A stretch of DNA of 64,000 nucleotides. It comes from Spirosoma aureum. Its GTDB lineage: Bacteria; Bacteroidota; Bacteroidia; Cytophagales; Spirosomataceae. The stretch is from assembly GCF_011604685.1 (NCBI RefSeq), contig NZ_CP050063.1, positions 186,001 to 250,000 on the forward strand, read 5' to 3'. The notes beneath the pieces are model-generated. The model made no database searches. It was given only the letters and a program-made list of their open reading frames with translations, and was not told the origin of the DNA. The number at the start of each line of letters is the position of its first letter. The first letter of the stretch is position 1. The translations under genes were made by a program, and so were the position numbers. Shown here piece by piece: positions 1-64,000 of the stretch.

Positions 1-111
1 AATAAACCAGACCAGCAAATGATGCTCGAACAGCACGTCGGCTTTATAAAACTTGTCATCGAAGGATGATAGCTTCAGGTCAGGATGGATATAGTAGGCT
101 TGATATCCCAC
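1..111 (-). CDS. Possible 5' part of an unidentified gene (cut by window edge)
   Basis: A minus-strand frame is open from a GTG at 111 to the window edge, 37 codons, bounded upstream by an in-frame TAG at 124-126. Its predicted peptide is mixed hydrophobic and polar (starts VGYQAYYIHPD). The opposite strand is also open for the first 23 codons, so the call is weak. I do not recognise a family. It would be a same-strand neighbour downstream of the SDR gene, separated from it by the hairpin at 188-224. Confidence 0.22.
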   Translation of the reverse strand, partial: MGYQAYYIHPDLKLSSFDDKFYKADVLFEHHLLVWFI

Positions 112-187
112 GATTTTTAAAGGCTATGATACAAAACAAACTCGTTGTGAAATCTGACCGTCATACAAATGGCAAACCCATCGACCA

Positions 188-224
188 GGTAAAAAGGTAG
201 AGTCTTAAGCGCTACCTTTTTACC
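188..224. terminator. Bidirectional hairpin terminator downstream of the SDR gene
   Basis: A perfect 13-bp stem (GGTAAAAAGGTAG at 188-200 with its complement at 212-224) encloses an 11-base loop. The T-rich right arm on either strand fits an intrinsic terminator. It lies 34 bases past the SDR stop codon. Confidence 0.8.
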
Positions 225-257
225 CGTTTTAACCCATCGATAGGCACAAAACAGATC

Positions 258-1289
258 TTACTCCGTTACAAACGAAACGCCTGTTAACTCTTCACTCAAC
301 GTCCACAATCGTTTCGCATTTTCCGCATCGATTGAATAAGGTTTTACACCGCGAAGTGTTAGCGGGTCATCATAGTGATGATCAATGTTTCCCAGATCTA
401 ATTCGGCCACATCAGCATTTTCACAATACACACCGCCCAAATTAGCCAGTTGCGGGCTGGTTGCGCACCAGACAGTTGTTGCGGCACCCTGTGGAATTGT
501 CTTTAGTTTCTGTGCAACCTCAGGAAACAGATTACCTTCGTTATCATGAGTGCCCATTTGTTGAAATAATTCCATGGGAGCAACCCGCCCTAGATCAGTT
601 CCATTAACGGACCCCGGATGAAGCGAAAAGGCACGAACACCAAACGCTTTTGCCCGCGAATCCAGTTCTACAGCAAAAAGATTATTTGCTGTTTTAGACT
701 GGCCATAGCCTACCAGGGTTTCATAGGTCCGGTGTTCAAAATTGGGGTCTTCAAAGTTAAATGGAGCCATCTGATGACCAAAAGAAGAGACACTAATTAC
801 TCGGGCATCGCCCGATTTTTTTAGAGCTGGCCAAAGCCTTGCCGTGAGTTGAAAATGTCCCAGATGATTCGTGGCGAGTTGAGATTCATATCCCCGTGCA
901 TCACGCTGGAGCGGTACCCACATTATACCCGCATTGTTGACTAATATATGCAGTGGACTGTTGGTACTGAGGAATTTTTTAGCAAATGCATCAATAGAAA
1001 CCGAATCCATCAAATCCATCGGCTCGATAAGAATGTTCTGGATGCCTTCCAGATTTTTTGCCGCCTTGTTAACGTCACGAGCGGGCACCACAACGTTAGC
1101 TCCTGCTTCGACAAAGGTTTTAACCGTTTCTAACCCTATTCCCGCATAGCCACCGGTTACGATGGCCGTTTTTCCACTAAGGTCAATTCCTTTAATAACG
1201 TCATCGGTGGTGGAAGTGGCTGTAAAACCCGAATGGATTGGCTTCTGCTGAGCCCCGTTGGCATAATCTACGCTTATTTCTTGTTCCAT
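258..1289 (-). CDS. Short-chain dehydrogenase/reductase (retinol-dehydrogenase-like SDR)
   Basis: Cytoplasmic NAD(P)-dependent oxidoreductase of the short-chain dehydrogenase family; the substrate cannot be told from sequence. Visible motifs: nucleotide-binding TGGYAGIG at residues 45-52, NNAG at 118-121, catalytic Ser near 168, and the YxxxK pair Y195/K199 (YGQSK). The protein is 343 residues; the 36 or so residues before the first Rossmann strand and the long C-terminal part are typical of the larger retinol-dehydrogenase/WW-oxidoreductase-like branch. ATG start at 1289, with a TAnnTTTG box at 1314-1321 about 25 bases upstream. It is monocistronic: a strong hairpin follows at 188-224 and the next gene upstream ends at 1649. 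Function beyond 'oxidoreductase' is inference. Confidence 0.9.
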   Translation of the reverse strand: MEQEISVDYANGAQQKPIHSGFTATSTTDDVIKGIDLSGKTAIVTGGYAGIGLETVKTFVEAGANVVVPARDVNKAAKNLEGIQNILIEPMDLMDSVSIDAFAKKFLSTNSPLHILVNNAGIMWVPLQRDARGYESQLATNHLGHFQLTARLWPALKKSGDARVISVSSFGHQMAPFNFEDPNFEHRTYETLVGYGQSKTANNLFAVELDSRAKAFGVRAFSLHPGSVNGTDLGRVAPMELFQQMGTHDNEGNLFPEVAQKLKTIPQGAATTVWCATSPQLANLGGVYCENADVAELDLGNIDHHYDDPLTLRGVKPYSIDAENAKRLWTLSEELTGVSFVTE

Positions 1290-1313
1290 GATTTAAGAGA
1301 TAAATGGTTGGAA

Positions 1314-1321
1314 CAAAAGTA
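1314..1321 (-). promoter_or_regulatory. Putative -7 box (TACTTTTG) for the SDR gene
   Basis: TACTTTTG on the minus strand matches the Bacteroidota TAnnTTTG element. No clear TTTG is seen at the -33 position, so this is a half match. Predicted start of transcription is about 20 bases ahead of the SDR ATG. Confidence 0.45.
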
Positions 1322-1546
1322 GGCCGATCGGATTTTGACGGTTTTGTTTTAAAGGCCTTATTTATTTGTTTTAAAGACCATCAGGCATACCAGCCACATT
1401 ATTTGGTTGGGGAGGAGCAGGTATCCAGGAAATTATCGCTCGTTTTGTCTTAGGCCTTTTGCTCAGAAGCGTTCATTCAGCTTCCAAACCCGCACGGCTG
1501 TCGCACAATCCAAATTGCTCTTCAGCCTAAATCTGAGCGTACGTGT

Positions 1547-1648
1547 TTATGGATTCCAGTTAAACGTCTCCCACCGATTTTGGGCGAACCCTTTCCAGTC
1601 GAAAAAGTCGTTGTGCAATGACCACACGGGTTTAGAAAGCAAGCAAAA
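1547..1648 (-). pseudogene. Possible C-terminal gene remnant in the 1290-1648 spacer
   Basis: The 359-base spacer between the SDR gene and the pirin gene has no convincing gene. Directly after the pirin stop codon, in the same frame, 33 codons stay open and end at TAA (1547-1549). The peptide is rich in Trp, Phe and Asn (for example NDFFDWKGFAQNRWETFNW), which looks like the end of a real protein rather than random translation. It has no start codon of its own. It may be a decayed gene end. The rest of the spacer (1290-1546) shows only the putative -7 box at 1314. Confidence 0.2.
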
Positions 1649-2509
1649 CTAATTCAGTACACCCATGCGTCCAGCCTGAAAGTCATTAAATGCTTCTAGT
1701 AGCTCTTCCCTGCTATTCATTACAAAAGGGCCATAAGCCGCCAGAGGCTCATGAATTGGCTCACCAGCCAGGATGAGTAATTTGGCATCTGTCGTGGTCG
1801 AAAGCGTAATCGACTCGCCATCGTGATTCATTAAAGCAATCTGTCCACGTTGAAGTGATTCACCGTTCAGAGCTGTCGATCCACTTAAGACATAAACCAT
1901 CAGCGTATAATCCGTAGGCACCTGGATAGTTTCTGACTGGCCCGCCGATAATGATAAGTCAGCAAGAATCACCGGACTAAAAGTCTGAGCTGGTCCTTTC
2001 AAGCCCGACAGTTCACCGGCAATTACCCGAAGTTGTCCACCGTTAGCCAGTGTTGCCGTCGGAATTCTTGATGATGCAATGTCCTGATAGCGGGGTGGCC
2101 TCATTTTATCTTTAGCTTGCAGATTAACCCACAATTGTACGAAATCCAGCTGACCGCCCTGACGCGAAAATTCTTTCTCGTGTTTTTCTTCATGGATAAT
2201 GCCCGACGCAGCTGTCATCCATTGTACATCACCGGCAAAGATTTTACCATGGTTACCAGCCGAATCACGGTGTTCCAAAGCACCTTTATAAACAATTGTC
2301 ACTGTTTCAAAACCCCGATGCGGATGTTCATCAACCCCTTTCGGTTTATTGGAAGGTTGTACGGTCATTGGCCCATGGTGGTCTAGAAGCAAAAATGGAT
2401 TAAATGGTCTGGACCCTTGTGGATGAAATGCATTTAAGCCAATAAAGCCATCACCAACATTGTTTGGGGTAGCCGTATGCATTGCCGAAATAGTGCGTTG
2501 TGTTGCCAT
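1649..2509 (-). CDS. Pirin family protein
   Basis: Cupin-fold, probably Fe(II)-binding protein of the pirin family (286 residues); members act as quercetinases or redox-linked regulators, and the role here is unknown. The N-terminal cupin shows the family signature around residues 37-100: PFLLLDHHGP, then HPHRGFETV with metal-binding His residues, then a later HRDSAGNHG and GIIHEEKHE. A C-terminal pirin domain follows. The start was placed at the ATG at 2507-2509 (MATQRTIS...), because the longer open frame reaching 2647 overlaps the end of mutM and has no pirin similarity. The gene lies 50 bases downstream of mutM on the same strand and may be co-transcribed with it. Confidence 0.9.
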   Translation of the reverse strand: MATQRTISAMHTATPNNVGDGFIGLNAFHPQGSRPFNPFLLLDHHGPMTVQPSNKPKGVDEHPHRGFETVTIVYKGALEHRDSAGNHGKIFAGDVQWMTAASGIIHEEKHEKEFSRQGGQLDFVQLWVNLQAKDKMRPPRYQDIASSRIPTATLANGGQLRVIAGELSGLKGPAQTFSPVILADLSLSAGQSETIQVPTDYTLMVYVLSGSTALNGESLQRGQIALMNHDGESITLSTTTDAKLLILAGEPIHEPLAAYGPFVMNSREELLEAFNDFQAGRMGVLN

Positions 2510-2559
2510 AATTGATGTATATACATTTAATACATCAACATTGTTCCACATCAACAAGT

Positions 2560-3378
2560 TCATGAAAGCAGTTGCTCCTTTGGGCACAGGAAGGTTGTAC
2601 GTCCACCAACAACGATTCGCTCGATTCGTGTACCACATCGAGGACAAAACTTATGAGCCTCTACGTCATCGTAAGGTGAGTCGTCCCATTCGCGAACGTG
2701 AATTAGAAAGCTACTGGGAAAATCACGGTATGTTGCCTCACTGCGAATCGCTGTTTCCAGAACAAGGCGAGTTGCGGCATGAATCTGGCTAAGCTGTTCG
2801 TCAGTGAGCGAGTCTGCATGTTGTTCGGGATGAACAAATGCCTGAAAAAGAACCTCATCTACAATCCAGTTGCCAAGGCCAGCCACTACACTTTGATCAA
2901 GAAGCACGGGTTTAATTTGCGCTTTTTTGCGTTTAACTCGTTCTGAAAGTTCGGCCAACGTGATGTCTAGACCATCTTTGCCAATTTTTTTACGTTGCAG
3001 AAAGGCGTCAATATTGTCTATCAAGCCAACACGCTCAAACTTTCGAGGACAAAGAAAGCCCAGATTAAAATTAGTTTCGAACTCAAATACGATTCGGGCA
3101 AAGCGCGGACGGTCAAGTGAAGCATGATAATATTGCAGATCGCCAGTCATGCCAAAGTGCATGTGAACGATGATATTAGAGTCGTCTGTCAGAACGAACA
3201 AATTTTTACCGATCCGACGTGTACCGGTAAATGATCGACCTTCAAGTGTACTGATTAATGTGTTATAATCAGTAGTAAGTAGCTTTTTATCCTCAACCTC
3301 GATATGATTAATTGGTTGATAAAGCGAAGATGTTTCAAGATATTGACGTCGAATTTCAACTTCGGGTAGTTCAGGCAT
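2560..3378 (-). CDS. mutM: Formamidopyrimidine-DNA glycosylase (Fpg/MutM)
   Basis: Bifunctional base-excision repair glycosylase/AP lyase that removes 8-oxoguanine and ring-opened purines. The protein begins MPELPEVE, the family hallmark, with P2 as the nucleophile after Met removal and E3 as the catalytic acid. Length 272 residues is normal. A C-terminal zinc-finger region begins CPRCGTRIERI and ends in FLCPKEQ. The usual pattern is C-x2-C-x16-C-x2-C; here the fourth Cys position is Glu, so only three of the four expected zinc ligands are present, and the finger may bind zinc differently or be zincless. The rest of the fold looks intact. ATG at 3378; pirin gene follows after 50 bases. Confidence 0.93.
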   Translation of the reverse strand: MPELPEVEIRRQYLETSSLYQPINHIEVEDKKLLTTDYNTLISTLEGRSFTGTRRIGKNLFVLTDDSNIIVHMHFGMTGDLQYYHASLDRPRFARIVFEFETNFNLGFLCPRKFERVGLIDNIDAFLQRKKIGKDGLDITLAELSERVKRKKAQIKPVLLDQSVVAGLGNWIVDEVLFQAFVHPEQHADSLTDEQLSQIHAATRLVLETAIRSEATYRDFPSSFLIHVREWDDSPYDDVEAHKFCPRCGTRIERIVVGGRTTFLCPKEQLLS

Positions 3379-3511
3379 GGGGAGATAACCAATTGTTGTT
3401 GGTAGTTGTTATGGTTGTATTGCCCACTGTATTTTCTTACTATACGGCATTTTATATAGGCTACTAAAATTATTTATTATTTGGTTTAACAAATTGATAG
3501 TCACAATACAT

Positions 3512-3519
3512 TACCTTTG
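3512..3519 (+). promoter_or_regulatory. Putative -7 box (TACCTTTG) for a small transcript
   Basis: TACCTTTG matches TAnnTTTG on the plus strand, in the 372-base spacer 3379-3750. The best upstream TTG (3494-3496) is 15 bases away, closer than usual. Predicted transcription start is near 3524, 33 bases before the small ORF. Nothing else was recognised in 3379-3511. Confidence 0.4.
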
Positions 3520-3556
3520 TTCGGCATATACTTAAAAAAAACTTTTTTGGACATAA

Positions 3557-3634
3557 ATGAGTTATTTGATGCAATATGCCAGTATCGGAGGGCGTTCCAA
3601 ATTCATGTCGCGCTTTAAACGAGTTCTTCTATAA
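3557..3634 (+). CDS. Small basic 25-residue ORF
   Basis: ATG at 3557 to TAA at 3632-3634 encodes 25 residues beginning MSYLMQYASIGG and ending in an Arg/Lys-rich stretch (MSRFKRVLL). It lies between a TAnnTTTG box (3512) and a short GCAA-loop hairpin followed by seven T (3693-3712), so promoter, ORF and terminator together look like a self-contained small gene of about 190 bases. The peptide has five basic and no acidic residues. No Shine-Dalgarno is seen, but such sites are often weak in Bacteroidota. I do not recognise the peptide. Alternatives are a leader peptide for the downstream coiled-coil gene, or a non-coding RNA in which the ORF is incidental. Confidence 0.35.
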   Translation: MSYLMQYASIGGRSKFMSRFKRVLL

Positions 3635-3692
3635 CAAAAAATATACGATTCTTAGCCCAACACTACACTCAGATGTAACAACCTCTACACAA

Positions 3693-3712
3693 CCGCGCAA
3701 GCGGCTTTTTTT
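3693..3712 (+). terminator. Short GNRA-loop hairpin with T-tract
   Basis: CCGC-GCAA-GCGG followed by C and seven T. The stem is only 4 bp, but a GCAA tetraloop is unusually stable. It could terminate the small transcript starting near 3524. Confidence 0.45.
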
Positions 3713-3750
3713 AGTCTGTGCATGTTAAACCGTTAAACTGAAAATTTGCT

Positions 3751-4686
3751 ATGGAGAACAATCCCCCAAGGTCAAAGACAAATGGTGCCTTATTGGCGGC
3801 CCTGATTATAATGACAGGTTTAGCTGGTGTATCCAGTTATCTGTATTTTGACCAGAAGAAAGTTTCAGAGAATCAGGAAGTAACTATCTCAGAGCGAGTT
3901 GAGGAGCTGTCAACCACTCGTGTTAAGCTGGATTCAATTTCGACAGCTTTGGATGCTAAAATTGCCGAAGTACAAAAATTAGGTGGCGACGTATCGGAGC
4001 TGGAAAAAGTGAAGGCTCAACTGGAAGTAGATAAAGCTTCTCTGCGGAAAGGCAATCGTATTTCGATCGCTAAGTATGAAAGTAAAATCAAACAGTACGA
4101 AGCGTTTCTGGTGGAGAAAGACACTCTCATTGCTAACCTCCAGAAGGAAAATGTAACCTTGGCAACCAATGTTAAGGTTCTGGATGAAGAAAACACCGGT
4201 CTTAAAACAGAGAAGCAACGTCTGACAGACTCTGTCACAACGGTTGTATCGCAGAATCAGGAGCTAAGTACCAAGGTGACCCGTGCGGCAGCATTAAAGG
4301 CTCAGAACGTTAAAGTTTTTTCTGTTAACGCAAAAGGTAAGGTTAAAGAGGATGATGCTTACAAAGCAAAACGTCTGGACAAAATCAAGCTAGTTTATAC
4401 GTTGCTCGATAACCCACTCACGAAGGAAGAACCAAAAGAAGTTTTTGTTCGCGTACTTGACCCAAGTGGTGCTGTAGTGTCTGATATGGCCAATGGTTCT
4501 GGCACCTTTACTGTTGATGGCAACGAAACGATCTACACGACCAAGCAAACAGTGAATTATACCAGCAATGGTCAAAACGTCGAGTTATTGTATACGCGGG
4601 GAATTCCTTACAAGCCCGGTAAATACACTATTGAATTGTACTCAGAAGGGTTCCGGATAGGAGCTGGCGAGTTCGCAGTTCGGTAG
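3751..4686 (+). CDS. Membrane-anchored coiled-coil protein of unknown function
   Basis: 311 residues. A single transmembrane segment spans about residues 13-33 after a short positively charged N-terminus, so most of the protein should be outside the cytoplasm (inference). Residues from about 40 to 185 form a long Glu/Lys/Leu-rich heptad region typical of a coiled coil. The C-terminal 120 or so residues are predicted beta-rich (KVFVRVLDPSG-type strands, a GTFTVDGNET turn). This layout resembles uncharacterised Bacteroidota envelope proteins; I know of no function. It is monocistronic, with a strong shared terminator at 4710-4741. The ATG at 3751 is the only good start, directly followed by the charged N-terminus. 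Confidence 0.85.
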   Translation: MENNPPRSKTNGALLAALIIMTGLAGVSSYLYFDQKKVSENQEVTISERVEELSTTRVKLDSISTALDAKIAEVQKLGGDVSELEKVKAQLEVDKASLRKGNRISIAKYESKIKQYEAFLVEKDTLIANLQKENVTLATNVKVLDEENTGLKTEKQRLTDSVTTVVSQNQELSTKVTRAAALKAQNVKVFSVNAKGKVKEDDAYKAKRLDKIKLVYTLLDNPLTKEEPKEVFVRVLDPSGAVVSDMANGSGTFTVDGNETIYTTKQTVNYTSNGQNVELLYTRGIPYKPGKYTIELYSEGFRIGAGEFAVR

Positions 4687-4709
4687 ATAAAAGCCATTTT
4701 AAACGAATT

Positions 4710-4741
4710 AAAAGCGCGGCACCCAACGGTGTCGCGCTTTT
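4710..4741. terminator. Bidirectional terminator between convergent genes
   Basis: A 14-base stem (4710-4723 with 4728-4741; one wobble pair) with a CAAC loop, A-run on the left and T-run on the right. The right arm reaches the stop codon of the convergent lipoprotein gene. Confidence 0.9.
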
Positions 4742-5181
4742 TACTTTTTATAACCTGTAAAAAACATTGACTCCTGTGGATTCTGTTGCATGGATATCCG
4801 TAATACTTTACCCTGTTTCTCCATGCCATTATTCGTAAAAATACGATCGGTTTGAAACGACCCAATGCTTGAATCAGCCATTCGTAGCTGAACCACATCG
4901 GCCTGGCGACTTAATCTGACATTCGATAGCTGCCGAACTTCTTTAGCCGGAAAGAATTTTGTATAAAGCAACGTAACTGTACTATCTGATTCAGCTTTTA
5001 ATTCAGCAGTTGGCATTTGATCGGTCGGAACAGCTACACACGATGGATCAAGAAAAAAGTTTGTCTGGTAGCTGCCGGTCACTTCACATGCTAACGACGA
5101 TGCGCTTGGCTGAATATCATTTTCATGCTGGCAAGCCGTCATAGACCCTAACAAAGCAAAGAAAAGGAGTTGTCTGTTCAT
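4741..5181 (-). CDS. Small lipoprotein of unknown function
   Basis: 146 residues. The N-terminus MNRQLLFFALLGSMTACQHEN is a type II signal peptide with a lipobox-like sequence ending at Cys17, so the mature protein should be lipid-anchored. Two further Cys (in LACEV and DPSCV) could form a disulfide. The remainder is polar with alternating beta-strand character and repeated Thr/Val pairs, like small META/lipocalin-type envelope proteins, but I cannot assign a family. It lies 54 bases downstream of the transglutaminase-like gene on the same strand and may share its transcript. The stop codon overlaps the terminator at 4710-4741. Confidence 0.8.
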   Translation of the reverse strand: MNRQLLFFALLGSMTACQHENDIQPSASSLACEVTGSYQTNFFLDPSCVAVPTDQMPTAELKAESDSTVTLLYTKFFPAKEVRQLSNVRLSRQADVVQLRMADSSIGSFQTDRIFTNNGMEKQGKVLRISMQQNPQESMFFTGYKK

Positions 5182-5235
5182 CGGCTGGTGTCCTTTTTTT
5201 CTATAGACTCCATTGAAACTGAAAGGGTTGCGTCT

Positions 5236-6042
5236 TCACCTATTTTTTTCTTCACTTTCTACTTCAACAGCATCAACCCAAACTTTCATATCATTGAGCG
5301 TCATGGCTCCAAACTGAGTTGTAAAAGCAACATCAGCGGCATCTCGCCCATAGGCTACCGTAATTCGATTGCCACGCGGTTGATCCTGGGTAGCATCGAA
5401 CGTAAACCAGCGCCCATCAACGTACGCTTCAAACCAGGCATGCAGATCCATTGGGTCTAACTGGTAAAGATAACCAACTACCATACGGGCCGGAATATTG
5501 AGTGACCGACAAAGCGAGATACCTAAATGTGTAAAATCCCGGCAGACACCAATGCGCTTATTGGCGGTATCAACTGCCGATGTGCTGGCGTCACTAGTTC
5601 CATATTGATACACTATGTTCGTATGAATCCACCGCCGAATAGCCTCGGCCTGATCATAACCGGGCTCACTATTGCTCGTGATCTCAGTTGCCAGGTCACC
5701 TAACTGGTCTGACTGGCAGTAACGACTAGGTAAAGTATAATGCAACACATCATCTGGCAAGTCTTCAACCGGGGTATAAGGTGCCCCAATCGAAACATCA
5801 ATAATATCAGCCGTTTGGACGGTTGCCGAAAAGTGAATAGAAAATGGCCCCTGTGGTGCAACAACACGCTGACATAAATTACCATACATGTCAGTAAATT
5901 CAGTAACATTGACAGCAGGTGTAATTTGATATTCTTCGCGGATAATCCATTGTCCAGCTCCCGAGCGAGGGCGCAGCATTAATATTAATGGGGTTGGTTC
6001 CTGAGCTTCGAACGACAGTTCGCAACCAGCGTTGAGTTGCAT
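5236..6042 (-). CDS. Transglutaminase-like cysteine protease-fold protein
   Basis: 268 residues with an N-terminal beta-domain (about 1-100) of the kind often seen before bacterial transglutaminase-like domains, and a C-terminal transglutaminase core. The catalytic triad is visible: Cys167 in GVCRDF, His201 in DLHAWFEAY and Asp216 in FDATQ. No signal peptide, so a cytoplasmic location is likely. Bacterial members are thought to be proteases or amidases, or to assist peptide ligation; the substrate is unknown. It is transcribed away from the rpoC terminator (6111-6145), and a small lipoprotein gene follows on the same strand. ATG at 6042. Confidence 0.88.
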   Translation of the reverse strand: MQLNAGCELSFEAQEPTPLILMLRPRSGAGQWIIREEYQITPAVNVTEFTDMYGNLCQRVVAPQGPFSIHFSATVQTADIIDVSIGAPYTPVEDLPDDVLHYTLPSRYCQSDQLGDLATEITSNSEPGYDQAEAIRRWIHTNIVYQYGTSDASTSAVDTANKRIGVCRDFTHLGISLCRSLNIPARMVVGYLYQLDPMDLHAWFEAYVDGRWFTFDATQDQPRGNRITVAYGRDAADVAFTTQFGAMTLNDMKVWVDAVEVESEEKNR

Positions 6043-6110
6043 ATTGTGTATTGGATGAATGTTTTACAAGATAATCTTGAATCAGCCCTTTTTGTTCTAA
6101 TCTCAGCATA

Positions 6111-6145
6111 AAAATACCCCAACCGTTTCCAGCTGGGGTATTTTT
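6111..6145. terminator. Terminator of the rpoBC operon
   Basis: An 11-bp AT/GC stem (AAAATACCCCA with its complement) separated by a 12-base loop and followed by T residues on both strands. It starts 23 bases past the rpoC stop codon and is the expected end of the ribosomal/RNA polymerase transcript. Confidence 0.88.
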
Positions 6146-6167
6146 ATAATTATTCTCAGTCTGACGC

Positions 6168-9100
6168 TTATACCGTCGCACGTTTTTTGCTGCGGGCAAA
6201 CTGTTCGCGTGATTCAGTAATTGATTCCAGTTCTTCTTTCGAACCAACAATCGCGCTCTGGTATCGGCGAAGACCCGTTCCTGCCGGAATCAGGTGACCA
6301 ACAATAACGTTTTCTTTCAGACCTTCCAGCATATCGCGCTTGCCACGGATAGAAGCTTCGCTTAATACTTTCGTTGTTTCCTGGAAGGAAGCTGCCGAAA
6401 TGAAGCTATCAGTACCCAGCGACGACTGTGTAATACCCATCAGCGTTGGCTGCGAAACAGCGGCCATTGCATCACGGACAGTCACCAGCGTTAAATCACG
6501 ACGTTTCAGGCTTGAGTTTTCATCGCGTAGCTGACGGCTCGTTACGATCTGACCGGGCTTGAAGTTTGGCGAATCGCCAGCGTCCATAACCACTTTCGCA
6601 TCGAGAACTTTATCATTTTCCTCACGGAACGCCCACTTATCAACAACCTGACCTTCGAGGAAGTTTGTGTCTCCAGAGTCGATAATCTCAACTTTCTGCA
6701 TCATTTGACGCACGATGGCTTCAATGTGTTTATCGTTGATTTTTACGCCTTGCAGACGGTATACTTCCTGAATTTCGTTCACGAGATACTCCTGAACGGC
6801 AGTCGGTCCTTTGATCGCCAGAATATCGCTTGGCGTGATGGCTCCGTCAGACAAAGGTGCACCGGCCCGTACGAAGTCATTGTCCTGTACAAGGATGAAC
6901 TTCGACAGCGGCACGAGATACTTTTTCTTGGTGCCGTCTTTCGACTCGATGAAGATCTCGCGGTTACCCCGTTTGATCGTACCGTACGTAACAACACCAT
7001 CAATTTCACTCACTACAGCCGGGTTCGATGGGTTCCGGGCTTCGAATAATTCCGTTACCCGTGGCAGACCACCCGTAATATCACGAGTTTTACCAACGTT
7101 ACGTGGAATTTTAGCCAGTGGTTGACCAGCCTTAATTGATTGCCCTTCTTTTACAACAAGGCGCGAACCAACTGGCAGGTTATAGCCTTTTTGAAGCTGA
7201 CCATTGCCGGTTTCGTCAAGATGCAGCAATAGTGAGCTTGTTCCACTTACCACAATGGCCGGGTTCTTGGCTTTATCACGGCTTTCGATAATCACCTTCT
7301 CCTGGAAGCCTGTCTGTTCATCAAACTCTTCGCGATAGGTGATACCATCTTCAATCGCGTCGAAGTTCAGTGTACCAGTCAATTCTGACAGGATAACGGC
7401 GTTATAAGGGTCCCATGCGCAGATATCGTCACCTTTCTTCACCGTATCGCCGTCTTTCACCCGCAGGAACGCGCCATAAGGAACGTTATTACTGATCAGT
7501 ACGACATTACGGTCATTTGGATTAACGATCCGAATTTCACCCGAACGACCCATAACGACCGTTTGAGGGTTGCCTTCAGAGTCTTCCGACTGAACCGTCC
7601 GCATTTCTTCGAATTCGATCAGACCATCGAATTTCGCTTTGATCGATGCATCGACAGCAATGTTAGAAGCCGTACCACCAACGTGGAATGTACGCAGGGT
7701 TAACTGTGTACCAGGCTCACCAATGGACTGAGAAGCAATTACGCCCACAGCTTCACCGATGTCTACCATGCGTCCCGATGCCAAGTTACGACCATAGCAT
7801 TTTGCGCAAACGCCCTGGCGTGACTCACAGGTCAATACCGAACGAATTTCAACCGTTTCAATACTGGTTTCGTCAATACGGGCAGCTACTTCTTCGGTAA
7901 CAAGCTCACCCGAAGCAACGATCAGCTCTTTCGACAGCGGATCGTAGATATCGTGAACCGTTGTACGACCCAAAATCCGCTCGGATAGTGGCTCAACAAT
8001 GTCTTCGTTATCTTTCAGAGCCGAAACCTGTAAACCACGTAGCGTACCGCAATCATCTTCACTGATGATAACATCCTGTGCTACATCGTGTAGACGACGG
8101 GTCAGGTAACCGGCATCGGCTGTTTTCAGAGCTGTATCGGCCAGACCTTTCCGAGCACCGTGCGTTGAGATAAAGTACTCCAACACGTCGAGACCTTCTT
8201 TGAAGTTCGACAGAATCGGGTTTTCGATAATCTCACCAACAGAGCCCTGCAGGTTTTTCTGTGGCTTAGCCATCAGACCACGCATACCGCCCAACTGACG
8301 AATCTGCTCACGAGAACCACGGGCTCCCGAGTGCATCATCATGTAAATTGAGTTGAATCCGCCCTGATCGGCTTCGAGCTGCTTCATCAGCGTCTCGGTC
8401 AGACGGGAATTTACGCGCGTCCAGATATCGATAACCTGGTTGTAACGTTCATTCTCCGTAATCAGACCCATCAGATAGTTGTCCCAAACGCTTTGTACTT
8501 CAGCTTTCGCTTCTTCAACGAGTCCCTGCTTTGCTTCAGGAATCATGACATCGCTCAAGCCGATTGACAACCCACCTCTAAACGCCATCTGGAACCCAAG
8601 CTCTTTGATTTCGTCGAGGAATTGAGCCGTACGCGCACCACCCGAAATCTTGAAGATCAGTGCAATAATTTGTTGCAGCTTTTTCTTCGTCAGCAGTTCG
8701 TTGATATAGCCTACTTCTTCCGGTACAGCCTGATTGAACAATAACCGGCCAGCAACGGTGTCAATTACTTTATAAACCAACTCACCACTTTCATCCCGGA
8801 CTTTAACCCGGCACTTAATGTTGGCGTGCTTGGAAACTTTACCTTCATTGATGGCAATAATTACTTCCTCAGCTCCGTAGAACGTCATTCCTTCACCCGA
8901 AATCGGATATTCAGGCGTGTTCTTACGGCCTTTGGTTACGTAATATAAGCCCAACACCATGTCCTGCGAAGGTACCGTAATCGGCGCACCGTTGGCAGGG
9001 TTCAGAATGTTGTGCGATGCGAGCATCAACAGCGAGGCTTCGAGGATAGCTTCCTGACCAAGCGGCACGTGAACGGCCATCTGGTCACCATCAAAGTCAG

Positions 9101-10517
9101 CGTTGAAAGCCGTACAAACGAGTGGGTGCAACTGAATCGCTTTACCTTCGATCAGCTTCGGCTGGAATGCCTGGATACCCAGACGGTGCAGCGTTGGAGC
9201 CCGGTTCAGCAATACAGGGTGGCCTTTCAGTACGTTTTCCAGAATATCCCAGATAACAGGATCTTTCCGGTCAACGATCTTTTTCGCCGATTTCACCGTC
9301 TTAACGATACCCCGCTCGATAAGCTTCCGAATAACAAACGGCTTGAATAATTCAGCAGCCATGTCTTTCGGCAAACCACACTCGTGCAGTTTCAGCTCAG
9401 GACCAACCACGATAACCGAACGACCTGAATAGTCGACACGTTTACCAAGCAGGTTCTGACGGAAACGCCCTTGCTTACCCTTCAGCATGTCAGACAGCGA
9501 CTTCAGAGCACGGTTACCTTCTGAACGAACAGCATTCACTTTCCGCGAGTTGTCGAACAGCGAATCAACCGCTTCCTGCAACATCCGCTTTTCATTACGG
9601 AGAATTACTTCTGGCGCTTTGATTTCGATCAGACGTTTCAGACGATTATTCCGAATGATTACCCGGCGATACAGGTCATTCAAATCGGAAGTAGCGAAAC
9701 GGCCACCATCCAGCGGGACGAGCGGACGCAACTCGGGGGGAATTACCGGTACCATCTTGATGATCATCCACTCTGGACGATTTTCAATCCGGCCGTTTGC
9801 TTCCCGGAACGCTTCAACAACTTTCAACCGTTTCAAGGCCTCAGCTTTCCGCTGCTGCGATGTGTCGGTTGCTGCTGAGTGACGCAGGGAATAAGACAGT
9901 TCGTCGAGATCAACGCGCGACAGCAACATTTCCAACGCTTCTGCCCCCATCTTGGCGATGAATTTATTCGGGTCTTTGTCGTCGAGGTGCTGGTTCGTGC
10001 TCGGCAGTTTGTCAATAATATCAAGATACTCGTCTTCCGTCAGGAAATCGAGTTGGTTAATGCCGTCTTCGGCCTTCACACCAGGTTGAACTACCACATA
10101 CCGTTCGTAGTAGATCACCTGATCGAGCTTTTTGGTCGAAAGACCCAGCAGATAACCGATTTTGTTCGGCAAGCTGCGGAAATACCAGATATGCGCAACA
10201 GGCACCACCAGTTCGATGTGGCCCATACGCTCCCGGCGAACCTTTTTCTCGGTTACTTCAACACCGCAGCGATCACAGATAATGCCTTTATAGCGTATCC
10301 GTTTATATTTACCGCAATGACATTCCCAGTCCTTCACTGGCCCGAAGATGCGCTCGCAGAACAAGCCACCCATTTCGGGTTTGTAGGTCCGGTAGTTGAT
10401 CGTCTCCGGCTGTGTCACCTCGCCGTAGGAACTCTCCAAAATAGACTCTGGCGACGCCAAGCTGATCGTCACGCTGGCAAAGTCGCTATTGAGTTTCTTG
10501 TTCTTTTTGAACGACAT
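6168..10517 (-). CDS. rpoC: RNA polymerase subunit beta-prime
   Basis: Largest catalytic subunit of DNA-dependent RNA polymerase, 1449 residues from the ATG at 10517 (MSFKKNKK...). The open frame extends 16 codons further, but that part is not conserved. N-terminal zinc ribbon [20 protein letters not shown] is present; the active-site Mg2+ motif NADFDGDQ has Asp at 474, 476 and 478; the second zinc site has the [13 protein letters not shown] signature. C-terminal length and the ending KKRATV look complete. It lies 109 bases after rpoB in the same orientation, across an unusual heptad-repeat spacer (10542-10632), and is followed by a strong terminator. Confidence 0.99.
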
Positions 10518-10541
10518 TGGTTGGAGATTATAGGTTTTAAA

Positions 10542-10632
10542 AGAGGAGTTGGGAGTGAAAAGCAAGGATTATGAATGAAAACGTTTGTTTACTATTCTAC
10601 TCCTTGCTCCTCGCTCCTCGCTCCTATTACTC
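10542..10632 (-). repeat. Heptad-phased fold-back spacer between rpoB and rpoC
   Basis: Plus-strand reading in steps of seven from 10542 gives GAG-ended words (AGAGGAG, TTGGGAG). The same phase at 10598-10625 gives four CTCCT words (TACTCCT, TGCTCCT, then CGCTCCT twice). The two halves are roughly reverse complements, so the mRNA can fold back. Thirteen consecutive units keep the 7-base phase. The function is unknown; the layout matches other spacers in the window. Confidence 0.7.
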
Positions 10633-13600
10633 TAATGTAATTTCAAGTGCCAGACCACGCAATTCGTGAACGAGTACGTTGAACGACTCCGGAATATTCG
10701 GCTTCGGCAGGTTTTCACCTTTCACGATCGCTTCGTATGCCTTCGCGCGGCCAACAACGTCATCCGACTTCACCGTCAGGATTTCCTGCAGGATGTTCGA
10801 TGCCCCGAAGGCCTCCAACGCCCACACTTCCATCTCCCCGAACCGTTGACCACCAAACTGCGCCTTACCACCCAGTGGTTGCTGGGTAATGAGCGAGTAG
10901 GGTCCAATTGAACGAGCGTGCATCTTATCGTCCACCAGGTGTCCGAGTTTGAGCATGTAGATGATACCGACTGTTACAGGTTGATCGAAGCGGTCACCCG
11001 TTAGACCATTATAGAGGTATGTACGACCAAATGATGGCAAACCGGCAGCATCTAACTCATCAACAACTTGTTGTTCTGTAGCTCCGTCAAAAATTGGCGT
11101 TGCATACTTCCGATCCAGTTTCTGACCAGCCCATGCTAATACGGTTTCATAAATCTGCCCAAGGTTCATACGAGATGGTACGCCAAGTGGATTCAATACG
11201 ATATCGACTTTTGTTCCATCTTCCAGGAATGGCATGTCTTCATCCCGTACAATCCGGGCAACAACCCCTTTGTTACCGTGACGACCGGCCATCTTATCCC
11301 CTACTTTCAGCTTCCGCTTCTTAGCGATATAGACCTTAGCCAGTTTCACGATACCTGCTGGCAATTCATCACCAACTTCAAGTGTAAAGCGTTCACGCTT
11401 GAATCGGCCCGTAATTTCGCTCCGACGATTGTTGTAGTTCTTCACCAGATGAACAATCATCTGATTCAGCTTATCATCGTCCGTCCAGCCATCTAAATTG
11501 ACATCGATCAGGATGTTCGCTTCTTCCGGCACAGCGTAACCACTTTCGTCGCGATATGAGTTCTTGTCAGGGAATAAGTTTTCCGTAATGTTCTTCCGGT
11601 TAAACTTCACACCTTTACTGACAATTTCATCACCGAATTTATGCTTAACACCCACGCTGGTTTTGCCATCGAGAAGCGTAACCACTTTTTCGATCATGCG
11701 GGCACGGAAGTCATTCAGCTCACGGCCATATTTCTTCATCAGTGCTTTCACTTCGTCTTTGTGCTTACCCCGGTCTTCTTTAGCCGGGCGCGCAAACAAC
11801 TTAGTGTCAATAACAACGCCTTTCAATGACGGTGGTGCCTTTTTAGAAGCATCTTTCACGTCACCGGCTTTGTCACCGAAGATAGCACGGAGCAGTTTTT
11901 CTTCTGGCGTAGGATCGCTCTCTCCTTTTGGTGTAATCTTACCAATCAGAATATCGCCTTCCTTCACTTCTGTACCAATACGAACGATACCGTTTTCGTC
12001 AAGGTTACGAACCGTTTCTTCGCTTACGTTCGGAATTTCGGAGGTTAATTCCTCTTCACCACGCTTCGTGTCGCGTACTTCCAGTTCAAATTCTTCGATG
12101 TGGATCGAAGTGAAAATATCTTCACGAACAACCCGCTCCGAAATCACAATAGCATCCTCGAAGTTATACCCTTGCCATGGCATGAAGGCAACCTTCATGT
12201 TCCGGCCAAGTGCTAACTCGCCAGCCTGTGTAGCATAGCCTTCGCAAAGTACATCGCCCTTCTTCACTTTCTGACCTTTCAGGACAGTTGGTTTAAGGTT
12301 GATGCAAGTATCCTGGTTCGTCCGACGGAATTTGATCAGGTTATAAGTCTTCCGGTCTTCATCAAATGTTACTGCCAGTTGATCATCATCAAGCTCGTAG
12401 CGAACTACGATTTTGGTTGAATCAACAAACTCAATAACACCATCAGCTTCCGCAATAACCAGCGTCCGTGAATCAACAGCTACACGTCCTTCCAGACCCG
12501 TTCCTACAATCGGAGCTTCCGGGCGGAGCAGTGGAACTGCCTGACGCTGCATGTTCGATCCCATCAGGGCGCGGTTTGCATCGTCGTGCTCAAGGAACGG
12601 AATCATGGAAGCAGCCACCGATACAATCTGGTTCGGCGCTATATCCATGAACGTTACATTCGCAGGTTCAGCCATCGGGAAGTCACCTTCAAAACGAGCC
12701 TTCAGGCGATCGACGTGGAAGTTACCCTTATCATCAATACCGGCGTTTGCCTGTGCGATATAATGCGTATCTTCTTCTTCAGCCGTCAGATACATCACAG
12801 GCTTATCTATAGACACCTTACCGTTTTCAATGATACGGTACGGGGTTTCGATAAAGCCCATGCTATTGATTTTAGCATAGACGCAAAGTGACGAAATCAG
12901 ACCGATGTTCGGACCTTCCGGGGTTTCGATGGTACACAGACGACCGTAGTGCGTGTAGTGTACGTCACGAACCTCGAAACCGGCCCGTTCGCGCGACAGA
13001 CCACCGGGTCCCAGAGCTGACATACGACGCTTGTGCGTCACTTCAGCTAGTGGGTTAGTCTGGTCCATGAACTGCGACAGCTGGTTTGTTCCAAAGAACG
13101 AATTGATCACCGACGACAGAGTACGGGCGTTAATCAGGTCAACGGGTTTAAAGTCCTCGTTATCCCGTACGTTCATCCGTTCTTTGATTGTCCGGGCCAT
13201 CCGGGCCAAACCAACACCAAACTGGGCATATAACTGCTCACCTACTGTACGGACACGCCGGTTGCTAAGGTGGTCAATATCATCGACAACGGCTTTCGAG
13301 TTAATCAGGCCAATCAGGTATTTCACGATAGAAACAATATCTTCTGTCGTTAGAACCTTCATCTCCGAAGAAATGTCGAGACCGAGTTTTTTGTTAATCC
13401 GGTAACGGCCAACATCACCAAGATCATACCGTTTGTCTGAAAAGAACAAACTCTGGATGATTTCCCGAGCAGTTTGCTCATCGGGTGCATCAGCATTCCG
13501 AAGCTGCCGATAGATTTGCTCAACGGCCTCTTTTTCAGAGTTTGAGCTATCTTTCTGCAGCGTATTATAAATGATATTGTAATCGGCCATATTCATATCC

Positions 13601-14496
13601 TCCTTATGCAGGATGACTGACTTCTGACCTGAATCCGTAATTACATCGATATCGTCTGCTGAGATAGCCGAGTCACGCTCAAGCAATACCTCATTCCGGC
13701 TAATCGAAACTACTTCACCTGTGTCTTCATCGACGAAGTCTTCGGTCCATGTACGCAGTACCCGGGCAGCTAACCGGCGACCGATCGCTTTTTTCAGGTT
13801 TGCTGGCGTTGCCGGTACTTCTTCTGACAGACCAAACAGATCAAGAATGTCTTTATCTGACCCAAAACCAATGGCACGCAACAGCGTTGTAACCGGGAAT
13901 TTCTTTTTCCGGTCGATGTACGCATACATGACGTTGTTAACGTCAGTCGAGAACTCGATCCATGATCCTTTAAATGGAATAATCCGGGCTGAATAGAGTT
14001 TGGTGCCATTTGTGTGCTTGCTCATGGAGAAGAACACGCCTGGCGAACGGTGCAATTGTGAAACAATCACCCGTTCTGCTCCGTTAATGACGAAGGAGCC
14101 TTTCTCGGTCATGTACGGAATGTTACCCAGGAATACCTCCTGCTCGATCGTTTCAAAATCCTCGTTATCGGGATCGTTGTTCGACAGGCGCAGCTTGGCT
14201 TTCAAAGGCACCGAGTACGTTAACCCCCGATCAATAGACTCGTCAACGGAGTATTTCGGTGGATCAACAGAATAATCAATGAACTCCAGCTTGAAATTCT
14301 CGCGGGAGTCTGAAATTGGGAAGTTTTCCTGAAAAACCTTGAATAATCCTTCCTCCGAACGTTGATTCGAGGGGGTATCAAGCTGGAAAAAATCTTTGAA
14401 GGATTTTACTTGAATATCCAAAAAATCTGGATACCCAATCACTGGCTGAATCGTCGCAAAATTTTTGCGCGTACTGATTTTCGCGTTTGTAGCCAA
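10627..14496 (-). CDS. rpoB: RNA polymerase subunit beta
   Basis: Second-largest catalytic subunit of RNA polymerase, 1289 residues, within the usual Bacteroidota range. Conserved landmarks include the rifampicin-pocket region ([33 protein letters not shown] split over about residues 465-500), the GYNFEDAI motif near the active site, and the C-terminal [22 protein letters not shown] clamp sequence (residues about 1190-1215). The rif region shows the sensitive-type residues as far as I can judge. Start ATG at 14496, 250 bases downstream of rplL with a possible attenuator hairpin between them. Confidence 0.99.
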
Positions 14497-14689
14497 GATT
14501 GTTCTTCGTTTAGTTGCGTAACCGATTCTCTATGAGCGCGTTGTGAAGATTTACAACGGCACCCGAACTAAGCGGTCATTCAGGCCCCGGGCGTCACCCA
14601 ACCTAAGGGGCGTGAATAGACAACGTAATGCAATACGAATAAGTTTGTCTTTTGCAAGGGCATAGACAAAAAAGTCTCCAAACAGGAAA

Positions 14690-14708
14690 AGACCAGACGT
14701 TGGTCTGG
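14690..14708 (-). terminator. Possible attenuator between rplL and rpoB
   Basis: On the minus strand CCAGAC-CAAC-GTCTGG is followed by TCTTTTCC. A competing pairing (AGACCA with TGGTCT) uses overlapping bases. The weak T-tract suggests partial termination, which would set the ratio of L7/L12 to RNA polymerase as is known in E. coli at the same place. The rest of 14497-14689 shows no other clear element. Confidence 0.5.
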
Positions 14709-14746
14709 CCTCCCCTGCCTGGAGCGATATACGATCAAGTGGTTGC

Positions 14747-15133
14747 TTACTTAACTTCTACTTCAGCACCAGCTTCTTCGAGTTGTTTCCGCAGTGCTTC
14801 TGCTTCGTCTTTGCTAACGCCTTCTTTAACTGGTTTCGGTGCTGTATCGACTAATTCTTTAGCCTCTTTCAGTCCCAGACCTGTCAGATCTTTAACCAGT
14901 TTCACAACAGCTAGTTTAGCAGCACCAGCCGCTTTTAAAACTACGTCGAACGAAGTTTTCTCGGCAACAGCTGGAGCAGCATCACCGCCACCTGCAGCAC
15001 CACCAGCTACCATTACGGGAGCGGCAGCAGCCGGCTCAATTCCGTACTCATCCTTCAGGATAGCAGCCAGTTCGTTAACTTCTTTAACCGTCAGGCTTAC
15101 AAGCTGCTCAGCGAACGCTTTCAAATCTGCCAT
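14747..15133 (-). CDS. rplL: Ribosomal protein bL12 (L7/L12)
   Basis: Stalk protein of the large ribosomal subunit that recruits translation GTPases. 128 residues: N-terminal dimerisation helices, a flexible Ala/Gly/Val hinge ([15 protein letters not shown] around residues 34-50), and the compact C-terminal domain ([12 protein letters not shown]...[17 protein letters not shown]...). It is the most abundant product of the operon and is encoded after rplJ with 115 bases between them. That gap contains GC-rich hairpins around the sequence AGCGGGC near 15185-15240, possibly RNA processing signals. Confidence 0.98.
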
Positions 15134-15248
15134 TGTAGTATTTTCTTAATTTGATTGTGATACGATTTGTTAATAGCGCGGGGCGAAGCCCGCTTTTTAG
15201 TGTCGAAAGATGCGGGCTTATGTCATTATGACGAAACCCGCCTTACAG

Positions 15249-15782
15249 CTAAGCTGCTTCCTCGCGCTCCGACAACGTTTTGAGGATACCGGCCAGTTTG
15301 TTGCCACCGCCTTGCAACGCCGAGATGACGTTTTTGGCAGGTGATTGCAACAGGCCGATAATTTCGCCGATCAGTTCCTGCTTGCTCTTCAGTGAGATGA
15401 GCGTATCAAGTTGGTCAGCGCCAATAAACAGGCTATAATCAATCGATGCAGCCTTCAGTTGCAGTTTATCATTTGTTCTGCGGAACTCCTTGATAAGCTG
15501 TGCCGGTGCTTTACCATTTTCAGGGTGAAACATCACCGCTGACTGGCCATGAAGCACCGTCTCGTTGAACGGCGTAAAATCCGTATCCAGGGTTTCGAGT
15601 GCTTTTTTGATGAAGGAATTCTTCACCACTTTGTACTCGATGCCCCGCTCAAAACACATCCGACGGAGATTGTTGGTTTCAGCAACCGTCATGCCATTGG
15701 CTTCCGTGATGTAGAAGAAGGGAATGCTCTGAAACTTGTCAGTTAATTCCTCAATAATCGCTCCTTTTTCCTCGCGCTTCAT
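15249..15782 (-). CDS. rplJ: Ribosomal protein uL10
   Basis: Stalk base protein that binds 23S rRNA and carries the L7/L12 dimers; 177 residues. The N-terminal RNA-binding part begins MKREEKGAIIEEL and contains NNLRRMCFERGIEYKVVKN; the C-terminal helix that binds L12 dimers is at about 140-177 (NVISALQGGGNKLAGILKTL). It starts only 3 bases after the rplA stop codon, so there is no room for the long L10 leader found in gammaproteobacteria; autoregulation, if any, must work elsewhere. Confidence 0.98.
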   Translation of the reverse strand: MKREEKGAIIEELTDKFQSIPFFYITEANGMTVAETNNLRRMCFERGIEYKVVKNSFIKKALETLDTDFTPFNETVLHGQSAVMFHPENGKAPAQLIKEFRRTNDKLQLKAASIDYSLFIGADQLDTLISLKSKQELIGEIIGLLQSPAKNVISALQGGGNKLAGILKTLSEREEAA

Positions 15783-15785
15783 GGC

Positions 15786-16484
15786 TTAAATTCCGGCTAC
15801 TGTGCCTTTATCAATACTTACTCCCGGACTCATTGTGCTCGACAGGTATATTGTCTTCACGTATGTACCTTTTGCCGATGAAGGCTTCAGGCGCATCAGT
15901 GTCGATATAACTTCCTGAGCGTTTTCGGCCAGTTTTTCTGGCGTAAACGACACTTTACCAATACTGGTGTGAATGATACCGGTTTTGTCAACTTTAAAGT
16001 CGATTTTACCAGCCTTCACCTCGCGAACAGCTTTTGCTACGTCAGGTGTTACCGTACCCGATTTCGGGTTTGGCATCAGACCACGTGGACCCAGAACTTT
16101 ACCCAGACGACCAACTTTAGCCATTACGTTCGGCATCGTGATAATCACGTCAACGTCCGTCCAGCCCTGTTCGATCTTCTGAATGTAATCATCCAGCCCT
16201 ACGTAATCGGCACCTGCCTCTTTCGCTTCGTTCTCCTTGTCCGGGGTGCAAAGCACCAGAACGCGAACCGTTTTACCCGTACCGTGTGGCAACGTAGCTA
16301 CGCCACGTACCATTTGGTCGGCTTTACGCGGATCAACGCCTAACCGTACATCAATATCCACAGAAGCGTCGAATTTAGTGTACGAAATCTCCTTCAGAAT
16401 AGAAGCTGCTTGTTCCAGCGAATATTCTTTAGCAGCGTCGTACTTCGACTGAGCTTCTTTTTGTTTTTTCGTTAACTTAGCCAT
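15786..16484 (-). CDS. rplA: Ribosomal protein uL1
   Basis: Forms the mobile L1 stalk that helps tRNA leave the E site; 232 residues, full length. Typical sequence [20 protein letters not shown] in the first domain and [20 protein letters not shown] in the second are seen. In many bacteria L1 also represses its own operon by binding the rplK leader; I did not find a convincing L1 mimic here. It lies 25 bases after rplK and 3 bases before rplJ. Confidence 0.98.
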
Positions 16485-16509
16485 TTCTGTGTTTGCCTGG
16501 GCAAGTCTA

Positions 16510-16953
16510 TTAGTTCTCGAATGGCGCAGCGCCAGTCACCGTAATTCCCATGCTGCGGGCCGTTCCGGCCACTTGCTTCATCGCAGACTCGATCGTGAAA
16601 GCGTTCAAATCAGGCATTTTCGTTTCAGCGATTGTCCGGATTTGATCCCATGATACGGAGCCAACTTTGTTGCGGTTTGGTTGAGCAGAGCCACCTTTCA
16701 GTTTAGCCGCTTCCATCAGCAGAATTGGTGCTGGCGGAGTTTTGATGACGAAATCAAAGGACTTATCCTTATAGTACGTAATCAAAACCGGCAATACCGT
16801 ACCTACTTTATCCTGCGTACGGCCATTGAACTGCTTGCAGAATTCCATGATGTTTAAACCTTTGGAACCAAGCGCCGGACCGATCGGAGGTGAGGGGTTA
16901 GCCTGCCCGCCTTTGACTTGCAGCTTTACATAGCCACCTACTTCTTTTGCCAT
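16510..16953 (-). CDS. rplK: Ribosomal protein uL11
   Basis: Ribosomal protein of the GTPase-associated centre, 147 residues. It starts [20 protein letters not shown] and keeps the [11 protein letters not shown] proline-rich loop (residues about 22-34) that binds thiostrepton and contacts 23S rRNA, plus the C-terminal rRNA-binding domain ending [12 protein letters not shown]. It is the first ribosomal protein gene after nusG, 151 bases away across a heptad-repeat spacer (16964-17033). Confidence 0.98.
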
Positions 16954-16963
16954 CGTATTAAAA

Positions 16964-17033
16964 TTTGTGATTTATGACGTCTGATACCTGATTTATTAGT
17001 CACATTCATAAAATCAGACTCATTTATCATGAA
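16964..17033 (-). repeat. Heptad-phased fold-back spacer between nusG and rplK
   Basis: Ten consecutive 7-base units from 16964. The first four on the plus strand end in TGA (TTTGTGA, TTTATGA and so on), a middle pair breaks the rule, and the last four contain the complement TCA (TCATAAA, TCATTTA). It has the same word type and turn as the nusG-secE spacer. No ORF fits. Confidence 0.7.
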
Positions 17034-17104
17034 CCAGGCTGTTTTGGTCATTTGTCCTCTGAGGGAAGCATAGGCTACCTGACCAATTGAAAGCCAATTT
17101 TTGG

Positions 17105-17665
17105 TTAGCTTTCTTTTTCTACTTGTGCGTAACTGAGTTCTACCGGAGTACTCCGGCCAAATATCTTAACAACGACGTTCAATTTCTTCCGGTCGTCGAA
17201 TACTTCTTCCACAGTGCCAATGAAACCGCCAAACGGCCCATCAACAACTTTTACATTTTCACCTTTGAGGTAACCTACTGTTGGCGCTGCGACTTCCTGT
17301 GCTTCTTCCTCCATCCGGCCCAGCATACGATTAACTTCTGACTGCCGTAACGGAACTGGAACTTTGGTCGTTGTGCCCGCCTGCGAATTTCCCAGAAATC
17401 CCAGAACACCTGGCATGTTCAGGATCAGGTCGAGCGCACGGTTATTACCCAAATCGGCCGAAATCATGATATAACCCGGAAAAAACGATTTCTCACGAAC
17501 GCGTTTCTTTCCATTGCGCATTTCATACACCTTCTCCGAAGGAATAAGAACCTGCGGGATGATTTCATCCAACTTTTGCCGGATAATTTCGTTATCGAGA
17601 TAGGATTTGATCTTCTTCTCCTGCCCCGATACCGCCCGAATGACGTACCACTGTATGCCGCTCAT
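17105..17665 (-). CDS. nusG: Transcription termination/antitermination protein NusG
   Basis: RNA polymerase-associated elongation factor linking transcription to Rho or ribosomal S10; 186 residues. The N-terminal NGN domain is seen from WYVIRAVSGQEKKIKSYL to FFPGYIMISADLG. The C-terminal KOW domain begins about residue 130 with GENVKVVDGPFGGFIGTVEEV. No extra domain, so this is the housekeeping NusG rather than a specialised paralogue. It lies 77 bases after secE, a spacer filled with in-phase 7-base words (17677-17743). Confidence 0.98.
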   Translation of the reverse strand: MSGIQWYVIRAVSGQEKKIKSYLDNEIIRQKLDEIIPQVLIPSEKVYEMRNGKKRVREKSFFPGYIMISADLGNNRALDLILNMPGVLGFLGNSQAGTTTKVPVPLRQSEVNRMLGRMEEEAQEVAAPTVGYLKGENVKVVDGPFGGFIGTVEEVFDDRKKLNVVVKIFGRSTPVELSYAQVEKES

Positions 17666-17676
17666 ATTGGTAAAGA

Positions 17677-17743
17677 TTTATGATTGTTGATTTTTGACGT
17701 ATGATTTCTGTCAATCATAAATCAGCAATCCCAAATCATACGT
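17677..17743 (-). repeat. Heptad-phased interleaved inverted repeats between secE and nusG
   Basis: Plus-strand words of seven from 17677 end in TGA four times (TTTATGA, TTGTTGA ...). After one turn unit, words with ATCA or ATCC follow in the same phase up to the secE stop codon. Two perfect pairings are interleaved: 17675-17686 with 17712-17723 (12 bp) and 17697-17707 with 17733-17743 (11 bp). They occur in the order left1-left2-right1-right2, which cannot both form as simple nested hairpins. Confidence 0.75.
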
Positions 17744-17934
17744 TAGAATGACTGATAAAATGCATTCAGTCCGTTCTCAAATACTAAATCAATTAACCCG
17801 ACCAATAGCGCAAAAATCAGCGATGCTACCAATACCAGCGTTGAACTGGACTGCAGATCGCCGAATTTAGGCCAAGTCACGTTATGCTGAACCTCCTCCC
17901 AAGAGGCTTTCAGAAACGATATAAACTTGTCCAT
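17743..17934 (-). CDS. secE: Preprotein translocase subunit SecE
   Basis: Small essential subunit of the SecYEG channel in the inner membrane; 63 residues with one transmembrane helix at about residues 33-53, the minimal single-span form common outside gammaproteobacteria. The amphipathic segment before it contains the family-type ASWEEVQHNVTWPKFGDL (W-P motif). It lies between tRNA-Trp and nusG, as in many bacteria. The stop codon overlaps the last arm of the fold-back repeat downstream. Confidence 0.96.
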   Translation of the reverse strand: MDKFISFLKASWEEVQHNVTWPKFGDLQSSSTLVLVASLIFALLVGLIDLVFENGLNAFYQSF

Positions 17935-17948
17935 TGTATGTAAGGGAT

Positions 17949-18022
17949 TGGCACGGGTGGAGAGATTCGAACTCCCATCAACGGTTTTGGAGACCGCTAT
18001 TCTACCCTTGAACTACACCCGT
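17949..18022 (-). tRNA. trpT: tRNA-Trp (anticodon CCA)
   Basis: Minus-strand cloverleaf: acceptor ACGGGTG (18016-18022) pairs with CACCCGT (17953-17959), anticodon loop CTCCAAA with anticodon CCA, T-loop TTCGAAT. A CCA end is encoded (17949-17951), unlike in the other three tRNAs here. It is the first gene of the secE-nusG-ribosomal protein unit. Confidence 0.97.
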
Positions 18023-18061
18023 ATTAAAAACCCGAACCGGCGTGCTTCCGAATTCGGACTG

Positions 18062-18090
18062 CAAAAGTACGAAATAATATCAAAAAACAA
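18062..18090 (-). promoter_or_regulatory. Promoter for tRNA-Trp-secE-nusG-rplKAJL-rpoBC
   Basis: TTG (18088-18090), a gap of 18, then TACTTTTG (18062-18069) on the minus strand. Predicted start lies about 35 bases ahead of tRNA-Trp. The -33 part lies inside the tuf terminator stem, so stopping of one transcript and starting of the next share DNA. Confidence 0.65.
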
Positions 18091-18120
18091 GTGCACCCCG
18101 TAAAGAAATGCACTTGTTTT
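18084..18120 (-). terminator. tuf terminator
   Basis: A perfect 12-bp stem (AAAACAAGTGCA and its complement) with a 13-base loop, followed on the minus strand by a T-run. It begins 12 bases past the tuf stop codon and separates the tRNA-tuf unit from the tRNA-Trp-rpoC unit. Confidence 0.88.
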
Positions 18121-18131
18121 GAATTACTTAC

Positions 18132-19319
18132 TTAATCGAGGATTTCTGTTACCTGACCAGCACCTACGGTACGACCACCTTCGCGGATAGCGAAACGGAG
18201 TCCCTTTTCCATAGCGATTTTGTTGATCAGACTAACTTCAATTGTAATGTTATCACCCGGCATTACCATCTCAACGTTAGCAGGCAATGTAATTTCGCCA
18301 GTTACGTCAGTGGTACGGAAGTAGAACTGAGGACGGTACTTGTTGAAGAACGGCGTGTGACGGCCACCTTCCTCTTTCGAGAGTACATAAACTTCAGCTT
18401 TAAACCGCAGGTGAGGAGTTACAGAACCTGGTTTGCAGATTACCATGCCACGACGGATATCGGTTTTTTCGATACCACGGAGCAGCAGACCTACGTTGTC
18501 ACCAGCTTCGCCACGGTCCAGAATTTTCCGGAACATTTCAACACCAGTTACAACTGATTTCAGGTTTTCAGCACCCATACCCAGGATTTCAACCTGTTCG
18601 CCTGAGTTGATGATACCCCGCTCAATACGGCCTGTAGCAACTGTACCACGACCTGTGATCGAGAACACGTCTTCAACCGGCATCAGGAACGGAAGATCCG
18701 TCTGACGAGGAGGAAGTGGGATAAAGCTGTCAACGCTATCCATCAGTTCTTCGATGGTTTTAACCCATTTAGCATCGCCGTTCAGGCCACCAAGAGCCGA
18801 ACCTTGAATAACTGGGATATTGTCACCGTCAAAGTTGTAGAAGCTCAACAGTTCGCGGATTTCCATTTCTACGAGTTCGAGCAACTCTGGATCGTCCACC
18901 ATGTCCACTTTATTCATGAACACAACGAGCTGAGGTACACCTACCTGACGAGCAAGCAGGATGTGCTCACGAGTCTGTGGCATTGGACCGTCCGTTGCGG
19001 CTACCACGAGGATAGCACCGTCCATTTGAGCAGCACCCGTTACCATGTTTTTCACATAGTCAGCGTGGCCTGGGCAGTCAACGTGCGCATAGTGGCGGTT
19101 AGCTGTAGAGTACTCAACGTGCGATGTATTGATGGTGATACCACGCTCTTTTTCTTCCGGAGCGTTGTCAATCGAGGAGAAGTCCCGAATTGCGGCCAGA
19201 CCCTTTTCGGCCAGCACTTTCGTAATGGCAGCCGTCAGCGTCGTTTTACCGTGGTCAACGTGACCAATCGTACCGATGTTTACGTGCGGTTTCGAGCGGT
19301 CAAAATTCTCTTTTGCCAT
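18132..19319 (-). CDS. tuf: Elongation factor Tu
   Basis: GTPase that delivers aminoacyl-tRNA to the ribosome; 395 residues. GTP-binding motifs are intact: GHVDHGKT at 19-26, DCPGHAD near 80-86, and NKVD near 135. Domain 2 ([13 protein letters not shown]) and domain 3 (ending [15 protein letters not shown]) follow. Only one copy is in the window. It is co-oriented with three upstream tRNA genes and ends in its own terminator. Confidence 0.99.
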
Positions 19320-19475
19320 GTTTTTAAAACGCTATTATGAACTGTTGTTTGTTATTGGGTGAACTCGCTGAACGTAAATAAGGCCAGACGATATCTACCC
19401 ATTGAGGTCTGACACCGTTTTGGCTTGAAACCGCACGGGCGGCCCCGTCAATAAGACTCCACTAAAGAAGTCTTG

Positions 19476-19547
<72 letters not shown>

Positions 19548-19602
19548 TTACTTACTAATGGGTTATGTAGAATGAAAATGAGGTTGCAGAAACTACAGCA
19601 CG

Positions 19603-19630
19603 ATACATTTTTCATTCTACACGATTCATT
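19603..19630 (-). repeat. Heptad-phased spacer between tRNA-Gly and tRNA-Thr
   Basis: Plus-strand words ATACATT, TTTCATT, CTACACG, ATTCATT keep a 7-base phase. The stretch 19603-19620 also pairs with GTAGAATGAAAATG at about 19567-19580, giving a long hairpin between the two tRNAs that could guide processing. Confidence 0.55.
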
Positions 19631-19635
19631 AATAG

Positions 19636-19708
19636 AGCGGAAGACGGGTCTCGAACCCGCAACCTATAGCTTGGAAGGCTATCGCTCTACCAATTGAGCT
19701 ACTTCCGC
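19636..19708 (-). tRNA. tRNA-Gly (anticodon TCC)
   Basis: Acceptor GCGGAAG/CTTCCGC, D-arm GCTCAATTGGTAGAGC, anticodon stem ATAGC/GCTAT with loop CTTCCAA (anticodon TCC), T-arm GCGGG-TTCGAGA-CCCGT. 73 bases; CCA not encoded. Confidence 0.97.
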
Positions 19709-19715
19709 AAAAAAG

Positions 19716-19792
19716 AAGTTACAAAGTTGGAGAGCCTTAAAGTCGTTGAGTTTTTCAACTCCATAACTTTATGACCAGATAAACTTTATAAC
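19716..19792 (-). repeat. Heptad-phased fold-back spacer between tRNA-Tyr and tRNA-Gly
   Basis: Eleven 7-base units from 19716: AAGTTAC, AAAGTTG and later TTAAAGT, CGTTGAG on the left. In the same phase on the right come words containing AACTT or ATAAC, their complements. It almost fills the spacer between the two tRNA genes. Confidence 0.65.
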
Positions 19793-19801
19793 TTCCTTTA
19801 G

Positions 19802-19884
19802 TGGGGAGTGGAGGATTCGAACCTCCGAAGGCGTACGCCAGCAGATTTACAGTCTGATCCATTTGGCCACTCTGGAAACTCCCC
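19802..19884 (-). tRNA. tRNA-Tyr (anticodon GTA)
   Basis: Class II tRNA with a long variable arm. Acceptor GGGGAGT/ACTCCCC, anticodon stem CAGA/TCTG with loop CTGTAAA (anticodon GTA), T-arm GGAGG-TTCGAAT-CCTCC. 83 bases; CCA not encoded. First gene of the tRNA-tuf transcription unit. Confidence 0.97.
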
Positions 19885-19934
19885 AAAAACACTCGTAAAG
19901 AACAATTTCCGCCCCCCTTTCGGGTTTGGAGTTG

Positions 19935-19968
19935 CAAAATTACACGCTTTTATCGTGTTGTCAACAAA
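19935..19968 (-). promoter_or_regulatory. Promoter of the tRNA-Tyr-Gly-Thr-tuf unit
   Basis: On the minus strand TTTG-TTG (19962-19968), 19 bases, then TAATTTTG (19935-19942), an almost ideal Bacteroidota housekeeping promoter. Predicted start near 19930, about 45 bases ahead of tRNA-Tyr. The rest of the 285-base spacer 19885-20169 shows nothing further. Confidence 0.8.
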
Positions 19969-20169
19969 TGACTTAAAAATAATTTAGAGAAAATAGAACT
20001 GAACTCGTTTTGATGCGCTATCGACCCTGCATTTATGTTGTCTGCATTGAGCCCTACAACCTGGTATTCAGCGCAGAAGTTATACTGCTCGTTTGTCTAT
20101 TAGCAGCTCTTTTATCACTGACTAAACGAATCAATTTACTGTAGATAACACAACTCTAATGATTTACGT

Positions 20170-20718
20170 TTATTTCAGCAATTGCGTTAATTGTTTACCA
20201 TCCGGATAGAACATCTCCGTGATGCGCCACCGCCCCCCGTCAATCTGATTCATGTCGACCTTAACTTCTTGCGGTTTACCGTTATCCTGAAATGTCACAT
20301 ACACAATTGCTCTTTTTCCACCGATAGCTGCCGGTTCTACCCAGGTTTTCTTAACGGCTGCATCGGGAGCGTTAAAAAGCAGGTTGGTTTTCGTTCTATT
20401 TACCTTACCCGTTGCTTTCTGTGCGTCATTCCAGATAAGATCAGCCGTCGGTTTAGCAAAGAACTGATCGATCAGTGTTCTGTCTTTCTTTTCACGAAAT
20501 GGGTTTTCTTTCGCATTATGCTCAAAATAAAGCGCTCGGATCAACCGGTCAGCGGCTGTTCGGGGCGAATCAGGTCCGGGGCGTTTCGCCAAACTTGCTG
20601 CACTGTCGGGTTGCTCAGTGGTAGTATCGGAGGCAGTTGTAGCCTCCTGTTTTGGTTTTGTCTGGCATGAAATACTGATAGCTAATAAGGCTACTACTAT
20701 AATTCGGGACGCATTCAT
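20170..20718 (-). CDS. Lipoprotein of unknown function (DUF3828-like)
   Basis: 182 residues. Type II signal peptide MNASRIIVVALLAISISC with the lipobox Cys at 18, followed by a Thr/Ser/Asp-rich linker to about residue 50. The C-terminal domain (LIRALYFEHNAKENPF ... FFAKPTADLIWND ... GGRWRITEMFYPDG) looks like the DUF3828-type fold seen in small periplasmic proteins; this is a by-eye resemblance. It should be anchored in the envelope. It lies 143 bases downstream of the M13 peptidase gene on the same strand and might be read through from it. Confidence 0.78.
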   Translation of the reverse strand: MNASRIIVVALLAISISCQTKPKQEATTASDTTTEQPDSAASLAKRPGPDSPRTAADRLIRALYFEHNAKENPFREKKDRTLIDQFFAKPTADLIWNDAQKATGKVNRTKTNLLFNAPDAAVKKTWVEPAAIGGKRAIVYVTFQDNGKPQEVKVDMNQIDGGRWRITEMFYPDGKQLTQLLK

Positions 20719-20861
20719 ACGTGTAAAGCGAGCGGTTAAGGGTATCGTACTAAATTCAGTTGGAAAGATAAAAAGGTAATTGGTGTACTATAAGCCCAGA
20801 TTACCCTGGCAGCTACTTATTTCCATCAGTTACCCTCCTATTTATTGCTGAATGGCTTGTT

Positions 20862-22952
20862 CTACCAAACCTTAATCCGCTGTTCTTTTGGCTTGTACAG
20901 CTTGTCGCCAGGCTGAATAGCAAACGCCTGATACCAGGCATCAATGTTCGAGAGCGGCCCATTGACCCGATAAACGTCAGGTGCGTGCGGGTCAGTCATA
21001 ATTCGTTGCGCCGTCGATTCGGGAAGTTGATTACTTCGCCACACCTGTGCCCATGAAAGGAAAAACCGTTGATCGGGCGTAAATCCATCTATCTTGGTTT
21101 TTGACTTACCCTGTGGCGTTTTCTTGAAGGCATCGTAGGCGATAGCCAGTCCGCCCAGATCGGCCAGGTTTTCGCCTAATGTCAGTTGTCCGTTTACTTT
21201 TATAGAATCCAGTACTTTAAAGCCGAAAAACTGATCCCGTACTTTGTCGGCACGTTCTTTAAATTTCGTAGCATCGTCTTTGCTCCACCAATCGCGTAAG
21301 GTTCCATCAGCGTCATATTGTCGGCCAGAGTCGTCGAAGCCGTGCGTCATTTCATGGCCGATAACAGCACCGATGCCGCCATAATTAACGGCATCGTCGG
21401 CATCGAAATCAAAGAATGGAAATTGCAGAATAGCGGCAGGAAACGAAATATCGTTATTGACCGGGCTGTATTGCGCATTTACGGTTGGTGGCGTCATGCC
21501 CCACTCCGTCCGATCGACTGGCTTACCCAATCGGCCAAGTACGTGATTATACTGCCATTTATTGGCTGATTTTACATTACCATAAAAATCATTCCGGCTG
21601 ATAACAACACCCTCGTACACCTTCCACTTGTCGGGATAACCAATTTTTCGCTTAAACGCCAGCAATTTTACAAGTGCCTTCTTTTTAGTGTCTTCGCTCA
21701 TCCAGTCCAGATTTTTGATATGGTCTTTGTAGGAAGCTTCTAGATTGTCGACCAGGGCCAGCATTCGCTGTTTGGCTTCAGGCTTAAAATAGCTTTGCAC
21801 GTAAAGTTGCCCAAGGAGGTCGCTGAGTGTACCATCGATCAGGCTGCTCACACGCTGCCAGCGTGGTGTCTGCTCTTTCTGACCAGTCAATACCTTCGTA
21901 AAGGCAAAATTCTGCTGAACAAAAGCATCGCTTAGATAGGGTGCTGCATTCTTTAAAATATTCCAGCGCATGTATGTTCGCAGGTCTTCGATAGGAGTAG
22001 CTGTTAACAAACTATCGAGAGAATGAAAAAAGGCAGGGCTTTGCACGAGTACCGTGTCCTGGCCTTTGGCGCCGTATTTCGTCAGTTGGTCGGCCCAACT
22101 AATTCCGGGGGTTTTCTGGCTAAAAGCAGACACGGTCAATTTATTATACGTCTTGTATGGGTCACGCATCTCAACACGCGGCATTTGCGCTTTAGCTATG
22201 GCCGTTTCCATACGCATGATCACATCGGCATCCTGTGAAGCCTGAGTTGGCTCTTCGCCAATCAATGCGAACATGCTGACCAGATTATCATGATACGCAT
22301 CACGGATCTTTTGGCTCCGGGCATCATTTTTCAGATAGTAATCGCGATCGGGTAGTGTAGTCCCTCCCTGAGCAAGTTGAGGTAAATACTTGCTTACATT
22401 TTTTCGGTCTGGCGTTACACCAAAGCCAAATAACATGCCATTGCCCTGGGTGCGCTGATAGGCCAGCTCATCGAGAAACAATGCTTTATTGTTGACTTTA
22501 TCAATGCGAGCCAAATCGGACTTGATTGGATCAAAGCCGCGTTTTTCGAGCGTTACGCTATCCATACCGCTGGTATAATAATCGCCTACCATTTGATAAA
22601 GCCGACCTCTGGTTGTGGTTTTCGTTGCCTCCTCGAGCAGCGACTTCATAGCGTCCAGACTCTTCTCGCGCAATTCATTAAAACTTCCCCATGAGGTTTT
22701 AGAAGCAGGAATGGGGTTCGTCCGAATCCAGTTTCCGTTTGCATACTGGTAGAAATTATCGCCCGGCTTTACGGACAGATCCATATTTTGCGGATCGATG
22801 AATTTACGGGGTGGTACACCCGGCCGTGGCACCTTACTTCCTTCAATCGTATAAGAAGGTCTGTTCCGGTAAAACCGGGATGCTGTACCATCTGTAGCCT
22901 TAACGCTAACAGCAATGGTCATTGCCGATAGAAAAATCAGTTGTTTATTCAT
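20862..22952 (-). CDS. M13 family metallopeptidase (neprilysin/PepO-like)
   Basis: Zinc endopeptidase, 696 residues, secreted or periplasmic through an N-terminal signal peptide (MNKQLIFLSAMTIAVSVKA). The zinc motif HEMTH has His533, Glu534 and His537; the third ligand is in the ENLADLGG motif about 60 residues later; GFDDSGRQYDADG after the HExxH is characteristic of M13. The N-terminal all-helical domain begins KPGDNFYQYANGNWI. Family members cleave small peptides; the substrate is unknown. Upstream lies a 275-base spacer with three palindromes (22973-23206). Confidence 0.95.
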   Translation of the reverse strand: MNKQLIFLSAMTIAVSVKATDGTASRFYRNRPSYTIEGSKVPRPGVPPRKFIDPQNMDLSVKPGDNFYQYANGNWIRTNPIPASKTSWGSFNELREKSLDAMKSLLEEATKTTTRGRLYQMVGDYYTSGMDSVTLEKRGFDPIKSDLARIDKVNNKALFLDELAYQRTQGNGMLFGFGVTPDRKNVSKYLPQLAQGGTTLPDRDYYLKNDARSQKIRDAYHDNLVSMFALIGEEPTQASQDADVIMRMETAIAKAQMPRVEMRDPYKTYNKLTVSAFSQKTPGISWADQLTKYGAKGQDTVLVQSPAFFHSLDSLLTATPIEDLRTYMRWNILKNAAPYLSDAFVQQNFAFTKVLTGQKEQTPRWQRVSSLIDGTLSDLLGQLYVQSYFKPEAKQRMLALVDNLEASYKDHIKNLDWMSEDTKKKALVKLLAFKRKIGYPDKWKVYEGVVISRNDFYGNVKSANKWQYNHVLGRLGKPVDRTEWGMTPPTVNAQYSPVNNDISFPAAILQFPFFDFDADDAVNYGGIGAVIGHEMTHGFDDSGRQYDADGTLRDWWSKDDATKFKERADKVRDQFFGFKVLDSIKVNGQLTLGENLADLGGLAIAYDAFKKTPQGKSKTKIDGFTPDQRFFLSWAQVWRSNQLPESTAQRIMTDPHAPDVYRVNGPLSNIDAWYQAFAIQPGDKLYKPKEQRIKVW

Positions 22953-22972
22953 CTAATCTCATTGGTTGGGTT

Positions 22973-23052
22973 TAGGATTTTCATTAAGAGCTGTGCCACA
23001 GTTACTAATAACGAGCAAACAAACCGTGGCACGGCTCTTAACGAAAATCCTA
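22973..23052. repeat. Long palindrome A (shared-core family)
   Basis: 31-base arms (22973-23003 and 23022-23052) match at 28 positions around an 18-base loop. The inner part contains TGCCACAGTTACTAAT on the left and AACCGTGGCA on the right, nearly the same as the core of palindrome B at 63229-63298. The outer arms of A and B are unrelated. Confidence 0.8.
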
Positions 23053-23073
23053 GGGTTAATGAAGACAACAAAA

Positions 23074-23151
23074 ATACTCGTAAATGACATATCCATTTTC
23101 TTAAAGTTCCAGACTCTATTGCTAATGGATAGCATTCGTCCTGACGAGTAT
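23074..23151. repeat. Imperfect palindrome between palindromes A and C
   Basis: ATACTCGT (23074-23081) pairs with ACGAGTAT (23144-23151), and TATCCATT (23090-23097) pairs with AATGGATA (23124-23131), with unpaired bases between the two segments. Confidence 0.55.
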
Positions 23152-23156
23152 ATATT

Positions 23157-23206
23157 GGGAAAGGGGTCAGCCGAACGACTAAATTCGTTCGGCTGACCCC
23201 TTTCCC
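23157..23206. repeat. Perfect palindrome C after the thioredoxin-like gene
   Basis: 22-bp perfect arms around a CTAAAT loop (23179-23184). It begins 22 bases past the stop codon of the DUF255 gene and may serve as its terminator, although no T-run follows on the minus strand. Confidence 0.75.
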
Positions 23207-23227
23207 TTTACCTGTCTGATCTATTGT

Positions 23228-23815
23228 TTATTTTCCTGCCAGTGCCGTTTGGAATTCTTTGGCATAGGTGCCCGCCTTGTATTGATCGAAGGGCTCTTTC
23301 TGGTGGTAATCTCTTCCGAAATAGGTAATAATCTGATGAAATGTACGGGGTTCCAGATAACCAGCAATCGGTTGAATAAGCTGAAATTTTTCATCCAGAA
23401 AAACTGTCGTCGGATAGCTCATCTGGTTTCGTAATAGGGCTGCGGCCAGTTCATGAACTCCGCGGCCACCTGTGCTGACATATTTGAAGGTCTCTTTACC
23501 AAGCTTTATATCCTGAGTCTGTTCGGCATTAAAACGAACAGCGTAAAAATTCTCGTTCACATAATCTACGATCGCGGGCTTAGAGAAGGTTTCACGATCC
23601 ATAACCTTACACCATCCGCACCAATCGGTATACACATCGACCACAAACTTTTTAGGTTTTTTTTGGGTCAGCGTGTAGGCTTCCTGAATAGTCAACCATT
23701 TTATGTGTTTTGCCTCAGCCTTAGGGCCACTCGTTGGTTCAATGGGCAACGTAGTTCGAAACGCGCTGATCGTGAGCATCACGAAAGCGGCAAAGAAAAG
23801 GAACAGACGATTCAT
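23228..23815 (-). CDS. Secreted thioredoxin-fold protein (DUF255-type)
   Basis: 195 residues with an N-terminal signal peptide (MNRLFLFFAAFVMLTISAF). The thioredoxin-like active site is WCGWCK with Cys66 and Cys69, followed by the MDRETFSKPAIVDYVNENF stretch typical of DUF255/YyaL-type thioredoxin domains, and a conserved cis-Pro region YPTTVFLDE. It probably acts as a periplasmic thiol oxidoreductase; the partner is unknown. It is the upstream co-oriented neighbour of the M13 peptidase, but the palindromes between them suggest separate transcripts. Confidence 0.88.
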   Translation of the reverse strand: MNRLFLFFAAFVMLTISAFRTTLPIEPTSGPKAEAKHIKWLTIQEAYTLTQKKPKKFVVDVYTDWCGWCKVMDRETFSKPAIVDYVNENFYAVRFNAEQTQDIKLGKETFKYVSTGGRGVHELAAALLRNQMSYPTTVFLDEKFQLIQPIAGYLEPRTFHQIITYFGRDYHQKEPFDQYKAGTYAKEFQTALAGK

Positions 23816-23905
23816 AGCTTTGTTGGATGTAAAGACACTGTTTTCAAAATAACGTCACTGATTCAATAAAATTAGCACCAGACCATTTTTTAATATACAG
23901 ATGAG

Positions 23906-24577
23906 TTACATTGGCCTAATTGCCCTTAGAATATCGCGTTTATGGGCTGGACCGGGATGCTTTTCAACGGTTAAACCAGCGGCTCGCATATTACGCTGTA
24001 CATAACTCCTCGAACAGTATGTGGTCATCATACCGCCAGGAAGCAACAAGTTTGCCATTTGCTGAAAGATTTCAGGCTCCCACAATTCAGGCTGTGCTGT
24101 AGGAGCAAACGCATCGTAATAAATCAAATGAAAACGTTCGTCGGTTTGCAGCTCCTGAAGATTGCTTTCCAGTTTGGTCAAACTAAAACAGGGATTGATC
24201 TCAACAGGCTCGTTCCAGGACGATTCGTGCAGATTGATCAAATAGGATGTACCCAGGAATTGATCATAATTTAACTGCCGAATCTCTTCTATTGGCATTG
24301 GATATGCCTCAATTGCGGTGTAAAAAACCTGATGTTGATGTATTTCGGCCTCTCGAGCAGTTAGCAGGGCGTTCAACCCTGTCCCGAAGCCCATTTCAAA
24401 GATGCGGAGAGGGTTATGAGGAAACATTTTTAGCGCAGCATACAAGCCCAGCTCAATGTAAACCCGCTGCGACTCCTGATAAGCGCCGTGTATAGAATGA
24501 TACGTTTTATTGAGCACCTGGTTTATAGCGGTGTGTGAACCATCAGCAGTAATCACTAACCGAACATCAGCTTTCAT
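23906..24577 (-). CDS. mnmD: tRNA U34 methyltransferase MnmD
   Basis: S-adenosylmethionine-dependent methyltransferase, 223 residues, the stand-alone equivalent of the MnmC N-terminal domain, which makes mnm5(s2)U at the wobble position. The SAM-binding FEMGFGTGLNALL is at about residues 59-71; the DAFAP motif of this family is at about 155, followed by PELWEPEIFQQM. The MnmC oxidase half is absent, as usual for Bacteroidota. ATG at 24577. It is divergent from the DUF4293 gene, with 51 bases between start codons. Confidence 0.92.
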   Translation of the reverse strand: MKADVRLVITADGSHTAINQVLNKTYHSIHGAYQESQRVYIELGLYAALKMFPHNPLRIFEMGFGTGLNALLTAREAEIHQHQVFYTAIEAYPMPIEEIRQLNYDQFLGTSYLINLHESSWNEPVEINPCFSLTKLESNLQELQTDERFHLIYYDAFAPTAQPELWEPEIFQQMANLLLPGGMMTTYCSRSYVQRNMRAAGLTVEKHPGPAHKRDILRAIRPM

Positions 24578-24596
24578 ACACTATCGATTTTTGAAC

Positions 24597-24604
24597 TATT
24601 TTTG
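24597..24604 (+). promoter_or_regulatory. -7 box (TATTTTTG) for the DUF4293 gene
   Basis: TATTTTTG matches TAnnTTTG. A weak TTTC (24572-24575) lies 21 bases upstream. Predicted start is near 24609, about 20 bases before the ATG at 24629. Confidence 0.5.
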
Positions 24605-24628
24605 CGCTCCCAAATATCTATTTCACAA

Positions 24629-25138
24629 ATGATCCAACGCATTCAAACGATATTTTTGTTTCTTATTGCCGTTGCAATGGGGGTCGCTTTAGCTAATCCA
24701 CTTTGGGAAAAAGCAGGATTGCAAGCCCCCGAAATGGCACGTCTAACAGCTTTAGAATTCAGTCAACAACAACGTGCTTCCGAGCAGGCGGGTATTCCGG
24801 CACAAGTAGCTCCCACTACTGTTGTCACATCAGTCTGGTACCTGGGCCTTCTGCTGGGCTTGGTAGCGCTGTCTGCGCTGTATGCCATTTTTCAATACCG
24901 CAACCGCCTTACCCAAACAGCCCTTTGCGCGGTAAATGCCCTGATGTTGACAGCGATCATGGGTATTGTACTTTACCGGACGCTCTATGCAGGTAAAGAA
25001 TACGGCAATCCGGCCGATCAGGGTAATTTCCTGACAGGCTTTTATGCCATTATTGCAGCTCTGGTTTTCAACGCCCTAGCCAACCGATTCATTCGTCGGG
25101 ACGAAAAAATGGTTCGGGATTCGGACCGGCTACGATAG
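24629..25138 (+). CDS. DUF4293 family membrane protein
   Basis: 169 residues with four predicted transmembrane helices (about 5-25, 65-85, 95-118 and 130-150), matching the layout of the Bacteroidota-specific DUF4293 family, which has no known function. The ATG at 24629 (MIQRIQTIFLF) was chosen: family members begin MIQRIQ, and the longer frame from 24602 would start within or next to the predicted promoter. A strong terminator follows at 25167-25214. Confidence 0.85.
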   Translation: MIQRIQTIFLFLIAVAMGVALANPLWEKAGLQAPEMARLTALEFSQQQRASEQAGIPAQVAPTTVVTSVWYLGLLLGLVALSALYAIFQYRNRLTQTALCAVNALMLTAIMGIVLYRTLYAGKEYGNPADQGNFLTGFYAIIAALVFNALANRFIRRDEKMVRDSDRLR

Positions 25139-25166
25139 CCCAGTACAGTGTAATTCATACATTAAC

Positions 25167-25214
25167 AAGCCATAACACGACTGTTTTCAAAAACACCGCT
25201 GTTATGGCTTTTTC
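25167..25214 (+). terminator. Terminator after the DUF4293 gene
   Basis: Perfect 11-bp stem (AAGCCATAACA and complement), 22-base loop, T-rich tail. Confidence 0.82.
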
Positions 25215-25247
25215 ATTTTCAGTGACCTGACAACCTCAGGAAATAGC

Positions 25248-25880
25248 TTACTCTCTAGATTCGCGACCTTTCATCCATCGATATAAAAACAAATAGATGA
25301 TCACCGAAGATAGTGTCCCAACCAGTGAGCCCACATACACATCTTCCACAAAATGCTGGAATAAATACACCCTTGAGTAGCCCGTTAAAAAGCCTAATAG
25401 CACAAAAAAATAGCCTCGTTTTTTATTTGGATCAAGAAAGGCCAATAAGCCAAACAAGGCAAAAGCGGATGTCGTATGTCCCGATGGAAAACTATTATAG
25501 CTGTGTATATCAAGCCCTTTAATCATATGATACTCAAAAGTAGAGTGTTCAAAAAACTTTAACGGCCGGGGTGAATTGGGAAAAACAATCGTTTTCAAGA
25601 ACAGCGAAGACAGGGAAGACAGGGCAAAACTGGCAAAAGCAACGAAGCCTAGGCGTCTATTATAGATCAGGACAATTAGGCAGGCAACGACAAAAAAGGC
25701 GCCATCACCCATGTAGGTAGCATAGGTAAAAAACGCATCGGCTACCGGATTATTCCGAACATTAACCCATTGCATCAATTGAGCTTGCGTATAAATCAAC
25801 TGCAGAACTCCCAGAATGATCAGGGCCATGCCGTAAGGCAGGAAGAAAAATCGATTTTTTCGCAGGAAATCAACTACCAT
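25248..25880 (-). CDS. PAP2-type membrane phosphatase
   Basis: Integral membrane phosphatase, 210 residues and about six transmembrane helices. All three PAP2 signatures are visible: KTIVFPNSPRP, PSGHTTSAF and SRVYLFQHFVEDV. Likely substrates are lipid phosphates such as undecaprenyl pyrophosphate or phosphatidic acid; which one is not decidable from sequence. It begins 18 bases after gldH on the same strand, so the two are probably co-transcribed. Confidence 0.92.
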   Translation of the reverse strand: MVVDFLRKNRFFFLPYGMALIILGVLQLIYTQAQLMQWVNVRNNPVADAFFTYATYMGDGAFFVVACLIVLIYNRRLGFVAFASFALSSLSSLFLKTIVFPNSPRPLKFFEHSTFEYHMIKGLDIHSYNSFPSGHTTSAFALFGLLAFLDPNKKRGYFFVLLGFLTGYSRVYLFQHFVEDVYVGSLVGTLSSVIIYLFLYRWMKGRESRE

Positions 25881-25898
25881 TAGAAGCCAATTTGGGAA

Positions 25899-26384
25899 TT
25901 AGTTGGCAGGCGTCGCTTTTTCAACCGTAATGCCTACACTCTGAATATTGAGTAACGGATCTTGCCGCATGTATTGTTTAAGCTGAATGGTGTATTTACC
26001 AGGTTTGGGAAACCGATAGTCGCGCTTCATTAGAAACTTATGGTCGAAGAGATCACCGAGGCCATCGCCATTGGGTTTTCCAGTCTTGGGGTCCATCAGG
26101 AGCAATTCGTCGAGCCGGGATTCGATTTCTTTACCGCTGGAATCGCGTAAATAACGAGTCAGGTAAAGGTTATAATAGCCATAGGAAAGACTATTTCGCA
26201 GGTTATAATAGATATTATACGGAACGGAGACATCCTCTATCGTAAAGGTAAAAGTCGGTGCGTTTTTAATGTACCACTTACCATCTTCAATATCTGTATA
26301 TTCTTTATAAACCGCATTTCCAGCGTTCATATCACACCCCAACACCAGCAATGCGGTGAATACCAATAAACCCAGTTGTTTCAT
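25899..26384 (-). CDS. gldH: Gliding motility lipoprotein GldH
   Basis: 161 residues with a type II signal peptide (MKQLGLLVFTALLVLGC). The family signature is visible: VYKEYTDIEDGKWY near the start, YYNLRNSLSYGYYNLY, a GDGLGDLFD motif, and the C-terminal PGKYTIQLKQYMRQDPL. GldH is required for gliding in Flavobacterium johnsoniae and is widely kept in Bacteroidota with type IX secretion. A strong promoter (26404-26435) lies just upstream, back to back with blaI. Confidence 0.93.
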   Translation of the reverse strand: MKQLGLLVFTALLVLGCDMNAGNAVYKEYTDIEDGKWYIKNAPTFTFTIEDVSVPYNIYYNLRNSLSYGYYNLYLTRYLRDSSGKEIESRLDELLLMDPKTGKPNGDGLGDLFDHKFLMKRDYRFPKPGKYTIQLKQYMRQDPLLNIQSVGITVEKATPAN

Positions 26385-26403
26385 ACCATGCCTTAATACG
26401 CTA

Positions 26404-26435
26404 CAAAGCTACGACGGGCTTACTGGCTTTTCAAA
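26404..26435 (-). promoter_or_regulatory. gldH promoter
   Basis: TTTG (26432-26435), gap 20, TAGCTTTG (26404-26411) on the minus strand. Predicted start about 15 bases ahead of the gldH ATG. Confidence 0.75.
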
Positions 26436-26458
26436 TCACAAAAAACGATGGCAAGGAC

Positions 26459-26488
26459 TTGTAAACGATAAAAATAGTTATAAGTTTG
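26459..26488 (+). promoter_or_regulatory. blaI promoter, adjacent to the start codon
   Basis: TTG (26459-26461), gap 19, TAAGTTTG (26481-26488). The box ends only four bases before the ATG at 26493, so transcription should begin at or within a base or two of the start codon. The gap contains GTAAAC...GTTTGTTAC, a loose inverted repeat that could be a BlaI-type operator. Confidence 0.7.
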
Positions 26489-26492
26489 TTAC

Positions 26493-26855
26493 ATGGAAAA
26501 GTTAACCGCTAAAGAAGAAGAAGTCATGCAGGTGCTCTGGAAAATGGAACAGGGCTATGTAAAAGATATGGTTCCCCAGTTTACCAACCCTCCTCTGCAC
26601 TATAACACCGTTTCGACCATTGTTCGCAACCTCGAAGAAAAAGGATATGTTGGGCACCGGGCTTATGGGAATACCCATGAGTATTATCCGATCATAAGCA
26701 AGGAAACGTATCAGAACCGATTCGTACTCAAGAAAGTGGTTGATGATTATTTTGATAACTCCTACAAAAATCTGGTCAGTTATTTCGCAAAGAACGAGAA
26801 GATTTCTGCCGATGAACTGCGGGAAATTCTGGCCATGATCGAACAAAAAAAATAG
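26493..26855 (+). CDS. BlaI/MecI/CopY family repressor
   Basis: Winged-helix transcriptional repressor, 120 residues, beginning MEKLTAKEEEVMQVLW as usual for the family. The recognition part contains HYNTVSTIVRNLEEKGYVGH (about 45-64), and the C-terminal half (LVSYFAKNEKISADELREIL) forms the dimerisation helices. In this family the partner M56 peptidase inactivates the repressor on a signal. Here the partner gene starts 4 bases later. The mRNA is probably leaderless. Targets beyond its own operon are unknown. Confidence 0.93.
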   Translation: MEKLTAKEEEVMQVLWKMEQGYVKDMVPQFTNPPLHYNTVSTIVRNLEEKGYVGHRAYGNTHEYYPIISKETYQNRFVLKKVVDDYFDNSYKNLVSYFAKNEKISADELREILAMIEQKK

Positions 26856-26859
26856 CGGT

Positions 26860-28635
26860 ATGGAACTCCTGCGCTACGTACTACTGGCTAATGGTTTGTT
26901 GGGCGTTGTGAGTATAGCCTATTTCGTTTTACTCCGACGCGAAACATTCTTTGAAGCCAATCGGATTGCCCTCTGGTTAGGATTGGCCGCGGCTCTGATC
27001 CTTCCTCTGCTGGAAGTACCTGATTGGCGACCACGGCCTGTTCGAAAAGTGATGCAACGTACGGCGCAGGTTATCGTACCGAACGTATTCCCGAACTCAC
27101 GCATCAGGCAGCCAGAGGTAACGATTACTTTTCCTAACGGCCGGACTTACCAGATGGATACCCAGGCTGCCTTCCTGGCACAACAAAACCAGTCTGTTAG
27201 GTTTTGGCAAACAAGTCTGATTGCCCTTTACGTATTGGGTGCGCTCGCTTTTCTCATTCGGTTTGGGCTTCGCCTGGCGTCTCTTGTTCGGGTAATCAGT
27301 CGGTCATCGCATAACCCCTATGGTGGTTTTACGCTCGTACTGCATGAGAATACGTCTTCACCATTTTCGTTTTTTCGTTGGGTAGTTCTTAACCCTGCGC
27401 ATCATTCAGCCGACGAACTGGACCAGATTCTGAAGCATGAACGCGTCCATGTTCGCTGCTGGCATAGCCTGGACATGATTGGCGCCGAATTGATCTGTAT
27501 TGCTTTCTGGTTTAATCCAGCCGCTTACTTATTCCGGCATTTACTGCATCAAACGCTCGAATTCGGTGCCGATCAGGCCGTTTTGGCAGAAGGTGTCGAT
27601 GTGCGAGCGTATCAGTACAATCTGGTCAAAGTAAGTTTATCGGCCGGGCGATCGGTATTCGCCAATCAGTTCAGCGGTCCAACGTTGCGTCAGCGAATAG
27701 CGATGATCAATCGTGAACGATCTTATCCGGTGAACTTCTGGGGAAGGTATATGGTCTGGGGAGCACTTCTGGCCAGTATGGCTCTTGCCTGCCGACATAT
27801 TCAACCCGAGGATGATTCGCTCAGTACAAAATCAAGAGCCCCTTTTCCATTAACGAATGCTACACGAATAGCGGCTGCGGAACTTCACAAACCTGCTATG
27901 CCCTGGTTCCGGCAGTCATCCCTGCTCGTTGATGAAGTAAGTAAACCGCTTAACAGACACCCAAGAATCAGCGGGCTCCTGATAAATTATCCCGAGGCCT
28001 TATGTCTACGCAATAACCACCTGGCACTCAAAACTCAAAATGGCGAGCAGGTTAAGGTATTTATCAATGGACAGGAGGCTTCCGCTCAAGCATTATCGGC
28101 CTTAACATTCGATGAAGTAAACGATTTTTTAATTTATCGAAAATGGGATGATGTTCAGGAAGCGAACAAATTTCCAGAGACTTACCGGATCTTTATTAGT
28201 ACGACGCATAAAACCATAGCTAACGATCCGATACGCGAAAAATGGAAGCAATTTCTGGAAGCTGCGGCTTTATCCGATAATCCGTTGGGGGTATCGAATA
28301 CGTTTTCGATGAATAAGTTGCTCGAAGCAACCTTTTTCAGCAATAAGCTAGCCTTTGTAAAACGGACAAAGGATGATCATTTAACCCTGTACGACGAATA
28401 CAAAACGGATATTGAAGCTTATATAAACGGGATATCAGTGCGCCCTAAAGAGATTGAAAGTGTGCACGTACGCGAAGTAGACCGGCTCTACGCCCGCGAA
28501 CGTTCCTTTGAGGAATGGGCGGACGGGCCAAATCGACAGGCGCGTTTTATACTTTATATTCAAACGACACCTAAGCGTGCCAAACGCGATAGCAGTTACT
28601 ACGTGTTTAGCCCTTTCTACACGGGTGATTTCTGA
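26860..28635 (+). CDS. M56 (BlaR1-like) sensor metallopeptidase with C-terminal plug-like repeats
   Basis: Membrane zinc peptidase, 591 residues, predicted to sense an envelope signal and relieve the BlaI-type repressor encoded just upstream. Transmembrane helices lie at about 4-24, 35-52, 118-140 and near 290-312. The zinc motif HERVH has His193, Glu194 and His197. The penicillin-binding sensor domain of true BlaR1 is missing. In its place (residues about 330-591) there are two similar segments with VKVFINGQEASAQALSALT and later IEAYINGISVRPKEIESVHV, resembling TonB-receptor plug-type sequences found in other Bacteroidota M56 proteins. The signal is therefore not expected to be a beta-lactam. 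Confidence 0.88.
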   Translation: MELLRYVLLANGLLGVVSIAYFVLLRRETFFEANRIALWLGLAAALILPLLEVPDWRPRPVRKVMQRTAQVIVPNVFPNSRIRQPEVTITFPNGRTYQMDTQAAFLAQQNQSVRFWQTSLIALYVLGALAFLIRFGLRLASLVRVISRSSHNPYGGFTLVLHENTSSPFSFFRWVVLNPAHHSADELDQILKHERVHVRCWHSLDMIGAELICIAFWFNPAAYLFRHLLHQTLEFGADQAVLAEGVDVRAYQYNLVKVSLSAGRSVFANQFSGPTLRQRIAMINRERSYPVNFWGRYMVWGALLASMALACRHIQPEDDSLSTKSRAPFPLTNATRIAAAELHKPAMPWFRQSSLLVDEVSKPLNRHPRISGLLINYPEALCLRNNHLALKTQNGEQVKVFINGQEASAQALSALTFDEVNDFLIYRKWDDVQEANKFPETYRIFISTTHKTIANDPIREKWKQFLEAAALSDNPLGVSNTFSMNKLLEATFFSNKLAFVKRTKDDHLTLYDEYKTDIEAYINGISVRPKEIESVHVREVDRLYARERSFEEWADGPNRQARFILYIQTTPKRAKRDSSYYVFSPFYTGDF

Positions 28636-28674
28636 CGTAAGGGCTTTAGTAGAAGCAGGGCTATCACTAAAAAT

Positions 28675-28701
28675 AAACCCCAATCATTATGACCGGGGTT
28701 T
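28675..28701. terminator. Terminator between convergent M56 and ricT genes
   Basis: AAACCCC/GGGGTTT 7-bp stem with a 13-base loop, four bases upstream of the ricT stop codon. Confidence 0.6.
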
Positions 28702-28704
28702 GTA

Positions 28705-29898
28705 TTACTGGGCTTTGCCGTTGGGCGCAGGTTTTAAAACTTTATCCCCAGCTCCTTTCGACTTCTTCTTTTTCTTTTTAGCGCTTCGTGTAGCGTACTT
28801 CGCATCCAGTTTCTGGAGATCACTATTCAGTGCAGCCGCTGTGGGAGATTCTTTCTCACCTATTGGCGTCAACACATCGAACGACTCCGGAACCACACCT
28901 TTTTTATTTAATTCGGCAATTTCCAGCACACGCTCGATTGGCAGTGGATACCAGGTGCTTTCGGTTCCGTAACCGAACCACATTAGTTTCCGGAAAATAT
29001 CCGTTTTCTGCAAATAAGCCCGTCCCTTTTGGGTTTCGAGCGGTTTTTCAATGGTCGGAATGTCACGCAAAGCGTCCATATACGTGTCTAACTCATAGTT
29101 CAGACAGCATTTTAGCCGACCACACTGGCCCGAGAGTTTTGCCGGATTCAACGACAGATTCTGATAGCGGGCAGCAGAGGTTGCAATGTTTTTGAAATCG
29201 GTAAGCCAGGTCGAACAGCATAGTTCGCGACCGCATGAACCAATACCACCTAATCGACCAGCCTCCTGCCGCAGGCTGATCTGGCGCATTTCAATGCGAG
29301 CCTTGAATTCACTGGCCAGCATCTTGATCAGCTCCCGAAAATCAACGCGTTCCTCGGATGAGTAATAAAAGGTTGCCTTTGTATTGTCCGACTGAAACTC
29401 AACGTCAGACAGCTTCATGTTTAGCTTCAGTTCGCGAATAATTTCCCGGGAACGATAAAGAGCCGGCAAATCCCGCAGTATAGACTGATCGTGCCGTTCG
29501 AGGTCTTTAGGCGTTGCAATCCGATGAATAACTTTCGTATCATCGTTTATTTTAACTCCTCGTTTCTTGACCTGTATCCGCACTAACTCGCCTTGTAGTG
29601 AAACAGCACCGATGTGAAAACCGGACTGCATTTCCACTACCACATAGTCGCCCGTCGTTAGATCGAGCTGATGAACGTTCCGATAGTATTCTTTTCTACC
29701 ACCCTTAAACTTCACCTCAACAACATCATATTTCAGACCTGGCATTGCGATATCGCTGAGCCAGTCAAATGAATTTAGCTTATTGCATCCTCCGGTGCTA
29801 CATCCTCCGCTACCGCATCCCGTTGTGGCCGTTTTCTGACCATCGGATGCTCCTCGCTGGGTTCCGCAACCGCCAGTTGCACAGGATTTACAACTCAT
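28705..29898 (-). CDS. ricT: RicT/PSP1 family iron-sulfur protein
   Basis: 397 residues. The PSP1 core shows the paired Cys motifs of the Ric complex: GSCGRELCCSTWL and GQCGRLKCCLNYE, which in Bacillus RicT help bind Fe-S clusters and support RNA maturation. An N-terminal extension adds six Cys at 3, 6, 11, 28, 33 and 38 in a Gly/Ser-rich stretch before SFDWL. The C-terminus is Lys-rich (about 370-397), possibly for RNA binding. In other Bacteroidota this gene often lies next to gldH; here the blaI/M56 pair sits between them. It is co-oriented with purD across a repeat-filled spacer. Confidence 0.88.
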   Translation of the reverse strand: MSCKSCATGGCGTQRGASDGQKTATTGCGSGGCSTGGCNKLNSFDWLSDIAMPGLKYDVVEVKFKGGRKEYYRNVHQLDLTTGDYVVVEMQSGFHIGAVSLQGELVRIQVKKRGVKINDDTKVIHRIATPKDLERHDQSILRDLPALYRSREIIRELKLNMKLSDVEFQSDNTKATFYYSSEERVDFRELIKMLASEFKARIEMRQISLRQEAGRLGGIGSCGRELCCSTWLTDFKNIATSAARYQNLSLNPAKLSGQCGRLKCCLNYELDTYMDALRDIPTIEKPLETQKGRAYLQKTDIFRKLMWFGYGTESTWYPLPIERVLEIAELNKKGVVPESFDVLTPIGEKESPTAAALNSDLQKLDAKYATRSAKKKKKKSKGAGDKVLKPAPNGKAQ

Positions 29899-29906
29899 AT
29901 CTATAT

Positions 29907-29997
29907 AGTTATCGAGTTGTAACGTGGCAAAGGCACAAAGTTGACTACAACAGTTTAGGGTTCATACAACGTTATACCTTTACGACTTTATAACTCG
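29907..29997 (-). repeat. Heptad-phased spacer between purD and ricT
   Basis: Words of seven keep phase on both sides: on the left TAGTTAT, CGAGTTG and TAACGTG; on the right CGTTATA, CCTTTAC and GACTTTA, which are approximate complements of the left words. The word type is like that in the tRNA-Tyr/tRNA-Gly spacer. Confidence 0.5.
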
Positions 29998-30000
29998 TAG

Positions 30001-31287
30001 TTAATCAGCGTACCGAATCAGGTCAAGCCCAATATCTCTTCGGTACTGCTTCCCATCAAATTGAACCGTTCGGGCCGCTTCCTGCGACTTCCGGACGGCA
30101 TTTTCCAGCGAATTAGCCTGAGCCGTTAAGGCCAGCACTCGTCCGCCATTGGTTACTACATGGCCGTTATGAGCCATTGTTCCGGCATGAAAAGCCATAA
30201 CATCTTCTAAACGCTCCAGTTCTGAAATGATTTTACCTTTCTCATAGTCATCTGGATACCCTCCCGACACCACAACCGTTGTGACTGCCGTTTGGGGTGA
30301 AACCTGTACAGCTATTTTATCTAACGTACCTTCGGCCGTTGCCACCATTAGCTCAGCGAAATCAGTCTGAATTCTTGGTAGTACGACTTCTGTTTCAGGG
30401 TCGCCCATCCGAGCGTTATACTCGATAACATACGGTTCACCATTTACTTTCATCAGACCGATAAAAATAAATCCCTTATACACAATACCCTCTTTCTGCA
30501 ATCCGGTAAGCGTTGGTTTCACGACTTTTTCCTCAACCTTCCGCAGAAAGGATTCATTCGCAAAAACTACCGGCGATACGGCGCCCATGCCTCCCGTATT
30601 GAGTCCTGTATCTCCTTCACCAATGCGTTTGTAATCTTTAGCCTCGGGAAGGATTTTGTAATTAACCCCGTCGCTCAGAACAAAGACCGACAATTCAATT
30701 CCCCGCAAAAATTGCTCTACCACGACTTTACTGCCTGCAGCACCAAATTTCTGGCCATCAAGCATATCGGTTAGGGTGCTCTTTGCGTCGGTTATGTTTT
30801 CGGCAATAATTACTCCCTTACCAGCTGCCAGTCCATCCGCTTTCAGGACGACAGGCAACGTATGGCCGTCCAGATAAGCCAAACCGCTCTCAATGGTTGT
30901 TGCAGTAAATGTCTGCGATGACGCCGTCGGTATGCCATATCGAAGCATAAACTGCTTCGAGAAATCTTTACTTCCCTCCAACTGTGCCCCATGCGCATCT
31001 GGTCCAACGATGAGCAAATTAACTAAGTCAGGTTGTTGACGAAAGTAATCGACAACCCCGTTAACTAATGGCTCTTCTGGCCCAACAATGAGCAGATCAA
31101 TGGCATTGGTCCGAACAGCTTCGGCAATAGCCGGGAAATCATTATAGCTGATTGACAAATTAGTGGCTACCTGCGCTGTTCCGGCATTACCCGGCGCAAC
31201 AAATAGCTTATCACTCAACGGGCTTTGCGCCAATTTCCATGCAAACGCATGTTCGCGCCCACCCGAACCCAGTATTAGTATATTCAT
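30001..31287 (-). CDS. purD: Phosphoribosylamine-glycine ligase (GARS)
   Basis: ATP-grasp enzyme for the second step of purine synthesis: phosphoribosylamine plus glycine and ATP gives GAR. 428 residues. N-terminal MNILILGSGGREHAFAWKL, the family signature LKADGLAAGKGV (about 150-161), and the metal-binding region YNARMGDPE (about 285-293) are all present. It stands alone and is not fused to purM or purN. Co-oriented with recQ upstream, separated by a palindromic heptad spacer (31292-31343). Confidence 0.98.
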   Translation of the reverse strand: MNILILGSGGREHAFAWKLAQSPLSDKLFVAPGNAGTAQVATNLSISYNDFPAIAEAVRTNAIDLLIVGPEEPLVNGVVDYFRQQPDLVNLLIVGPDAHGAQLEGSKDFSKQFMLRYGIPTASSQTFTATTIESGLAYLDGHTLPVVLKADGLAAGKGVIIAENITDAKSTLTDMLDGQKFGAAGSKVVVEQFLRGIELSVFVLSDGVNYKILPEAKDYKRIGEGDTGLNTGGMGAVSPVVFANESFLRKVEEKVVKPTLTGLQKEGIVYKGFIFIGLMKVNGEPYVIEYNARMGDPETEVVLPRIQTDFAELMVATAEGTLDKIAVQVSPQTAVTTVVVSGGYPDDYEKGKIISELERLEDVMAFHAGTMAHNGHVVTNGGRVLALTAQANSLENAVRKSQEAARTVQFDGKQYRRDIGLDLIRYAD

Positions 31288-31291
31288 AAAG

Positions 31292-31343
31292 AATGATGAA
31301 TGATAAATAGTGGCTGATCAATGATCAGCCACTATTTATCATT
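31292..31343 (-). repeat. Heptad-phased perfect palindrome between recQ and purD
   Basis: Words AATGATG, AATGATA and AATAGTG start at 31292 and continue in phase. The stretch 31299-31320 pairs perfectly with 31322-31343 (22 bp, 1-base centre). The right arm overlaps the recQ stop codon. With no T-run after it, it is either an unusual terminator or an RNA end protector. Confidence 0.75.
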
Positions 31344-33549
31344 AATTGGCTACTTCTGAGAGGAACTTAATCCGCATCAATCGTAAGTCTTGTTCAGTAA
31401 AATCATCTCCTCCAAATTCACGCATGGCGACGGCAATATTGTCGCTTTCTGCCCGCATGAAGTATTCGTAAATCTCATCCTGCCGATCTTCATCCATAAC
31501 CTGATTGATGTAATAATCAAGATTAAGGCGAGTGCCCGAATAACAGATATGTTCTATCTCTTCCATCAGGTCCTCCATCGAAAGTGCTTTCGATTCGGCA
31601 ATTTCTTCCAGATCGACCTTACGATCGATCTGCTGAATGATATAAATCTTAACTTTCGATTTGTTGACGGTCGATTTAATAACGACATCCTTTGCCGTTT
31701 CTATCTCGTTATCTTCAACGTATTTAGTTATCAAATCAATGAACGGCCGCCCAAACTTCTGCACTTTTCCCATACCGACGCCGTTGATCTGCGCCATTTC
31801 TTCACGGGTTGTGGGATAAGTTGTCGCCATTTCTTCCATAGAAGGGTCCTGGAAGATAACATAGGGCGGCAGATTCTTTTCTTTGGCAATTTTCTTGCGT
31901 AAGGCTTTTAACAACCCTAACAGTTCTTCATCATAAGCTGCCCCACCCGACGCCGTATCCGAATCCTTATCGTCATCTTCTTTCTGCTCGACTACCTGTT
32001 CATAATCGTGATCTTTCGAGAGTGAGATTGGATAAGGGTCTTCAATAAAATTCAGGCCCTTCTGCGTTAACTTCAGAATGCCATAGTTATCGACATCTTT
32101 CTCAATATAGCCGTAAATGGTAATCTGTTTCAGGAGTGAACACCAATATTCGGGACTTTCATTGAATTCGCGCCCTTTTCCGTACACCTCCAGGCGATTA
32201 TGTTCATAGCTGGTTACATACTGATTGCTGTTGGCCGTGAGAACGTCGCTTAAGTGAGCAACATCAAAACGCTGGTCGGTTTGAAGCACAGCCTGCAACG
32301 CAAGCACAACTTCATTCTGCACCTTAAATTTTTCGGTTGGCTTTAGGCAGTTGTCGCAAAAACCACAGTCTTTATCCATATACTCGCCAAAATAGCCCAG
32401 CAACTGCCGACGACGACAAGAGCCGAGGTTAGCATAAGAGACCATTTCGGTTAGCAGGTGTTTGGCATTATCGCGCTCTGTAACTGGCTTGTCTTTGTTG
32501 AATTTTTCCAGCTTAACAATGTCATCGTAGCTATAGAACATTACGCAGTTACCCTCCAGCCCATCGCGGCCTGCCCGGCCTGTTTCCTGGTAATAGCCTT
32601 CCAGCGATTTTGGCGCATCATAGTGGATAACAAAACGAACATCCGGTTTATCGATACCCATACCAAAAGCAATCGTGGCACAGATAACGTCTGCGTCTTC
32701 GTTCAGAAAGGCATCCTGATTGTTCATCCGCGTCTGCGGGTCGAGACCAGCATGATAAGGTAGTGCTTTGACATCGTTGACGCTTAGCAGCTCCGCAATT
32801 TCTTCAACTGTCTTACGACTCAGGCAATAGACGATCCCTGATTTTCCTTTGTTCTGTTTAACGTACTTGATAAGCTGCTTTTTGGCGTCAACCTTAGGCT
32901 TTATCTCGTAGTACAGGTTTTTACGATTGAATGAGGTCTTATACAGATTGGCGTCCTCCATCTGCAGGTTTTTCTGAATATCCTGCTGCACTTTAGGAGT
33001 AGCCGTAGCGGTCAGCGCAATTACGGGCAGATTGCCAATATTATCGACGATTCCACGAATTTTCCGGTATTCCGGGCGGAAGTCATGTCCCCACTCAGAA
33101 ATACAATGCGCTTCATCGATAGCGACAAATGAAATATTGGCTTTCTTTAAAAAATCCAAATTCTCTTCCTTTGTCAGAGACTCTGGCGCAATATATAGAA
33201 GTTTAAGAGAGCTGTTGAGCGTATCTTTTTTAACTTTATTCATTTCCGCCTTGGAAAGCGTCGAATTCAGGAACTGAGCGTTAATTCCGAAGGCATTTAA
33301 TTGGTCGACCTGATTTTTCATCAGGGCAATTAAGGGTGAAATTACGATAGCCGTTCCATCGCTAACAATAGCAGGTAATTGATAACACAGGGACTTCCCT
33401 GCACCAGTAGGCATGATAACGAACGTATTACGGCCCGCCAAAATGCTGTGAATAATGGCCTCCTGATCGCCCCGAAACTGACTATACCCAAAAATCTCTT
33501 TTAGCCGCTCTTTGATGGTCGCATAGACCGTCTGATCAACCTGCATCAT
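31342..33549 (-). CDS. recQ: ATP-dependent DNA helicase RecQ
   Basis: 3'-5' superfamily 2 helicase for recombination and replication-fork repair; 735 residues. Motif I GAGKS, motif II DEAH (AIDEAHCISEWGHD), motif VI QETGRAGRDG, and the RecQ-Ct zinc site (SCRRRQLLGYFGE...CGFCDNC) are visible. An HRDC domain lies at about residues 540-620, with a further C-terminal extension of about 110 residues. It is divergent from the kdsD-type gene. Confidence 0.97.
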   Translation of the reverse strand: MMQVDQTVYATIKERLKEIFGYSQFRGDQEAIIHSILAGRNTFVIMPTGAGKSLCYQLPAIVSDGTAIVISPLIALMKNQVDQLNAFGINAQFLNSTLSKAEMNKVKKDTLNSSLKLLYIAPESLTKEENLDFLKKANISFVAIDEAHCISEWGHDFRPEYRKIRGIVDNIGNLPVIALTATATPKVQQDIQKNLQMEDANLYKTSFNRKNLYYEIKPKVDAKKQLIKYVKQNKGKSGIVYCLSRKTVEEIAELLSVNDVKALPYHAGLDPQTRMNNQDAFLNEDADVICATIAFGMGIDKPDVRFVIHYDAPKSLEGYYQETGRAGRDGLEGNCVMFYSYDDIVKLEKFNKDKPVTERDNAKHLLTEMVSYANLGSCRRRQLLGYFGEYMDKDCGFCDNCLKPTEKFKVQNEVVLALQAVLQTDQRFDVAHLSDVLTANSNQYVTSYEHNRLEVYGKGREFNESPEYWCSLLKQITIYGYIEKDVDNYGILKLTQKGLNFIEDPYPISLSKDHDYEQVVEQKEDDDKDSDTASGGAAYDEELLGLLKALRKKIAKEKNLPPYVIFQDPSMEEMATTYPTTREEMAQINGVGMGKVQKFGRPFIDLITKYVEDNEIETAKDVVIKSTVNKSKVKIYIIQQIDRKVDLEEIAESKALSMEDLMEEIEHICYSGTRLNLDYYINQVMDEDRQDEIYEYFMRAESDNIAVAMREFGGDDFTEQDLRLMRIKFLSEVAN

Positions 33550-33593
33550 TCTACAAATCGTACAAAAGTTACCTTTACTCTATTCGCTTAGCG

Positions 33594-33601
33594 TATCTTT
33601 G
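33594..33601 (+). promoter_or_regulatory. -7 box (TATCTTTG) for the sugar-phosphate isomerase gene
   Basis: TAnnTTTG match, predicted start near 33606, 52 bases before the TTG start codon. No clear -33 TTTG. Confidence 0.5.
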
Positions 33602-33657
33602 CTATATAAAGTTAGCGAATATACACTGCAAACCATTCTTCATCGCGAAAACTGACG

Positions 33658-34626
33658 TTGAAAGTATTAAAAAATTCCAAAACGATCGCCCAAGAGGTAC
33701 TACTGGCCGAAGCCGAAGCCATTCGTCATGCAGTTGAGTTGCTAGATGACCAGTTCGATGCAGCCGTTGATATAATTCTTAACACAACAGGTAGACTTGT
33801 TGTAACCGGTGTTGGGAAGAGTGCTCTTATTGGCCAAAAGATCGTGGCTACTATGAACTCTACAGGTACGCCTTCTCTTTTTATGCATGCGGCTGATGCC
33901 ATTCACGGCGATCTGGGCATGATTCAGGCTGACGATATTATTCTTATAATTTCCAAAAGCGGAAACACGGCCGAAATCAAGGTGCTGCTTCCTTTATTAA
34001 AGCGTACAAGCGTACGGTTAATTGCCTTGGTTAGCGACCGCGAATCGTATCTGGCCCAGCATGCCGACTATGTTCTCCATGCCTATGCTGAACGCGAAGC
34101 AGACCCTATGAACCTCGCCCCTACAACCAGCACCACAGTTGCTCTTGCACTGGGGGATGCTTTGGCAGTTAGCTTATTAGAGGCACGCGGTTTTACCCGC
34201 CATGATTTTGCCCGTTATCATCCGGGCGGTTCTCTCGGAAAAAAGTTGTATTTAAAAGTTGGTGATATTTTTCCCCACAACCAGTGTCCACAGGTTTCCC
34301 TCGATGCCTTAGTTAGGGATGTAATTTTTGAAATTTCAGCTAAACGACTCGGCGCAACAGCCGTTGTATACAATACGGGCCAACTGGCGGGCATTGTCAC
34401 CGATGGCGACATCCGCCGTATGGCCTATCAACACGATGCGTTCTGGGATCTTCAGGCAAAAGATGTGATGACAATCAATCCTGTCTGCATTGATGCCGAT
34501 GAATATGCTATAAGCGCTCTCCAGTTAATGAGAGATCGGGACATTTCTCAGTTAATTGTTACCGAAAACGGGCACGTAAAGGGCTTTGTTCACTTGCACG
34601 ACCTGTTAAAAGAAGGATTAGTATAA
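33658..34626 (+). CDS. kdsD: KpsF/GutQ-type D-arabinose 5-phosphate isomerase
   Basis: Interconverts ribulose 5-phosphate and arabinose 5-phosphate, the first step of Kdo synthesis for lipopolysaccharide. 322 residues: an N-terminal SIS domain (GVGKSALIGQKIVATMNSTG, then the ISKSGNT motif near 100), followed by two CBS domains (about 205-260 and 270-322). It starts with TTG at 33658: no ATG exists before the SIS core, and the TTG gives the expected N-terminus MKVLKNSK. A strong terminator follows. The gene name is by family; enzymatic specificity is inferred. Confidence 0.92.
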   Translation: MKVLKNSKTIAQEVLLAEAEAIRHAVELLDDQFDAAVDIILNTTGRLVVTGVGKSALIGQKIVATMNSTGTPSLFMHAADAIHGDLGMIQADDIILIISKSGNTAEIKVLLPLLKRTSVRLIALVSDRESYLAQHADYVLHAYAEREADPMNLAPTTSTTVALALGDALAVSLLEARGFTRHDFARYHPGGSLGKKLYLKVGDIFPHNQCPQVSLDALVRDVIFEISAKRLGATAVVYNTGQLAGIVTDGDIRRMAYQHDAFWDLQAKDVMTINPVCIDADEYAISALQLMRDRDISQLIVTENGHVKGFVHLHDLLKEGLV

Positions 34627-34637
34627 ACGATTCATAT

Positions 34638-34686
34638 AAAAAGTCTTCCCTGCATTGATCCGATCAATTTCAGGGAAGACTTTTTT
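34638..34686 (+). terminator. Terminator after kdsD
   Basis: 15-bp stem (AAAAAGTCTTCCCTG and complement) with an 18-base loop that can itself pair, then a T-run. Confidence 0.9.
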
Positions 34687-34760
34687 GTAGCTATTAATAG
34701 AGTATCCTTCTACACATTTCACTAGTTTGTTTAATCATACAATCATGTTCATTAAACAAA

Positions 34761-34829
34761 TTCTACACTCCAGATTCCACACTCTGTGGGAATTATTCCA
34801 CAGTCTGTAATTTGGCTTTACAGCCTGTA
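34761..34829 (+). repeat. Direct-repeat array upstream of the ECF sigma gene
   Basis: ATTCCACACTCTGT (34774) and ATTCCACAGTCTGT (34795) are near-identical and exactly 21 bases apart. A third degenerate copy CTTTACAGCCTGT begins at 34816, and a weaker one TTCTACACTCC lies at 34761. Spacing of two helical turns places the copies on one face of the DNA. The remainder of the 355-base gap 34627-34981 shows a terminator and AT-rich sequence. Confidence 0.55.
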
Positions 34830-34981
34830 TTCTTTTTCAGCAGAAAACTACATCTTATAACTCACTGTAATTTAGATATTTAGTAGTTTTATTTATAGCT
34901 CCTCAAAAAAATGGTGAAGGCTGGTTGTTTTTTTGTCTAATTGCTAATCAAATCAGGTTCAACAAAAAAACATTCGTAATC

Positions 34982-35497
34982 ATGACTGCGCTCGAATTCA
35001 CTCATCATATTGGAAAAGTGTCCAAGTCGTTGCGCCCGTTCGCACTGCGGCTTACAAAAGATGTTGAAGATGCTAACGACTTATTACAGGATACCCTTTT
35101 AAAAGCCTTTACCAATCGTGATAAATACACAGACGGCACGAACCTGAAGGCATGGTTATACACGATTATGAAGAACACATTCATCACTAACTACCAACGA
35201 ATGGTTCGGAAAAATACATTCATTGATACCACGGATAACCTGCATTACATTAATTCAATGGAAAGCAGTACAGATAATCTGGCTTATTCGTCATTCGCTC
35301 AGGAAGATATTAACCGGGCAGTAAATGGTCTCGACGATACTTATCGGACGCCGTTTATGATGCACTTCCGGGGCTTTAAATATCACGAGATTGCGGCAAA
35401 GCTGGATATCCCTATCGGAACTGTGAAAAACCGGATCCACATTGCCAGAAAAGAGCTTAAAGATCAACTGAAAGTATACGCTCATTTTAATAGTTAA
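34982..35497 (+). CDS. ECF-type RNA polymerase sigma factor
   Basis: 171 residues from the ATG at 34982 (MTALEFTHHIG); the longer frame from 34925 has no support. Region 2 contains DVEDANDLLQDTLLKAF and NLKAWLYTIMKNTFITNYQR (promoter melting and -10 recognition). Region 4 has FMMHFRGFKYHEIAAKLDIPIGTVKNRIHIAR, a clear helix-turn-helix. No anti-sigma gene is next to it. It precedes crtI and crtB; in several Bacteroidota a sigma-70 family gene sits beside carotenoid genes, so control of pigment by light or stress is a reasonable inference. Its own terminator is at 35602-35633. Confidence 0.93.
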   Translation: MTALEFTHHIGKVSKSLRPFALRLTKDVEDANDLLQDTLLKAFTNRDKYTDGTNLKAWLYTIMKNTFITNYQRMVRKNTFIDTTDNLHYINSMESSTDNLAYSSFAQEDINRAVNGLDDTYRTPFMMHFRGFKYHEIAAKLDIPIGTVKNRIHIARKELKDQLKVYAHFNS

Positions 35498-35601
35498 AAA
35501 AAAATTTGTGTACACTGCATATTTGTACGAGACTTTTGTGGCCTTGGTCCGTCTCAAACACATTGATTGAGTAGTTTTTGGTTAAAAAAGAGGAAGGTTC
35601 G

Positions 35602-35633
35602 AAAAGTTGGGTGGGATTCCGCCCAACTTTTTT
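35602..35633 (+). terminator. Terminator after the ECF sigma gene
   Basis: AAAAGTTGGG with complement CCCAACTTTT, 10-bp stem, 10-base loop, T-run. Confidence 0.88.
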
Positions 35634-35702
35634 GTTTATTATACTACTGATATACAGTTCATTACCTATAAATTTTCATTAATTGGCAATACTCATAGCA
35701 GA

Positions 35703-35770
35703 ATTGAGTAATTACGTATTTTAAACAAAAGGGTTAGTCAATTATTTACTCACTTACCCAATTACTCAAT
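35703..35770 (+). repeat. Inverted repeat and phased words upstream of crtI
   Basis: ATTGAGTAATT (35703-35713) is the exact complement of AATTACTCAAT (35760-35770), 46 bases apart. Near the right arm, TTACTCAC, TTACCCAA and TTACTCAA follow each other in 8-base steps (35745-35768). The minus-strand reading contains AATTGGGT, shared with two other spacers. It lies directly ahead of the crtI start; no TAnnTTTG box is seen, so this may be an operator of a differently controlled promoter. Confidence 0.5.
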
Positions 35771-35783
35771 CAACTGCTTCCTA

Positions 35784-37256
35784 ATGCCTCAGCGCATCTT
35801 TGTTATTGGTGCCGGTTTTGCCGGTTTAGCTGCAGCAACCAGCCTGGCCGATAAAGGCTACGACGTTACTATTCTCGAAAAAAATAGTACGCCTGGCGGT
35901 CGGGCACGCGTATTCCAGACGCATGGTTTCACCTTTGATATGGGCCCCAGCTGGTATTGGATGCCCGATGTCTTCGAAACCTACTTTGCCCGTTTTGGCA
36001 AGAAACCATCTGACTATTACAAACTCGTCCGGCTTGATCCTTCTTATTCGGTTGTTTTTGGCCCAGACGAAGCAGTCGATCTGCCTGCCGGTCTGGAAAA
36101 TCTCGAAACGTTATTTGAACAACTAGAACCGGGAAGCGCTCCTCGTCTGCGGGCGTTCCTGAAACAGGCATCGTACAAGTATGATGTTGGTATGAACAAT
36201 TTTGTCTGGAAACCCAGTCGTTCTATTGGGGAATTTTTAAGTCTGAAATTGCTGTATGACGTTACCAGACTTGATGTTTTTCAATCCTTTGCCAGTCATG
36301 TCCGCAAATTCTTCAAAAATCCACGCCTGCTCGAAATCGTAGAATTTCCCGTATTGTTCCTCGGCGCAACGCCAGGCAATACGCCCGCCATGTACAGCTT
36401 GATGAACTATGCCGAAATGGTACTGGGAACGTGGTATCCGATGGGTGGCATGCACGAAATTGTAAAAGCAATGGTCAGTTTGGCCGAAGAAAAAGGCGTT
36501 AAGCTGCTCTTAAATCAGACAGTCCAGAAAATTGACATTGCAAAGGGTAGAGCCCAAAGCATCACCACCGATCAAGGTATTTTTGAAACGGATGTGGTAA
36601 TAGCCGGGGCTGACTATAATCATGTAGAGACAAATCTGGTTGACGCTGTCTATCGTAATTATGATGACAACTATTGGCAAAAACGAGTCATGGCTCCCTC
36701 TTCCCTATTATTTTATTTGGGTGTAAATAAGCGGGTTCCACGTTTGCAGCATCATAATCTCTTCTTCGATGAAGACTTCTCTTTACATGCTCAGGAAATC
36801 TACGAAACGCCCCGTTGGCCGACCAGGCCCTTATTTTATGTGTCGGCCCCCTCAAAAACCGACCCCAGTGTAGCACCCGAAGGATGTGAGAATTTATTCC
36901 TGCTGATTCCTGTTGCCCCTGATCTTACAGATGATGATGCGACCCGTGAGCGCTATTTCGACATCGTTATGACCCGACTGGAAGCCTATGTGGGTGAGGA
37001 AATTCGGAGCAGCCTGATTTATAAGCGAAGTTATGCCCACCGCGATTTCAAGAGTGATTACAACGCTTTTCGGGGAAACGCCTACGGATTGGCAAACACA
37101 CTTAAACAGACTGCCCTGTTAAAACCATCTTTGAAAAACAAAAAAGTGAACAATCTGTTCTACACGGGTCAGCTGACGGTTCCGGGTCCTGGTGTCCCTC
37201 CGTCACTTATCTCAGGCCTTGTCGTTGCGGATGAGGTTGCCAAAGAATTTTTCTAA
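35784..37256 (+). CDS. crtI: Phytoene desaturase (CrtI-type)
   Basis: FAD-dependent desaturase/isomerase of carotenoid synthesis, converting phytoene stepwise to lycopene or a related product. 490 residues. Dinucleotide-binding motif IGAGFAGLAAATSLADKG at residues about 7-24, followed by GGRARVF; the C-terminal CrtI signature LFYTGQLTVPGPGVPPSLISG is present, as expected for bacterial-type phytoene desaturases. Membrane-associated in related enzymes. It is followed after 31 bases by crtB. Confidence 0.96.
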   Translation: MPQRIFVIGAGFAGLAAATSLADKGYDVTILEKNSTPGGRARVFQTHGFTFDMGPSWYWMPDVFETYFARFGKKPSDYYKLVRLDPSYSVVFGPDEAVDLPAGLENLETLFEQLEPGSAPRLRAFLKQASYKYDVGMNNFVWKPSRSIGEFLSLKLLYDVTRLDVFQSFASHVRKFFKNPRLLEIVEFPVLFLGATPGNTPAMYSLMNYAEMVLGTWYPMGGMHEIVKAMVSLAEEKGVKLLLNQTVQKIDIAKGRAQSITTDQGIFETDVVIAGADYNHVETNLVDAVYRNYDDNYWQKRVMAPSSLLFYLGVNKRVPRLQHHNLFFDEDFSLHAQEIYETPRWPTRPLFYVSAPSKTDPSVAPEGCENLFLLIPVAPDLTDDDATRERYFDIVMTRLEAYVGEEIRSSLIYKRSYAHRDFKSDYNAFRGNAYGLANTLKQTALLKPSLKNKKVNNLFYTGQLTVPGPGVPPSLISGLVVADEVAKEFF

Positions 37257-37287
37257 CTTACAGAACTAACCTCTTCCTTTCCAATCT

Positions 37288-38124
37288 ATGATGGCGTTGT
37301 TCAACACAACCGCACTGAAATGTAGTAAACTAATTACAGAGCATTACAGTACGTCTTTCACGTTAGGCATTAAAACGCTTGACCGCAGGTTTCACATGCC
37401 TATCTACGCAATCTATGGATTCGTTCGATATGCCGATGAGATTGTTGATACGTTTCATGATTACGATAAGAAGACGCTACTTGCCCGTTTTAAGCACGAC
37501 ACTTACCAGGCCATCGAAGAGGGTATCAGCCTAAATCCCATCCTGCAATCATTTCAACTCGTTGTTAAACAATACAAAATTGAGCACGAATTGATTGATT
37601 CCTTCCTGAAAAGTATGGAAATGGACCTGTATTTTCAGGATTATGATGCAGAAGGATACAATGAATACATTTACGGCTCAGCCGAAGTAGTGGGGCTGAT
37701 GTGCCTACGGGTTTTCTGTGAAGGTAATTATTCCGAATTTGACCGCTTGTGTGAGCCCGCTCGTAAACTAGGGTCAGCGTTTCAAAAGGTTAATTTTCTT
37801 CGCGACTTAAAGAGCGATTTTGTTGATCGGGGCCGTACCTACTTTCCGGGGGTGAATTTCAATGAATTTGGTTGCGATGCCAAGCTCGTTATAGAAAATG
37901 ACATCCAGTGTGACTTCGATGAAGCCTATAAAGGTATCATGAACCTTCCGCGTGGGGCTAAACTGGGCGTTTATTTAGCGTATGCTTACTACCAGACCTT
38001 ATTCAACAAAATTAAGCAGTTACCCGCTTCCAGAATTCAAAACGAACGAATTCGGGTTCCTAATCCGCAAAAACTAGCGCTTCTGGCACAAACCTATTTA
38101 AAGTTTCGACTGAATGTAATTTAG
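37288..38124 (+). CDS. crtB: Phytoene synthase (CrtB-type)
   Basis: Squalene/phytoene synthase family enzyme that joins two geranylgeranyl diphosphate molecules head to head to give phytoene. 278 residues. First aspartate motif YADEIVDTF near 51-59 and second motif FLRDLKSDFVDRGRTYFP near 170-187 match the DxxxD pattern that binds Mg2+-diphosphate. With crtI it forms a minimal lycopene-producing pair; cyclase and hydroxylase genes are not in the window. ATG at 37288 is directly followed by a second ATG. Confidence 0.95.
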   Translation: MMALFNTTALKCSKLITEHYSTSFTLGIKTLDRRFHMPIYAIYGFVRYADEIVDTFHDYDKKTLLARFKHDTYQAIEEGISLNPILQSFQLVVKQYKIEHELIDSFLKSMEMDLYFQDYDAEGYNEYIYGSAEVVGLMCLRVFCEGNYSEFDRLCEPARKLGSAFQKVNFLRDLKSDFVDRGRTYFPGVNFNEFGCDAKLVIENDIQCDFDEAYKGIMNLPRGAKLGVYLAYAYYQTLFNKIKQLPASRIQNERIRVPNPQKLALLAQTYLKFRLNVI

Positions 38125-38188
38125 GTTACGGCCATAGTATACTCTAACTAATGAGGTAACTGTTATTCAGCCCTGCGTCCCTTTTCGC

Positions 38189-38196
38189 TATCTTTG
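38189..38196 (+). promoter_or_regulatory. -7 box (TATCTTTG) for gatB
   Basis: TAnnTTTG match; predicted start near 38201, 20 bases before the gatB ATG. No clear -33 element. Confidence 0.5.
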
Positions 38197-38220
38197 CTAT
38201 AAATCATATAGTTTCTGTCA

Positions 38221-39726
38221 ATGGTAGCCGAAGCGAACTCTTCGCCGGAGGTGCTGGCGCAGCCAACCGAAGTCCGATACGAAGCCGTAATCGGGCTGGA
38301 AGTGCACTGCCAGCTACTTACCCAAAGCAAAATCTTTGCCGCCGACGCCAATGCGTTCGGTGCCGAACCAAATACGAATATCAGTGTCATTACACTTGGT
38401 CATCCTGGCACGCTCCCTAAATTGAATCGTAAGGCCGTTGAGTATGCCGTTCGTATAGGATTAGCCTGCGGTAGTGAGATTACACGCCATAATATCTTCG
38501 CCCGAAAAAATTATTTTTATCCTGATTTACCTAAAGGATACCAGCTTTCGCAGGACAAAGGCCCGATTTGTGTGGGTGGTGGTATTTTAGTGAAAGCAAA
38601 AGATCCTCAAACGGGGCAATCGTATCAAACAACAATTCAGTTACACCATATTCATCTTGAAGAAGACGCCGGTAAGTCCATTCACGATGGCGACGAGTGG
38701 GCAACACAGCTCGACTACAACCGCGCCGGAACTCCTCTCATTGAGATGGTTACCGACCCCTGTATTCGCACTGCCGATGAAGCAGGACAGTATCTGACCG
38801 AAGTTCGCCGGTTGGTGCGCTATCTGGACATTTGTGACGGGAACATGGAAGAGGGGTCCCTGCGGTGCGACGTCAATGTTTCCATACGGCCCAGGGGTGC
38901 GACTAATTTAGGTACGAAAGTTGAAGTAAAAAACCTGAACTCTATTCGGAACGTAATGCGCGCAGTCGATAGCGAATTTAAACGGCAGGTTGAGATTGTC
39001 GAGTCAGGTGGGCGAATTATTCAGGAAACCCGCACCTTCGACGCTTCTACTGGTTTAAGCTATGCCATGCGCGAAAAGGAAACGATGAACGATTATCGGT
39101 ATTTTCCTGATCCTGACCTTACACCCGTGGTTATTTCGGATGCCTGGTTGGCCGATATTCAATCCAGAATGCCCATGCTTCCGGCTGAGCTTTACCAGAA
39201 GTTTACAACGCACTATGGCTTACCAGATTACGATGCGGCTCTTTTAACCGACTCGAAAGAACTGGCCGACTATTACGAAGCTGTTTGCAGGCATACATCC
39301 AACTACAAGGCAGCGTCGAACTGGATTATGGGGCCTGTCAAAAGCCAGCTCACCGAAAAAATGCTGCGTGATCGTCAATTCCCAATCTCGGCCGAACGAC
39401 TGGCCTCCCTAATCGGATTGGTTGACAACGGCACTATCAGTCAAACGGCGGCCCAGCAAGTGCTTACTTTACTGATTGCACAACCCGATGCAATAGCGGA
39501 AGAGTTAGCCCAAACACATGGTTTGATTCAGAATCGCAATACAGATGCATTGCAATCGTTGGTAGAAGAAGTACTGACAGCCTGGCCCGACAAAGTAGCT
39601 CAATACCGTAAAGGCAAGAAGAATTTACTAGGGATGTTTGTGGGCGAAGTGATGAAAAAATCAAAAGGCTCTGCCGACCCTAAATTGGTGAATGAATTAG
39701 TAACGAAGACACTACAAACAACATGA
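38221..39726 (+). CDS. gatB: Asp/Glu-tRNA amidotransferase subunit B
   Basis: Subunit of GatCAB, which converts misacylated Glu-tRNA(Gln) or Asp-tRNA(Asn) to the correct amidated form. 501 residues. The family features are clear: GLEVHCQLLTQSKIFA near the start, the catalytic-core DYNRAGTPLIEMVTDP, EGSLRCDVNVSIRP and EVKNLNSIRNV, and a C-terminal YqeY-like tRNA-binding domain. gatA and gatC are not in the window. The stop codon overlaps the next start by four bases (ATGA). Confidence 0.98.
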   Translation: MVAEANSSPEVLAQPTEVRYEAVIGLEVHCQLLTQSKIFAADANAFGAEPNTNISVITLGHPGTLPKLNRKAVEYAVRIGLACGSEITRHNIFARKNYFYPDLPKGYQLSQDKGPICVGGGILVKAKDPQTGQSYQTTIQLHHIHLEEDAGKSIHDGDEWATQLDYNRAGTPLIEMVTDPCIRTADEAGQYLTEVRRLVRYLDICDGNMEEGSLRCDVNVSIRPRGATNLGTKVEVKNLNSIRNVMRAVDSEFKRQVEIVESGGRIIQETRTFDASTGLSYAMREKETMNDYRYFPDPDLTPVVISDAWLADIQSRMPMLPAELYQKFTTHYGLPDYDAALLTDSKELADYYEAVCRHTSNYKAASNWIMGPVKSQLTEKMLRDRQFPISAERLASLIGLVDNGTISQTAAQQVLTLLIAQPDAIAEELAQTHGLIQNRNTDALQSLVEEVLTAWPDKVAQYRKGKKNLLGMFVGEVMKKSKGSADPKLVNELVTKTLQTT

Positions 39727-40856
39727 AAAACCTGTTTTTGAGCGTAGCTGGCTTTTTAGTCATCGGTTTTGCGGCCAATGCACAAACGACAAAGCCCTTT
39801 ACCGTAACTGGAAAGATTAAAAACTCACCTCCAGGAAGCTTTGTTTACCTGGAAGCCAACTCGCAGCCGACCCGCAAACTAGATTCTGCGAAAGTAGAAG
39901 CAGGAGCGTTTACGTTAAACGGCAAAGTAGCGGATGGCGGTGAAGTATTTGTACTGAATGTAGGCGGTGGTCAGAAACTGGCATTGCTTGTTGAAGGCGG
40001 AGAAACGCTTAACGTAACGGCTGATGGTTACCGTATGGATGCCAAAACCGGTCAGACGGGCAAAGCCACCATCACTGGCTCTAAAAACATGGAGTACTAC
40101 GAGAAACTCTTGACGCTACGCACCGACATGGAAACCCGCGTGTCGAACTGGAACAAGCAGGTTGCAGCCGCTACTGAAAAGAAGGACAATAAGCGTATTG
40201 CCCAAATCGAACAGGAATATCAGAACGCCGAGCAGGAGGTTGTCAACAAAGTAAAGGCTATGCTTCCCGATATGGGAACATCCCTCGTATCGTTGTTTGC
40301 CTTGAATTTCATCAATATTGATAATGACTTCGCGACTTATGATGCCCTGGCACAGCGTTTTGAAAAAGAGAACCCCAACAGTCCTCACGCCAAATCACTA
40401 ATTGGTCGGGTAGCCCGAATCAAAGGCGTTATGGTTGGTGCACAAGCTCCCGAAATTGCCCTTAGCGACACAACCGGCAACCCCATTCCATTGTCATCAC
40501 TACGGGGCAAGTATGTTCTGCTTGATTTCTGGGCGTCTTGGTGCGGCCCTTGCCGCATGGAGAATCCGAACGTTGTGCGGATGTATAACAAGTTTAAAGA
40601 CAAAGGTTTTGCCATCTACAGCGTTTCGCTCGATCAGACAAAAGGCAACTGGACCAAGGCAATCCGCAACGATAACCTCACCTGGACCCACGTTTCTGAC
40701 TTAAAATATTGGCAATCGGCTGCGGCTCAACAATACGGCGTTCAGGCGATCCCGGCGACCTTTCTTTTGGATAAAGAAGGTAAAATCATTGCCAAGAACC
40801 TGCGGGGCGATGCTTTGGAGCAGAAACTTGAGGAAATCCTGAAAGGTGGTCAATAG
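39723..40856 (+). CDS. DUF4369-TlpA type thiol-disulfide oxidoreductase
   Basis: 377 residues. Signal peptide MKNLFLSVAGFLVIGFAANA, then an N-terminal DUF4369 domain (about 25-130), a Lys/Glu-rich linker, and a C-terminal thioredoxin-like domain with WASWCGPC (Cys274 and Cys277). Such fusions are abundant in Bacteroidota and are believed to work in the periplasm on disulfides or cytochrome maturation; the exact client is unknown. Translation is probably coupled to gatB through the ATGA overlap, although no functional link is obvious. Followed by a strong terminator. Confidence 0.93.
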   Translation: MKNLFLSVAGFLVIGFAANAQTTKPFTVTGKIKNSPPGSFVYLEANSQPTRKLDSAKVEAGAFTLNGKVADGGEVFVLNVGGGQKLALLVEGGETLNVTADGYRMDAKTGQTGKATITGSKNMEYYEKLLTLRTDMETRVSNWNKQVAAATEKKDNKRIAQIEQEYQNAEQEVVNKVKAMLPDMGTSLVSLFALNFINIDNDFATYDALAQRFEKENPNSPHAKSLIGRVARIKGVMVGAQAPEIALSDTTGNPIPLSSLRGKYVLLDFWASWCGPCRMENPNVVRMYNKFKDKGFAIYSVSLDQTKGNWTKAIRNDNLTWTHVSDLKYWQSAAAQQYGVQAIPATFLLDKEGKIIAKNLRGDALEQKLEEILKGGQ

Positions 40857-40882
40857 GTTAAACACAAGTTATTAGTTTTGCA

Positions 40883-40915
40883 GGGTCAGGTTATTAACCT
40901 GGCCCTTTTTTTTTT
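40883..40915 (+). terminator. Terminator of the gatB operon
   Basis: GGGTCAGGTT with AACCTGGCCC (one wobble), 3-base loop, then ten T. Confidence 0.93.
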
Positions 40916-40983
40916 GCTACCTGCCCAAAAGGCTGCTTCATCACTAGCTACCTTACTAATTCGTACACTCATTCATTAAAAAA

Positions 40984-41787
40984 ATGAAAATTGCTATTGT
41001 TGGCTGCGGCAACATGGGGATGGCATTTGCCAAATCATTTCTACAATATGATCTGGTAAAAAAAGATGACCTGCTGCTGATCGAAAAAAGTACTGACCGT
41101 TCTGAAGCACTTAAAAATGAAAAAGCGGGCGTTGTGGTCGATACCATTGGGCCCCACGTTGGCCAGACTGATTTAGTGATCCTGTCGGTAAAGCCGCAGG
41201 ATTTTAACAGCGTTTACGAAGCGCTCCGGGACGTTGTGCAGCCCAATCAGATCATTTTGTCGATCATGGCCGGTATCCCAATCGCTCAGATTCAGGAAAA
41301 GCTTGCCCATCCGCTGGTAGTACGTGCCATGCCAAATACGCCCGCTATGTTGGGAATGGGCATTACAGGCTTTACCGCGGCTAAAGAAGTCGATTTAGCC
41401 AGCCTCCGCCGGGTCGAAAATCTCATTAATGCCACAGGCCGGTCTATTTTTCTGGAAGATGAAGCCATGCTTGACGCCGTAACGGCCCTTAGCGGTAGTG
41501 GTCCTGCTTATTTTTATTACGTTGTGAAGGCAATGATTGAAGCCGGCAAACAAATGGGTTTTGATGATGCGGTTTCTGCTCTTTTGGTTAAACAGACTAT
41601 GCTGGGCGCTTACCACCTCATTAATACAGCGGATAAGTCACTCGATGAACTCATTAAGGCTGTTGCTTCTAAAGGTGGCACTACCGAAGCCGCATTACGC
41701 ACCTTTGAAGCCGGTGCGCTCAGTGATACACTAGTGGCAGGAATTAAAGCAGCACAAGTACGAGCAACGGAGTTGTCTAAAGGATAG
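40984..41787 (+). CDS. proC: Pyrroline-5-carboxylate reductase
   Basis: NAD(P)H-dependent last enzyme of proline synthesis; 267 residues. Nucleotide-binding GCGNMGMAFAKSFL at 7-20, the VKPQDF motif near 70, VVRAMPNTPAMLGMG near 115-129, and the C-terminal signature ALSGSGPAYFYYVVKAMIEAG. It is monocistronic between two terminators. Confidence 0.97.
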   Translation: MKIAIVGCGNMGMAFAKSFLQYDLVKKDDLLLIEKSTDRSEALKNEKAGVVVDTIGPHVGQTDLVILSVKPQDFNSVYEALRDVVQPNQIILSIMAGIPIAQIQEKLAHPLVVRAMPNTPAMLGMGITGFTAAKEVDLASLRRVENLINATGRSIFLEDEAMLDAVTALSGSGPAYFYYVVKAMIEAGKQMGFDDAVSALLVKQTMLGAYHLINTADKSLDELIKAVASKGGTTEAALRTFEAGALSDTLVAGIKAAQVRATELSKG

Positions 41788-41802
41788 AGCTTTAAATCGA
41801 TA

Positions 41803-41844
41803 GTCTGGGTCGGATCAGGAAAATACCCTACTGCCGACCCAGAC
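41803..41844. terminator. Bidirectional hairpin between convergent proC and purB
   Basis: Perfect 11-bp stem GTCTGGGTCGG/CCGACCCAGAC with a 20-base loop. Little T-tract on either side. Confidence 0.65.
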
Positions 41845-41852
41845 GAATGCTA

Positions 41853-43193
41853 TTACAAACCCGTATAGCTGAACGGAGTTATAGCCCGCAATTCGGCTTT
41901 CACAGCGTCTGATATAGTCAATTCGTCGATAAATTCCCGAATTGTATCAGCCGTAATTTTCTGATTCGTACGGGTAAGTGCTTTCAACGCTTCATAAGGC
42001 TGCGGATAGCCCTCGCGTCGTAGAATTGTCTGTATTCCTTCCGCAACAACCGCCCAGTTATCATCGAGATCAGCGTGGATGGCGGCCGGATTGAGTTCAA
42101 GTTTATTTAGGCCTTTTAGTAGCGATTTCAGTGCGATAACCGAATGAGAAAACGGAACACCAAGGCTTCTTAGTACGGTTGAATCGGTCAAATCGCGTTG
42201 GAGCCGGGAGATAGGCAACTTACCGGAAAGATGCTCGAATAAGGCATTGGCAATGCCCAGATTCCCTTCCGAATTTTCAAAATCGATCGGATTGACTTTG
42301 TGAGGCATAGCAGAAGAACCAACTTCGCCCTCTTTCAGCTTCTGCTTGAAATAGTTCATGGACACGTAGGTCCAGATGTCACGGTCAAGATCGATCAGAA
42401 TCGTATTTAGTCGCTTATAAGCATCGAGAGTAGCGGCCAGCATATCATAATGCTCGATCTGGGTCGTAAATTGGCTGCGTACCATACCCAGACTTTCCAC
42501 AAATTGATCACCGAATTTCTTCCAGTCCTCGTTCGGATAAGCAACTGCGTGGGCGTTAAAATTTCCCGTCGCGCCACCAAACTTAGCTGCTGTTGGAATA
42601 CCAGCCAGCAATTGTAGTTGTTTTTCAATACGTTCGACAAATACCAGCAATTCTTTCCCTAACCGGGTGGGCGACGCTGGTTGACCATGGGTTTTAGCCA
42701 GCATGGGGATATCTTTCCACTGCTCAGCTAACTGTTGCAGCCGAACGAATACGTCCCGATAAAGGGGCGTAATTTCGGTATTGAGAGCGTCGCTGAGTGA
42801 TAACGGAATAGCTGTATTATTAATATCCTGCGAAGTCAGCCCAAAGTGTACAAACTCAAGATAAGGCTCTACCGGTGACCCTTTCAGTTTTTCTTTAATA
42901 AAGTACTCAACGGCTTTTACATCGTGATTGGTCGTCTTTTCGATGTCTTTGATGCGCAAAGCGTCTGCTTCTGTAAAGTTTTCATACAAAGCCCGGAGAA
43001 TCGGAAACTGGGTGGGCTCAACACCCGCTAGCTGCGGAACTGGCCAGTTGCAAAGCGCGATAAAGTATTCGATTTCGATACGAACCCGGTAGTGAATGAG
43101 CCCATATTCCGAAAAATAAGGAGCCAGGCTTTCAACCTGGCGTCGGTAGCGACCGTCAACGGGCGATATGGCCGTTAATGCTGATAAATCCAT
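41853..43193 (-). CDS. purB: Adenylosuccinate lyase
   Basis: Cleaves SAICAR and adenylosuccinate in purine synthesis; 446 residues. It begins MDLSALTAISPVDGRY, and has THGQPASPTRLGKE and the fumarase-superfamily signature GSSAMPHKVNPIDFENSEGNLG near 290. The start is the ATG at 43193; an upstream in-frame TTG (43205) would coincide with the predicted transcription start set by the TACCTTTG box at 43210-43217, giving the ATG a leader of about 12 bases. A 68-base palindrome lies just upstream. Confidence 0.97.
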   Translation of the reverse strand: MDLSALTAISPVDGRYRRQVESLAPYFSEYGLIHYRVRIEIEYFIALCNWPVPQLAGVEPTQFPILRALYENFTEADALRIKDIEKTTNHDVKAVEYFIKEKLKGSPVEPYLEFVHFGLTSQDINNTAIPLSLSDALNTEITPLYRDVFVRLQQLAEQWKDIPMLAKTHGQPASPTRLGKELLVFVERIEKQLQLLAGIPTAAKFGGATGNFNAHAVAYPNEDWKKFGDQFVESLGMVRSQFTTQIEHYDMLAATLDAYKRLNTILIDLDRDIWTYVSMNYFKQKLKEGEVGSSAMPHKVNPIDFENSEGNLGIANALFEHLSGKLPISRLQRDLTDSTVLRSLGVPFSHSVIALKSLLKGLNKLELNPAAIHADLDDNWAVVAEGIQTILRREGYPQPYEALKALTRTNQKITADTIREFIDELTISDAVKAELRAITPFSYTGL

Positions 43194-43209
43194 ACGGTAA
43201 AGCAAAATG

Positions 43210-43217
43210 CAAAGGTA
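43210..43217 (-). promoter_or_regulatory. -7 box (TACCTTTG) for purB
   Basis: TAnnTTTG match on the minus strand overlapping the end of palindrome D by two bases. The -33 region would lie inside the palindrome arm. Confidence 0.5.
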
Positions 43218-43283
43218 ACGCCAATAGCATTAGAACCTCCCGAAAGTTCTAATTTTCGGGAGGTTCTAATGCTATTGGCGTTA
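43216..43283. repeat. Perfect palindrome D with a competing inner hairpin
   Basis: 30-bp perfect arms (43216-43245 and 43254-43283) around an 8-base loop. The loop GTTCTAAT (43246-43253) repeats part of the right arm, so the left-arm segment ATTAGAAC can pair with either the loop or the right arm. It lies 7 bases past the stop codon of the 43290-44735 gene and abuts the purB promoter. Confidence 0.8.
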
Positions 43284-43289
43284 GGTCAA

Positions 43290-44735
43290 TCAAAAAGGAT
43301 TCAGGTAAAGCCCAATACCTAACCAATTCGTCTGCTGAGACTCATACTGGCTATAGGGACGAAAGCCAGAATAACCTTCGAGTAAAAATGTCAGGTTATT
43401 TTGTGTCCGCCCTACCTCTAAGCCAATGCCTGCGTGAATACCCGGCCGGAAGTCTGTTTGTTGCCAGAACTTTATATCAACACCACCGACCAGACGTGCA
43501 GCCTTTTCGGATGGCTTTTTATAGAAAGCTCCAAGCTGGGCGCTCAACAGTTTTCGCTCTTCCGTTTTTCGTAGTACAATACCAGCACCAGCATACAACC
43601 GCCAGTTGTTCGCATTCCGGCTGTAAGTAGCATCGAGCTGTTCGTAATTTACCGAGTTAGGCGACGGGGCCGTTATTTTGTTTCGGTAGATATAATCGTC
43701 ACCCAGGTGCGAAGAGATGTGGTAAACCCGGAAACGATAATTATTGGCTCCACGCCGAACATTGTAGATAATGCTGATCTTATAATCATTATTCATGATT
43801 TGCCGACGCGCTTTATTCAGCTTATCGTCATGAAAGGCTTCAAACTGTGTAAATGAAGCCAGATCAAGTACCCATTCGGTCGATCGACCAGGCTCTGGTG
43901 TCCGGCGGTAGAATGCTTTGGCAAATCCGAAGGCAAATGGAACAATACTTCCTTTATATTTTTCACCATCCGTGTAATACAAAGGCAATACACTACCATA
44001 CGTCTGCGCTTCGAGTGGATCGAGCAAAATTGGCTCAAACAGGTGACCTTTCGGCAAAAACTCCCGACGCGGTCTTACTAACGATGGCTCACTGATTTCA
44101 GTTGATACAGCAACAGAATCGACATGCTTAATGGCAGGCTTACGTTCCCGCTTTGGCCGTTGAGGCTTAGCAACTTTCTGGGGCGCTTCCACAGGCGCTG
44201 TTTCGACAGGCGGGGGAGTAACAGGCACAGGCACTGGTGTCGGCTCTACTGGCTGAACCTCCTTAGCGGGAGCAGCAGGAGCAGGCTTCTCCTGTGCTTC
44301 TTTTTTGCGCTGCGCCCGTTTCTCTTTTCGTGTCGGTTCTACAACAGCCGGAGTAGTCGTTGGAGCTGGTGTTGGCGTAACTGGCTCGGTAACTGGAGGG
44401 GCTACAGGTTGCGTACTAGCGGGTGTGGGTTCGGGCTTCGATTTAGCCGTTTCTCTTTCCTGCTGTTGGCGCTCTTTCTCAGCTTTCCTAGCTTGTTTCT
44501 GCCGTTCTTTTTCAGCCTGTTTAGCTTCGTATTCACGCTGCTTTTGCGCCCACTCGGCCCGAATCTGACGTTCGCGCTGGACTTCGCGATCTATTTTTTC
44601 TTTCTGCCGCTGTTCAGCCGGGGTTAATGTTCGGGAGGCTGGAGCCGTTGTTTTCGCTGGCGTAGTGGGTTGCTGGGCAAAAGCCAATGTTCCTACCTGA
44701 ACACTCAATAGGAAGGCTAGTAGCACTTTCTTCAT
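43290..44735 (-). CDS. Envelope protein with charged and proline-rich linker
   Basis: 481 residues. Signal peptide MKKVLLAFLLSVQVGTLAFA. Residues about 37-95 are almost purely Lys/Arg/Glu/Gln/Ala (helical, coiled-coil-like); about 96-205 are Pro/Thr/Val-rich with a second basic patch; from about 225 a beta-rich domain begins (PILLDPLEAQTYGSVLPLYY) and continues to the C-terminus with alternating aromatic strands ending GLYLNPF, like a small outer-membrane barrel. I do not recognise a family. The layout suggests an outer membrane barrel with an N-terminal arm across the periplasm (inference). Confidence 0.82.
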   Translation of the reverse strand: MKKVLLAFLLSVQVGTLAFAQQPTTPAKTTAPASRTLTPAEQRQKEKIDREVQRERQIRAEWAQKQREYEAKQAEKERQKQARKAEKERQQQERETAKSKPEPTPASTQPVAPPVTEPVTPTPAPTTTPAVVEPTRKEKRAQRKKEAQEKPAPAAPAKEVQPVEPTPVPVPVTPPPVETAPVEAPQKVAKPQRPKRERKPAIKHVDSVAVSTEISEPSLVRPRREFLPKGHLFEPILLDPLEAQTYGSVLPLYYTDGEKYKGSIVPFAFGFAKAFYRRTPEPGRSTEWVLDLASFTQFEAFHDDKLNKARRQIMNNDYKISIIYNVRRGANNYRFRVYHISSHLGDDYIYRNKITAPSPNSVNYEQLDATYSRNANNWRLYAGAGIVLRKTEERKLLSAQLGAFYKKPSEKAARLVGGVDIKFWQQTDFRPGIHAGIGLEVGRTQNNLTFLLEGYSGFRPYSQYESQQTNWLGIGLYLNPF

Positions 44736-44801
44736 AGAATCGGAACAAGTTAATACCGGCGCGGTCAGTAAAGAACCGCGCCGGGTAAAGCAGGATTATG
44801 A

Positions 44802-46163
44802 TTAGTGCTTAAGTTCTGCGTAATTTTTATAGAAATATGGAATGGTTTCTATTCCCTTATAAAAATTGAATAAGCCATAGCTTTCATTCGGGGAATGAAG
44901 TGCGTCGCTATCCAAGCCGAAACCCATCAGAATAGACTTAACGCCGAGTTCCTGTTCAAATAATGCAACAATGGGGATACTGCCCCCACCCCGTGTTGGA
45001 ATTGGTTTCTTGCCCCATGCGTCTTCAAAAGCCTTACTGGCCGCTTCAAATTCAATTGAATCGACGGGCGTTACATAAGGCAAACCACCGTGATGAGGAG
45101 TTACTTTGACCGATACGCTGGCAGGTGCAATCGCAGTGAAGTGCTTTGTGAATATTTCCGTGATCTCATCCGGTGTCTGATTAGGCACCAGCCTCATACT
45201 GATCTTCGCTGATGCTTTCGACGGCAATACCGTCTTAGCACCTTCACCCGTGTATCCTCCCCAAATCCCGTTCACATCGAGCGTTGGTCGAATCGACGTG
45301 CGTTCGTTGGTCGAATAGCCAGTCTCTCCTGCCACATCATTTATACCCAGATCCTGTTTATACTCATCTAAATTGAAGGGAGCTTTGGCTAGCTCCGTGC
45401 GTTCGGACTCACTCAGATCCACGACTTTATCATAAAAACCGGGAATTGTGATACGGCCGTTTTCGTCATGGAGCGACGCAATCATTTCACACAGAACATT
45501 TACCGGGTTGGCCACACCACCGCCATAAACACCCGAGTGCAAATCGCGATTGGGGCCAGTTACTTCAACCTCTACGTAAGAAAGGCCACGAAGTCCCATT
45601 TCAAGCGAGGGTGTCTCATTTGAAATAATGCTGGTATCCGAAATTAGGATAACATCTGCTTTGAGCATGTCGCGATGCTCGGCCACAAACGTACCAAGGT
45701 GATCTGAACCAACTTCTTCTTCCCCTTCAATCATCACTTTTACATTGCATGGTAGCCCATCGGTAGCGATCATGGCTTCAATGGCTTTCACATGCATGTA
45801 AAATTGCCCTTTGTCATCGCATGCACCCCGTGCATAAATCCGTTCGTTACGAATGGTGGGCTCAAATGGTGGCGACAACCAAAGTTCATACGGATCAGCG
45901 GGCTGAACATCGTAATGGCCATAGACCAGAACAGTTGGGCGGTCAGGATCGACAATCTTTTCGGCATAAACAACCGGATGTCCGGGTGTTTCGTATAAGC
46001 TTGCCTTGTCAAGTCCGGCTGCGGTTAATTTTTCTCTGACAAACTCGGCCGCTCGCCGAACATCTCCTTTGAAGTTCGAATCAGCCGAAACCGAGGGAAT
46101 ACGCAGCAGTTCCAGGAGTTCATCCAGAAACCGTTGTTTGTTAGCGTCAAGGTAAGTAGTCAT
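44802..46163 (-). CDS. M20 family dipeptidase
   Basis: Zinc-dependent exopeptidase, 453 residues. The di-metal site motifs are visible: YGHYDVQPADP near 80, GACDDKGQ near 115, EGEEEVGS near 145-152, and a C-terminal His in LDSDALHSPNESY. An inserted dimerisation domain lies about 190-370. No signal peptide, so likely cytoplasmic. The length and motif set match the carnosinase/DapE-like dipeptidase branch; the exact substrate is unknown. Co-oriented with plsY. Confidence 0.94.
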   Translation of the reverse strand: MTTYLDANKQRFLDELLELLRIPSVSADSNFKGDVRRAAEFVREKLTAAGLDKASLYETPGHPVVYAEKIVDPDRPTVLVYGHYDVQPADPYELWLSPPFEPTIRNERIYARGACDDKGQFYMHVKAIEAMIATDGLPCNVKVMIEGEEEVGSDHLGTFVAEHRDMLKADVILISDTSIISNETPSLEMGLRGLSYVEVEVTGPNRDLHSGVYGGGVANPVNVLCEMIASLHDENGRITIPGFYDKVVDLSESERTELAKAPFNLDEYKQDLGINDVAGETGYSTNERTSIRPTLDVNGIWGGYTGEGAKTVLPSKASAKISMRLVPNQTPDEITEIFTKHFTAIAPASVSVKVTPHHGGLPYVTPVDSIEFEAASKAFEDAWGKKPIPTRGGGSIPIVALFEQELGVKSILMGFGLDSDALHSPNESYGLFNFYKGIETIPYFYKNYAELKH

Positions 46164-46169
46164 AGCAGG

Positions 46170-46226
46170 CTATTGGCTGTATGATCGTGGGTGTATGGCT
46201 TTTACTGAATACACATTAGATCATAC
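46170..46226 (-). repeat. Heptad-phased fold-back spacer between plsY and the M20 gene
   Basis: CTATTGG, CTGTATG, ATCGTGG and GTGTATG start at 46170 in steps of seven. GTATGATC (46179-46186) pairs with GATCATAC (46219-46226), and GTGTAT with ATACAC, nested within. Confidence 0.6.
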
Positions 46227-46238
46227 GTAAAAAAGTTT

Positions 46239-46275
46239 GCCCCGAAGTTAAGCACATTTTGCGCAACCTCGGGGC
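46239..46275 (-). terminator. Terminator after plsY
   Basis: GCCCCGA/TCGGGGC 7-bp stem; on the minus strand a T-run follows four bases later. Confidence 0.7.
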
Positions 46276-46302
46276 CTTCCGTATAGTCAGTAAATAGGTT
46301 TC

Positions 46303-46959
46303 TTATTCTTCACGCTTTTTCCGCAAACGGATCAGCACAGTTCGGTTTTCCTGACCGCGCATTAATCGGCCAATATTTTTCTGATGTGTTAAAACAACCA
46401 TCAGAAAGACAACAAAGCCAAAAACAATGAGTAATGGGCTCTCTTTTTCGCCAAAAACGCGCAGCAATAGCAGCACTGGAAAGGCCAGGGCCGCTAAAAT
46501 AGAGCCTAGCGAAACATACTGGGAGGCTATGACAACCAATAGAAAAATACCGATACAGACTAAAGCCATTTCGGGATGGATGGCCAGTACCATGCCCAAT
46601 AACGAGGCAACTCCTTTGCCGCCTTTAAAATCAGCGAAAACTGGGTAAAGATGGCCGATTACGGCAACCAGCCCAAACACAATTTCAAAGGTCATTATCT
46701 CATTGTGCGTAATCACATCGAAATGCCATAGCAGATTGGCCATGATCGCTGCCGTATAGCCTTTCAAGACATCAACCAGCATTACAATCGTGCCAGCTCG
46801 TTTACCCAGTACTCTAAATGTATTTGTTGCACCAGCATTCCCGCTACCATGCTGACGAATGTCAATACCAAAAAATCCTTGCCCATACCATACAGCCGTT
46901 GGAATCGACCCGAGCAAATACGCTACTATTGTGGTAATACTAATTAATAAAACGTTCAT
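46303..46959 (-). CDS. plsY: Glycerol-3-phosphate acyltransferase PlsY
   Basis: Integral membrane enzyme that transfers acyl from acyl-phosphate to glycerol 3-phosphate, the first step of phospholipid synthesis in most bacteria. 218 residues with about five transmembrane helices. Signature loops are visible: GSIPTAVWYGQGFFGIDIRQHGSGNAGATNTFR near 17-49 and FADFKGGKGVAS near 108-119. A basic C-terminal tail ends the protein. Same strand as the M20 gene, separated by a terminator. Confidence 0.96.
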   Translation of the reverse strand: MNVLLISITTIVAYLLGSIPTAVWYGQGFFGIDIRQHGSGNAGATNTFRVLGKRAGTIVMLVDVLKGYTAAIMANLLWHFDVITHNEIMTFEIVFGLVAVIGHLYPVFADFKGGKGVASLLGMVLAIHPEMALVCIGIFLLVVIASQYVSLGSILAALAFPVLLLLRVFGEKESPLLIVFGFVVFLMVVLTHQKNIGRLMRGQENRTVLIRLRKKREE

Positions 46960-47119
46960 TAACGCGAATTTAGTAAACGGTTGTTAGTAAAGCGGACAAG
47001 AGACGAGAAGTGCGCGGTGAGTTAAAGCAATGTGACCCCAAAATTAGGTGATTGTTATGGATTCAACAACTTTACGTTATTTATAACATTTTAGTTACTA
47101 AATAAATTTCTAAATGGTC

Positions 47120-48400
47120 CTATTTTCCTCCGACCACAACTTCCCGTAAACTGCCTTCAGCCAGGTATTTGCTTGCTGTCGACATAATATCCTCCTGTGT
47201 TACTGACCGCAGCTTTTCTATATAGGTCGTCAGGAAATCAGCCGGCATGCCATCCAGCAAAATAACCTTAAAGCGGTCGGCAATTTCGAAGGGCGTGTTA
47301 AGCGAACCCACGAATTCCCCGGCCATAAAATTCTTTACGGTTTCTAGCTCTTCCTGTGGAACAGGCTCCGTCTGCAAAATCCGGATTTCTTTCTGGATTT
47401 CGTCCAGCGTCTGTTGCGTATTCTCTTTATTGACATCCGTCCCGATCAGGAAATAACCATCCCGCCGGAACGATGGCATATTCGATGAAATACCGTATGT
47501 AAAGCCCTTTTCTTCCCGAATGTTTTTCATAAGCCGGGAGCCAAAATAACCACCCAACAGCTCGTTTGTTACAAGCATCTTGAAAAAATCGGGATGAGAT
47601 CGGGTAAAAAGCCTTCTGCCTAATCGAATCGATGACTGAACACTGTCTGCCTTTTCTGACAATACGGGCAGGCCATCGTCGGCAATAGCCTCTGCGCCAA
47701 ACGCTGGCACAACTTCGTCATAAATAGGTAACTGGCCCAGCTCACGATTGATCATAATAATCTCATTCTCGGATACTTCGCCAGCCAGCAAAAGCTTATA
47801 GGGACGGTTACGAATTACGCGCTCGTAAAAATCGACGATGTTCTGCCGGGTGAGGTGTTCTATGGCATCAGGGCGCTGACTACGCCCATACGGATGCTGC
47901 TGGCCAAACAGTTTCTCCCGAAAGAGTACACCAGCGAGATAGGCATTCTTTTCGTAATTAACCCGAAGATTCTGAAGCGTGATATTACGGAGATCGTCTA
48001 ATTCTTTCTGCGGAAATGTAGGCTCTGTTAGTAATTCGCGAAGAATTGGCAGAACATTGGGCAGAAACTTCGTCAGGCAATAAACCACTATACTTGCCCG
48101 ATCAGGCCCGCTATTCAGTTCCAGAAAGGCTCCATAGCGGTCGAGATATTCGCTGATTTGAGCCGACGAACGACCAGGCGTTCCTTCAGCCAGCATTTTT
48201 AGTGCGAAAAATGACGTTCCTGGCACTTGCTCATACCACGTACCGGCTTCAATAATACACTCTATTCTCAACACAGGCTGGTGAGAAACGGCGATCAGGT
48301 GAAGTGGAATGCCATTGTCCAGTTTATGCGTCTGAACAGCCGGAAGCCGTACTTCCTGAATTACCTGAAAAGCTGGTGATTGTGTTCTATCGAGTACCAT
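47120..48400 (-). CDS. M16-family peptidase homologue lacking the zinc motif
   Basis: 426 residues with the two M16 half-domains. At the place where active members have HxxEH, the sequence is ALKMLAEGTPGRS with no His or Glu in the required positions, so zinc cannot be bound in the normal way. The C-terminal half has the family segment GSRLMKNIREEKGFTYGISS. This is the usual form of the non-catalytic partner in two-subunit M16 enzymes, yet no catalytic partner gene is adjacent. It may act as a substrate-holding subunit with a distant partner. No signal peptide. Confidence 0.85.
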   Translation of the reverse strand: MVLDRTQSPAFQVIQEVRLPAVQTHKLDNGIPLHLIAVSHQPVLRIECIIEAGTWYEQVPGTSFFALKMLAEGTPGRSSAQISEYLDRYGAFLELNSGPDRASIVVYCLTKFLPNVLPILRELLTEPTFPQKELDDLRNITLQNLRVNYEKNAYLAGVLFREKLFGQQHPYGRSQRPDAIEHLTRQNIVDFYERVIRNRPYKLLLAGEVSENEIIMINRELGQLPIYDEVVPAFGAEAIADDGLPVLSEKADSVQSSIRLGRRLFTRSHPDFFKMLVTNELLGGYFGSRLMKNIREEKGFTYGISSNMPSFRRDGYFLIGTDVNKENTQQTLDEIQKEIRILQTEPVPQEELETVKNFMAGEFVGSLNTPFEIADRFKVILLDGMPADFLTTYIEKLRSVTQEDIMSTASKYLAEGSLREVVVGGK

Positions 48401-48419
48401 TTGATTTATGCTATAAAGA

Positions 48420-48448
48420 AAATGGCATCTCAGCTCGAAATGCCATTT
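48420..48448 (-). terminator. Hairpin downstream of porV
   Basis: AAATGGCAT/ATGCCATTT 9-bp stem with an 11-base loop; T-rich on the minus strand after it. It ends 20 bases upstream of the M16 gene start. Confidence 0.55.
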
Positions 48449-48533
48449 CTAATTGACGGTATTTAAATTGATTTACTAGTCTCCAATTAACTTAGTTCAA
48501 TAACCAGTACAGTTATCCAAAAATTAATGGCAT

Positions 48534-49784
48534 CTAGTTATTGGTATCATTACTTAAAGGCTCATCGTCTTCGGAGCCTACTGCATTCGAGCCGTTGAAG
48601 TTAAAAAGAAGCGAAATACGGAATGTATTGGCTAACGGATTCCCCTGTTTGACAGGTAGGAGATAAGAGAAATCGACGCCGAATCGTTCTTGCAAGCGTA
48701 GGCCAATACCTGTTGTAAAGTATTTCCGGCCACCCTTTGTATTCGATTCGCCAAAATAACCGGCCCGAACAGCAAACTGCTCATTATACCAATACTCGAC
48801 ACCTGTCGAAATGGTAAACTCTCTGAGTTCTTCACTGAAACCACCCGGCGCATCAGCAAATGAGCCAAATACAGCACTGAAATAATTTCGGTCAGGGTCC
48901 TGACCTTTGGCAATCTGATATTTCGTAGGGCTGCTTCCAGCAATCGGGATCAGGTTACCATTGGCATCCCGTGCGTATTCGGGTGGTGTTGGAACCATCA
49001 GCTTGTTCACATCGGCAACGATGTTAAACTTGTTATACTGATCGACATAATACGTTAGAGCTGTTCCCAAACGCAAATTTGTTGGAATGAAATAGCGTTC
49101 CTGACCTCCATAATTGATACGCCCACCGAGATTAGAAAGCATACCCCCAAAAGCCCAGCCAAGGCCTCTGCCAGTTGCATTATCGCGCGCTTCGTTCCGA
49201 TAAAAGGCGCTAATATCAGCAGCAGCCGTTCCACCTGGCTTTAAGCCCGGATTAGAAGAACCAGAGGCAAGATTCGAGTTTAAGTACTTCAAATCGACGC
49301 CTAGTGAAAAATTCTGAGACAGGCGTTGCGAAAACGTTGCCGTAACTGCATACTCCCGCGAATTAAACGTACCCGCTGCAACACCGGTTGCGGTTGTGAA
49401 ATTCACTGTCCCCAGGTCGAAATACATAAGGGAACCGCCAACAACCGAGTTTTTGCCAATTTTAGAATAACCGGATAAATAGGTGTAATACATATCACCA
49501 ATTAATTCACGGAGCCAGGGTGTATAGGAAATAGACGCCCCTTTCGACTGTTTGGCAAAAACTAATTTGGATGGATTCCAGAAAATAGCATTTGCATCAG
49601 GATCGCCCAAAGCCACTCCTGCTTCACCCAATGCGCCCGAGCGGGCATCTGGCGTAAAATTCAGGAAGGGGACTGCCGATGTAGGGATGCCTAGATTCTG
49701 TCCTGCTAGATTGGATTGTGAAAAAACGACGAAGGGAAAAAAACTGCAAACGCCGAGAAGAACACGGAAAAAGTTGCGCTTCAT
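48534..49784 (-). CDS. porV: Type IX secretion outer membrane protein PorV (LptO)
   Basis: Outer-membrane beta-barrel shuttle protein that carries cargo from the type IX translocon to the PorU sortase; 416 residues from the ATG at 49784 (MKRNFFRVLLG...). The frame extends 21 codons upstream without a signal peptide, so the inner ATG was chosen. After the signal peptide comes the family signature AVPFLNFTPDARSGALGEAGVA and ANAIFWNPSKL, typical of PorV/FadL-like barrels. porU is directly upstream, 114 bases away, in the same orientation. Confidence 0.95.
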   Translation of the reverse strand: MKRNFFRVLLGVCSFFPFVVFSQSNLAGQNLGIPTSAVPFLNFTPDARSGALGEAGVALGDPDANAIFWNPSKLVFAKQSKGASISYTPWLRELIGDMYYTYLSGYSKIGKNSVVGGSLMYFDLGTVNFTTATGVAAGTFNSREYAVTATFSQRLSQNFSLGVDLKYLNSNLASGSSNPGLKPGGTAAADISAFYRNEARDNATGRGLGWAFGGMLSNLGGRINYGGQERYFIPTNLRLGTALTYYVDQYNKFNIVADVNKLMVPTPPEYARDANGNLIPIAGSSPTKYQIAKGQDPDRNYFSAVFGSFADAPGGFSEELREFTISTGVEYWYNEQFAVRAGYFGESNTKGGRKYFTTGIGLRLQERFGVDFSYLLPVKQGNPLANTFRISLLFNFNGSNAVGSEDDEPLSNDTNN

Positions 49785-49842
49785 ACAAAGTGTGTTGGTC
49801 AACAACAGCGACTGGTTATAGTGAATAGGGCAGTCCTGAGCG

Positions 49843-49850
49843 GTCAAAAT
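49843..49850 (-). promoter_or_regulatory. -7 box (TAATTTTG) for porV
   Basis: TAnnTTTG match on the minus strand in the porU-porV gap; predicted leader about 55 bases. No clear -33 TTTG, so porV may also be read through from porU. Confidence 0.45.
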
Positions 49851-49897
49851 TACACGATTCGTTGGATTAGAAAAAACGGGTTACCTTAACCCGGCAA

Positions 49898-52800
49898 TCA
49901 TTTTAGTAAAATTAATCGGCCACTCCCATCAATCACCGAGCCATCGGCCGCTGATTGCATGTGTATTCTGAAAATATATAGTCCATTCGGTGCTGTTTGA
50001 CCGGCATCGGTCAATCCATACCATGTACCTATTTCGAGTTTAGACGGACAGTCGCTGCACTGGCCTTTCTGTTGACTAAACAATCGGCCATTCAGATCAA
50101 AAATCTGCAACATCCAGTCAAGTGGTTCACCGGGCCGATTATGTTCAACAGTTATAGTCGAATGTGTTGTTATCGGGTTTGGGCTGGCTTGTAGTACACC
50201 AAGACCCAACGCTGGTTTGCCGGAGACTACTATGCTCAACGTATCTTCTGTTGAATTATTGTTTATATCCCATGCTTTTGCCCGGACTATATAAGCTCCC
50301 GGAGTGACATCACGGAAAGTATAAACGGCTTCTCCCTGTTTCCCATCATTACCAACAGCAACATAAACATCATTCAGAATTACTGGCGCCTGATCATTGA
50401 GTTGAACGGTCAGCTCGTGCCCTAAACCAGCACGAGCGGTATTAATTCCCTGATTATCGCGTAAACCGACATGCAGAGTTACATCGGGGCCTGCTACATG
50501 AATCTGTTCACCTTCGGCAATGCCACCCTCAATACTCAATTGCAAAACAGGTGGCTGTGTATCAAGACTATCGACAATCAGGCTACCACCTACCCGTAAG
50601 CTATCATAACTTCCGGAAGCATCAAACAAACTATCGTTCCGAACCGCATAGGCGTATAATTTAGCCAGCCCAACAGTATAGTCAATGTCTTTGGGCATGA
50701 CAAAGCGAACGGTAAACTGGCCATTCTGCACAACTGCCTGTCCAGCAAATAACGTGCTAGTATACGCCTTATAATTCATTTTAGCACTTTCTGTGCCAAG
50801 TGTTGTCTGCGTTGTTGATTTATCATAAAGTGTGAGTCGAAGTGTACCGGTAAAATCCGTCAGTCGCTGCCCATGCTGCTGAATTTCGCCGGATAATTCA
50901 ACTGTTTCTAACGCATGCAATGTATCTGGCTTACTTGAACTCACAGCATGGCCATTTACTTTTGTTAGCATAACCTGAGCCTGAGGATAAGCCAGACGCA
51001 TGGATGGGTCGCCCAATAAAGCAAAATTACGGTTCACTGGTCCCACTAAGCTATCATTTTTTGTAAGCCTCATAACGTCGCCAAGTCGGGGCATCTGTCC
51101 ATTGACCGGCGCAAAAACCGCCTTATAAAATGATTTATTCAGTACCAGATTCGTATTGGCATACACTGGGCGAGTGGTCGTCAATAATGCGATGGCTCCC
51201 CCAAGCCGGCTCAGTAGGGCTAATTCAGCACCTGAATTGCTACCAGGATCATCGTATCGACCAAACTGGCAGGTAGCCGTTACAAATAAGGGTAGCCGAC
51301 GATTTTTCCAGGATAAAATATCCTGAAGCGTAACAACCTGTTCATCAGCCAGCGTTTCTGTTCCCCCATGACCACTATAATTAATAATTAGCCTTCCGTC
51401 GGCAATACCCCGATTGATTAATTGATTGACAATTGGAGATTTCTGGCCGTTTGATGTAGATTCCTGCGGATATGCATCCAGGAAAATACGCTCGGGCCGA
51501 TAGGAAGGATCTTTTGATTCTACGGTTGTAGCTAACGAGTTGGCGTCCTGCTGATGGATGTTATAGTCACCATCGTCGGCCACAAACATCACCCGTGTTT
51601 GCCAGTCACCGACGAGCGATGGATCGGAACTATAACGAATTAATTTATCGACAACCGTTTTCGCTTCGTCCGCTGATTTTACTGGCAGGCGGCCCACGCC
51701 AATATCCATTTTGTAATCGCCCTTATCGGTTTCAGGCCATTCGCCTTCAGATATATCCATGAAACCGAAATAATCATCTGACGAGTAACTCAAAACAGGA
51801 TGCAACGACTCATAACTCTCATAAACGGGTATTGTATTGGCTAATTGAGTTGGACTGAGTTGTTGATTTATGTTCCGGTAATCGAAGGTGGCATCACCGA
51901 ACAATAGTAGGTAACGGAGCTGATTAGGTTGCTTCTGATAAAAAAAACGAGCAGCATCCCGAATGGCCGTTGGATCGCCTTGTCCAGAGCCAAATTCATT
52001 GTAAATCTGCTGTATCGTGACGACCTCTACGGCCAGCCGATCATGTTCGCGTCGAAACGTTGCCAGTCGCTCGGCTTCATCGCGCCAGGCTGTCGCTGTA
52101 ATAATTAATAAATTAGGTGTTGATAAACCCTTTACATTTTGATTCGCTACAGCTGCAAGCGAAACGGGTGTAAGCAGTTGATTATCCGTGAACAAAAAAT
52201 AATCTGCCCGATCTGTTGCAGTCCATCGGGCCTCTGCTGTAGTCGATAATGTGTAGGCTTGCGTTAACGGAATTAAAGGATTCTTTATATTCCAGATTCG
52301 CAACCCAGCTGTAGCCTGACGAATGACGCATTGTCCCGGATCTAATCGACGTACCCAAATCGGCTTATCATATTGCCGCAACTCGCGTCGGGTCTGAACG
52401 CCTAAATAGTTCAGGTAACCTTGCGCGAACGACTGTCCATTTTTCTGAAATGTAAGGGCAATTTGTACTGGACTGGCAACAGAAGCCGGTTTAACGAAAA
52501 AGGTATCAGTTCGGATAATACCCTGATAGTCATATTCATACCCTGATATACTTGACACAAACTGAGTGCCCACAGTTTGGCCGTTCAATTGTAATCGAAA
52601 CTGCGTTGGCGACAGTGCACCAGCTACTACAGACGATGTCAATCGAACAGGCGTTTGCCCTACCACCCCCTGCATATCGAAGGATATATTCTTTATGGTA
52701 TCATTGGTCATGTACTCTCCTAACCACTCGCGGCCCGAATGCACTGCGGGTACTTTCAATAAATCCTGCTCATGAAACTGGTAATCGTCAAAAACGGTGA

Positions 52801-53344
52801 CCGAAGGTGTTGTAGTCAATGTACCCGCCGGACGTTCCGCAATGCGTAGTCCTGGCGTATTACCAATGGTTAAAAAATAAAATGTTGTATCAGAATAGGA
52901 GTTAAGCTGATGGTTGAACCGTCTGGCCAACGAATCATAGCGAATAGCGTGGGGGCTCTGGCCAAAGAATAACATCGCATCTCCCGAATCAAACTTACCA
53001 TCGGCTTCTCCGATTACCTGAATCGCATTTTCGGTCAGATCAGCCGCTCGGGATGTTGCATTCGGTTGTGGTAATACTGCTCCTCCATTCCCATAAAGCC
53101 TTAACTTACGTGGGTCGGCAGTAGCGAAAGCGGGATTAAATCGAGCCAATGTTGCCTGATCCAATCGATAAACGCCAGATTCTGTTACGCCGATTTTTAT
53201 CCATACTCCTTCTTTAAGCACAGACTGTGCTCTGGCGTGAACTACAGCTAACGAACAATAAATAATGATGAGACTTATCACCTTTATGCAGGGCAGATAA
53301 GCTGGCTTTACAGCGCATCCAATCATATATTTATCAGTATTCAT
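49898..53344 (-). CDS. porU: Type IX secretion sortase PorU
   Basis: Gingipain-fold (C25) cysteine peptidase that removes the C-terminal signal of type IX cargo at the cell surface; 1148 residues. Signal region VISLIIIYCSLAVVHARA. The catalytic pair is visible as His659 in INYSGHGGTE and Cys692 in TATCQFGRYDDPG. The C-terminus carries a type IX-like beta domain (ASPNPITTHSTITVEHN ... GLYIFRIHM). The ATG overlaps the stop codon of the sprT-like gene by four bases (TCAT on the plus strand at 53341), which supports this start and coupled translation. Confidence 0.96.
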   Translation of the reverse strand: MNTDKYMIGCAVKPAYLPCIKVISLIIIYCSLAVVHARAQSVLKEGVWIKIGVTESGVYRLDQATLARFNPAFATADPRKLRLYGNGGAVLPQPNATSRAADLTENAIQVIGEADGKFDSGDAMLFFGQSPHAIRYDSLARRFNHQLNSYSDTTFYFLTIGNTPGLRIAERPAGTLTTTPSVTVFDDYQFHEQDLLKVPAVHSGREWLGEYMTNDTIKNISFDMQGVVGQTPVRLTSSVVAGALSPTQFRLQLNGQTVGTQFVSSISGYEYDYQGIIRTDTFFVKPASVASPVQIALTFQKNGQSFAQGYLNYLGVQTRRELRQYDKPIWVRRLDPGQCVIRQATAGLRIWNIKNPLIPLTQAYTLSTTAEARWTATDRADYFLFTDNQLLTPVSLAAVANQNVKGLSTPNLLIITATAWRDEAERLATFRREHDRLAVEVVTIQQIYNEFGSGQGDPTAIRDAARFFYQKQPNQLRYLLLFGDATFDYRNINQQLSPTQLANTIPVYESYESLHPVLSYSSDDYFGFMDISEGEWPETDKGDYKMDIGVGRLPVKSADEAKTVVDKLIRYSSDPSLVGDWQTRVMFVADDGDYNIHQQDANSLATTVESKDPSYRPERIFLDAYPQESTSNGQKSPIVNQLINRGIADGRLIINYSGHGGTETLADEQVVTLQDILSWKNRRLPLFVTATCQFGRYDDPGSNSGAELALLSRLGGAIALLTTTRPVYANTNLVLNKSFYKAVFAPVNGQMPRLGDVMRLTKNDSLVGPVNRNFALLGDPSMRLAYPQAQVMLTKVNGHAVSSSKPDTLHALETVELSGEIQQHGQRLTDFTGTLRLTLYDKSTTQTTLGTESAKMNYKAYTSTLFAGQAVVQNGQFTVRFVMPKDIDYTVGLAKLYAYAVRNDSLFDASGSYDSLRVGGSLIVDSLDTQPPVLQLSIEGGIAEGEQIHVAGPDVTLHVGLRDNQGINTARAGLGHELTVQLNDQAPVILNDVYVAVGNDGKQGEAVYTFRDVTPGAYIVRAKAWDINNNSTEDTLSIVVSGKPALGLGVLQASPNPITTHSTITVEHNRPGEPLDWMLQIFDLNGRLFSQQKGQCSDCPSKLEIGTWYGLTDAGQTAPNGLYIFRIHMQSAADGSVIDGSGRLILLK

Positions 53345-53955
53345 TTTCCATTCGTTTCCACCCAGGCATGTGCTAAAATGGCATATGACTTACCTGTCGA
53401 CACCTCTTTACAAACGATACGAGTCCGGCGTAACGTACCCCGAACGAACGTCTTTTTATCAAATTGAAATGCTTCACCTTCTGGCACATCGCGCAGAAGT
53501 ATGCGGCCCGGCTCAGCGGGACTGCTGTATTTCGTATCTTCCTTTCGCAAAGCCAGCATTAAAGCAGGGTTTGCATAGGTTGTTGCTGCCGGCCTGACCA
53601 TGTATCGCTGAAGTGGAAGAAGAATGTCGGCTGGAAAAACTGCCTCGGTTAGGAGCGGTTGCATGAGACGCTGAAAGGCTGTTTGCCAGGCTTTTCCGTG
53701 TGGTTGAACACGCCGTCTGTACGTACGATTCACATCGGCATGAGCAACTTCATGCACATATGTAATCAGAAAAGCATATGGATTCAGATTAGCATTAACG
53801 GTAATTTGAGTCTTACCGTCCGGGAAAGCGCGAAAATCGCCCAGACGTGTTCGCCGTGGATTTACAACCCGAAAATAGAATTCATATTGCTGCCAAAGCT
53901 GTCGACAATAAATGTCGGTTCCCAGTGGGAAATAGGATGTGAATACGTCTGTCAA
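53341..53955 (-). CDS. SprT-like metalloprotease-fold protein
   Basis: 204 residues with the SprT/zincin motif VHEVAHADV (HExxH) near residue 68, followed by a third potential ligand in RRVQPHGKAWQTAF. The frame starts with TTG at 53955, since no ATG occurs before the conserved core. This TTG is only 5 bases past the terminator hairpin of the small lipoprotein gene, so it needs a promoter inside that region or read-through. SprT-like proteins are linked to protein-DNA crosslink repair in eukaryotes; the bacterial role is not settled. The coupling to porU is unexpected. Confidence 0.85.
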   Translation of the reverse strand: MTDVFTSYFPLGTDIYCRQLWQQYEFYFRVVNPRRTRLGDFRAFPDGKTQITVNANLNPYAFLITYVHEVAHADVNRTYRRRVQPHGKAWQTAFQRLMQPLLTEAVFPADILLPLQRYMVRPAATTYANPALMLALRKEDTKYSSPAEPGRILLRDVPEGEAFQFDKKTFVRGTLRRTRIVCKEVSTGKSYAILAHAWVETNGK

Positions 53956-53960
53956 GATCT

Positions 53961-54000
53961 AAAACAAAAAAGCCTTATAAAAATAAGGCTTTTTTGTTTT
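53961..54000 (-). terminator. Strong terminator after the small lipoprotein gene
   Basis: 18-bp perfect stem (53961-53978 with 53983-54000), AAAA loop, A-run and T-run on the two sides, so it can work on both strands. Confidence 0.92.
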
Positions 54001-54019
54001 CTGTTGGGAAGCAAACTGA

Positions 54020-54214
54020 TTACTTCGCGCTGTCAGAAACCGCTGTAGCAGCAGAATCAACAACAGTCGTTGCCGAATCCGTAGCCATCGTGGTGGTGTC
54101 TGTAGATAAGGTAGCCGTTGAATCGGTAGTAGATTCTTCTGTTTTAGGTTTGCTCTGACAAGCAGCGAAAGTCAGCATGCTGCCGACGAACAGTAAAGCG
54201 AATATTTTTTTCAT
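54020..54214 (-). CDS. Small Thr/Ala/Asp-rich lipoprotein
   Basis: 64 residues from the ATG at 54214; the frame extends upstream to 54250 but the signal peptide begins at this Met (MKKIFALLFVGSMLTFAAC). After lipobox Cys19 the mature part is a low-complexity chain of Thr, Ser, Asp, Ala and Val built on a loose TDSAT repeat, with no folded domain expected. Similar tiny acidic lipoproteins are common in Cytophagales; the function is unknown. It has a good promoter (54248-54277) and a very strong terminator, which suggests high expression. Confidence 0.8.
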   Translation of the reverse strand: MKKIFALLFVGSMLTFAACQSKPKTEESTTDSTATLSTDTTTMATDSATTVVDSAATAVSDSAK

Positions 54215-54247
54215 TGCCCTTTGGTGGTATTTTAAGGTTTGCGGTGG

Positions 54248-54277
54248 CAAATATACCTTTTTTCTTAATAGTGCAAA
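54248..54277 (-). promoter_or_regulatory. Promoter of the small lipoprotein gene
   Basis: TTTG (54274-54277), gap 18, TATATTTG (54248-54255) on the minus strand; predicted start about 30 bases ahead of the ATG. Confidence 0.72.
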
Positions 54278-54378
54278 CGTTACCTTATTATTTTACAATA
54301 AAGAGCTTTGCGTCTAAGAAAAATCCACTAACAAATAAAACGAATCGAAGATGTGATTGAAGTAGGCGAACCCGGTCG

Positions 54379-54873
54379 TTAAAACTGCTCTTCGTTTTCC
54401 CGAGGTGACCGCGAACGCAGTTTATCATACATTCCTGTACTGCGGAATGTGAGAAGTTTATGTCCAAAATAATTAGCCATAAAGCTCATGCCCATACCAA
54501 CCACGTGTGAGCCTTTTTCACGCCAAAGTTTTGAGGCCGTAGGAAAGAGCGGATTAGCAACCCATTCGAGCGTGTATTTGGCTACATAGACCTGAACAAT
54601 GAGGGCGACTAGGGCAATAACTAAAAATTTGACGGCTTCGCGGCCTGTGTTCCCTGTTTTCCCCGCCGAAAACGCATACCGTTTGGTGGGAATAAAGGTC
54701 AGAACTGTAGCTGTTAGATACCCGCAAAGTACGCTGGTAGCGTAATCGAAATAGTTGCGATAAAAAATTTGGCTGACGAAGTTGATGGACGCACCCAGCA
54801 AAGCCGTTAGAAAGAACGAGAAAATATCCTTAAATTCTTTAGGTTTTGTCTGGTTAATGCTGCTCACGTTCAC
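54379..54873 (-). CDS. GtrA family membrane protein
   Basis: 164 residues with four transmembrane helices, matching the GtrA/DPMS flippase-like family involved in moving lipid-linked sugars across the inner membrane. Visible landmarks: LLGASINFVSQIFYRNYFDYATSVL in the first half, and VVGMGMSFMANYFGHKLLTFR, the conserved last helix with NY-x3-K, near 133-153. The frame begins with GTG (54873, or the second GTG two codons later); no ATG is available. A glycosyltransferase partner is not adjacent. Confidence 0.88.
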   Translation of the reverse strand: MNVSSINQTKPKEFKDIFSFFLTALLGASINFVSQIFYRNYFDYATSVLCGYLTATVLTFIPTKRYAFSAGKTGNTGREAVKFLVIALVALIVQVYVAKYTLEWVANPLFPTASKLWREKGSHVVGMGMSFMANYFGHKLLTFRSTGMYDKLRSRSPRENEEQF

Positions 54874-54898
54874 GTTTTACCTGAGAAGAGACGCTCTA

Positions 54899-54935
54899 TT
54901 TATCGATCAATTTATCACCCAATTCCTCAAAAGTA
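54899..54935 (-). promoter_or_regulatory. TACTTTTG box and AATTGGGT word upstream of the GtrA gene
   Basis: TACTTTTG (54928-54935) matches TAnnTTTG. Directly downstream, minus-strand GAGGAATTGGGTGATA begins the untranslated region and shares the AATTGGGT word with spacers ahead of crtI and of nuoK. Confidence 0.45.
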
Positions 54936-55009
54936 CAATTTAGATGTCAAACGCCTATATAATCCAGTCTTATTACTTAGGCTATGGTTGGAAATCTATT
55001 TCTCACTAA

Positions 55010-56428
55010 CTAAAAGAGACCTTGTAACAAACCAGGTGCAATTCCTAAACCTAATGTCAGAATAGTAGCCGCCAGCAGCACGTATCGGTAAAATGGGGCA
55101 ACCCGAATTGGTTCAAGAGCACCTTCCCGAAAGTACATGGCAATGATTACGCGGAAGTAATAATAAATACCAACAGCTGACATCAGTACTGCAACGACCA
55201 ATAACCAGATTTGCCCCCGCTCAACGGCCGTTGAAAACATGTAGAATTTCCCCCAGAAGCCAGCTGTCAGCGGGATTCCAGCCAGCGAAAGCATTGAGAC
55301 TGCCATGGCAAAGCCTAATAATGGATTTTTTCTGGCCAGTCCATTAAACGCATCAAAATTTTCGCTGGTGACACCATCACTAGCGCCTTCACTGGAAAAT
55401 GTTTGGGTACTACGCTGCTGTGCAACTAACAGAAGAACGCCGAACGCGGAAATGGTAGCCACCGAATACGCCAGCGAATAAAATACGATGGCTTGCTTGG
55501 TTTGTGCACCTAATGCTGCCAGGCCAATCAGTAAGTAGCCCGCATGAGAGATGCTGGAATAAGCCATCATTCGTTTGAAGCTATTCTGATAAGCTGCCGT
55601 GATATTACCAATGACGAGTGTTATTGCTGTAATAATGGCCAAAATGACCCACCAGAAGCTATATACACCCTCAAATGAAACAGACAGTAACCGAAATAGG
55701 GCGGCAAAACCGGCTGTCTTAACAACCGTCGACATGAATGCCGTGAAGATTGTGGGAGCTCCATCATATACGTCGGGGGTCCAGAAATGGAACGGTGCCG
55801 CCGAAACTTTAAACAGCAGGCCAATCAACAGCATGAGTAGGCCCACGTAAATGAGCAGCGATAGACCTGCCTGTGGATTAGCCGTGTAGGAATCGAGGCC
55901 AGCTAATGTAAATGAACCTGTAGCGCCATAAAGCAATGCCATTCCGAAAAGCATAATGCCCGTAGCAAAAGCCCCCATCAGGAAATATTTCAGCGCTGCC
56001 TCATTCGATCGCAGATTTCGTTTGTCGCTTCCTGTCAGTACATACATGGCAACCGAGAGGATTTCGACACCAACAAACAGCATAATCAGGTTCTCGAAGC
56101 TGACCATCATGATCGCGCCAACCAGCGAGAATAGTATTAAAGCATAATATTCAGCGGGTTGCGCTGATTCATCTTCAATAAAGCTACTTGATAAAGCCAC
56201 CACCATAAACGCTGATCCCAGCACAATAGCTGTAAAGATCATGGACAGGTTATTGGTCCTCAACATGTCGTTGAAGTACAAGTACGACTTGTTCCAGTCG
56301 AGAAAATTGGCAGCTAGCGTAATCAGCAGAAAAAGTAATGCAGCTGGTAATAATACAGCCTTCGACTTCAGGAAGCCAAGGAATAACAGCACAATACCAA
56401 AAACTGATAACAGAACGATGGGAAGCAT
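55010..56428 (-). CDS. nuoN: NADH-quinone oxidoreductase subunit N
   Basis: Antiporter-like proton-pumping subunit of complex I in the inner membrane; 472 residues with about 14 transmembrane helices. Family sequence AALKYFLMGAFATGIMLFGMALLYG (about 145-170), the conserved FKVSAAPFHFWTPDVYDGAPT with its pumping Lys, and the later MAYSSISHAGYLL are present. Last gene of nuoKLMN; no clear terminator follows within 136 bases. Confidence 0.97.
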   Translation of the reverse strand: MLPIVLLSVFGIVLLFLGFLKSKAVLLPAALLFLLITLAANFLDWNKSYLYFNDMLRTNNLSMIFTAIVLGSAFMVVALSSSFIEDESAQPAEYYALILFSLVGAIMMVSFENLIMLFVGVEILSVAMYVLTGSDKRNLRSNEAALKYFLMGAFATGIMLFGMALLYGATGSFTLAGLDSYTANPQAGLSLLIYVGLLMLLIGLLFKVSAAPFHFWTPDVYDGAPTIFTAFMSTVVKTAGFAALFRLLSVSFEGVYSFWWVILAIITAITLVIGNITAAYQNSFKRMMAYSSISHAGYLLIGLAALGAQTKQAIVFYSLAYSVATISAFGVLLLVAQQRSTQTFSSEGASDGVTSENFDAFNGLARKNPLLGFAMAVSMLSLAGIPLTAGFWGKFYMFSTAVERGQIWLLVVAVLMSAVGIYYYFRVIIAMYFREGALEPIRVAPFYRYVLLAATILTLGLGIAPGLLQGLF

Positions 56429-56437
56429 AATTTTTGA

Positions 56438-56479
56438 GTTTTCCGTTTTCCGTTAGTCGATTTTCAGTTGCTTCTGCTT
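56438..56479 (-). repeat. Heptad-phased spacer between nuoM and nuoN
   Basis: GTTTTCC twice from 56438, then GTTAGTC, GATTTTC, AGTTGCT and TCTGCTT in the same 7-base phase. The word family is shared with the nuoL-nuoM spacer. Confidence 0.55.
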
Positions 56480-56517
56480 GCTACCGTCAAACTGACCAAA
56501 GGGAAACTTTTTCAAAC

Positions 56518-57996
56518 TTATTTCATTGATACCGCTGTGGTTCCGATGTATTTCATCAGGTTAGCAACGGCTGGTTCAGTTACTTTTAAAAATGTATGTG
56601 GGTATATGCCAATCCAGAAAACCATAATAACCAGCGGAACAAATACCCAGCTTTCGGAACTGGTTAGATCAGCAAAGGATTCGGTACGGGATGATGTGGG
56701 CCCAAACATGCTCTTCTGGAACATCCGGAGCATATAGACTGCCCCAAAAATGATCGTAAAGCCAGCCGCCAGACCCAGGTAGTGGTTATAGGTGAAAACA
56801 CCATGCAGCAACAGAAACTCACCGATGAATCCGTTAGTAAGCGGCAAGGCGACACTCCCCAACAGCATAATCATGAAATAAACGGTCAGCTTAGGGGTTG
56901 TTTGCGTAATGCCGCCTAATTGGTCGAGCTGGCGGGTGTTGGTGCGCGAGAAAATAATGTCGGCAACAAAGAACATTCCTACCACATTTATACCGTGTGC
57001 CAGCATTTGTACTAATGCCCCCTGCATCCCTGTTTCGGTTTGTGAGAATACACCCGCGGCCATCAAGCCAACGTGTGAGAACGACGAGTACGCAATCAGC
57101 CGCTTCATATCGCGCTGGCGAATGGCAATAATAGAGCCGTAAATAATGCCAATTACCGACAGAATAATTGCCGTTTTTCCCCACGTTTCAACACCAAGCG
57201 GCACGATAGGCAGAATGAATCGGATTAATCCATAAACCCCCATTTTCAGCATGATTCCGGCAAGTAACATGGTTGCTGGGGTCGGCGATTCAACGTATGT
57301 ATCAGGTTGCCAGGTATGAAAGGGGAATACAGGCATCTTGATCGCAAAGGCGATAAAAAACGCCCAGAACACCCAGTTTTGAGCTTCGGGAGTCAGCTTA
57401 AGTTTATAGAAATCAGTGATAGCAGCCGAATGCGGAATGAGGCCGGTAGCCGGTGTTTGGTAATACAGATATACCAGAGCAACCAGCATAAATAAACTAC
57501 CAAAAATGGTGTATACGAAGAATTTAAAGGTAACCGGAATCCGATTTTCTCCCCCCCACATAGCCGCCAGAAAGTAAATTGGTATCAGGGCTGCTTCGAA
57601 AAACAAGTAAAACAAAAAGCCATCGCGAGCGGTGAAAACACCTACCAGCGCAGCCTGCATATAAAGCATCAACGCATAGAACGTACTTGGCCGGTCGTAA
57701 CTGCGATTGAATGTAGACAGTATGATAAAGGGTAGTAGTAGCCCTGTCAGCAACACCAGCAGAACACTTATGCCATCAATTCCAGCACTAAACCGAATGC
57801 CTAGCGTACCAAGCCAGGGATAATCGAAGCCAAATTGAGAGGTGGCATCCGGCTGAAAACTAAAAAAAGCAAAGCCAGCCAAAACTAATTCAACCAGCGC
57901 AGCCACTAAAGCCGCTTGTTTTACCCGTTCTCCCCGAAACAACAGAATCAATGTGGCCGCAAGGGCGGGGTAAAGGATTAAAAATAGTGTAAGCAT
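56518..57996 (-). CDS. nuoM: NADH-quinone oxidoreductase subunit M
   Basis: Antiporter-like proton-pumping subunit of complex I; 492 residues, about 14 transmembrane helices. Conserved blocks: FYLFFEAALIPIYFLAAMWG near 130-150 with the key Glu, KMPVFPFHTWQPDTYVESPT near 232-252, and MKRLIAYSSFSHVGLM near 300. Co-transcribed with nuoL and nuoN. Confidence 0.98.
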   Translation of the reverse strand: MLTLFLILYPALAATLILLFRGERVKQAALVAALVELVLAGFAFFSFQPDATSQFGFDYPWLGTLGIRFSAGIDGISVLLVLLTGLLLPFIILSTFNRSYDRPSTFYALMLYMQAALVGVFTARDGFLFYLFFEAALIPIYFLAAMWGGENRIPVTFKFFVYTIFGSLFMLVALVYLYYQTPATGLIPHSAAITDFYKLKLTPEAQNWVFWAFFIAFAIKMPVFPFHTWQPDTYVESPTPATMLLAGIMLKMGVYGLIRFILPIVPLGVETWGKTAIILSVIGIIYGSIIAIRQRDMKRLIAYSSFSHVGLMAAGVFSQTETGMQGALVQMLAHGINVVGMFFVADIIFSRTNTRQLDQLGGITQTTPKLTVYFMIMLLGSVALPLTNGFIGEFLLLHGVFTYNHYLGLAAGFTIIFGAVYMLRMFQKSMFGPTSSRTESFADLTSSESWVFVPLVIMVFWIGIYPHTFLKVTEPAVANLMKYIGTTAVSMK

Positions 57997-58007
57997 TTTT
58001 TAAACAA

Positions 58008-58028
58008 GTTTTCAGTTTTCGGTTAAGC
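58008..58028 (-). repeat. Heptad words between nuoL and nuoM
   Basis: GTTTTCA, GTTTTCG and GTTAAGC follow in 7-base steps, the same word as in the nuoM-nuoN spacer. Confidence 0.5.
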
Positions 58029-58068
58029 GATAAAATGCAACACCGGAATCTGGATACCGTATATCGTT

Positions 58069-59982
58069 CTAGAACCGAATAAAAAACCGTAGGGCAAAAA
58101 TGGCGGCAATGCTAAGCACCATCGCAAATACGTAGAAACCAATCGAGCCATTTTGCAGGAGTCGCAGTTGAGCTGAACTTTGCCGAACCAGCCACGCTAC
58201 ACCATTGACAACGCCGTCAATAATTCCTTCGCCAAAACTATATAAGGTGTCACCCAGGCCACGAATTGGCCGAATAATGATAGCCTCGTATAATTCGTCT
58301 ACGTAATATTTGTTATAAACGACCTGTTCGGGCAACGACCGGTCGGCGGTTTCAGGAGCAGGAACCGCTCCGCGGCTAATATACATCACATAAGCGATGA
58401 CCAGAGCCACCAGAGCCACACCCGCCGAAACGGCCATGAGAATGTATTCCGTTGTGTGTTCAATGGTCGATTCAGCGAACGCTTCGGGGTTTACCTGACG
58501 TGATCCTTCAAACAAAGGAGCCATGAAATCGCCTAACCAACCTGAGCCCGGTAAATTTAAAACTCCACCAATGGCTGACAGGATTGCCAGCACAACCAGT
58601 GGCGCAGTTATCGTTGCGGGTGATTCATGAAGGTGGTGCCGCTGTTCTTCCGTTCCCCGGAATTCACCAAAGAAGGTCAGGAACAGCAACCGGAACATAT
58701 AAAAAGAAGTCAGACCGGACCCAATTACACCGAGCACCCACAAAAGTTTGTTGTGTTCGAAAACATGCGCCAGAATTTCATCTTTCGAGAAGAACCCGGC
58801 AAATGGAGGTAAACCCGAAATAGCAATCGTTCCGATTAAGAACGTAATAAATGTTATGGGCAACGATTTCCGTAAGCCACCCATTTTTCGAATGTCCTGT
58901 TCATCGGACATCGCGTGGATAACGCTACCAGCCCCGAGGAATAGCAAGGCTTTGAAGAATGCGTGCGTAATGACGTGAAACATGCCCGCGGTATAGGCTG
59001 TTGCACTTAAACCAAGGAACATGTAGCCCAACTGCGAAACAGTCGAGTAAGCCAGTACCTTCTTGATATCGTTTTGTAATAAGCCGATCGAAGCCGCCAG
59101 TAATGCAGTGGCGATGGCGATGATTCCAACAATTTCCAGGGTAAGCGGTGCCAGCGTGTAAAGTACATTCGAGCGAACAACCATATAAATACCAGCTGTC
59201 ACCATCGTGGCTGCGTGAATCAGTGCCGATACCGGCGTTGGGCCAGCCATAGCGTCGGGCAGCCAGGTATAGAGCGGAATCTGAGCCGATTTACCCATTG
59301 CGCCAACAAATAGCAGCATGGTAATCAGAAGAATCGTTTTATCGCCGATCTCTAAGCTCGTAGCCTGCTTAAAAATGTCAAGATATTCAACTGTGCCAAA
59401 CGTATTAATGAGCATGAATATACCCAGCAGAAAGCCCAGATCCCCAATACGGTTCATGACAAAAGCTTTCCGGGCCGCATTGTTATAGCTGGTGTTTTTG
59501 TTCCAGAAGCCAATGAGCAGATACGAACACAGTCCAACTCCCTCCCAGCCAATAAACATAATGACGTAGTTGGAGCCCATTACCAGCAAGAGCATGAAGA
59601 ATATGAACAGATTCAGGAAGGCCATGAATTTGCCAAATCCTTCATCATGGCTCATATAGCCAATACTATACAAGTGAATAAGCGTTCCAACACCCGTTAC
59701 GACCAGCAGCATCAATAAAGACAACTGGTCGATCTGGAACGAGAAATTGATATGCAGATCGCCAACGCTGATCCAATCGAAAAGCGTTGCAACGATGGTT
59801 TGGCTGTTACCCGTCTGGAAGGCTCCGAACAGATAAATTGATGTCAAAAAAGAAGCTAATACGGCAACCGTAGCCAGGCCCCCGGCCAGGCCCTTAGGTA
59901 CTCGACGAAAGCCAACGCCATTGATCAGAAAACCGATCAGCGGGAAAAGCGGAATTAACGCACAGAGTAATTCTATTTGCAT
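58069..59982 (-). CDS. nuoL: NADH-quinone oxidoreductase subunit L
   Basis: Distal proton-pumping subunit of complex I, 637 residues, about 16 transmembrane helices including the long lateral helix at the C-terminus. Conserved blocks: FIGWEGVGLCSYLLIGFW near 142-160, KSAQIPLYTWLPDAMAGPTPVSALIHAATMVTAGIY split over about 230-265, and KKVLAYSTVSQLGYM near 309. Second gene of nuoKLMN. Confidence 0.98.
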   Translation of the reverse strand: MQIELLCALIPLFPLIGFLINGVGFRRVPKGLAGGLATVAVLASFLTSIYLFGAFQTGNSQTIVATLFDWISVGDLHINFSFQIDQLSLLMLLVVTGVGTLIHLYSIGYMSHDEGFGKFMAFLNLFIFFMLLLVMGSNYVIMFIGWEGVGLCSYLLIGFWNKNTSYNNAARKAFVMNRIGDLGFLLGIFMLINTFGTVEYLDIFKQATSLEIGDKTILLITMLLFVGAMGKSAQIPLYTWLPDAMAGPTPVSALIHAATMVTAGIYMVVRSNVLYTLAPLTLEIVGIIAIATALLAASIGLLQNDIKKVLAYSTVSQLGYMFLGLSATAYTAGMFHVITHAFFKALLFLGAGSVIHAMSDEQDIRKMGGLRKSLPITFITFLIGTIAISGLPPFAGFFSKDEILAHVFEHNKLLWVLGVIGSGLTSFYMFRLLFLTFFGEFRGTEEQRHHLHESPATITAPLVVLAILSAIGGVLNLPGSGWLGDFMAPLFEGSRQVNPEAFAESTIEHTTEYILMAVSAGVALVALVIAYVMYISRGAVPAPETADRSLPEQVVYNKYYVDELYEAIIIRPIRGLGDTLYSFGEGIIDGVVNGVAWLVRQSSAQLRLLQNGSIGFYVFAMVLSIAAIFALRFFIRF

Positions 59983-59989
59983 GAAATTG

Positions 59990-60059
59990 TTTGACGTTTA
60001 CGGTTTGCAATTACGGCCTACGGTCCTATTCAGCCCGCAAACCGTGAACTGAAAACTTA
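59990..60059 (-). repeat. Heptad-phased fold-back spacer between nuoK and nuoL
   Basis: TTTGACG, TTTACGG and TTTGCAA start at 59990; TTACGGC and CTACGGT follow in phase; the far side has AAACCGT and GAACTGA in the same phase. ACGGTTTGC pairs with GCAAACCGT (9 bp). Confidence 0.6.
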
Positions 60060-60061
60060 TT

Positions 60062-60406
60062 TCACCATTTCAACTTATTAAGCAGCCCAACGTCGATCGA
60101 TCGGGTATTGCGATAAATCATGACAATAATAGCCAGCCCGACCGATACTTCGGCGGCCGCCACAGCCATGATGAAAAAGACGAATACCTGCCCCGCAGAG
60201 TCGGAACGATAGGACGAAAATGCGATGAGCAATAAGTTGACGGCATTAAGCATCAACTCGATCGACATGAAGATGATAATGGCGTTGCGTCGGGTCAATA
60301 CGCCGATGATGCCGATGACAAACAGCGCTGTGCTGAGAATCAGGTAATACGTGAGCGGTATCTGCTGAATGACTTCCGGAATGAGGACGTCCTGCGTGGG
60401 TTGCAT
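60062..60406 (-). CDS. nuoK: NADH-quinone oxidoreductase subunit K
   Basis: Small membrane subunit of complex I, 114 residues with three transmembrane helices; the conserved Glu in [16 protein letters not shown] (second helix, about 48-63) and the later Glu in [13 protein letters not shown] are present. In most operons nuoJ precedes nuoK; here the gene upstream is an exonuclease and a full promoter lies directly ahead, so nuoKLMN is a separate unit. Confidence 0.97.
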
Positions 60407-60432
60407 GGCTTGCCGGTTAATAGAAAGTGCCG

Positions 60433-60463
60433 CAAATGTAAAGATTATTCGGGCTTGCTCAAA
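60433..60463 (-). promoter_or_regulatory. Promoter of nuoKLMN
   Basis: TTTG (60460-60463), gap 19, TACATTTG (60433-60440) on the minus strand. Predicted start about 22 bases before nuoK. Behind it, 60490-60566 contains phased words and the AATTGGGT word. Confidence 0.78.
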
Positions 60464-60566
60464 TTTGGTTGATTAAGGTAGATAGGGAATTCGGGTAATT
60501 AATAAAGCTTTAACCTTAATCCGGGCATTTATTTTCAGCTCCGGGTTGCTCTACCTACCCAATTAT

Positions 60567-61388
60567 CTATTTCCTTCCGTTACCATTACTAAACATCCGT
60601 AGTCGAATTTCGGTCAGCCGGCGTTTCGTATCGAGCGGAAACTCACCCTTTAACATCCAGTCATAAAACGAGGGTTCTTTCTTCAGCACGTCCAACACAG
60701 GAAACCCTTTATGTTTACCAAAATTAAAAACTTCTTCGCCTTTTTCGTTGATAACGATCCGACCAGCCAGATCAACGTTTTTGTTGGCAGTCAGACTGTG
60801 TAGCATGTCAACATCGTTTTCAAAAACGACATCCTGACCGCTATCGGTTTTGGCGACCATGCCATGATAGCGCTGCACCTGTGCATTGAGTACTTCAAGC
60901 GATGCAATCGTATCAGCTTCAGCGCCGTGTGCACCCACCAATTCTTTGTTACAATAAAATCGATAGGCGGCCGAAAGATTACGCGGCTCCATCAGATGAA
61001 AAATACGCTGGGCATCGATCATCCGCCGGTTTTTCATATCAAAATCGACATTTGCCCGCAAAAATTCTTCGACCAGAAGGGGAACGTCGAAACGATTACT
61101 GTTGAAACCTGCCAGATCGCAGCCATCCATAAACTGGGCAAGCGTACGCGCAACCGATTTAAAGGGAGGAGCATCGATCACATCATCATCATAGATACCA
61201 TGAATCATGCTGGACTCCAATGGTATGGGCATACCCGGATTGACGCGCTGATTTTTGCTGGAAACCTCACCATTGGGCAATGCTTTAATGATGCAAATGT
61301 CAATGATACGGTCTTTAGCGACGTTTATGCCGGTTGTTTCGAGATCGAAAAAGGCCAGCGGTTTTTTGAGTACAAGTTGATGCGTCAT
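60567..61388 (-). CDS. DnaQ-like 3'-5' exonuclease
   Basis: DEDD-family exonuclease, 273 residues. Motif Exo I AFFDLETTG is at about residues 12-20, Exo II near 95 (CDLAGFNSNRFDVPLL), and Exo III near 160 (GAHGAEADTIASL), which is the DEDDh type. A C-terminal extension of about 80 residues (FNFGKHKGFPVLDVLKKEPSFYDWML) resembles the small domain seen in other Bacteroidota members. The start is the ATG at 61388; the open frame continues two codons to a TTG. Likely roles are proofreading-type trimming or RNA/DNA end processing; not assignable. Confidence 0.9.
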   Translation of the reverse strand: MTHQLVLKKPLAFFDLETTGINVAKDRIIDICIIKALPNGEVSSKNQRVNPGMPIPLESSMIHGIYDDDVIDAPPFKSVARTLAQFMDGCDLAGFNSNRFDVPLLVEEFLRANVDFDMKNRRMIDAQRIFHLMEPRNLSAAYRFYCNKELVGAHGAEADTIASLEVLNAQVQRYHGMVAKTDSGQDVVFENDVDMLHSLTANKNVDLAGRIVINEKGEEVFNFGKHKGFPVLDVLKKEPSFYDWMLKGEFPLDTKRRLTEIRLRMFSNGNGRK

Positions 61389-61420
61389 AACCAAACCGAG
61401 TATTTAGCACGGTCAGGACA

Positions 61421-61428
61421 CAAAGGTA
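61421..61428 (-). promoter_or_regulatory. -7 box (TACCTTTG) for the exonuclease gene
   Basis: TAnnTTTG match; predicted leader about 28 bases. The nearest upstream TTG is only 14 bases away. Confidence 0.45.
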
Positions 61429-61492
61429 AAACGTTTGGCGGACAAGTTATGCCACCCATATAGGTTAAAGCATGACTTGGCTTAAATTCAGT

Positions 61493-63073
61493 TTAGGCTT
61501 TTTTCAGTTCGTCGACCCAGTTTATACCTTGCCGAACATCCTCAACCGAAGGCATTCGCCCGGCATGCAACAGTTCCCGAATGGCAATAATGTCCTGATC
61601 ACGCTTGAGTCCGGCAGCGGCTTTTATCTGATCATTCAGAACATACAATGCCAGAAACGCTTCGTCTGTTTCAGGGTCTCCGTCGTAGATAATAGCATCG
61701 AAATGATCCGCATGGCCAACGTAATTGATTCGTTTCCCCTGCTGATTTGTCCAGAAAAAAGGGATAGATGAATAGGACTGCTCTTTCCCTGCCATATTCA
61801 TTCCAGCAGTATATCCTTGTAAACCAGCCACTTTCCAGTGCTCAATCCGCTGCGTACCATCTGTTATGGGATAATGAGCGATGTCGCCAGCCGCATAGAG
61901 TCCATCAGCCAGTTTTAGATAATTATCAGTTTTAACACCTCCGTCTTTTTCGCGTGGAATGGCCTTCAAAAAGTCCGTATTCGGTTTTACTCCCAATCCC
62001 AGCAAGACAAAGTCAGCCGAAAGGCGTTGGCCATTATCAAGCAAAACCGCATTAACCGCACCGCTACCTTCCAGGCGATCTATTTTGCGTCCTAAATGAA
62101 ATCGAATACCTTCTTTTTCGTGCCAGCCCTGCATCAGCCGACCAATTTTTTCGCCTACTATTTTTGCAAATGGCACGTCATCCATACCAACAACGTCTAC
62201 ATCACTACCCAGTTTTCGTAAACTCATCGCGCCTTCTAATCCGATAAAGGAACTCCCCACAATAACAACCCGCTTTCCCTGCTGACCCATTTCACGCAGT
62301 TTTTGGCTATCGTGCAGGCTACGCAATGTATAAACTCCTTTCAATTCGGGATCTAGCCCTGGCAATGGATTGGGCTTACCGCCCGAGCAAATCAATGCCT
62401 TATCATACGTAAGGGTCTCTCCAGAAGCCAGTTCAATTTGCCGGGTGGTGGCATCAAGCGACGTTACGTGTTGATTGGTACGAATATCAATGCCATAATC
62501 CTTATAGAACTCATCCGAACGGAGTGGCATCCATTCATCGGGAGCCTTTCCCTGCAAGTAATCTTTTGAGCAATTAGGCCGGTCATAAGGCGCTTCCTGG
62601 CTGGCAGTGAGCATCACGATTTTACCGATAAAACCGCCTTCCCGCAAGCCCTCTACCGCAAATGCCCCGGCTCCTCCCCCACCAACGATGACATAGGTTT
62701 CTTCAGTAGACGGATCAGGTGCAACCATCGGATTTTCAAGACTTTCCTTATCAGTCGTTAGCCGCACGAACACCTGACCACCCTCAATGCGCACTTCATG
62801 CGTAGGTAGACCATTCAGAGCTGGCGCTTCGAGTCGGTGCCCATTTCTGACATCAAAGCAGGCATTATGCCAGGGGCAAATGAGCCGGTGGCCATTGAGT
62901 AGCCCTTTCGCCAAAGGAGCCTGATAATGAGCACATTTAGGATGAAGCGCGTAGAATTGTCCATCAGCGCGAGCTAATAACACGTCGGTATCACCAACGC
63001 GAACTTCTTTTAGTTGACCATCGACAAGATCATCAACGCGGCAAACGGCGGCTTCGGTGTAGTCAGCAATCAT
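61493..63073 (-). CDS. Rieske [2Fe-2S]/FAD-dependent oxidoreductase (AIF-like)
   Basis: 526 residues from the ATG at 63073; a TTG three codons earlier is less likely. The N-terminal Rieske domain (about 1-105) has the ligand pairs C-x-H in HPKCAHY and C-x2-H in ICPWHNACFD. The rest is a two-dinucleotide-fold reductase: GGGGAGAFAVEGLREGG near 125, VVIVGSSFIGLEGAM near 265, and the C-terminal GLYAAGDIAHYP. This layout matches the AIF-like/ferredoxin reductase proteins with a fused Rieske domain. The electron acceptor and substrate are unknown. No signal peptide. Confidence 0.94.
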   Translation of the reverse strand: MIADYTEAAVCRVDDLVDGQLKEVRVGDTDVLLARADGQFYALHPKCAHYQAPLAKGLLNGHRLICPWHNACFDVRNGHRLEAPALNGLPTHEVRIEGGQVFVRLTTDKESLENPMVAPDPSTEETYVIVGGGGAGAFAVEGLREGGFIGKIVMLTASQEAPYDRPNCSKDYLQGKAPDEWMPLRSDEFYKDYGIDIRTNQHVTSLDATTRQIELASGETLTYDKALICSGGKPNPLPGLDPELKGVYTLRSLHDSQKLREMGQQGKRVVIVGSSFIGLEGAMSLRKLGSDVDVVGMDDVPFAKIVGEKIGRLMQGWHEKEGIRFHLGRKIDRLEGSGAVNAVLLDNGQRLSADFVLLGLGVKPNTDFLKAIPREKDGGVKTDNYLKLADGLYAAGDIAHYPITDGTQRIEHWKVAGLQGYTAGMNMAGKEQSYSSIPFFWTNQQGKRINYVGHADHFDAIIYDGDPETDEAFLALYVLNDQIKAAAGLKRDQDIIAIRELLHAGRMPSVEDVRQGINWVDELKKA

Positions 63074-63228
63074 AATCAGCAAGGATGAATGAGTTTGTGC
63101 TATAAACTACAAAGCAGGACAGATTGATTGCTGACACTGGGCCAATTTACAAATCAAGCTGTCGGTTAAGTCGTAAAAAGCGTTTAAGCTCGCCCCTTGG
63201 TAGAGAAACTTCCGGCGTTAAGGAATTA

Positions 63229-63298
63229 GGCCTTTGTCTTCGATCCATGCCACGGTTACTGATCCTGTTAACCGTGGCATGGATCGAAGACAAAGGCC
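63229..63298. repeat. Perfect palindrome B (shared-core family)
   Basis: 30-bp perfect arms (63229-63258 and 63269-63298) with a 10-base loop. The inner core TGCCACGGTTACTGAT and AACCGTGGCA is shared with palindrome A at 22973-23052. It lies between the exbD terminator and the Rieske gene in the 304-base gap 63083-63386; the part 63083-63228 shows nothing else. Confidence 0.85.
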
Positions 63299-63317
63299 AA
63301 GAATTCGCCTTGACAAT

Positions 63318-63360
63318 CAATTAAAAAGCCGATGTAGCAAGTACATCGGCTTTTTAATTG
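63318..63360 (-). terminator. Terminator after exbD
   Basis: 19-bp perfect stem (CAATTAAAAAGCCGATGTA and complement) with a GCAAG loop and a T-run on the minus strand, 26 bases past the exbD stop codon. Confidence 0.92.
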
Positions 63361-63386
63361 TTATAACCGTTATATATCGTTTCAGA

Positions 63387-63779
63387 CTACTTCGAGGTAG
63401 CCATAACCATCTTAATATTCAGTTTAGCACCCGTTTGGAGCACATCGACTAAATCCTGAACCGTCAATGTTTTATCAAAACGCACAACAACGGTCGGTTC
63501 GGCAATACCGGCCATGATGGTTTTCAGTTCTGTTTCCAGATTGGCCGGATCGACTGGTTTTTTATCGATGTAATATTGCTTTTTCTCGTCTACCGACAGC
63601 GTTACCTGCTTCTTGCTCAACTGCTGCGTCGACGCAGCCTTGGGCAACAGGAGTTTTATAACGTTCGGATTTGCTACCGTCGAAATGATCAGGAAGAACA
63701 ACAACAGGAAAAACATGATGTCGTTCAGCGAAGACGTTGCAACTTCGGCAGCAAACTTAGTTTTTCTTCTGATTTTCAT
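63387..63779 (-). CDS. exbD: ExbD/TolR biopolymer transport protein
   Basis: Inner-membrane partner of the ExbB/TolQ proton channel that drives TonB or Tol-type energy transfer. 130 residues: a cytoplasmic start KIRRKTKFAAEVATSSLND, one transmembrane helix at about 20-38 that holds the key Asp (LNDIMFFLLLFFLI), and a periplasmic domain. It starts 85 bases after the exbB stop. Which energised receptor it serves cannot be told here. Confidence 0.93.
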   Translation of the reverse strand: MKIRRKTKFAAEVATSSLNDIMFFLLLFFLIISTVANPNVIKLLLPKAASTQQLSKKQVTLSVDEKKQYYIDKKPVDPANLETELKTIMAGIAEPTVVVRFDKTLTVQDLVDVLQTGAKLNIKMVMATSK

Positions 63780-63864
63780 AGAAAGAACTGGCTATTAGAC
63801 AGTAGATACGCTAGCAACTGGCCCGGTGACCTATTCACTAACATCCTGAGTCCGGATCAGTATA

Positions 63865-64000
63865 CTAACGCATCCGGGCTGGCTCGGCAGTTGGTTTCTG
63901 AAGCACTTCGATAAACTCAAAGGCGTTTATTTCGAGCGCCAGCGTAAACCGCTCAATCATCATATTCAGCAGGTGGTAGCCGGTGTAGGCAATAACGCCG
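63865..64000 (-). CDS. exbB: ExbB/TolQ/MotA proton-channel protein, 3' end only
   Basis: The frame is open from the window edge to TAG at 63865-63867, 44 complete codons. The peptide (GVIAYTGYHLLN, then a helix with FTLALEINAFEF and a C-terminal Pro-rich tail) matches the end of ExbB/TolQ proteins: the last transmembrane helix and the following amphipathic helix. Next to exbD this is the expected pair. The start and most of the gene lie outside the window. Confidence 0.8.
   Translation of the reverse strand, partial: GVIAYTGYHLLNMMIERFTLALEINAFEFIEVLQKPTAEPARMR

Follow-up and report, generated by a model that had tools for sequence, protein, structure and literature searches.

MacGregor (2015) described direct repeats of the heptamer TAACTGA in Beggiatoaceae, Cyanobacteria, and five Bacteroidetes, in a paper that also cites binding of CspB to heptamer repeats (PMC4679880). 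The repeats are 7-nt intergenic units lying mostly just upstream of start codons and inside ribosomal protein operons, one set in F. litoralis is reversed and directly follows a stop codon, and the array consists of one fixed word in direct orientation with no predicted structure, related words being rare in the main genome (PMC4679880). The elements that we describe here, which we call repeat-armed hairpins, resemble these repeats in unit length and place but differ from them in that their words vary with locus and species, both complementary arms are present, and other unit lengths occur; TAACTGA is itself one of the words that the AGTNNNN/ACTNNNN type allows (read in another phase, its complement is AGTTATC). 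The G-rich heptamers of Xanthomonas and Nostoc are also intergenic and partly inverted and occur between the same genes in two species with variable length and sequence, but there one word class (GGGAATC, GGGGA(C/T)T) is involved, with proposed quadruplexes (PMC4692102). The words of repeat-armed hairpins are, unlike those, as a rule not G-run words. REPs form short families whose copies are nearly identical, and many are linked to RAYT transposases. REP/BIME palindromes near stop codons have been reported (PMC12306157, PMC3733652). Template switching makes and mends RNA hairpins, and the hairpins so described resemble ours in that perfect stems arise in one step and both arms change together, whereas they lie in RNA genes and ours are intergenic with tandem units inside the arms (PMC8794818). 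In yeast, quasi-palindrome mutations become more frequent with transcription (PMC3820800). Intergenic heptamers near starts, 7-nt slippage, stop-proximal palindromes, and template-switch hairpins are already known; their combination as repeat-armed hairpins, with exchanged words, at fixed operon junctions is one that we did not find described in the open-licence PMC literature.

The element from which we started lies between secE and nusG in the window, that is, the whole stretch of 64,000 nucleotides that was analyzed. The genome measures 8.9 Mb, and its closest named relatives belong to Spirosoma.

17666..17742, minus strand: secE-nusG spacer, 77 nt, message direction from 17742 down to 17666 (from open reading frames and lag-7/fold statistics)
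17743..17934, minus strand: secE, upstream gene, 63 aa (identity from gene order and relatives)
17105..17665, minus strand: nusG, downstream gene, 186 aa

The message-strand sequence of the spacer is CGTATGATTTGGGATTGCTGATTTATGATTGACAGAAATCATACGTCAAAAATCAACAATCATAAATCTTTACCAAT. Its self-match is 0.54 at lag 7 (0.57 from 17674) and 0.49 at lag 14 (0.51), while the remaining lags up to 29 give 0.16-0.40. The best lag-7 segment was equalled by 7 of 20,000 dinucleotide-keeping shuffles (p = 0.00035), the lag-7 fraction by none of 20,000, and an equal score at any lag from 4 to 15 was reached by 0.3% of 4,000 shuffles (p = 0.003). Direct reading of the letters bears out the ten in-phase 7-mers from 17670 that the earlier note had described; all four of its left units end in TGA, but only three of the four right units carry the complement, CAATCCC being the exception. 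The units are TGATTTA-like and CAATCAT-like, and the word TAACTGA is not among them. Tandem Repeats Finder (score 30) did not list the spacer, which marks it as a degenerate array and not one of near-perfect 7-nt tandem copies. In a 50-base scan of the whole window, coding sequence included, the spacer was the highest lag-7 place (0.60); lag 9 reached 0.62 at another place. We set aside the idea of a word-specific family in this genome: three successive GATTNNN units (the last as GATT only) occur at five places in the genome, three of them inside this spacer, and three GTTTTCN units with at most one mismatch at 20 places.

The pairings reported earlier were confirmed: a perfect 12-bp pairing (17675-17686 with 17712-17723) is interleaved with a perfect 11-bp pairing (17697-17707 with 17733-17743), and a third pairs at 11 of 12 positions (17682-17693 with 17719-17730). 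Altogether the spacer holds 17 ungapped pairings of at least 10/12, all in five registers that are equal modulo 7. Because the repeat puts all registers 7 nt apart, interleaved pairings follow from it; a spacer of which one half carries GATT words and the other AATC words is bound to show such a register ladder. A predicted nested hairpin is what explains the strong pairings, with the following parts.

17711..17741, minus strand: 5' arm of the nested hairpin, GATT-type words (minimum free energy structure); outermost pair 1 nt beyond the stop codon of secE
17705..17710, minus strand: terminal loop of the nested hairpin, 6 nt (minimum free energy structure)
17670..17704, minus strand: 3' arm of the nested hairpin, AATC-type words (minimum free energy structure); ends 4 nt before the nusG start codon
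17675..17723, no strand: perfect 12-bp pairing, one register of the 7-step ladder
17697..17743, no strand: perfect 11-bp pairing, interleaved with the 12-bp pairing, same register modulo 7

Folded alone, the spacer gave a nested minimum free energy (MFE) of -19.2 kcal/mol with a z of -3.9 against 300 shuffles; with 121 nt of context, z was only -1.8 and 9 of 200 shuffles folded equally well. The predicted ensemble lies mainly in two registers exactly 7 apart. The outer pair, 1 nt past the secE stop, is stop-proximal in the sense of a stem starting at most 15 nt from the stop, and the 3' arm, ending 4 nt before the nusG start, places 7-nt intergenic units next to a start codon. Of the two arms, the 5' one is richer in G and the 3' one richer in C. 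An intrinsic terminator was considered and rejected: the stem is A+T-rich and is followed by 4 nt and the nusG start, with no G+C-rich stem and T run. Rfam at curated score returned four tRNAs only from the window and no match at the spacer.

The spacer is a member of a class of intergenic hairpins that begin about 1 nt after a stop codon, have a G-richer 5' arm, and carry degenerate short repeats, mostly of 7 nt but also of 8 and 14, as their arms. The further members in the window are as follows.

10518..10626, minus strand: rpoB-rpoC spacer, GGAGCGA words, lag-7 score 17
16954..17104, minus strand: nusG-rplK spacer, a weaker member of the class (lag-7 score 9) next to a conserved block
31288..31341, minus strand: class spacer, lag-7 score 9, perfect 20-bp palindrome with a 1-nt loop
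56429..56517, minus strand: class spacer, lag-7 score 12, AACGGAA words before the downstream start
57997..58068, minus strand: spacer with AACTGAA/AACCGAA words, lag-7 score 9
59983..60061, minus strand: spacer whose arms are of the GTTTTCA...TGCAAAC type, lag-7 score 6, included on visual resemblance to the class

A class of such spacers, said earlier to occur at least ten times in the window, does exist, but ten is too many by our score: six spacers of the window reach a lag-7 score of 9. To count the class more widely, we scored the window and 60 further stretches (1.264 Mb, 434 co-directional spacers) at a threshold lag score of 10; these counts use a codon-scored gene caller that missed secE, so the secE-nusG spacer stands outside the 434 and outside the close-pair set used below. 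At this score there were 12 co-directional spacers of the 434 at lag 7 (0.95 expected), 9 at lag 8 (0.45), and 11 at lag 14 (0.50), with one or two each at lags 4-6, 9-13, and 15 (0.35-1.05 expected). The lag-7 signal thus exceeds that of shuffled controls, the comparison by which the earlier note would have been refuted. Lag 7 was represented in 0 of 104 convergent and 2 of 94 divergent spacers, and repeat-bearing spacers made up 25 of 434 co-directional versus 4 of 198 other spacers, a modest bias (Fisher p = 0.04). An earlier bulk test of mean lag match in co-directional spacers had given z = 3.6 at lag 7, but 5.1 at lag 4, with a gene caller that made strand errors at rpoB-rpoC; local best-segment scores were used thereafter. 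Repeat-bearing spacers gave the better folds: their median z was -5.7 (n = 22), that of 120 sampled other spacers -1.1.

Unit length and words are both flexible. A period-8 hairpin family of the same build, GTGAATGA ... TCACTCAT, occurs in the same genome (L180 11590-11711, L182 2468-2549, L209 7908-7975), and we rejected a strict functional 7-bp phase, since lags 8 and 14 are enriched too and the three closest relatives carry phase-shifting indels of 1-2 nt. Stop codons in every frame were likewise rejected as the purpose of the repeats: by eye, the words GGATTTG, GTTTTCC, and CTCCTCG contain none on either strand. Any trimer repeated four times, sought on both strands of 2.39 Mb comprising the window and related DNA with N runs removed, gave 428 matches at period 7 and 40, 98, 114, 198, 50, and 56 at periods 5, 6, 8, 9, 10, and 14, respectively; the commonest trimers were AGT and its complement ACT (41 each). 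Of 395 Bacteroidia genomes, 229 contain five AGT trimers spaced in steps of 7 nt. In the own genome, AGTNNNN extended to five AGT was found 10 times forward and 20 times reverse, against 0 and 0 for the reversed control. Since that control was also high in many other genomes and the two other Spirosoma genomes in the sample gave one match each, AGT is a preference and not a rule. Lag 7 was again prominent in the three repeat-rich distant genomes sampled, and some spacers of distant genomes have non-complementary repeat words in their two halves (e.g., L164 5543-5607).

Stem position was examined in the repeat-bearing co-directional spacers whose largest stem has at least 12 pairs (n = 24). The stem started within 10 nt of the upstream stop in 19 of them (median 1 nt), while its distance to the next start codon had a median of 17 nt and was at most 10 nt in 8 of the 24. 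Non-repeat spacers with such stems followed the same trend more weakly (in 200 of 326 the stem started no more than 10 nt past the stop, with a median of 6 nt), so the stop-proximal place is not special to the repeat-armed class. G outnumbered C among the paired bases of the 5' arm in all 25 co-directional repeat-bearing spacers and in all 4 of the others; in other co-directional spacers of 50-200 nt (n = 278), G exceeded C in 193 and the order was reversed in 50. The same polarity held for 32 of 34 repeat-bearing spacers at rpoB-rpoC and 12 of 14 at secE-nusG. A hairpin of such build reads alike on both strands, and for this reason polarity does not separate an RNA cause from a DNA cause.

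We compared the same junctions in relatives. At rpoB-rpoC there were 70 distinct spacers, 63 of at least 45 nt, and 34 of these were repeat-bearing (1.7 expected); the corresponding numbers of distinct, long, and repeat-bearing spacers were 79, 38, and 14 (0.5 expected) at secE-nusG, 74, 53, and 5 (1.3 expected) at nusG-rplK, and 73, 46, and 2 (1.6 expected) at rplJ-rplL. Words at rpoB-rpoC and secE-nusG differ by species (AGTCATT, AGGAGTT, AGTTTTC, GGATTTG, TGATTTA), and relatives often have hairpins with unrelated words at the same junction, or none; shape seems to outlast sequence. The length of the secE-nusG spacer falls into two classes, one of at most 20 nt, with three cases at 35-36 nt, and one of 59-112 nt. 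On a 45-locus tree (52 loci were named and 7 dropped because one of three genes was missing from the fetched stretch), at least five changes between long and short are required, and well supported branches make four of these unavoidable for the short group. These changes, and a length of 15 nt at the same junction in several Spirosoma species, contradict the premise that a spacer in the most expressed operon must be constrained. The GATT version is found in our genome, G004, G013, and G002; as the earlier note would have it, the spacer is kept in these close relatives (99, 97, and 92% identity, respectively), but not strictly in phase, since indels of 1-2 nt occur. The spacer of S. endophyticum has mainly the 3' end in common with this version.

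Several other features were observed at these junctions. Between the hairpin and the rpoC start, outside the variable hairpin, most Spirosoma rows (L006-L026) have the conserved stretch CTATAATCTCCAACCA. In the nusG-rplK spacer (16954-17104), a block, CTATGCTTCCCTCAGAGGA, is kept in five relatives beside a variable part and has no Rfam match; it is perhaps a leader for L11/L1 autoregulation. At rplJ-rplL (15134-15248 in the window; also L007, L021, L023, and others), there are G+C-rich paired hairpins of the GCGGACA...TGTCCGC type, which some Spirosoma species have and others lack. In the rpoB-rpoC spacer of G029 (L144), the position that repeat-armed hairpins take in relatives is occupied by a hairpin of 20-bp arms (CCCCCAACCCCCGAAGGGGG). 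The record L028, titled Flavobacterium sp. SUN052, is probably misnamed, because its nusG is 87% identical to the query and it groups with Rudanella in the tree.

Turnover was followed in 23 close genome pairs with 141 orthologous spacers, identity medians being taken for co-directional spacers only. In pairs at 91-98%, median spacer identity was 0.71 at repeat score 10 (n = 6) versus 0.97 at scores below 7 (n = 52; p = 0.0096), and in pairs at 88-91% it was 0.67 (n = 8) versus 0.90 (n = 49; p = 0.015); the rows are non-independent, since the rpoB-rpoC spacer supplies 12 of the 15 repeat-bearing ones and certain genomes enter more than once. Between our genome and G004 (94.7%), the hairpins at rpoB-rpoC and 31288 have been rewritten (identity 0.64 and 0.61), whereas the 56429 spacer is 98% and the secE-nusG spacer 99% identical. 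The perfect palindrome at 31288 is absent from four relatives, including G004. A perfect 30-bp inverted repeat with an 8-nt loop at 43194-43289 is kept in G004 with a compensated change of A.T to C.G, while the same site in G013, G029, and G002 has repeats of at most 9 bp. The 31288 palindrome and the compensated change at 43194 suggest copying of one arm onto the other. A general excess of pair-keeping changes over close pairs was not found in repeat-bearing spacers: such changes made up 222 of 481 changed pairs at repeat score 8 or above versus 2023 of 4112 in other spacers. The rpoB-rpoC rows alone gave 35 of 51, a subset picked post hoc. Joint changes in both arms were seen at 43194 and in single close-pair rows, with none within the secE-nusG spacer and no overall excess.

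Several explanations have to be weighed against one another. A specific H-type pseudoknot of the 12-bp and 11-bp pairings that regulates nusG translation is hard to credit. Its two helices are perfect and recur without change in G004 and G013, and over five homologous sequences 96.2% of cells are paired in this model; the nested fold, however, has about as many paired (94.7%), double-sided pair changes occur in neither model, and the five sequences therefore cannot choose between the two. Helix 2 is shortened in G002 without compensation, the helices scored singly at -9.0 and -11.1 kcal/mol, pseudoknot penalty excluded, do not clearly beat the nested fold, no Rfam match lies there, and the register ladder produces such pairs automatically. 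We prefer the nested hairpin because orthologous junctions have single hairpins in common. An array of protein sites spaced by 7 nt, such as sites on the 3' arm, ahead of the start codon, for a single-strand binding OB-fold protein (ribosomal protein S1 or a cold shock protein, for instance), would fit the arrays that often stop a few nt short of the next start codon and AGT/ACT as the commonest repeated trimer, and Csp, S1, or CsrA have been proposed for the TAACTGA repeats (PMC4679880). Free variation of the words across species and loci, the existence of periods 8 and 14, and the tolerance of 1-2 nt indels nevertheless make such an array quite improbable.

A mobile or dispersed palindromic element of REP or MITE type, inserted after stops and decaying by slippage, would explain the two length classes at secE-nusG and the dispersal of some words. 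The rpoB-rpoC hairpin of G004 matches the rpoB-rpoC junction of G014 at 80% over 68 nt and has shorter matches elsewhere, in G021 (8), G009 (6), and others, in 9 of 36 genomes in all; members of one word family, whose tip is GGCTGACGC...GCGTCAGCC, lie scattered over G021 (8 matches), G009 (6), G014 (3), and others, and many of the dispersed matches (L215-L240, several Spirosoma genomes) are hairpins with GGAGYGA words and the tip GCTGACGC...GCGTCAGC. Slippage alone does not account for this dispersal. In our genome, however, we found no second copy of the secE-nusG hairpin (next best 18 nt, E = 0.049) or of the rpoB-rpoC hairpin (next best E = 0.104), and the Y1_Tnp (RAYT/IS200) family PF01797 had no match there while 5 of 14 control genomes were positive. 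In both respects the secE-nusG hairpin differs from REPs; RAYT mobility of this element is unlikely, no target duplication was noticed on informal inspection, and we regard a mobile origin for the class as improbable. A purely mutational, functionless origin, in which slippage and template switching act in free spacer DNA (possibly above all in operons with strong transcription) and the place after stops is simply where insertions are harmless, deserves more weight, though we think it the less probable outcome. It agrees with the lack of an overall pair-keeping excess and with the gains, losses, and rewriting at secE-nusG and rpoB-rpoC, and work cited in PMC4679880 and PMC4692102 finds an excess of heptanucleotide repeats in many bacteria and puts it down to polymerase slippage. 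Against it stand the concentration at certain junctions (34 of 63 at rpoB-rpoC versus 2 of 46 at rplJ-rplL), the persistence of shape under changed letters, the small number of divergent and convergent cases, and the post hoc 35 of 51 at rpoB-rpoC.

The reading that we prefer, and to which we give about an even chance, is a stop-proximal intercistronic hairpin that is made and rewritten by slippage and template switching and is tolerated or mildly useful in the mRNA. The period, the predicted hairpin, the place after the stop, the polarity, the recurrence with other words, and the fast turnover, mainly at rpoB-rpoC, are what we observed. Replication slippage would copy short units within one arm, and template switching at the quasi-palindrome would copy one arm onto the other; whole words would then change in both arms while the hairpin and its place persist, and the 7-base phase would arise from how the element forms and is rewritten. 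Both arms being degenerate 7-nt tandems, pairing between them is possible in several registers, at steps of 7 nt. If the hairpin is active, it may hinder the terminating ribosome from its predicted position beside the stop codon, block 3'-to-5' decay of the upstream message, and partly hide the next start codon. Among the causes offered in the earlier note, an RNA hairpin together with slippage fits best, whereas selection is not borne out in that pair-keeping changes are not in overall excess; a fixed 7-bp phase as a functional property fails on the periods 8 and 14 in the same genome and the indels in the three closest relatives. With no general pair-keeping excess and a modest direction bias (p = 0.04), we claim place, shape, and turnover, and only propose a function.

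In its widest form, our proposal is that an RNA device is present at operon junctions of Bacteroidia, chiefly those of rpoB-rpoC and secE-nusG, and is defined solely by its architecture, namely a hairpin at the stop codon with tandem-repeat arms, G-rich and then C-rich, whose letters are exchangeable and rewritten in species-level time while place and shape are kept, and which would be invisible to sequence-based RNA families; we advance this tentatively, as a possibility that may well prove wrong. If the elements are neutral, they would be a record of a mutation process, short-unit slippage with arm copying, that rewrites some Bacteroidia spacers far faster than point mutation, and would call for caution in reading such spacers as regulatory or using them in phylogeny. 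If they are selected, they would be an example of an RNA function that is conserved while its sequence is not, located where genes essential for transcription and translation adjoin, and would make it possible to test in nature how stems stay paired through template switching.
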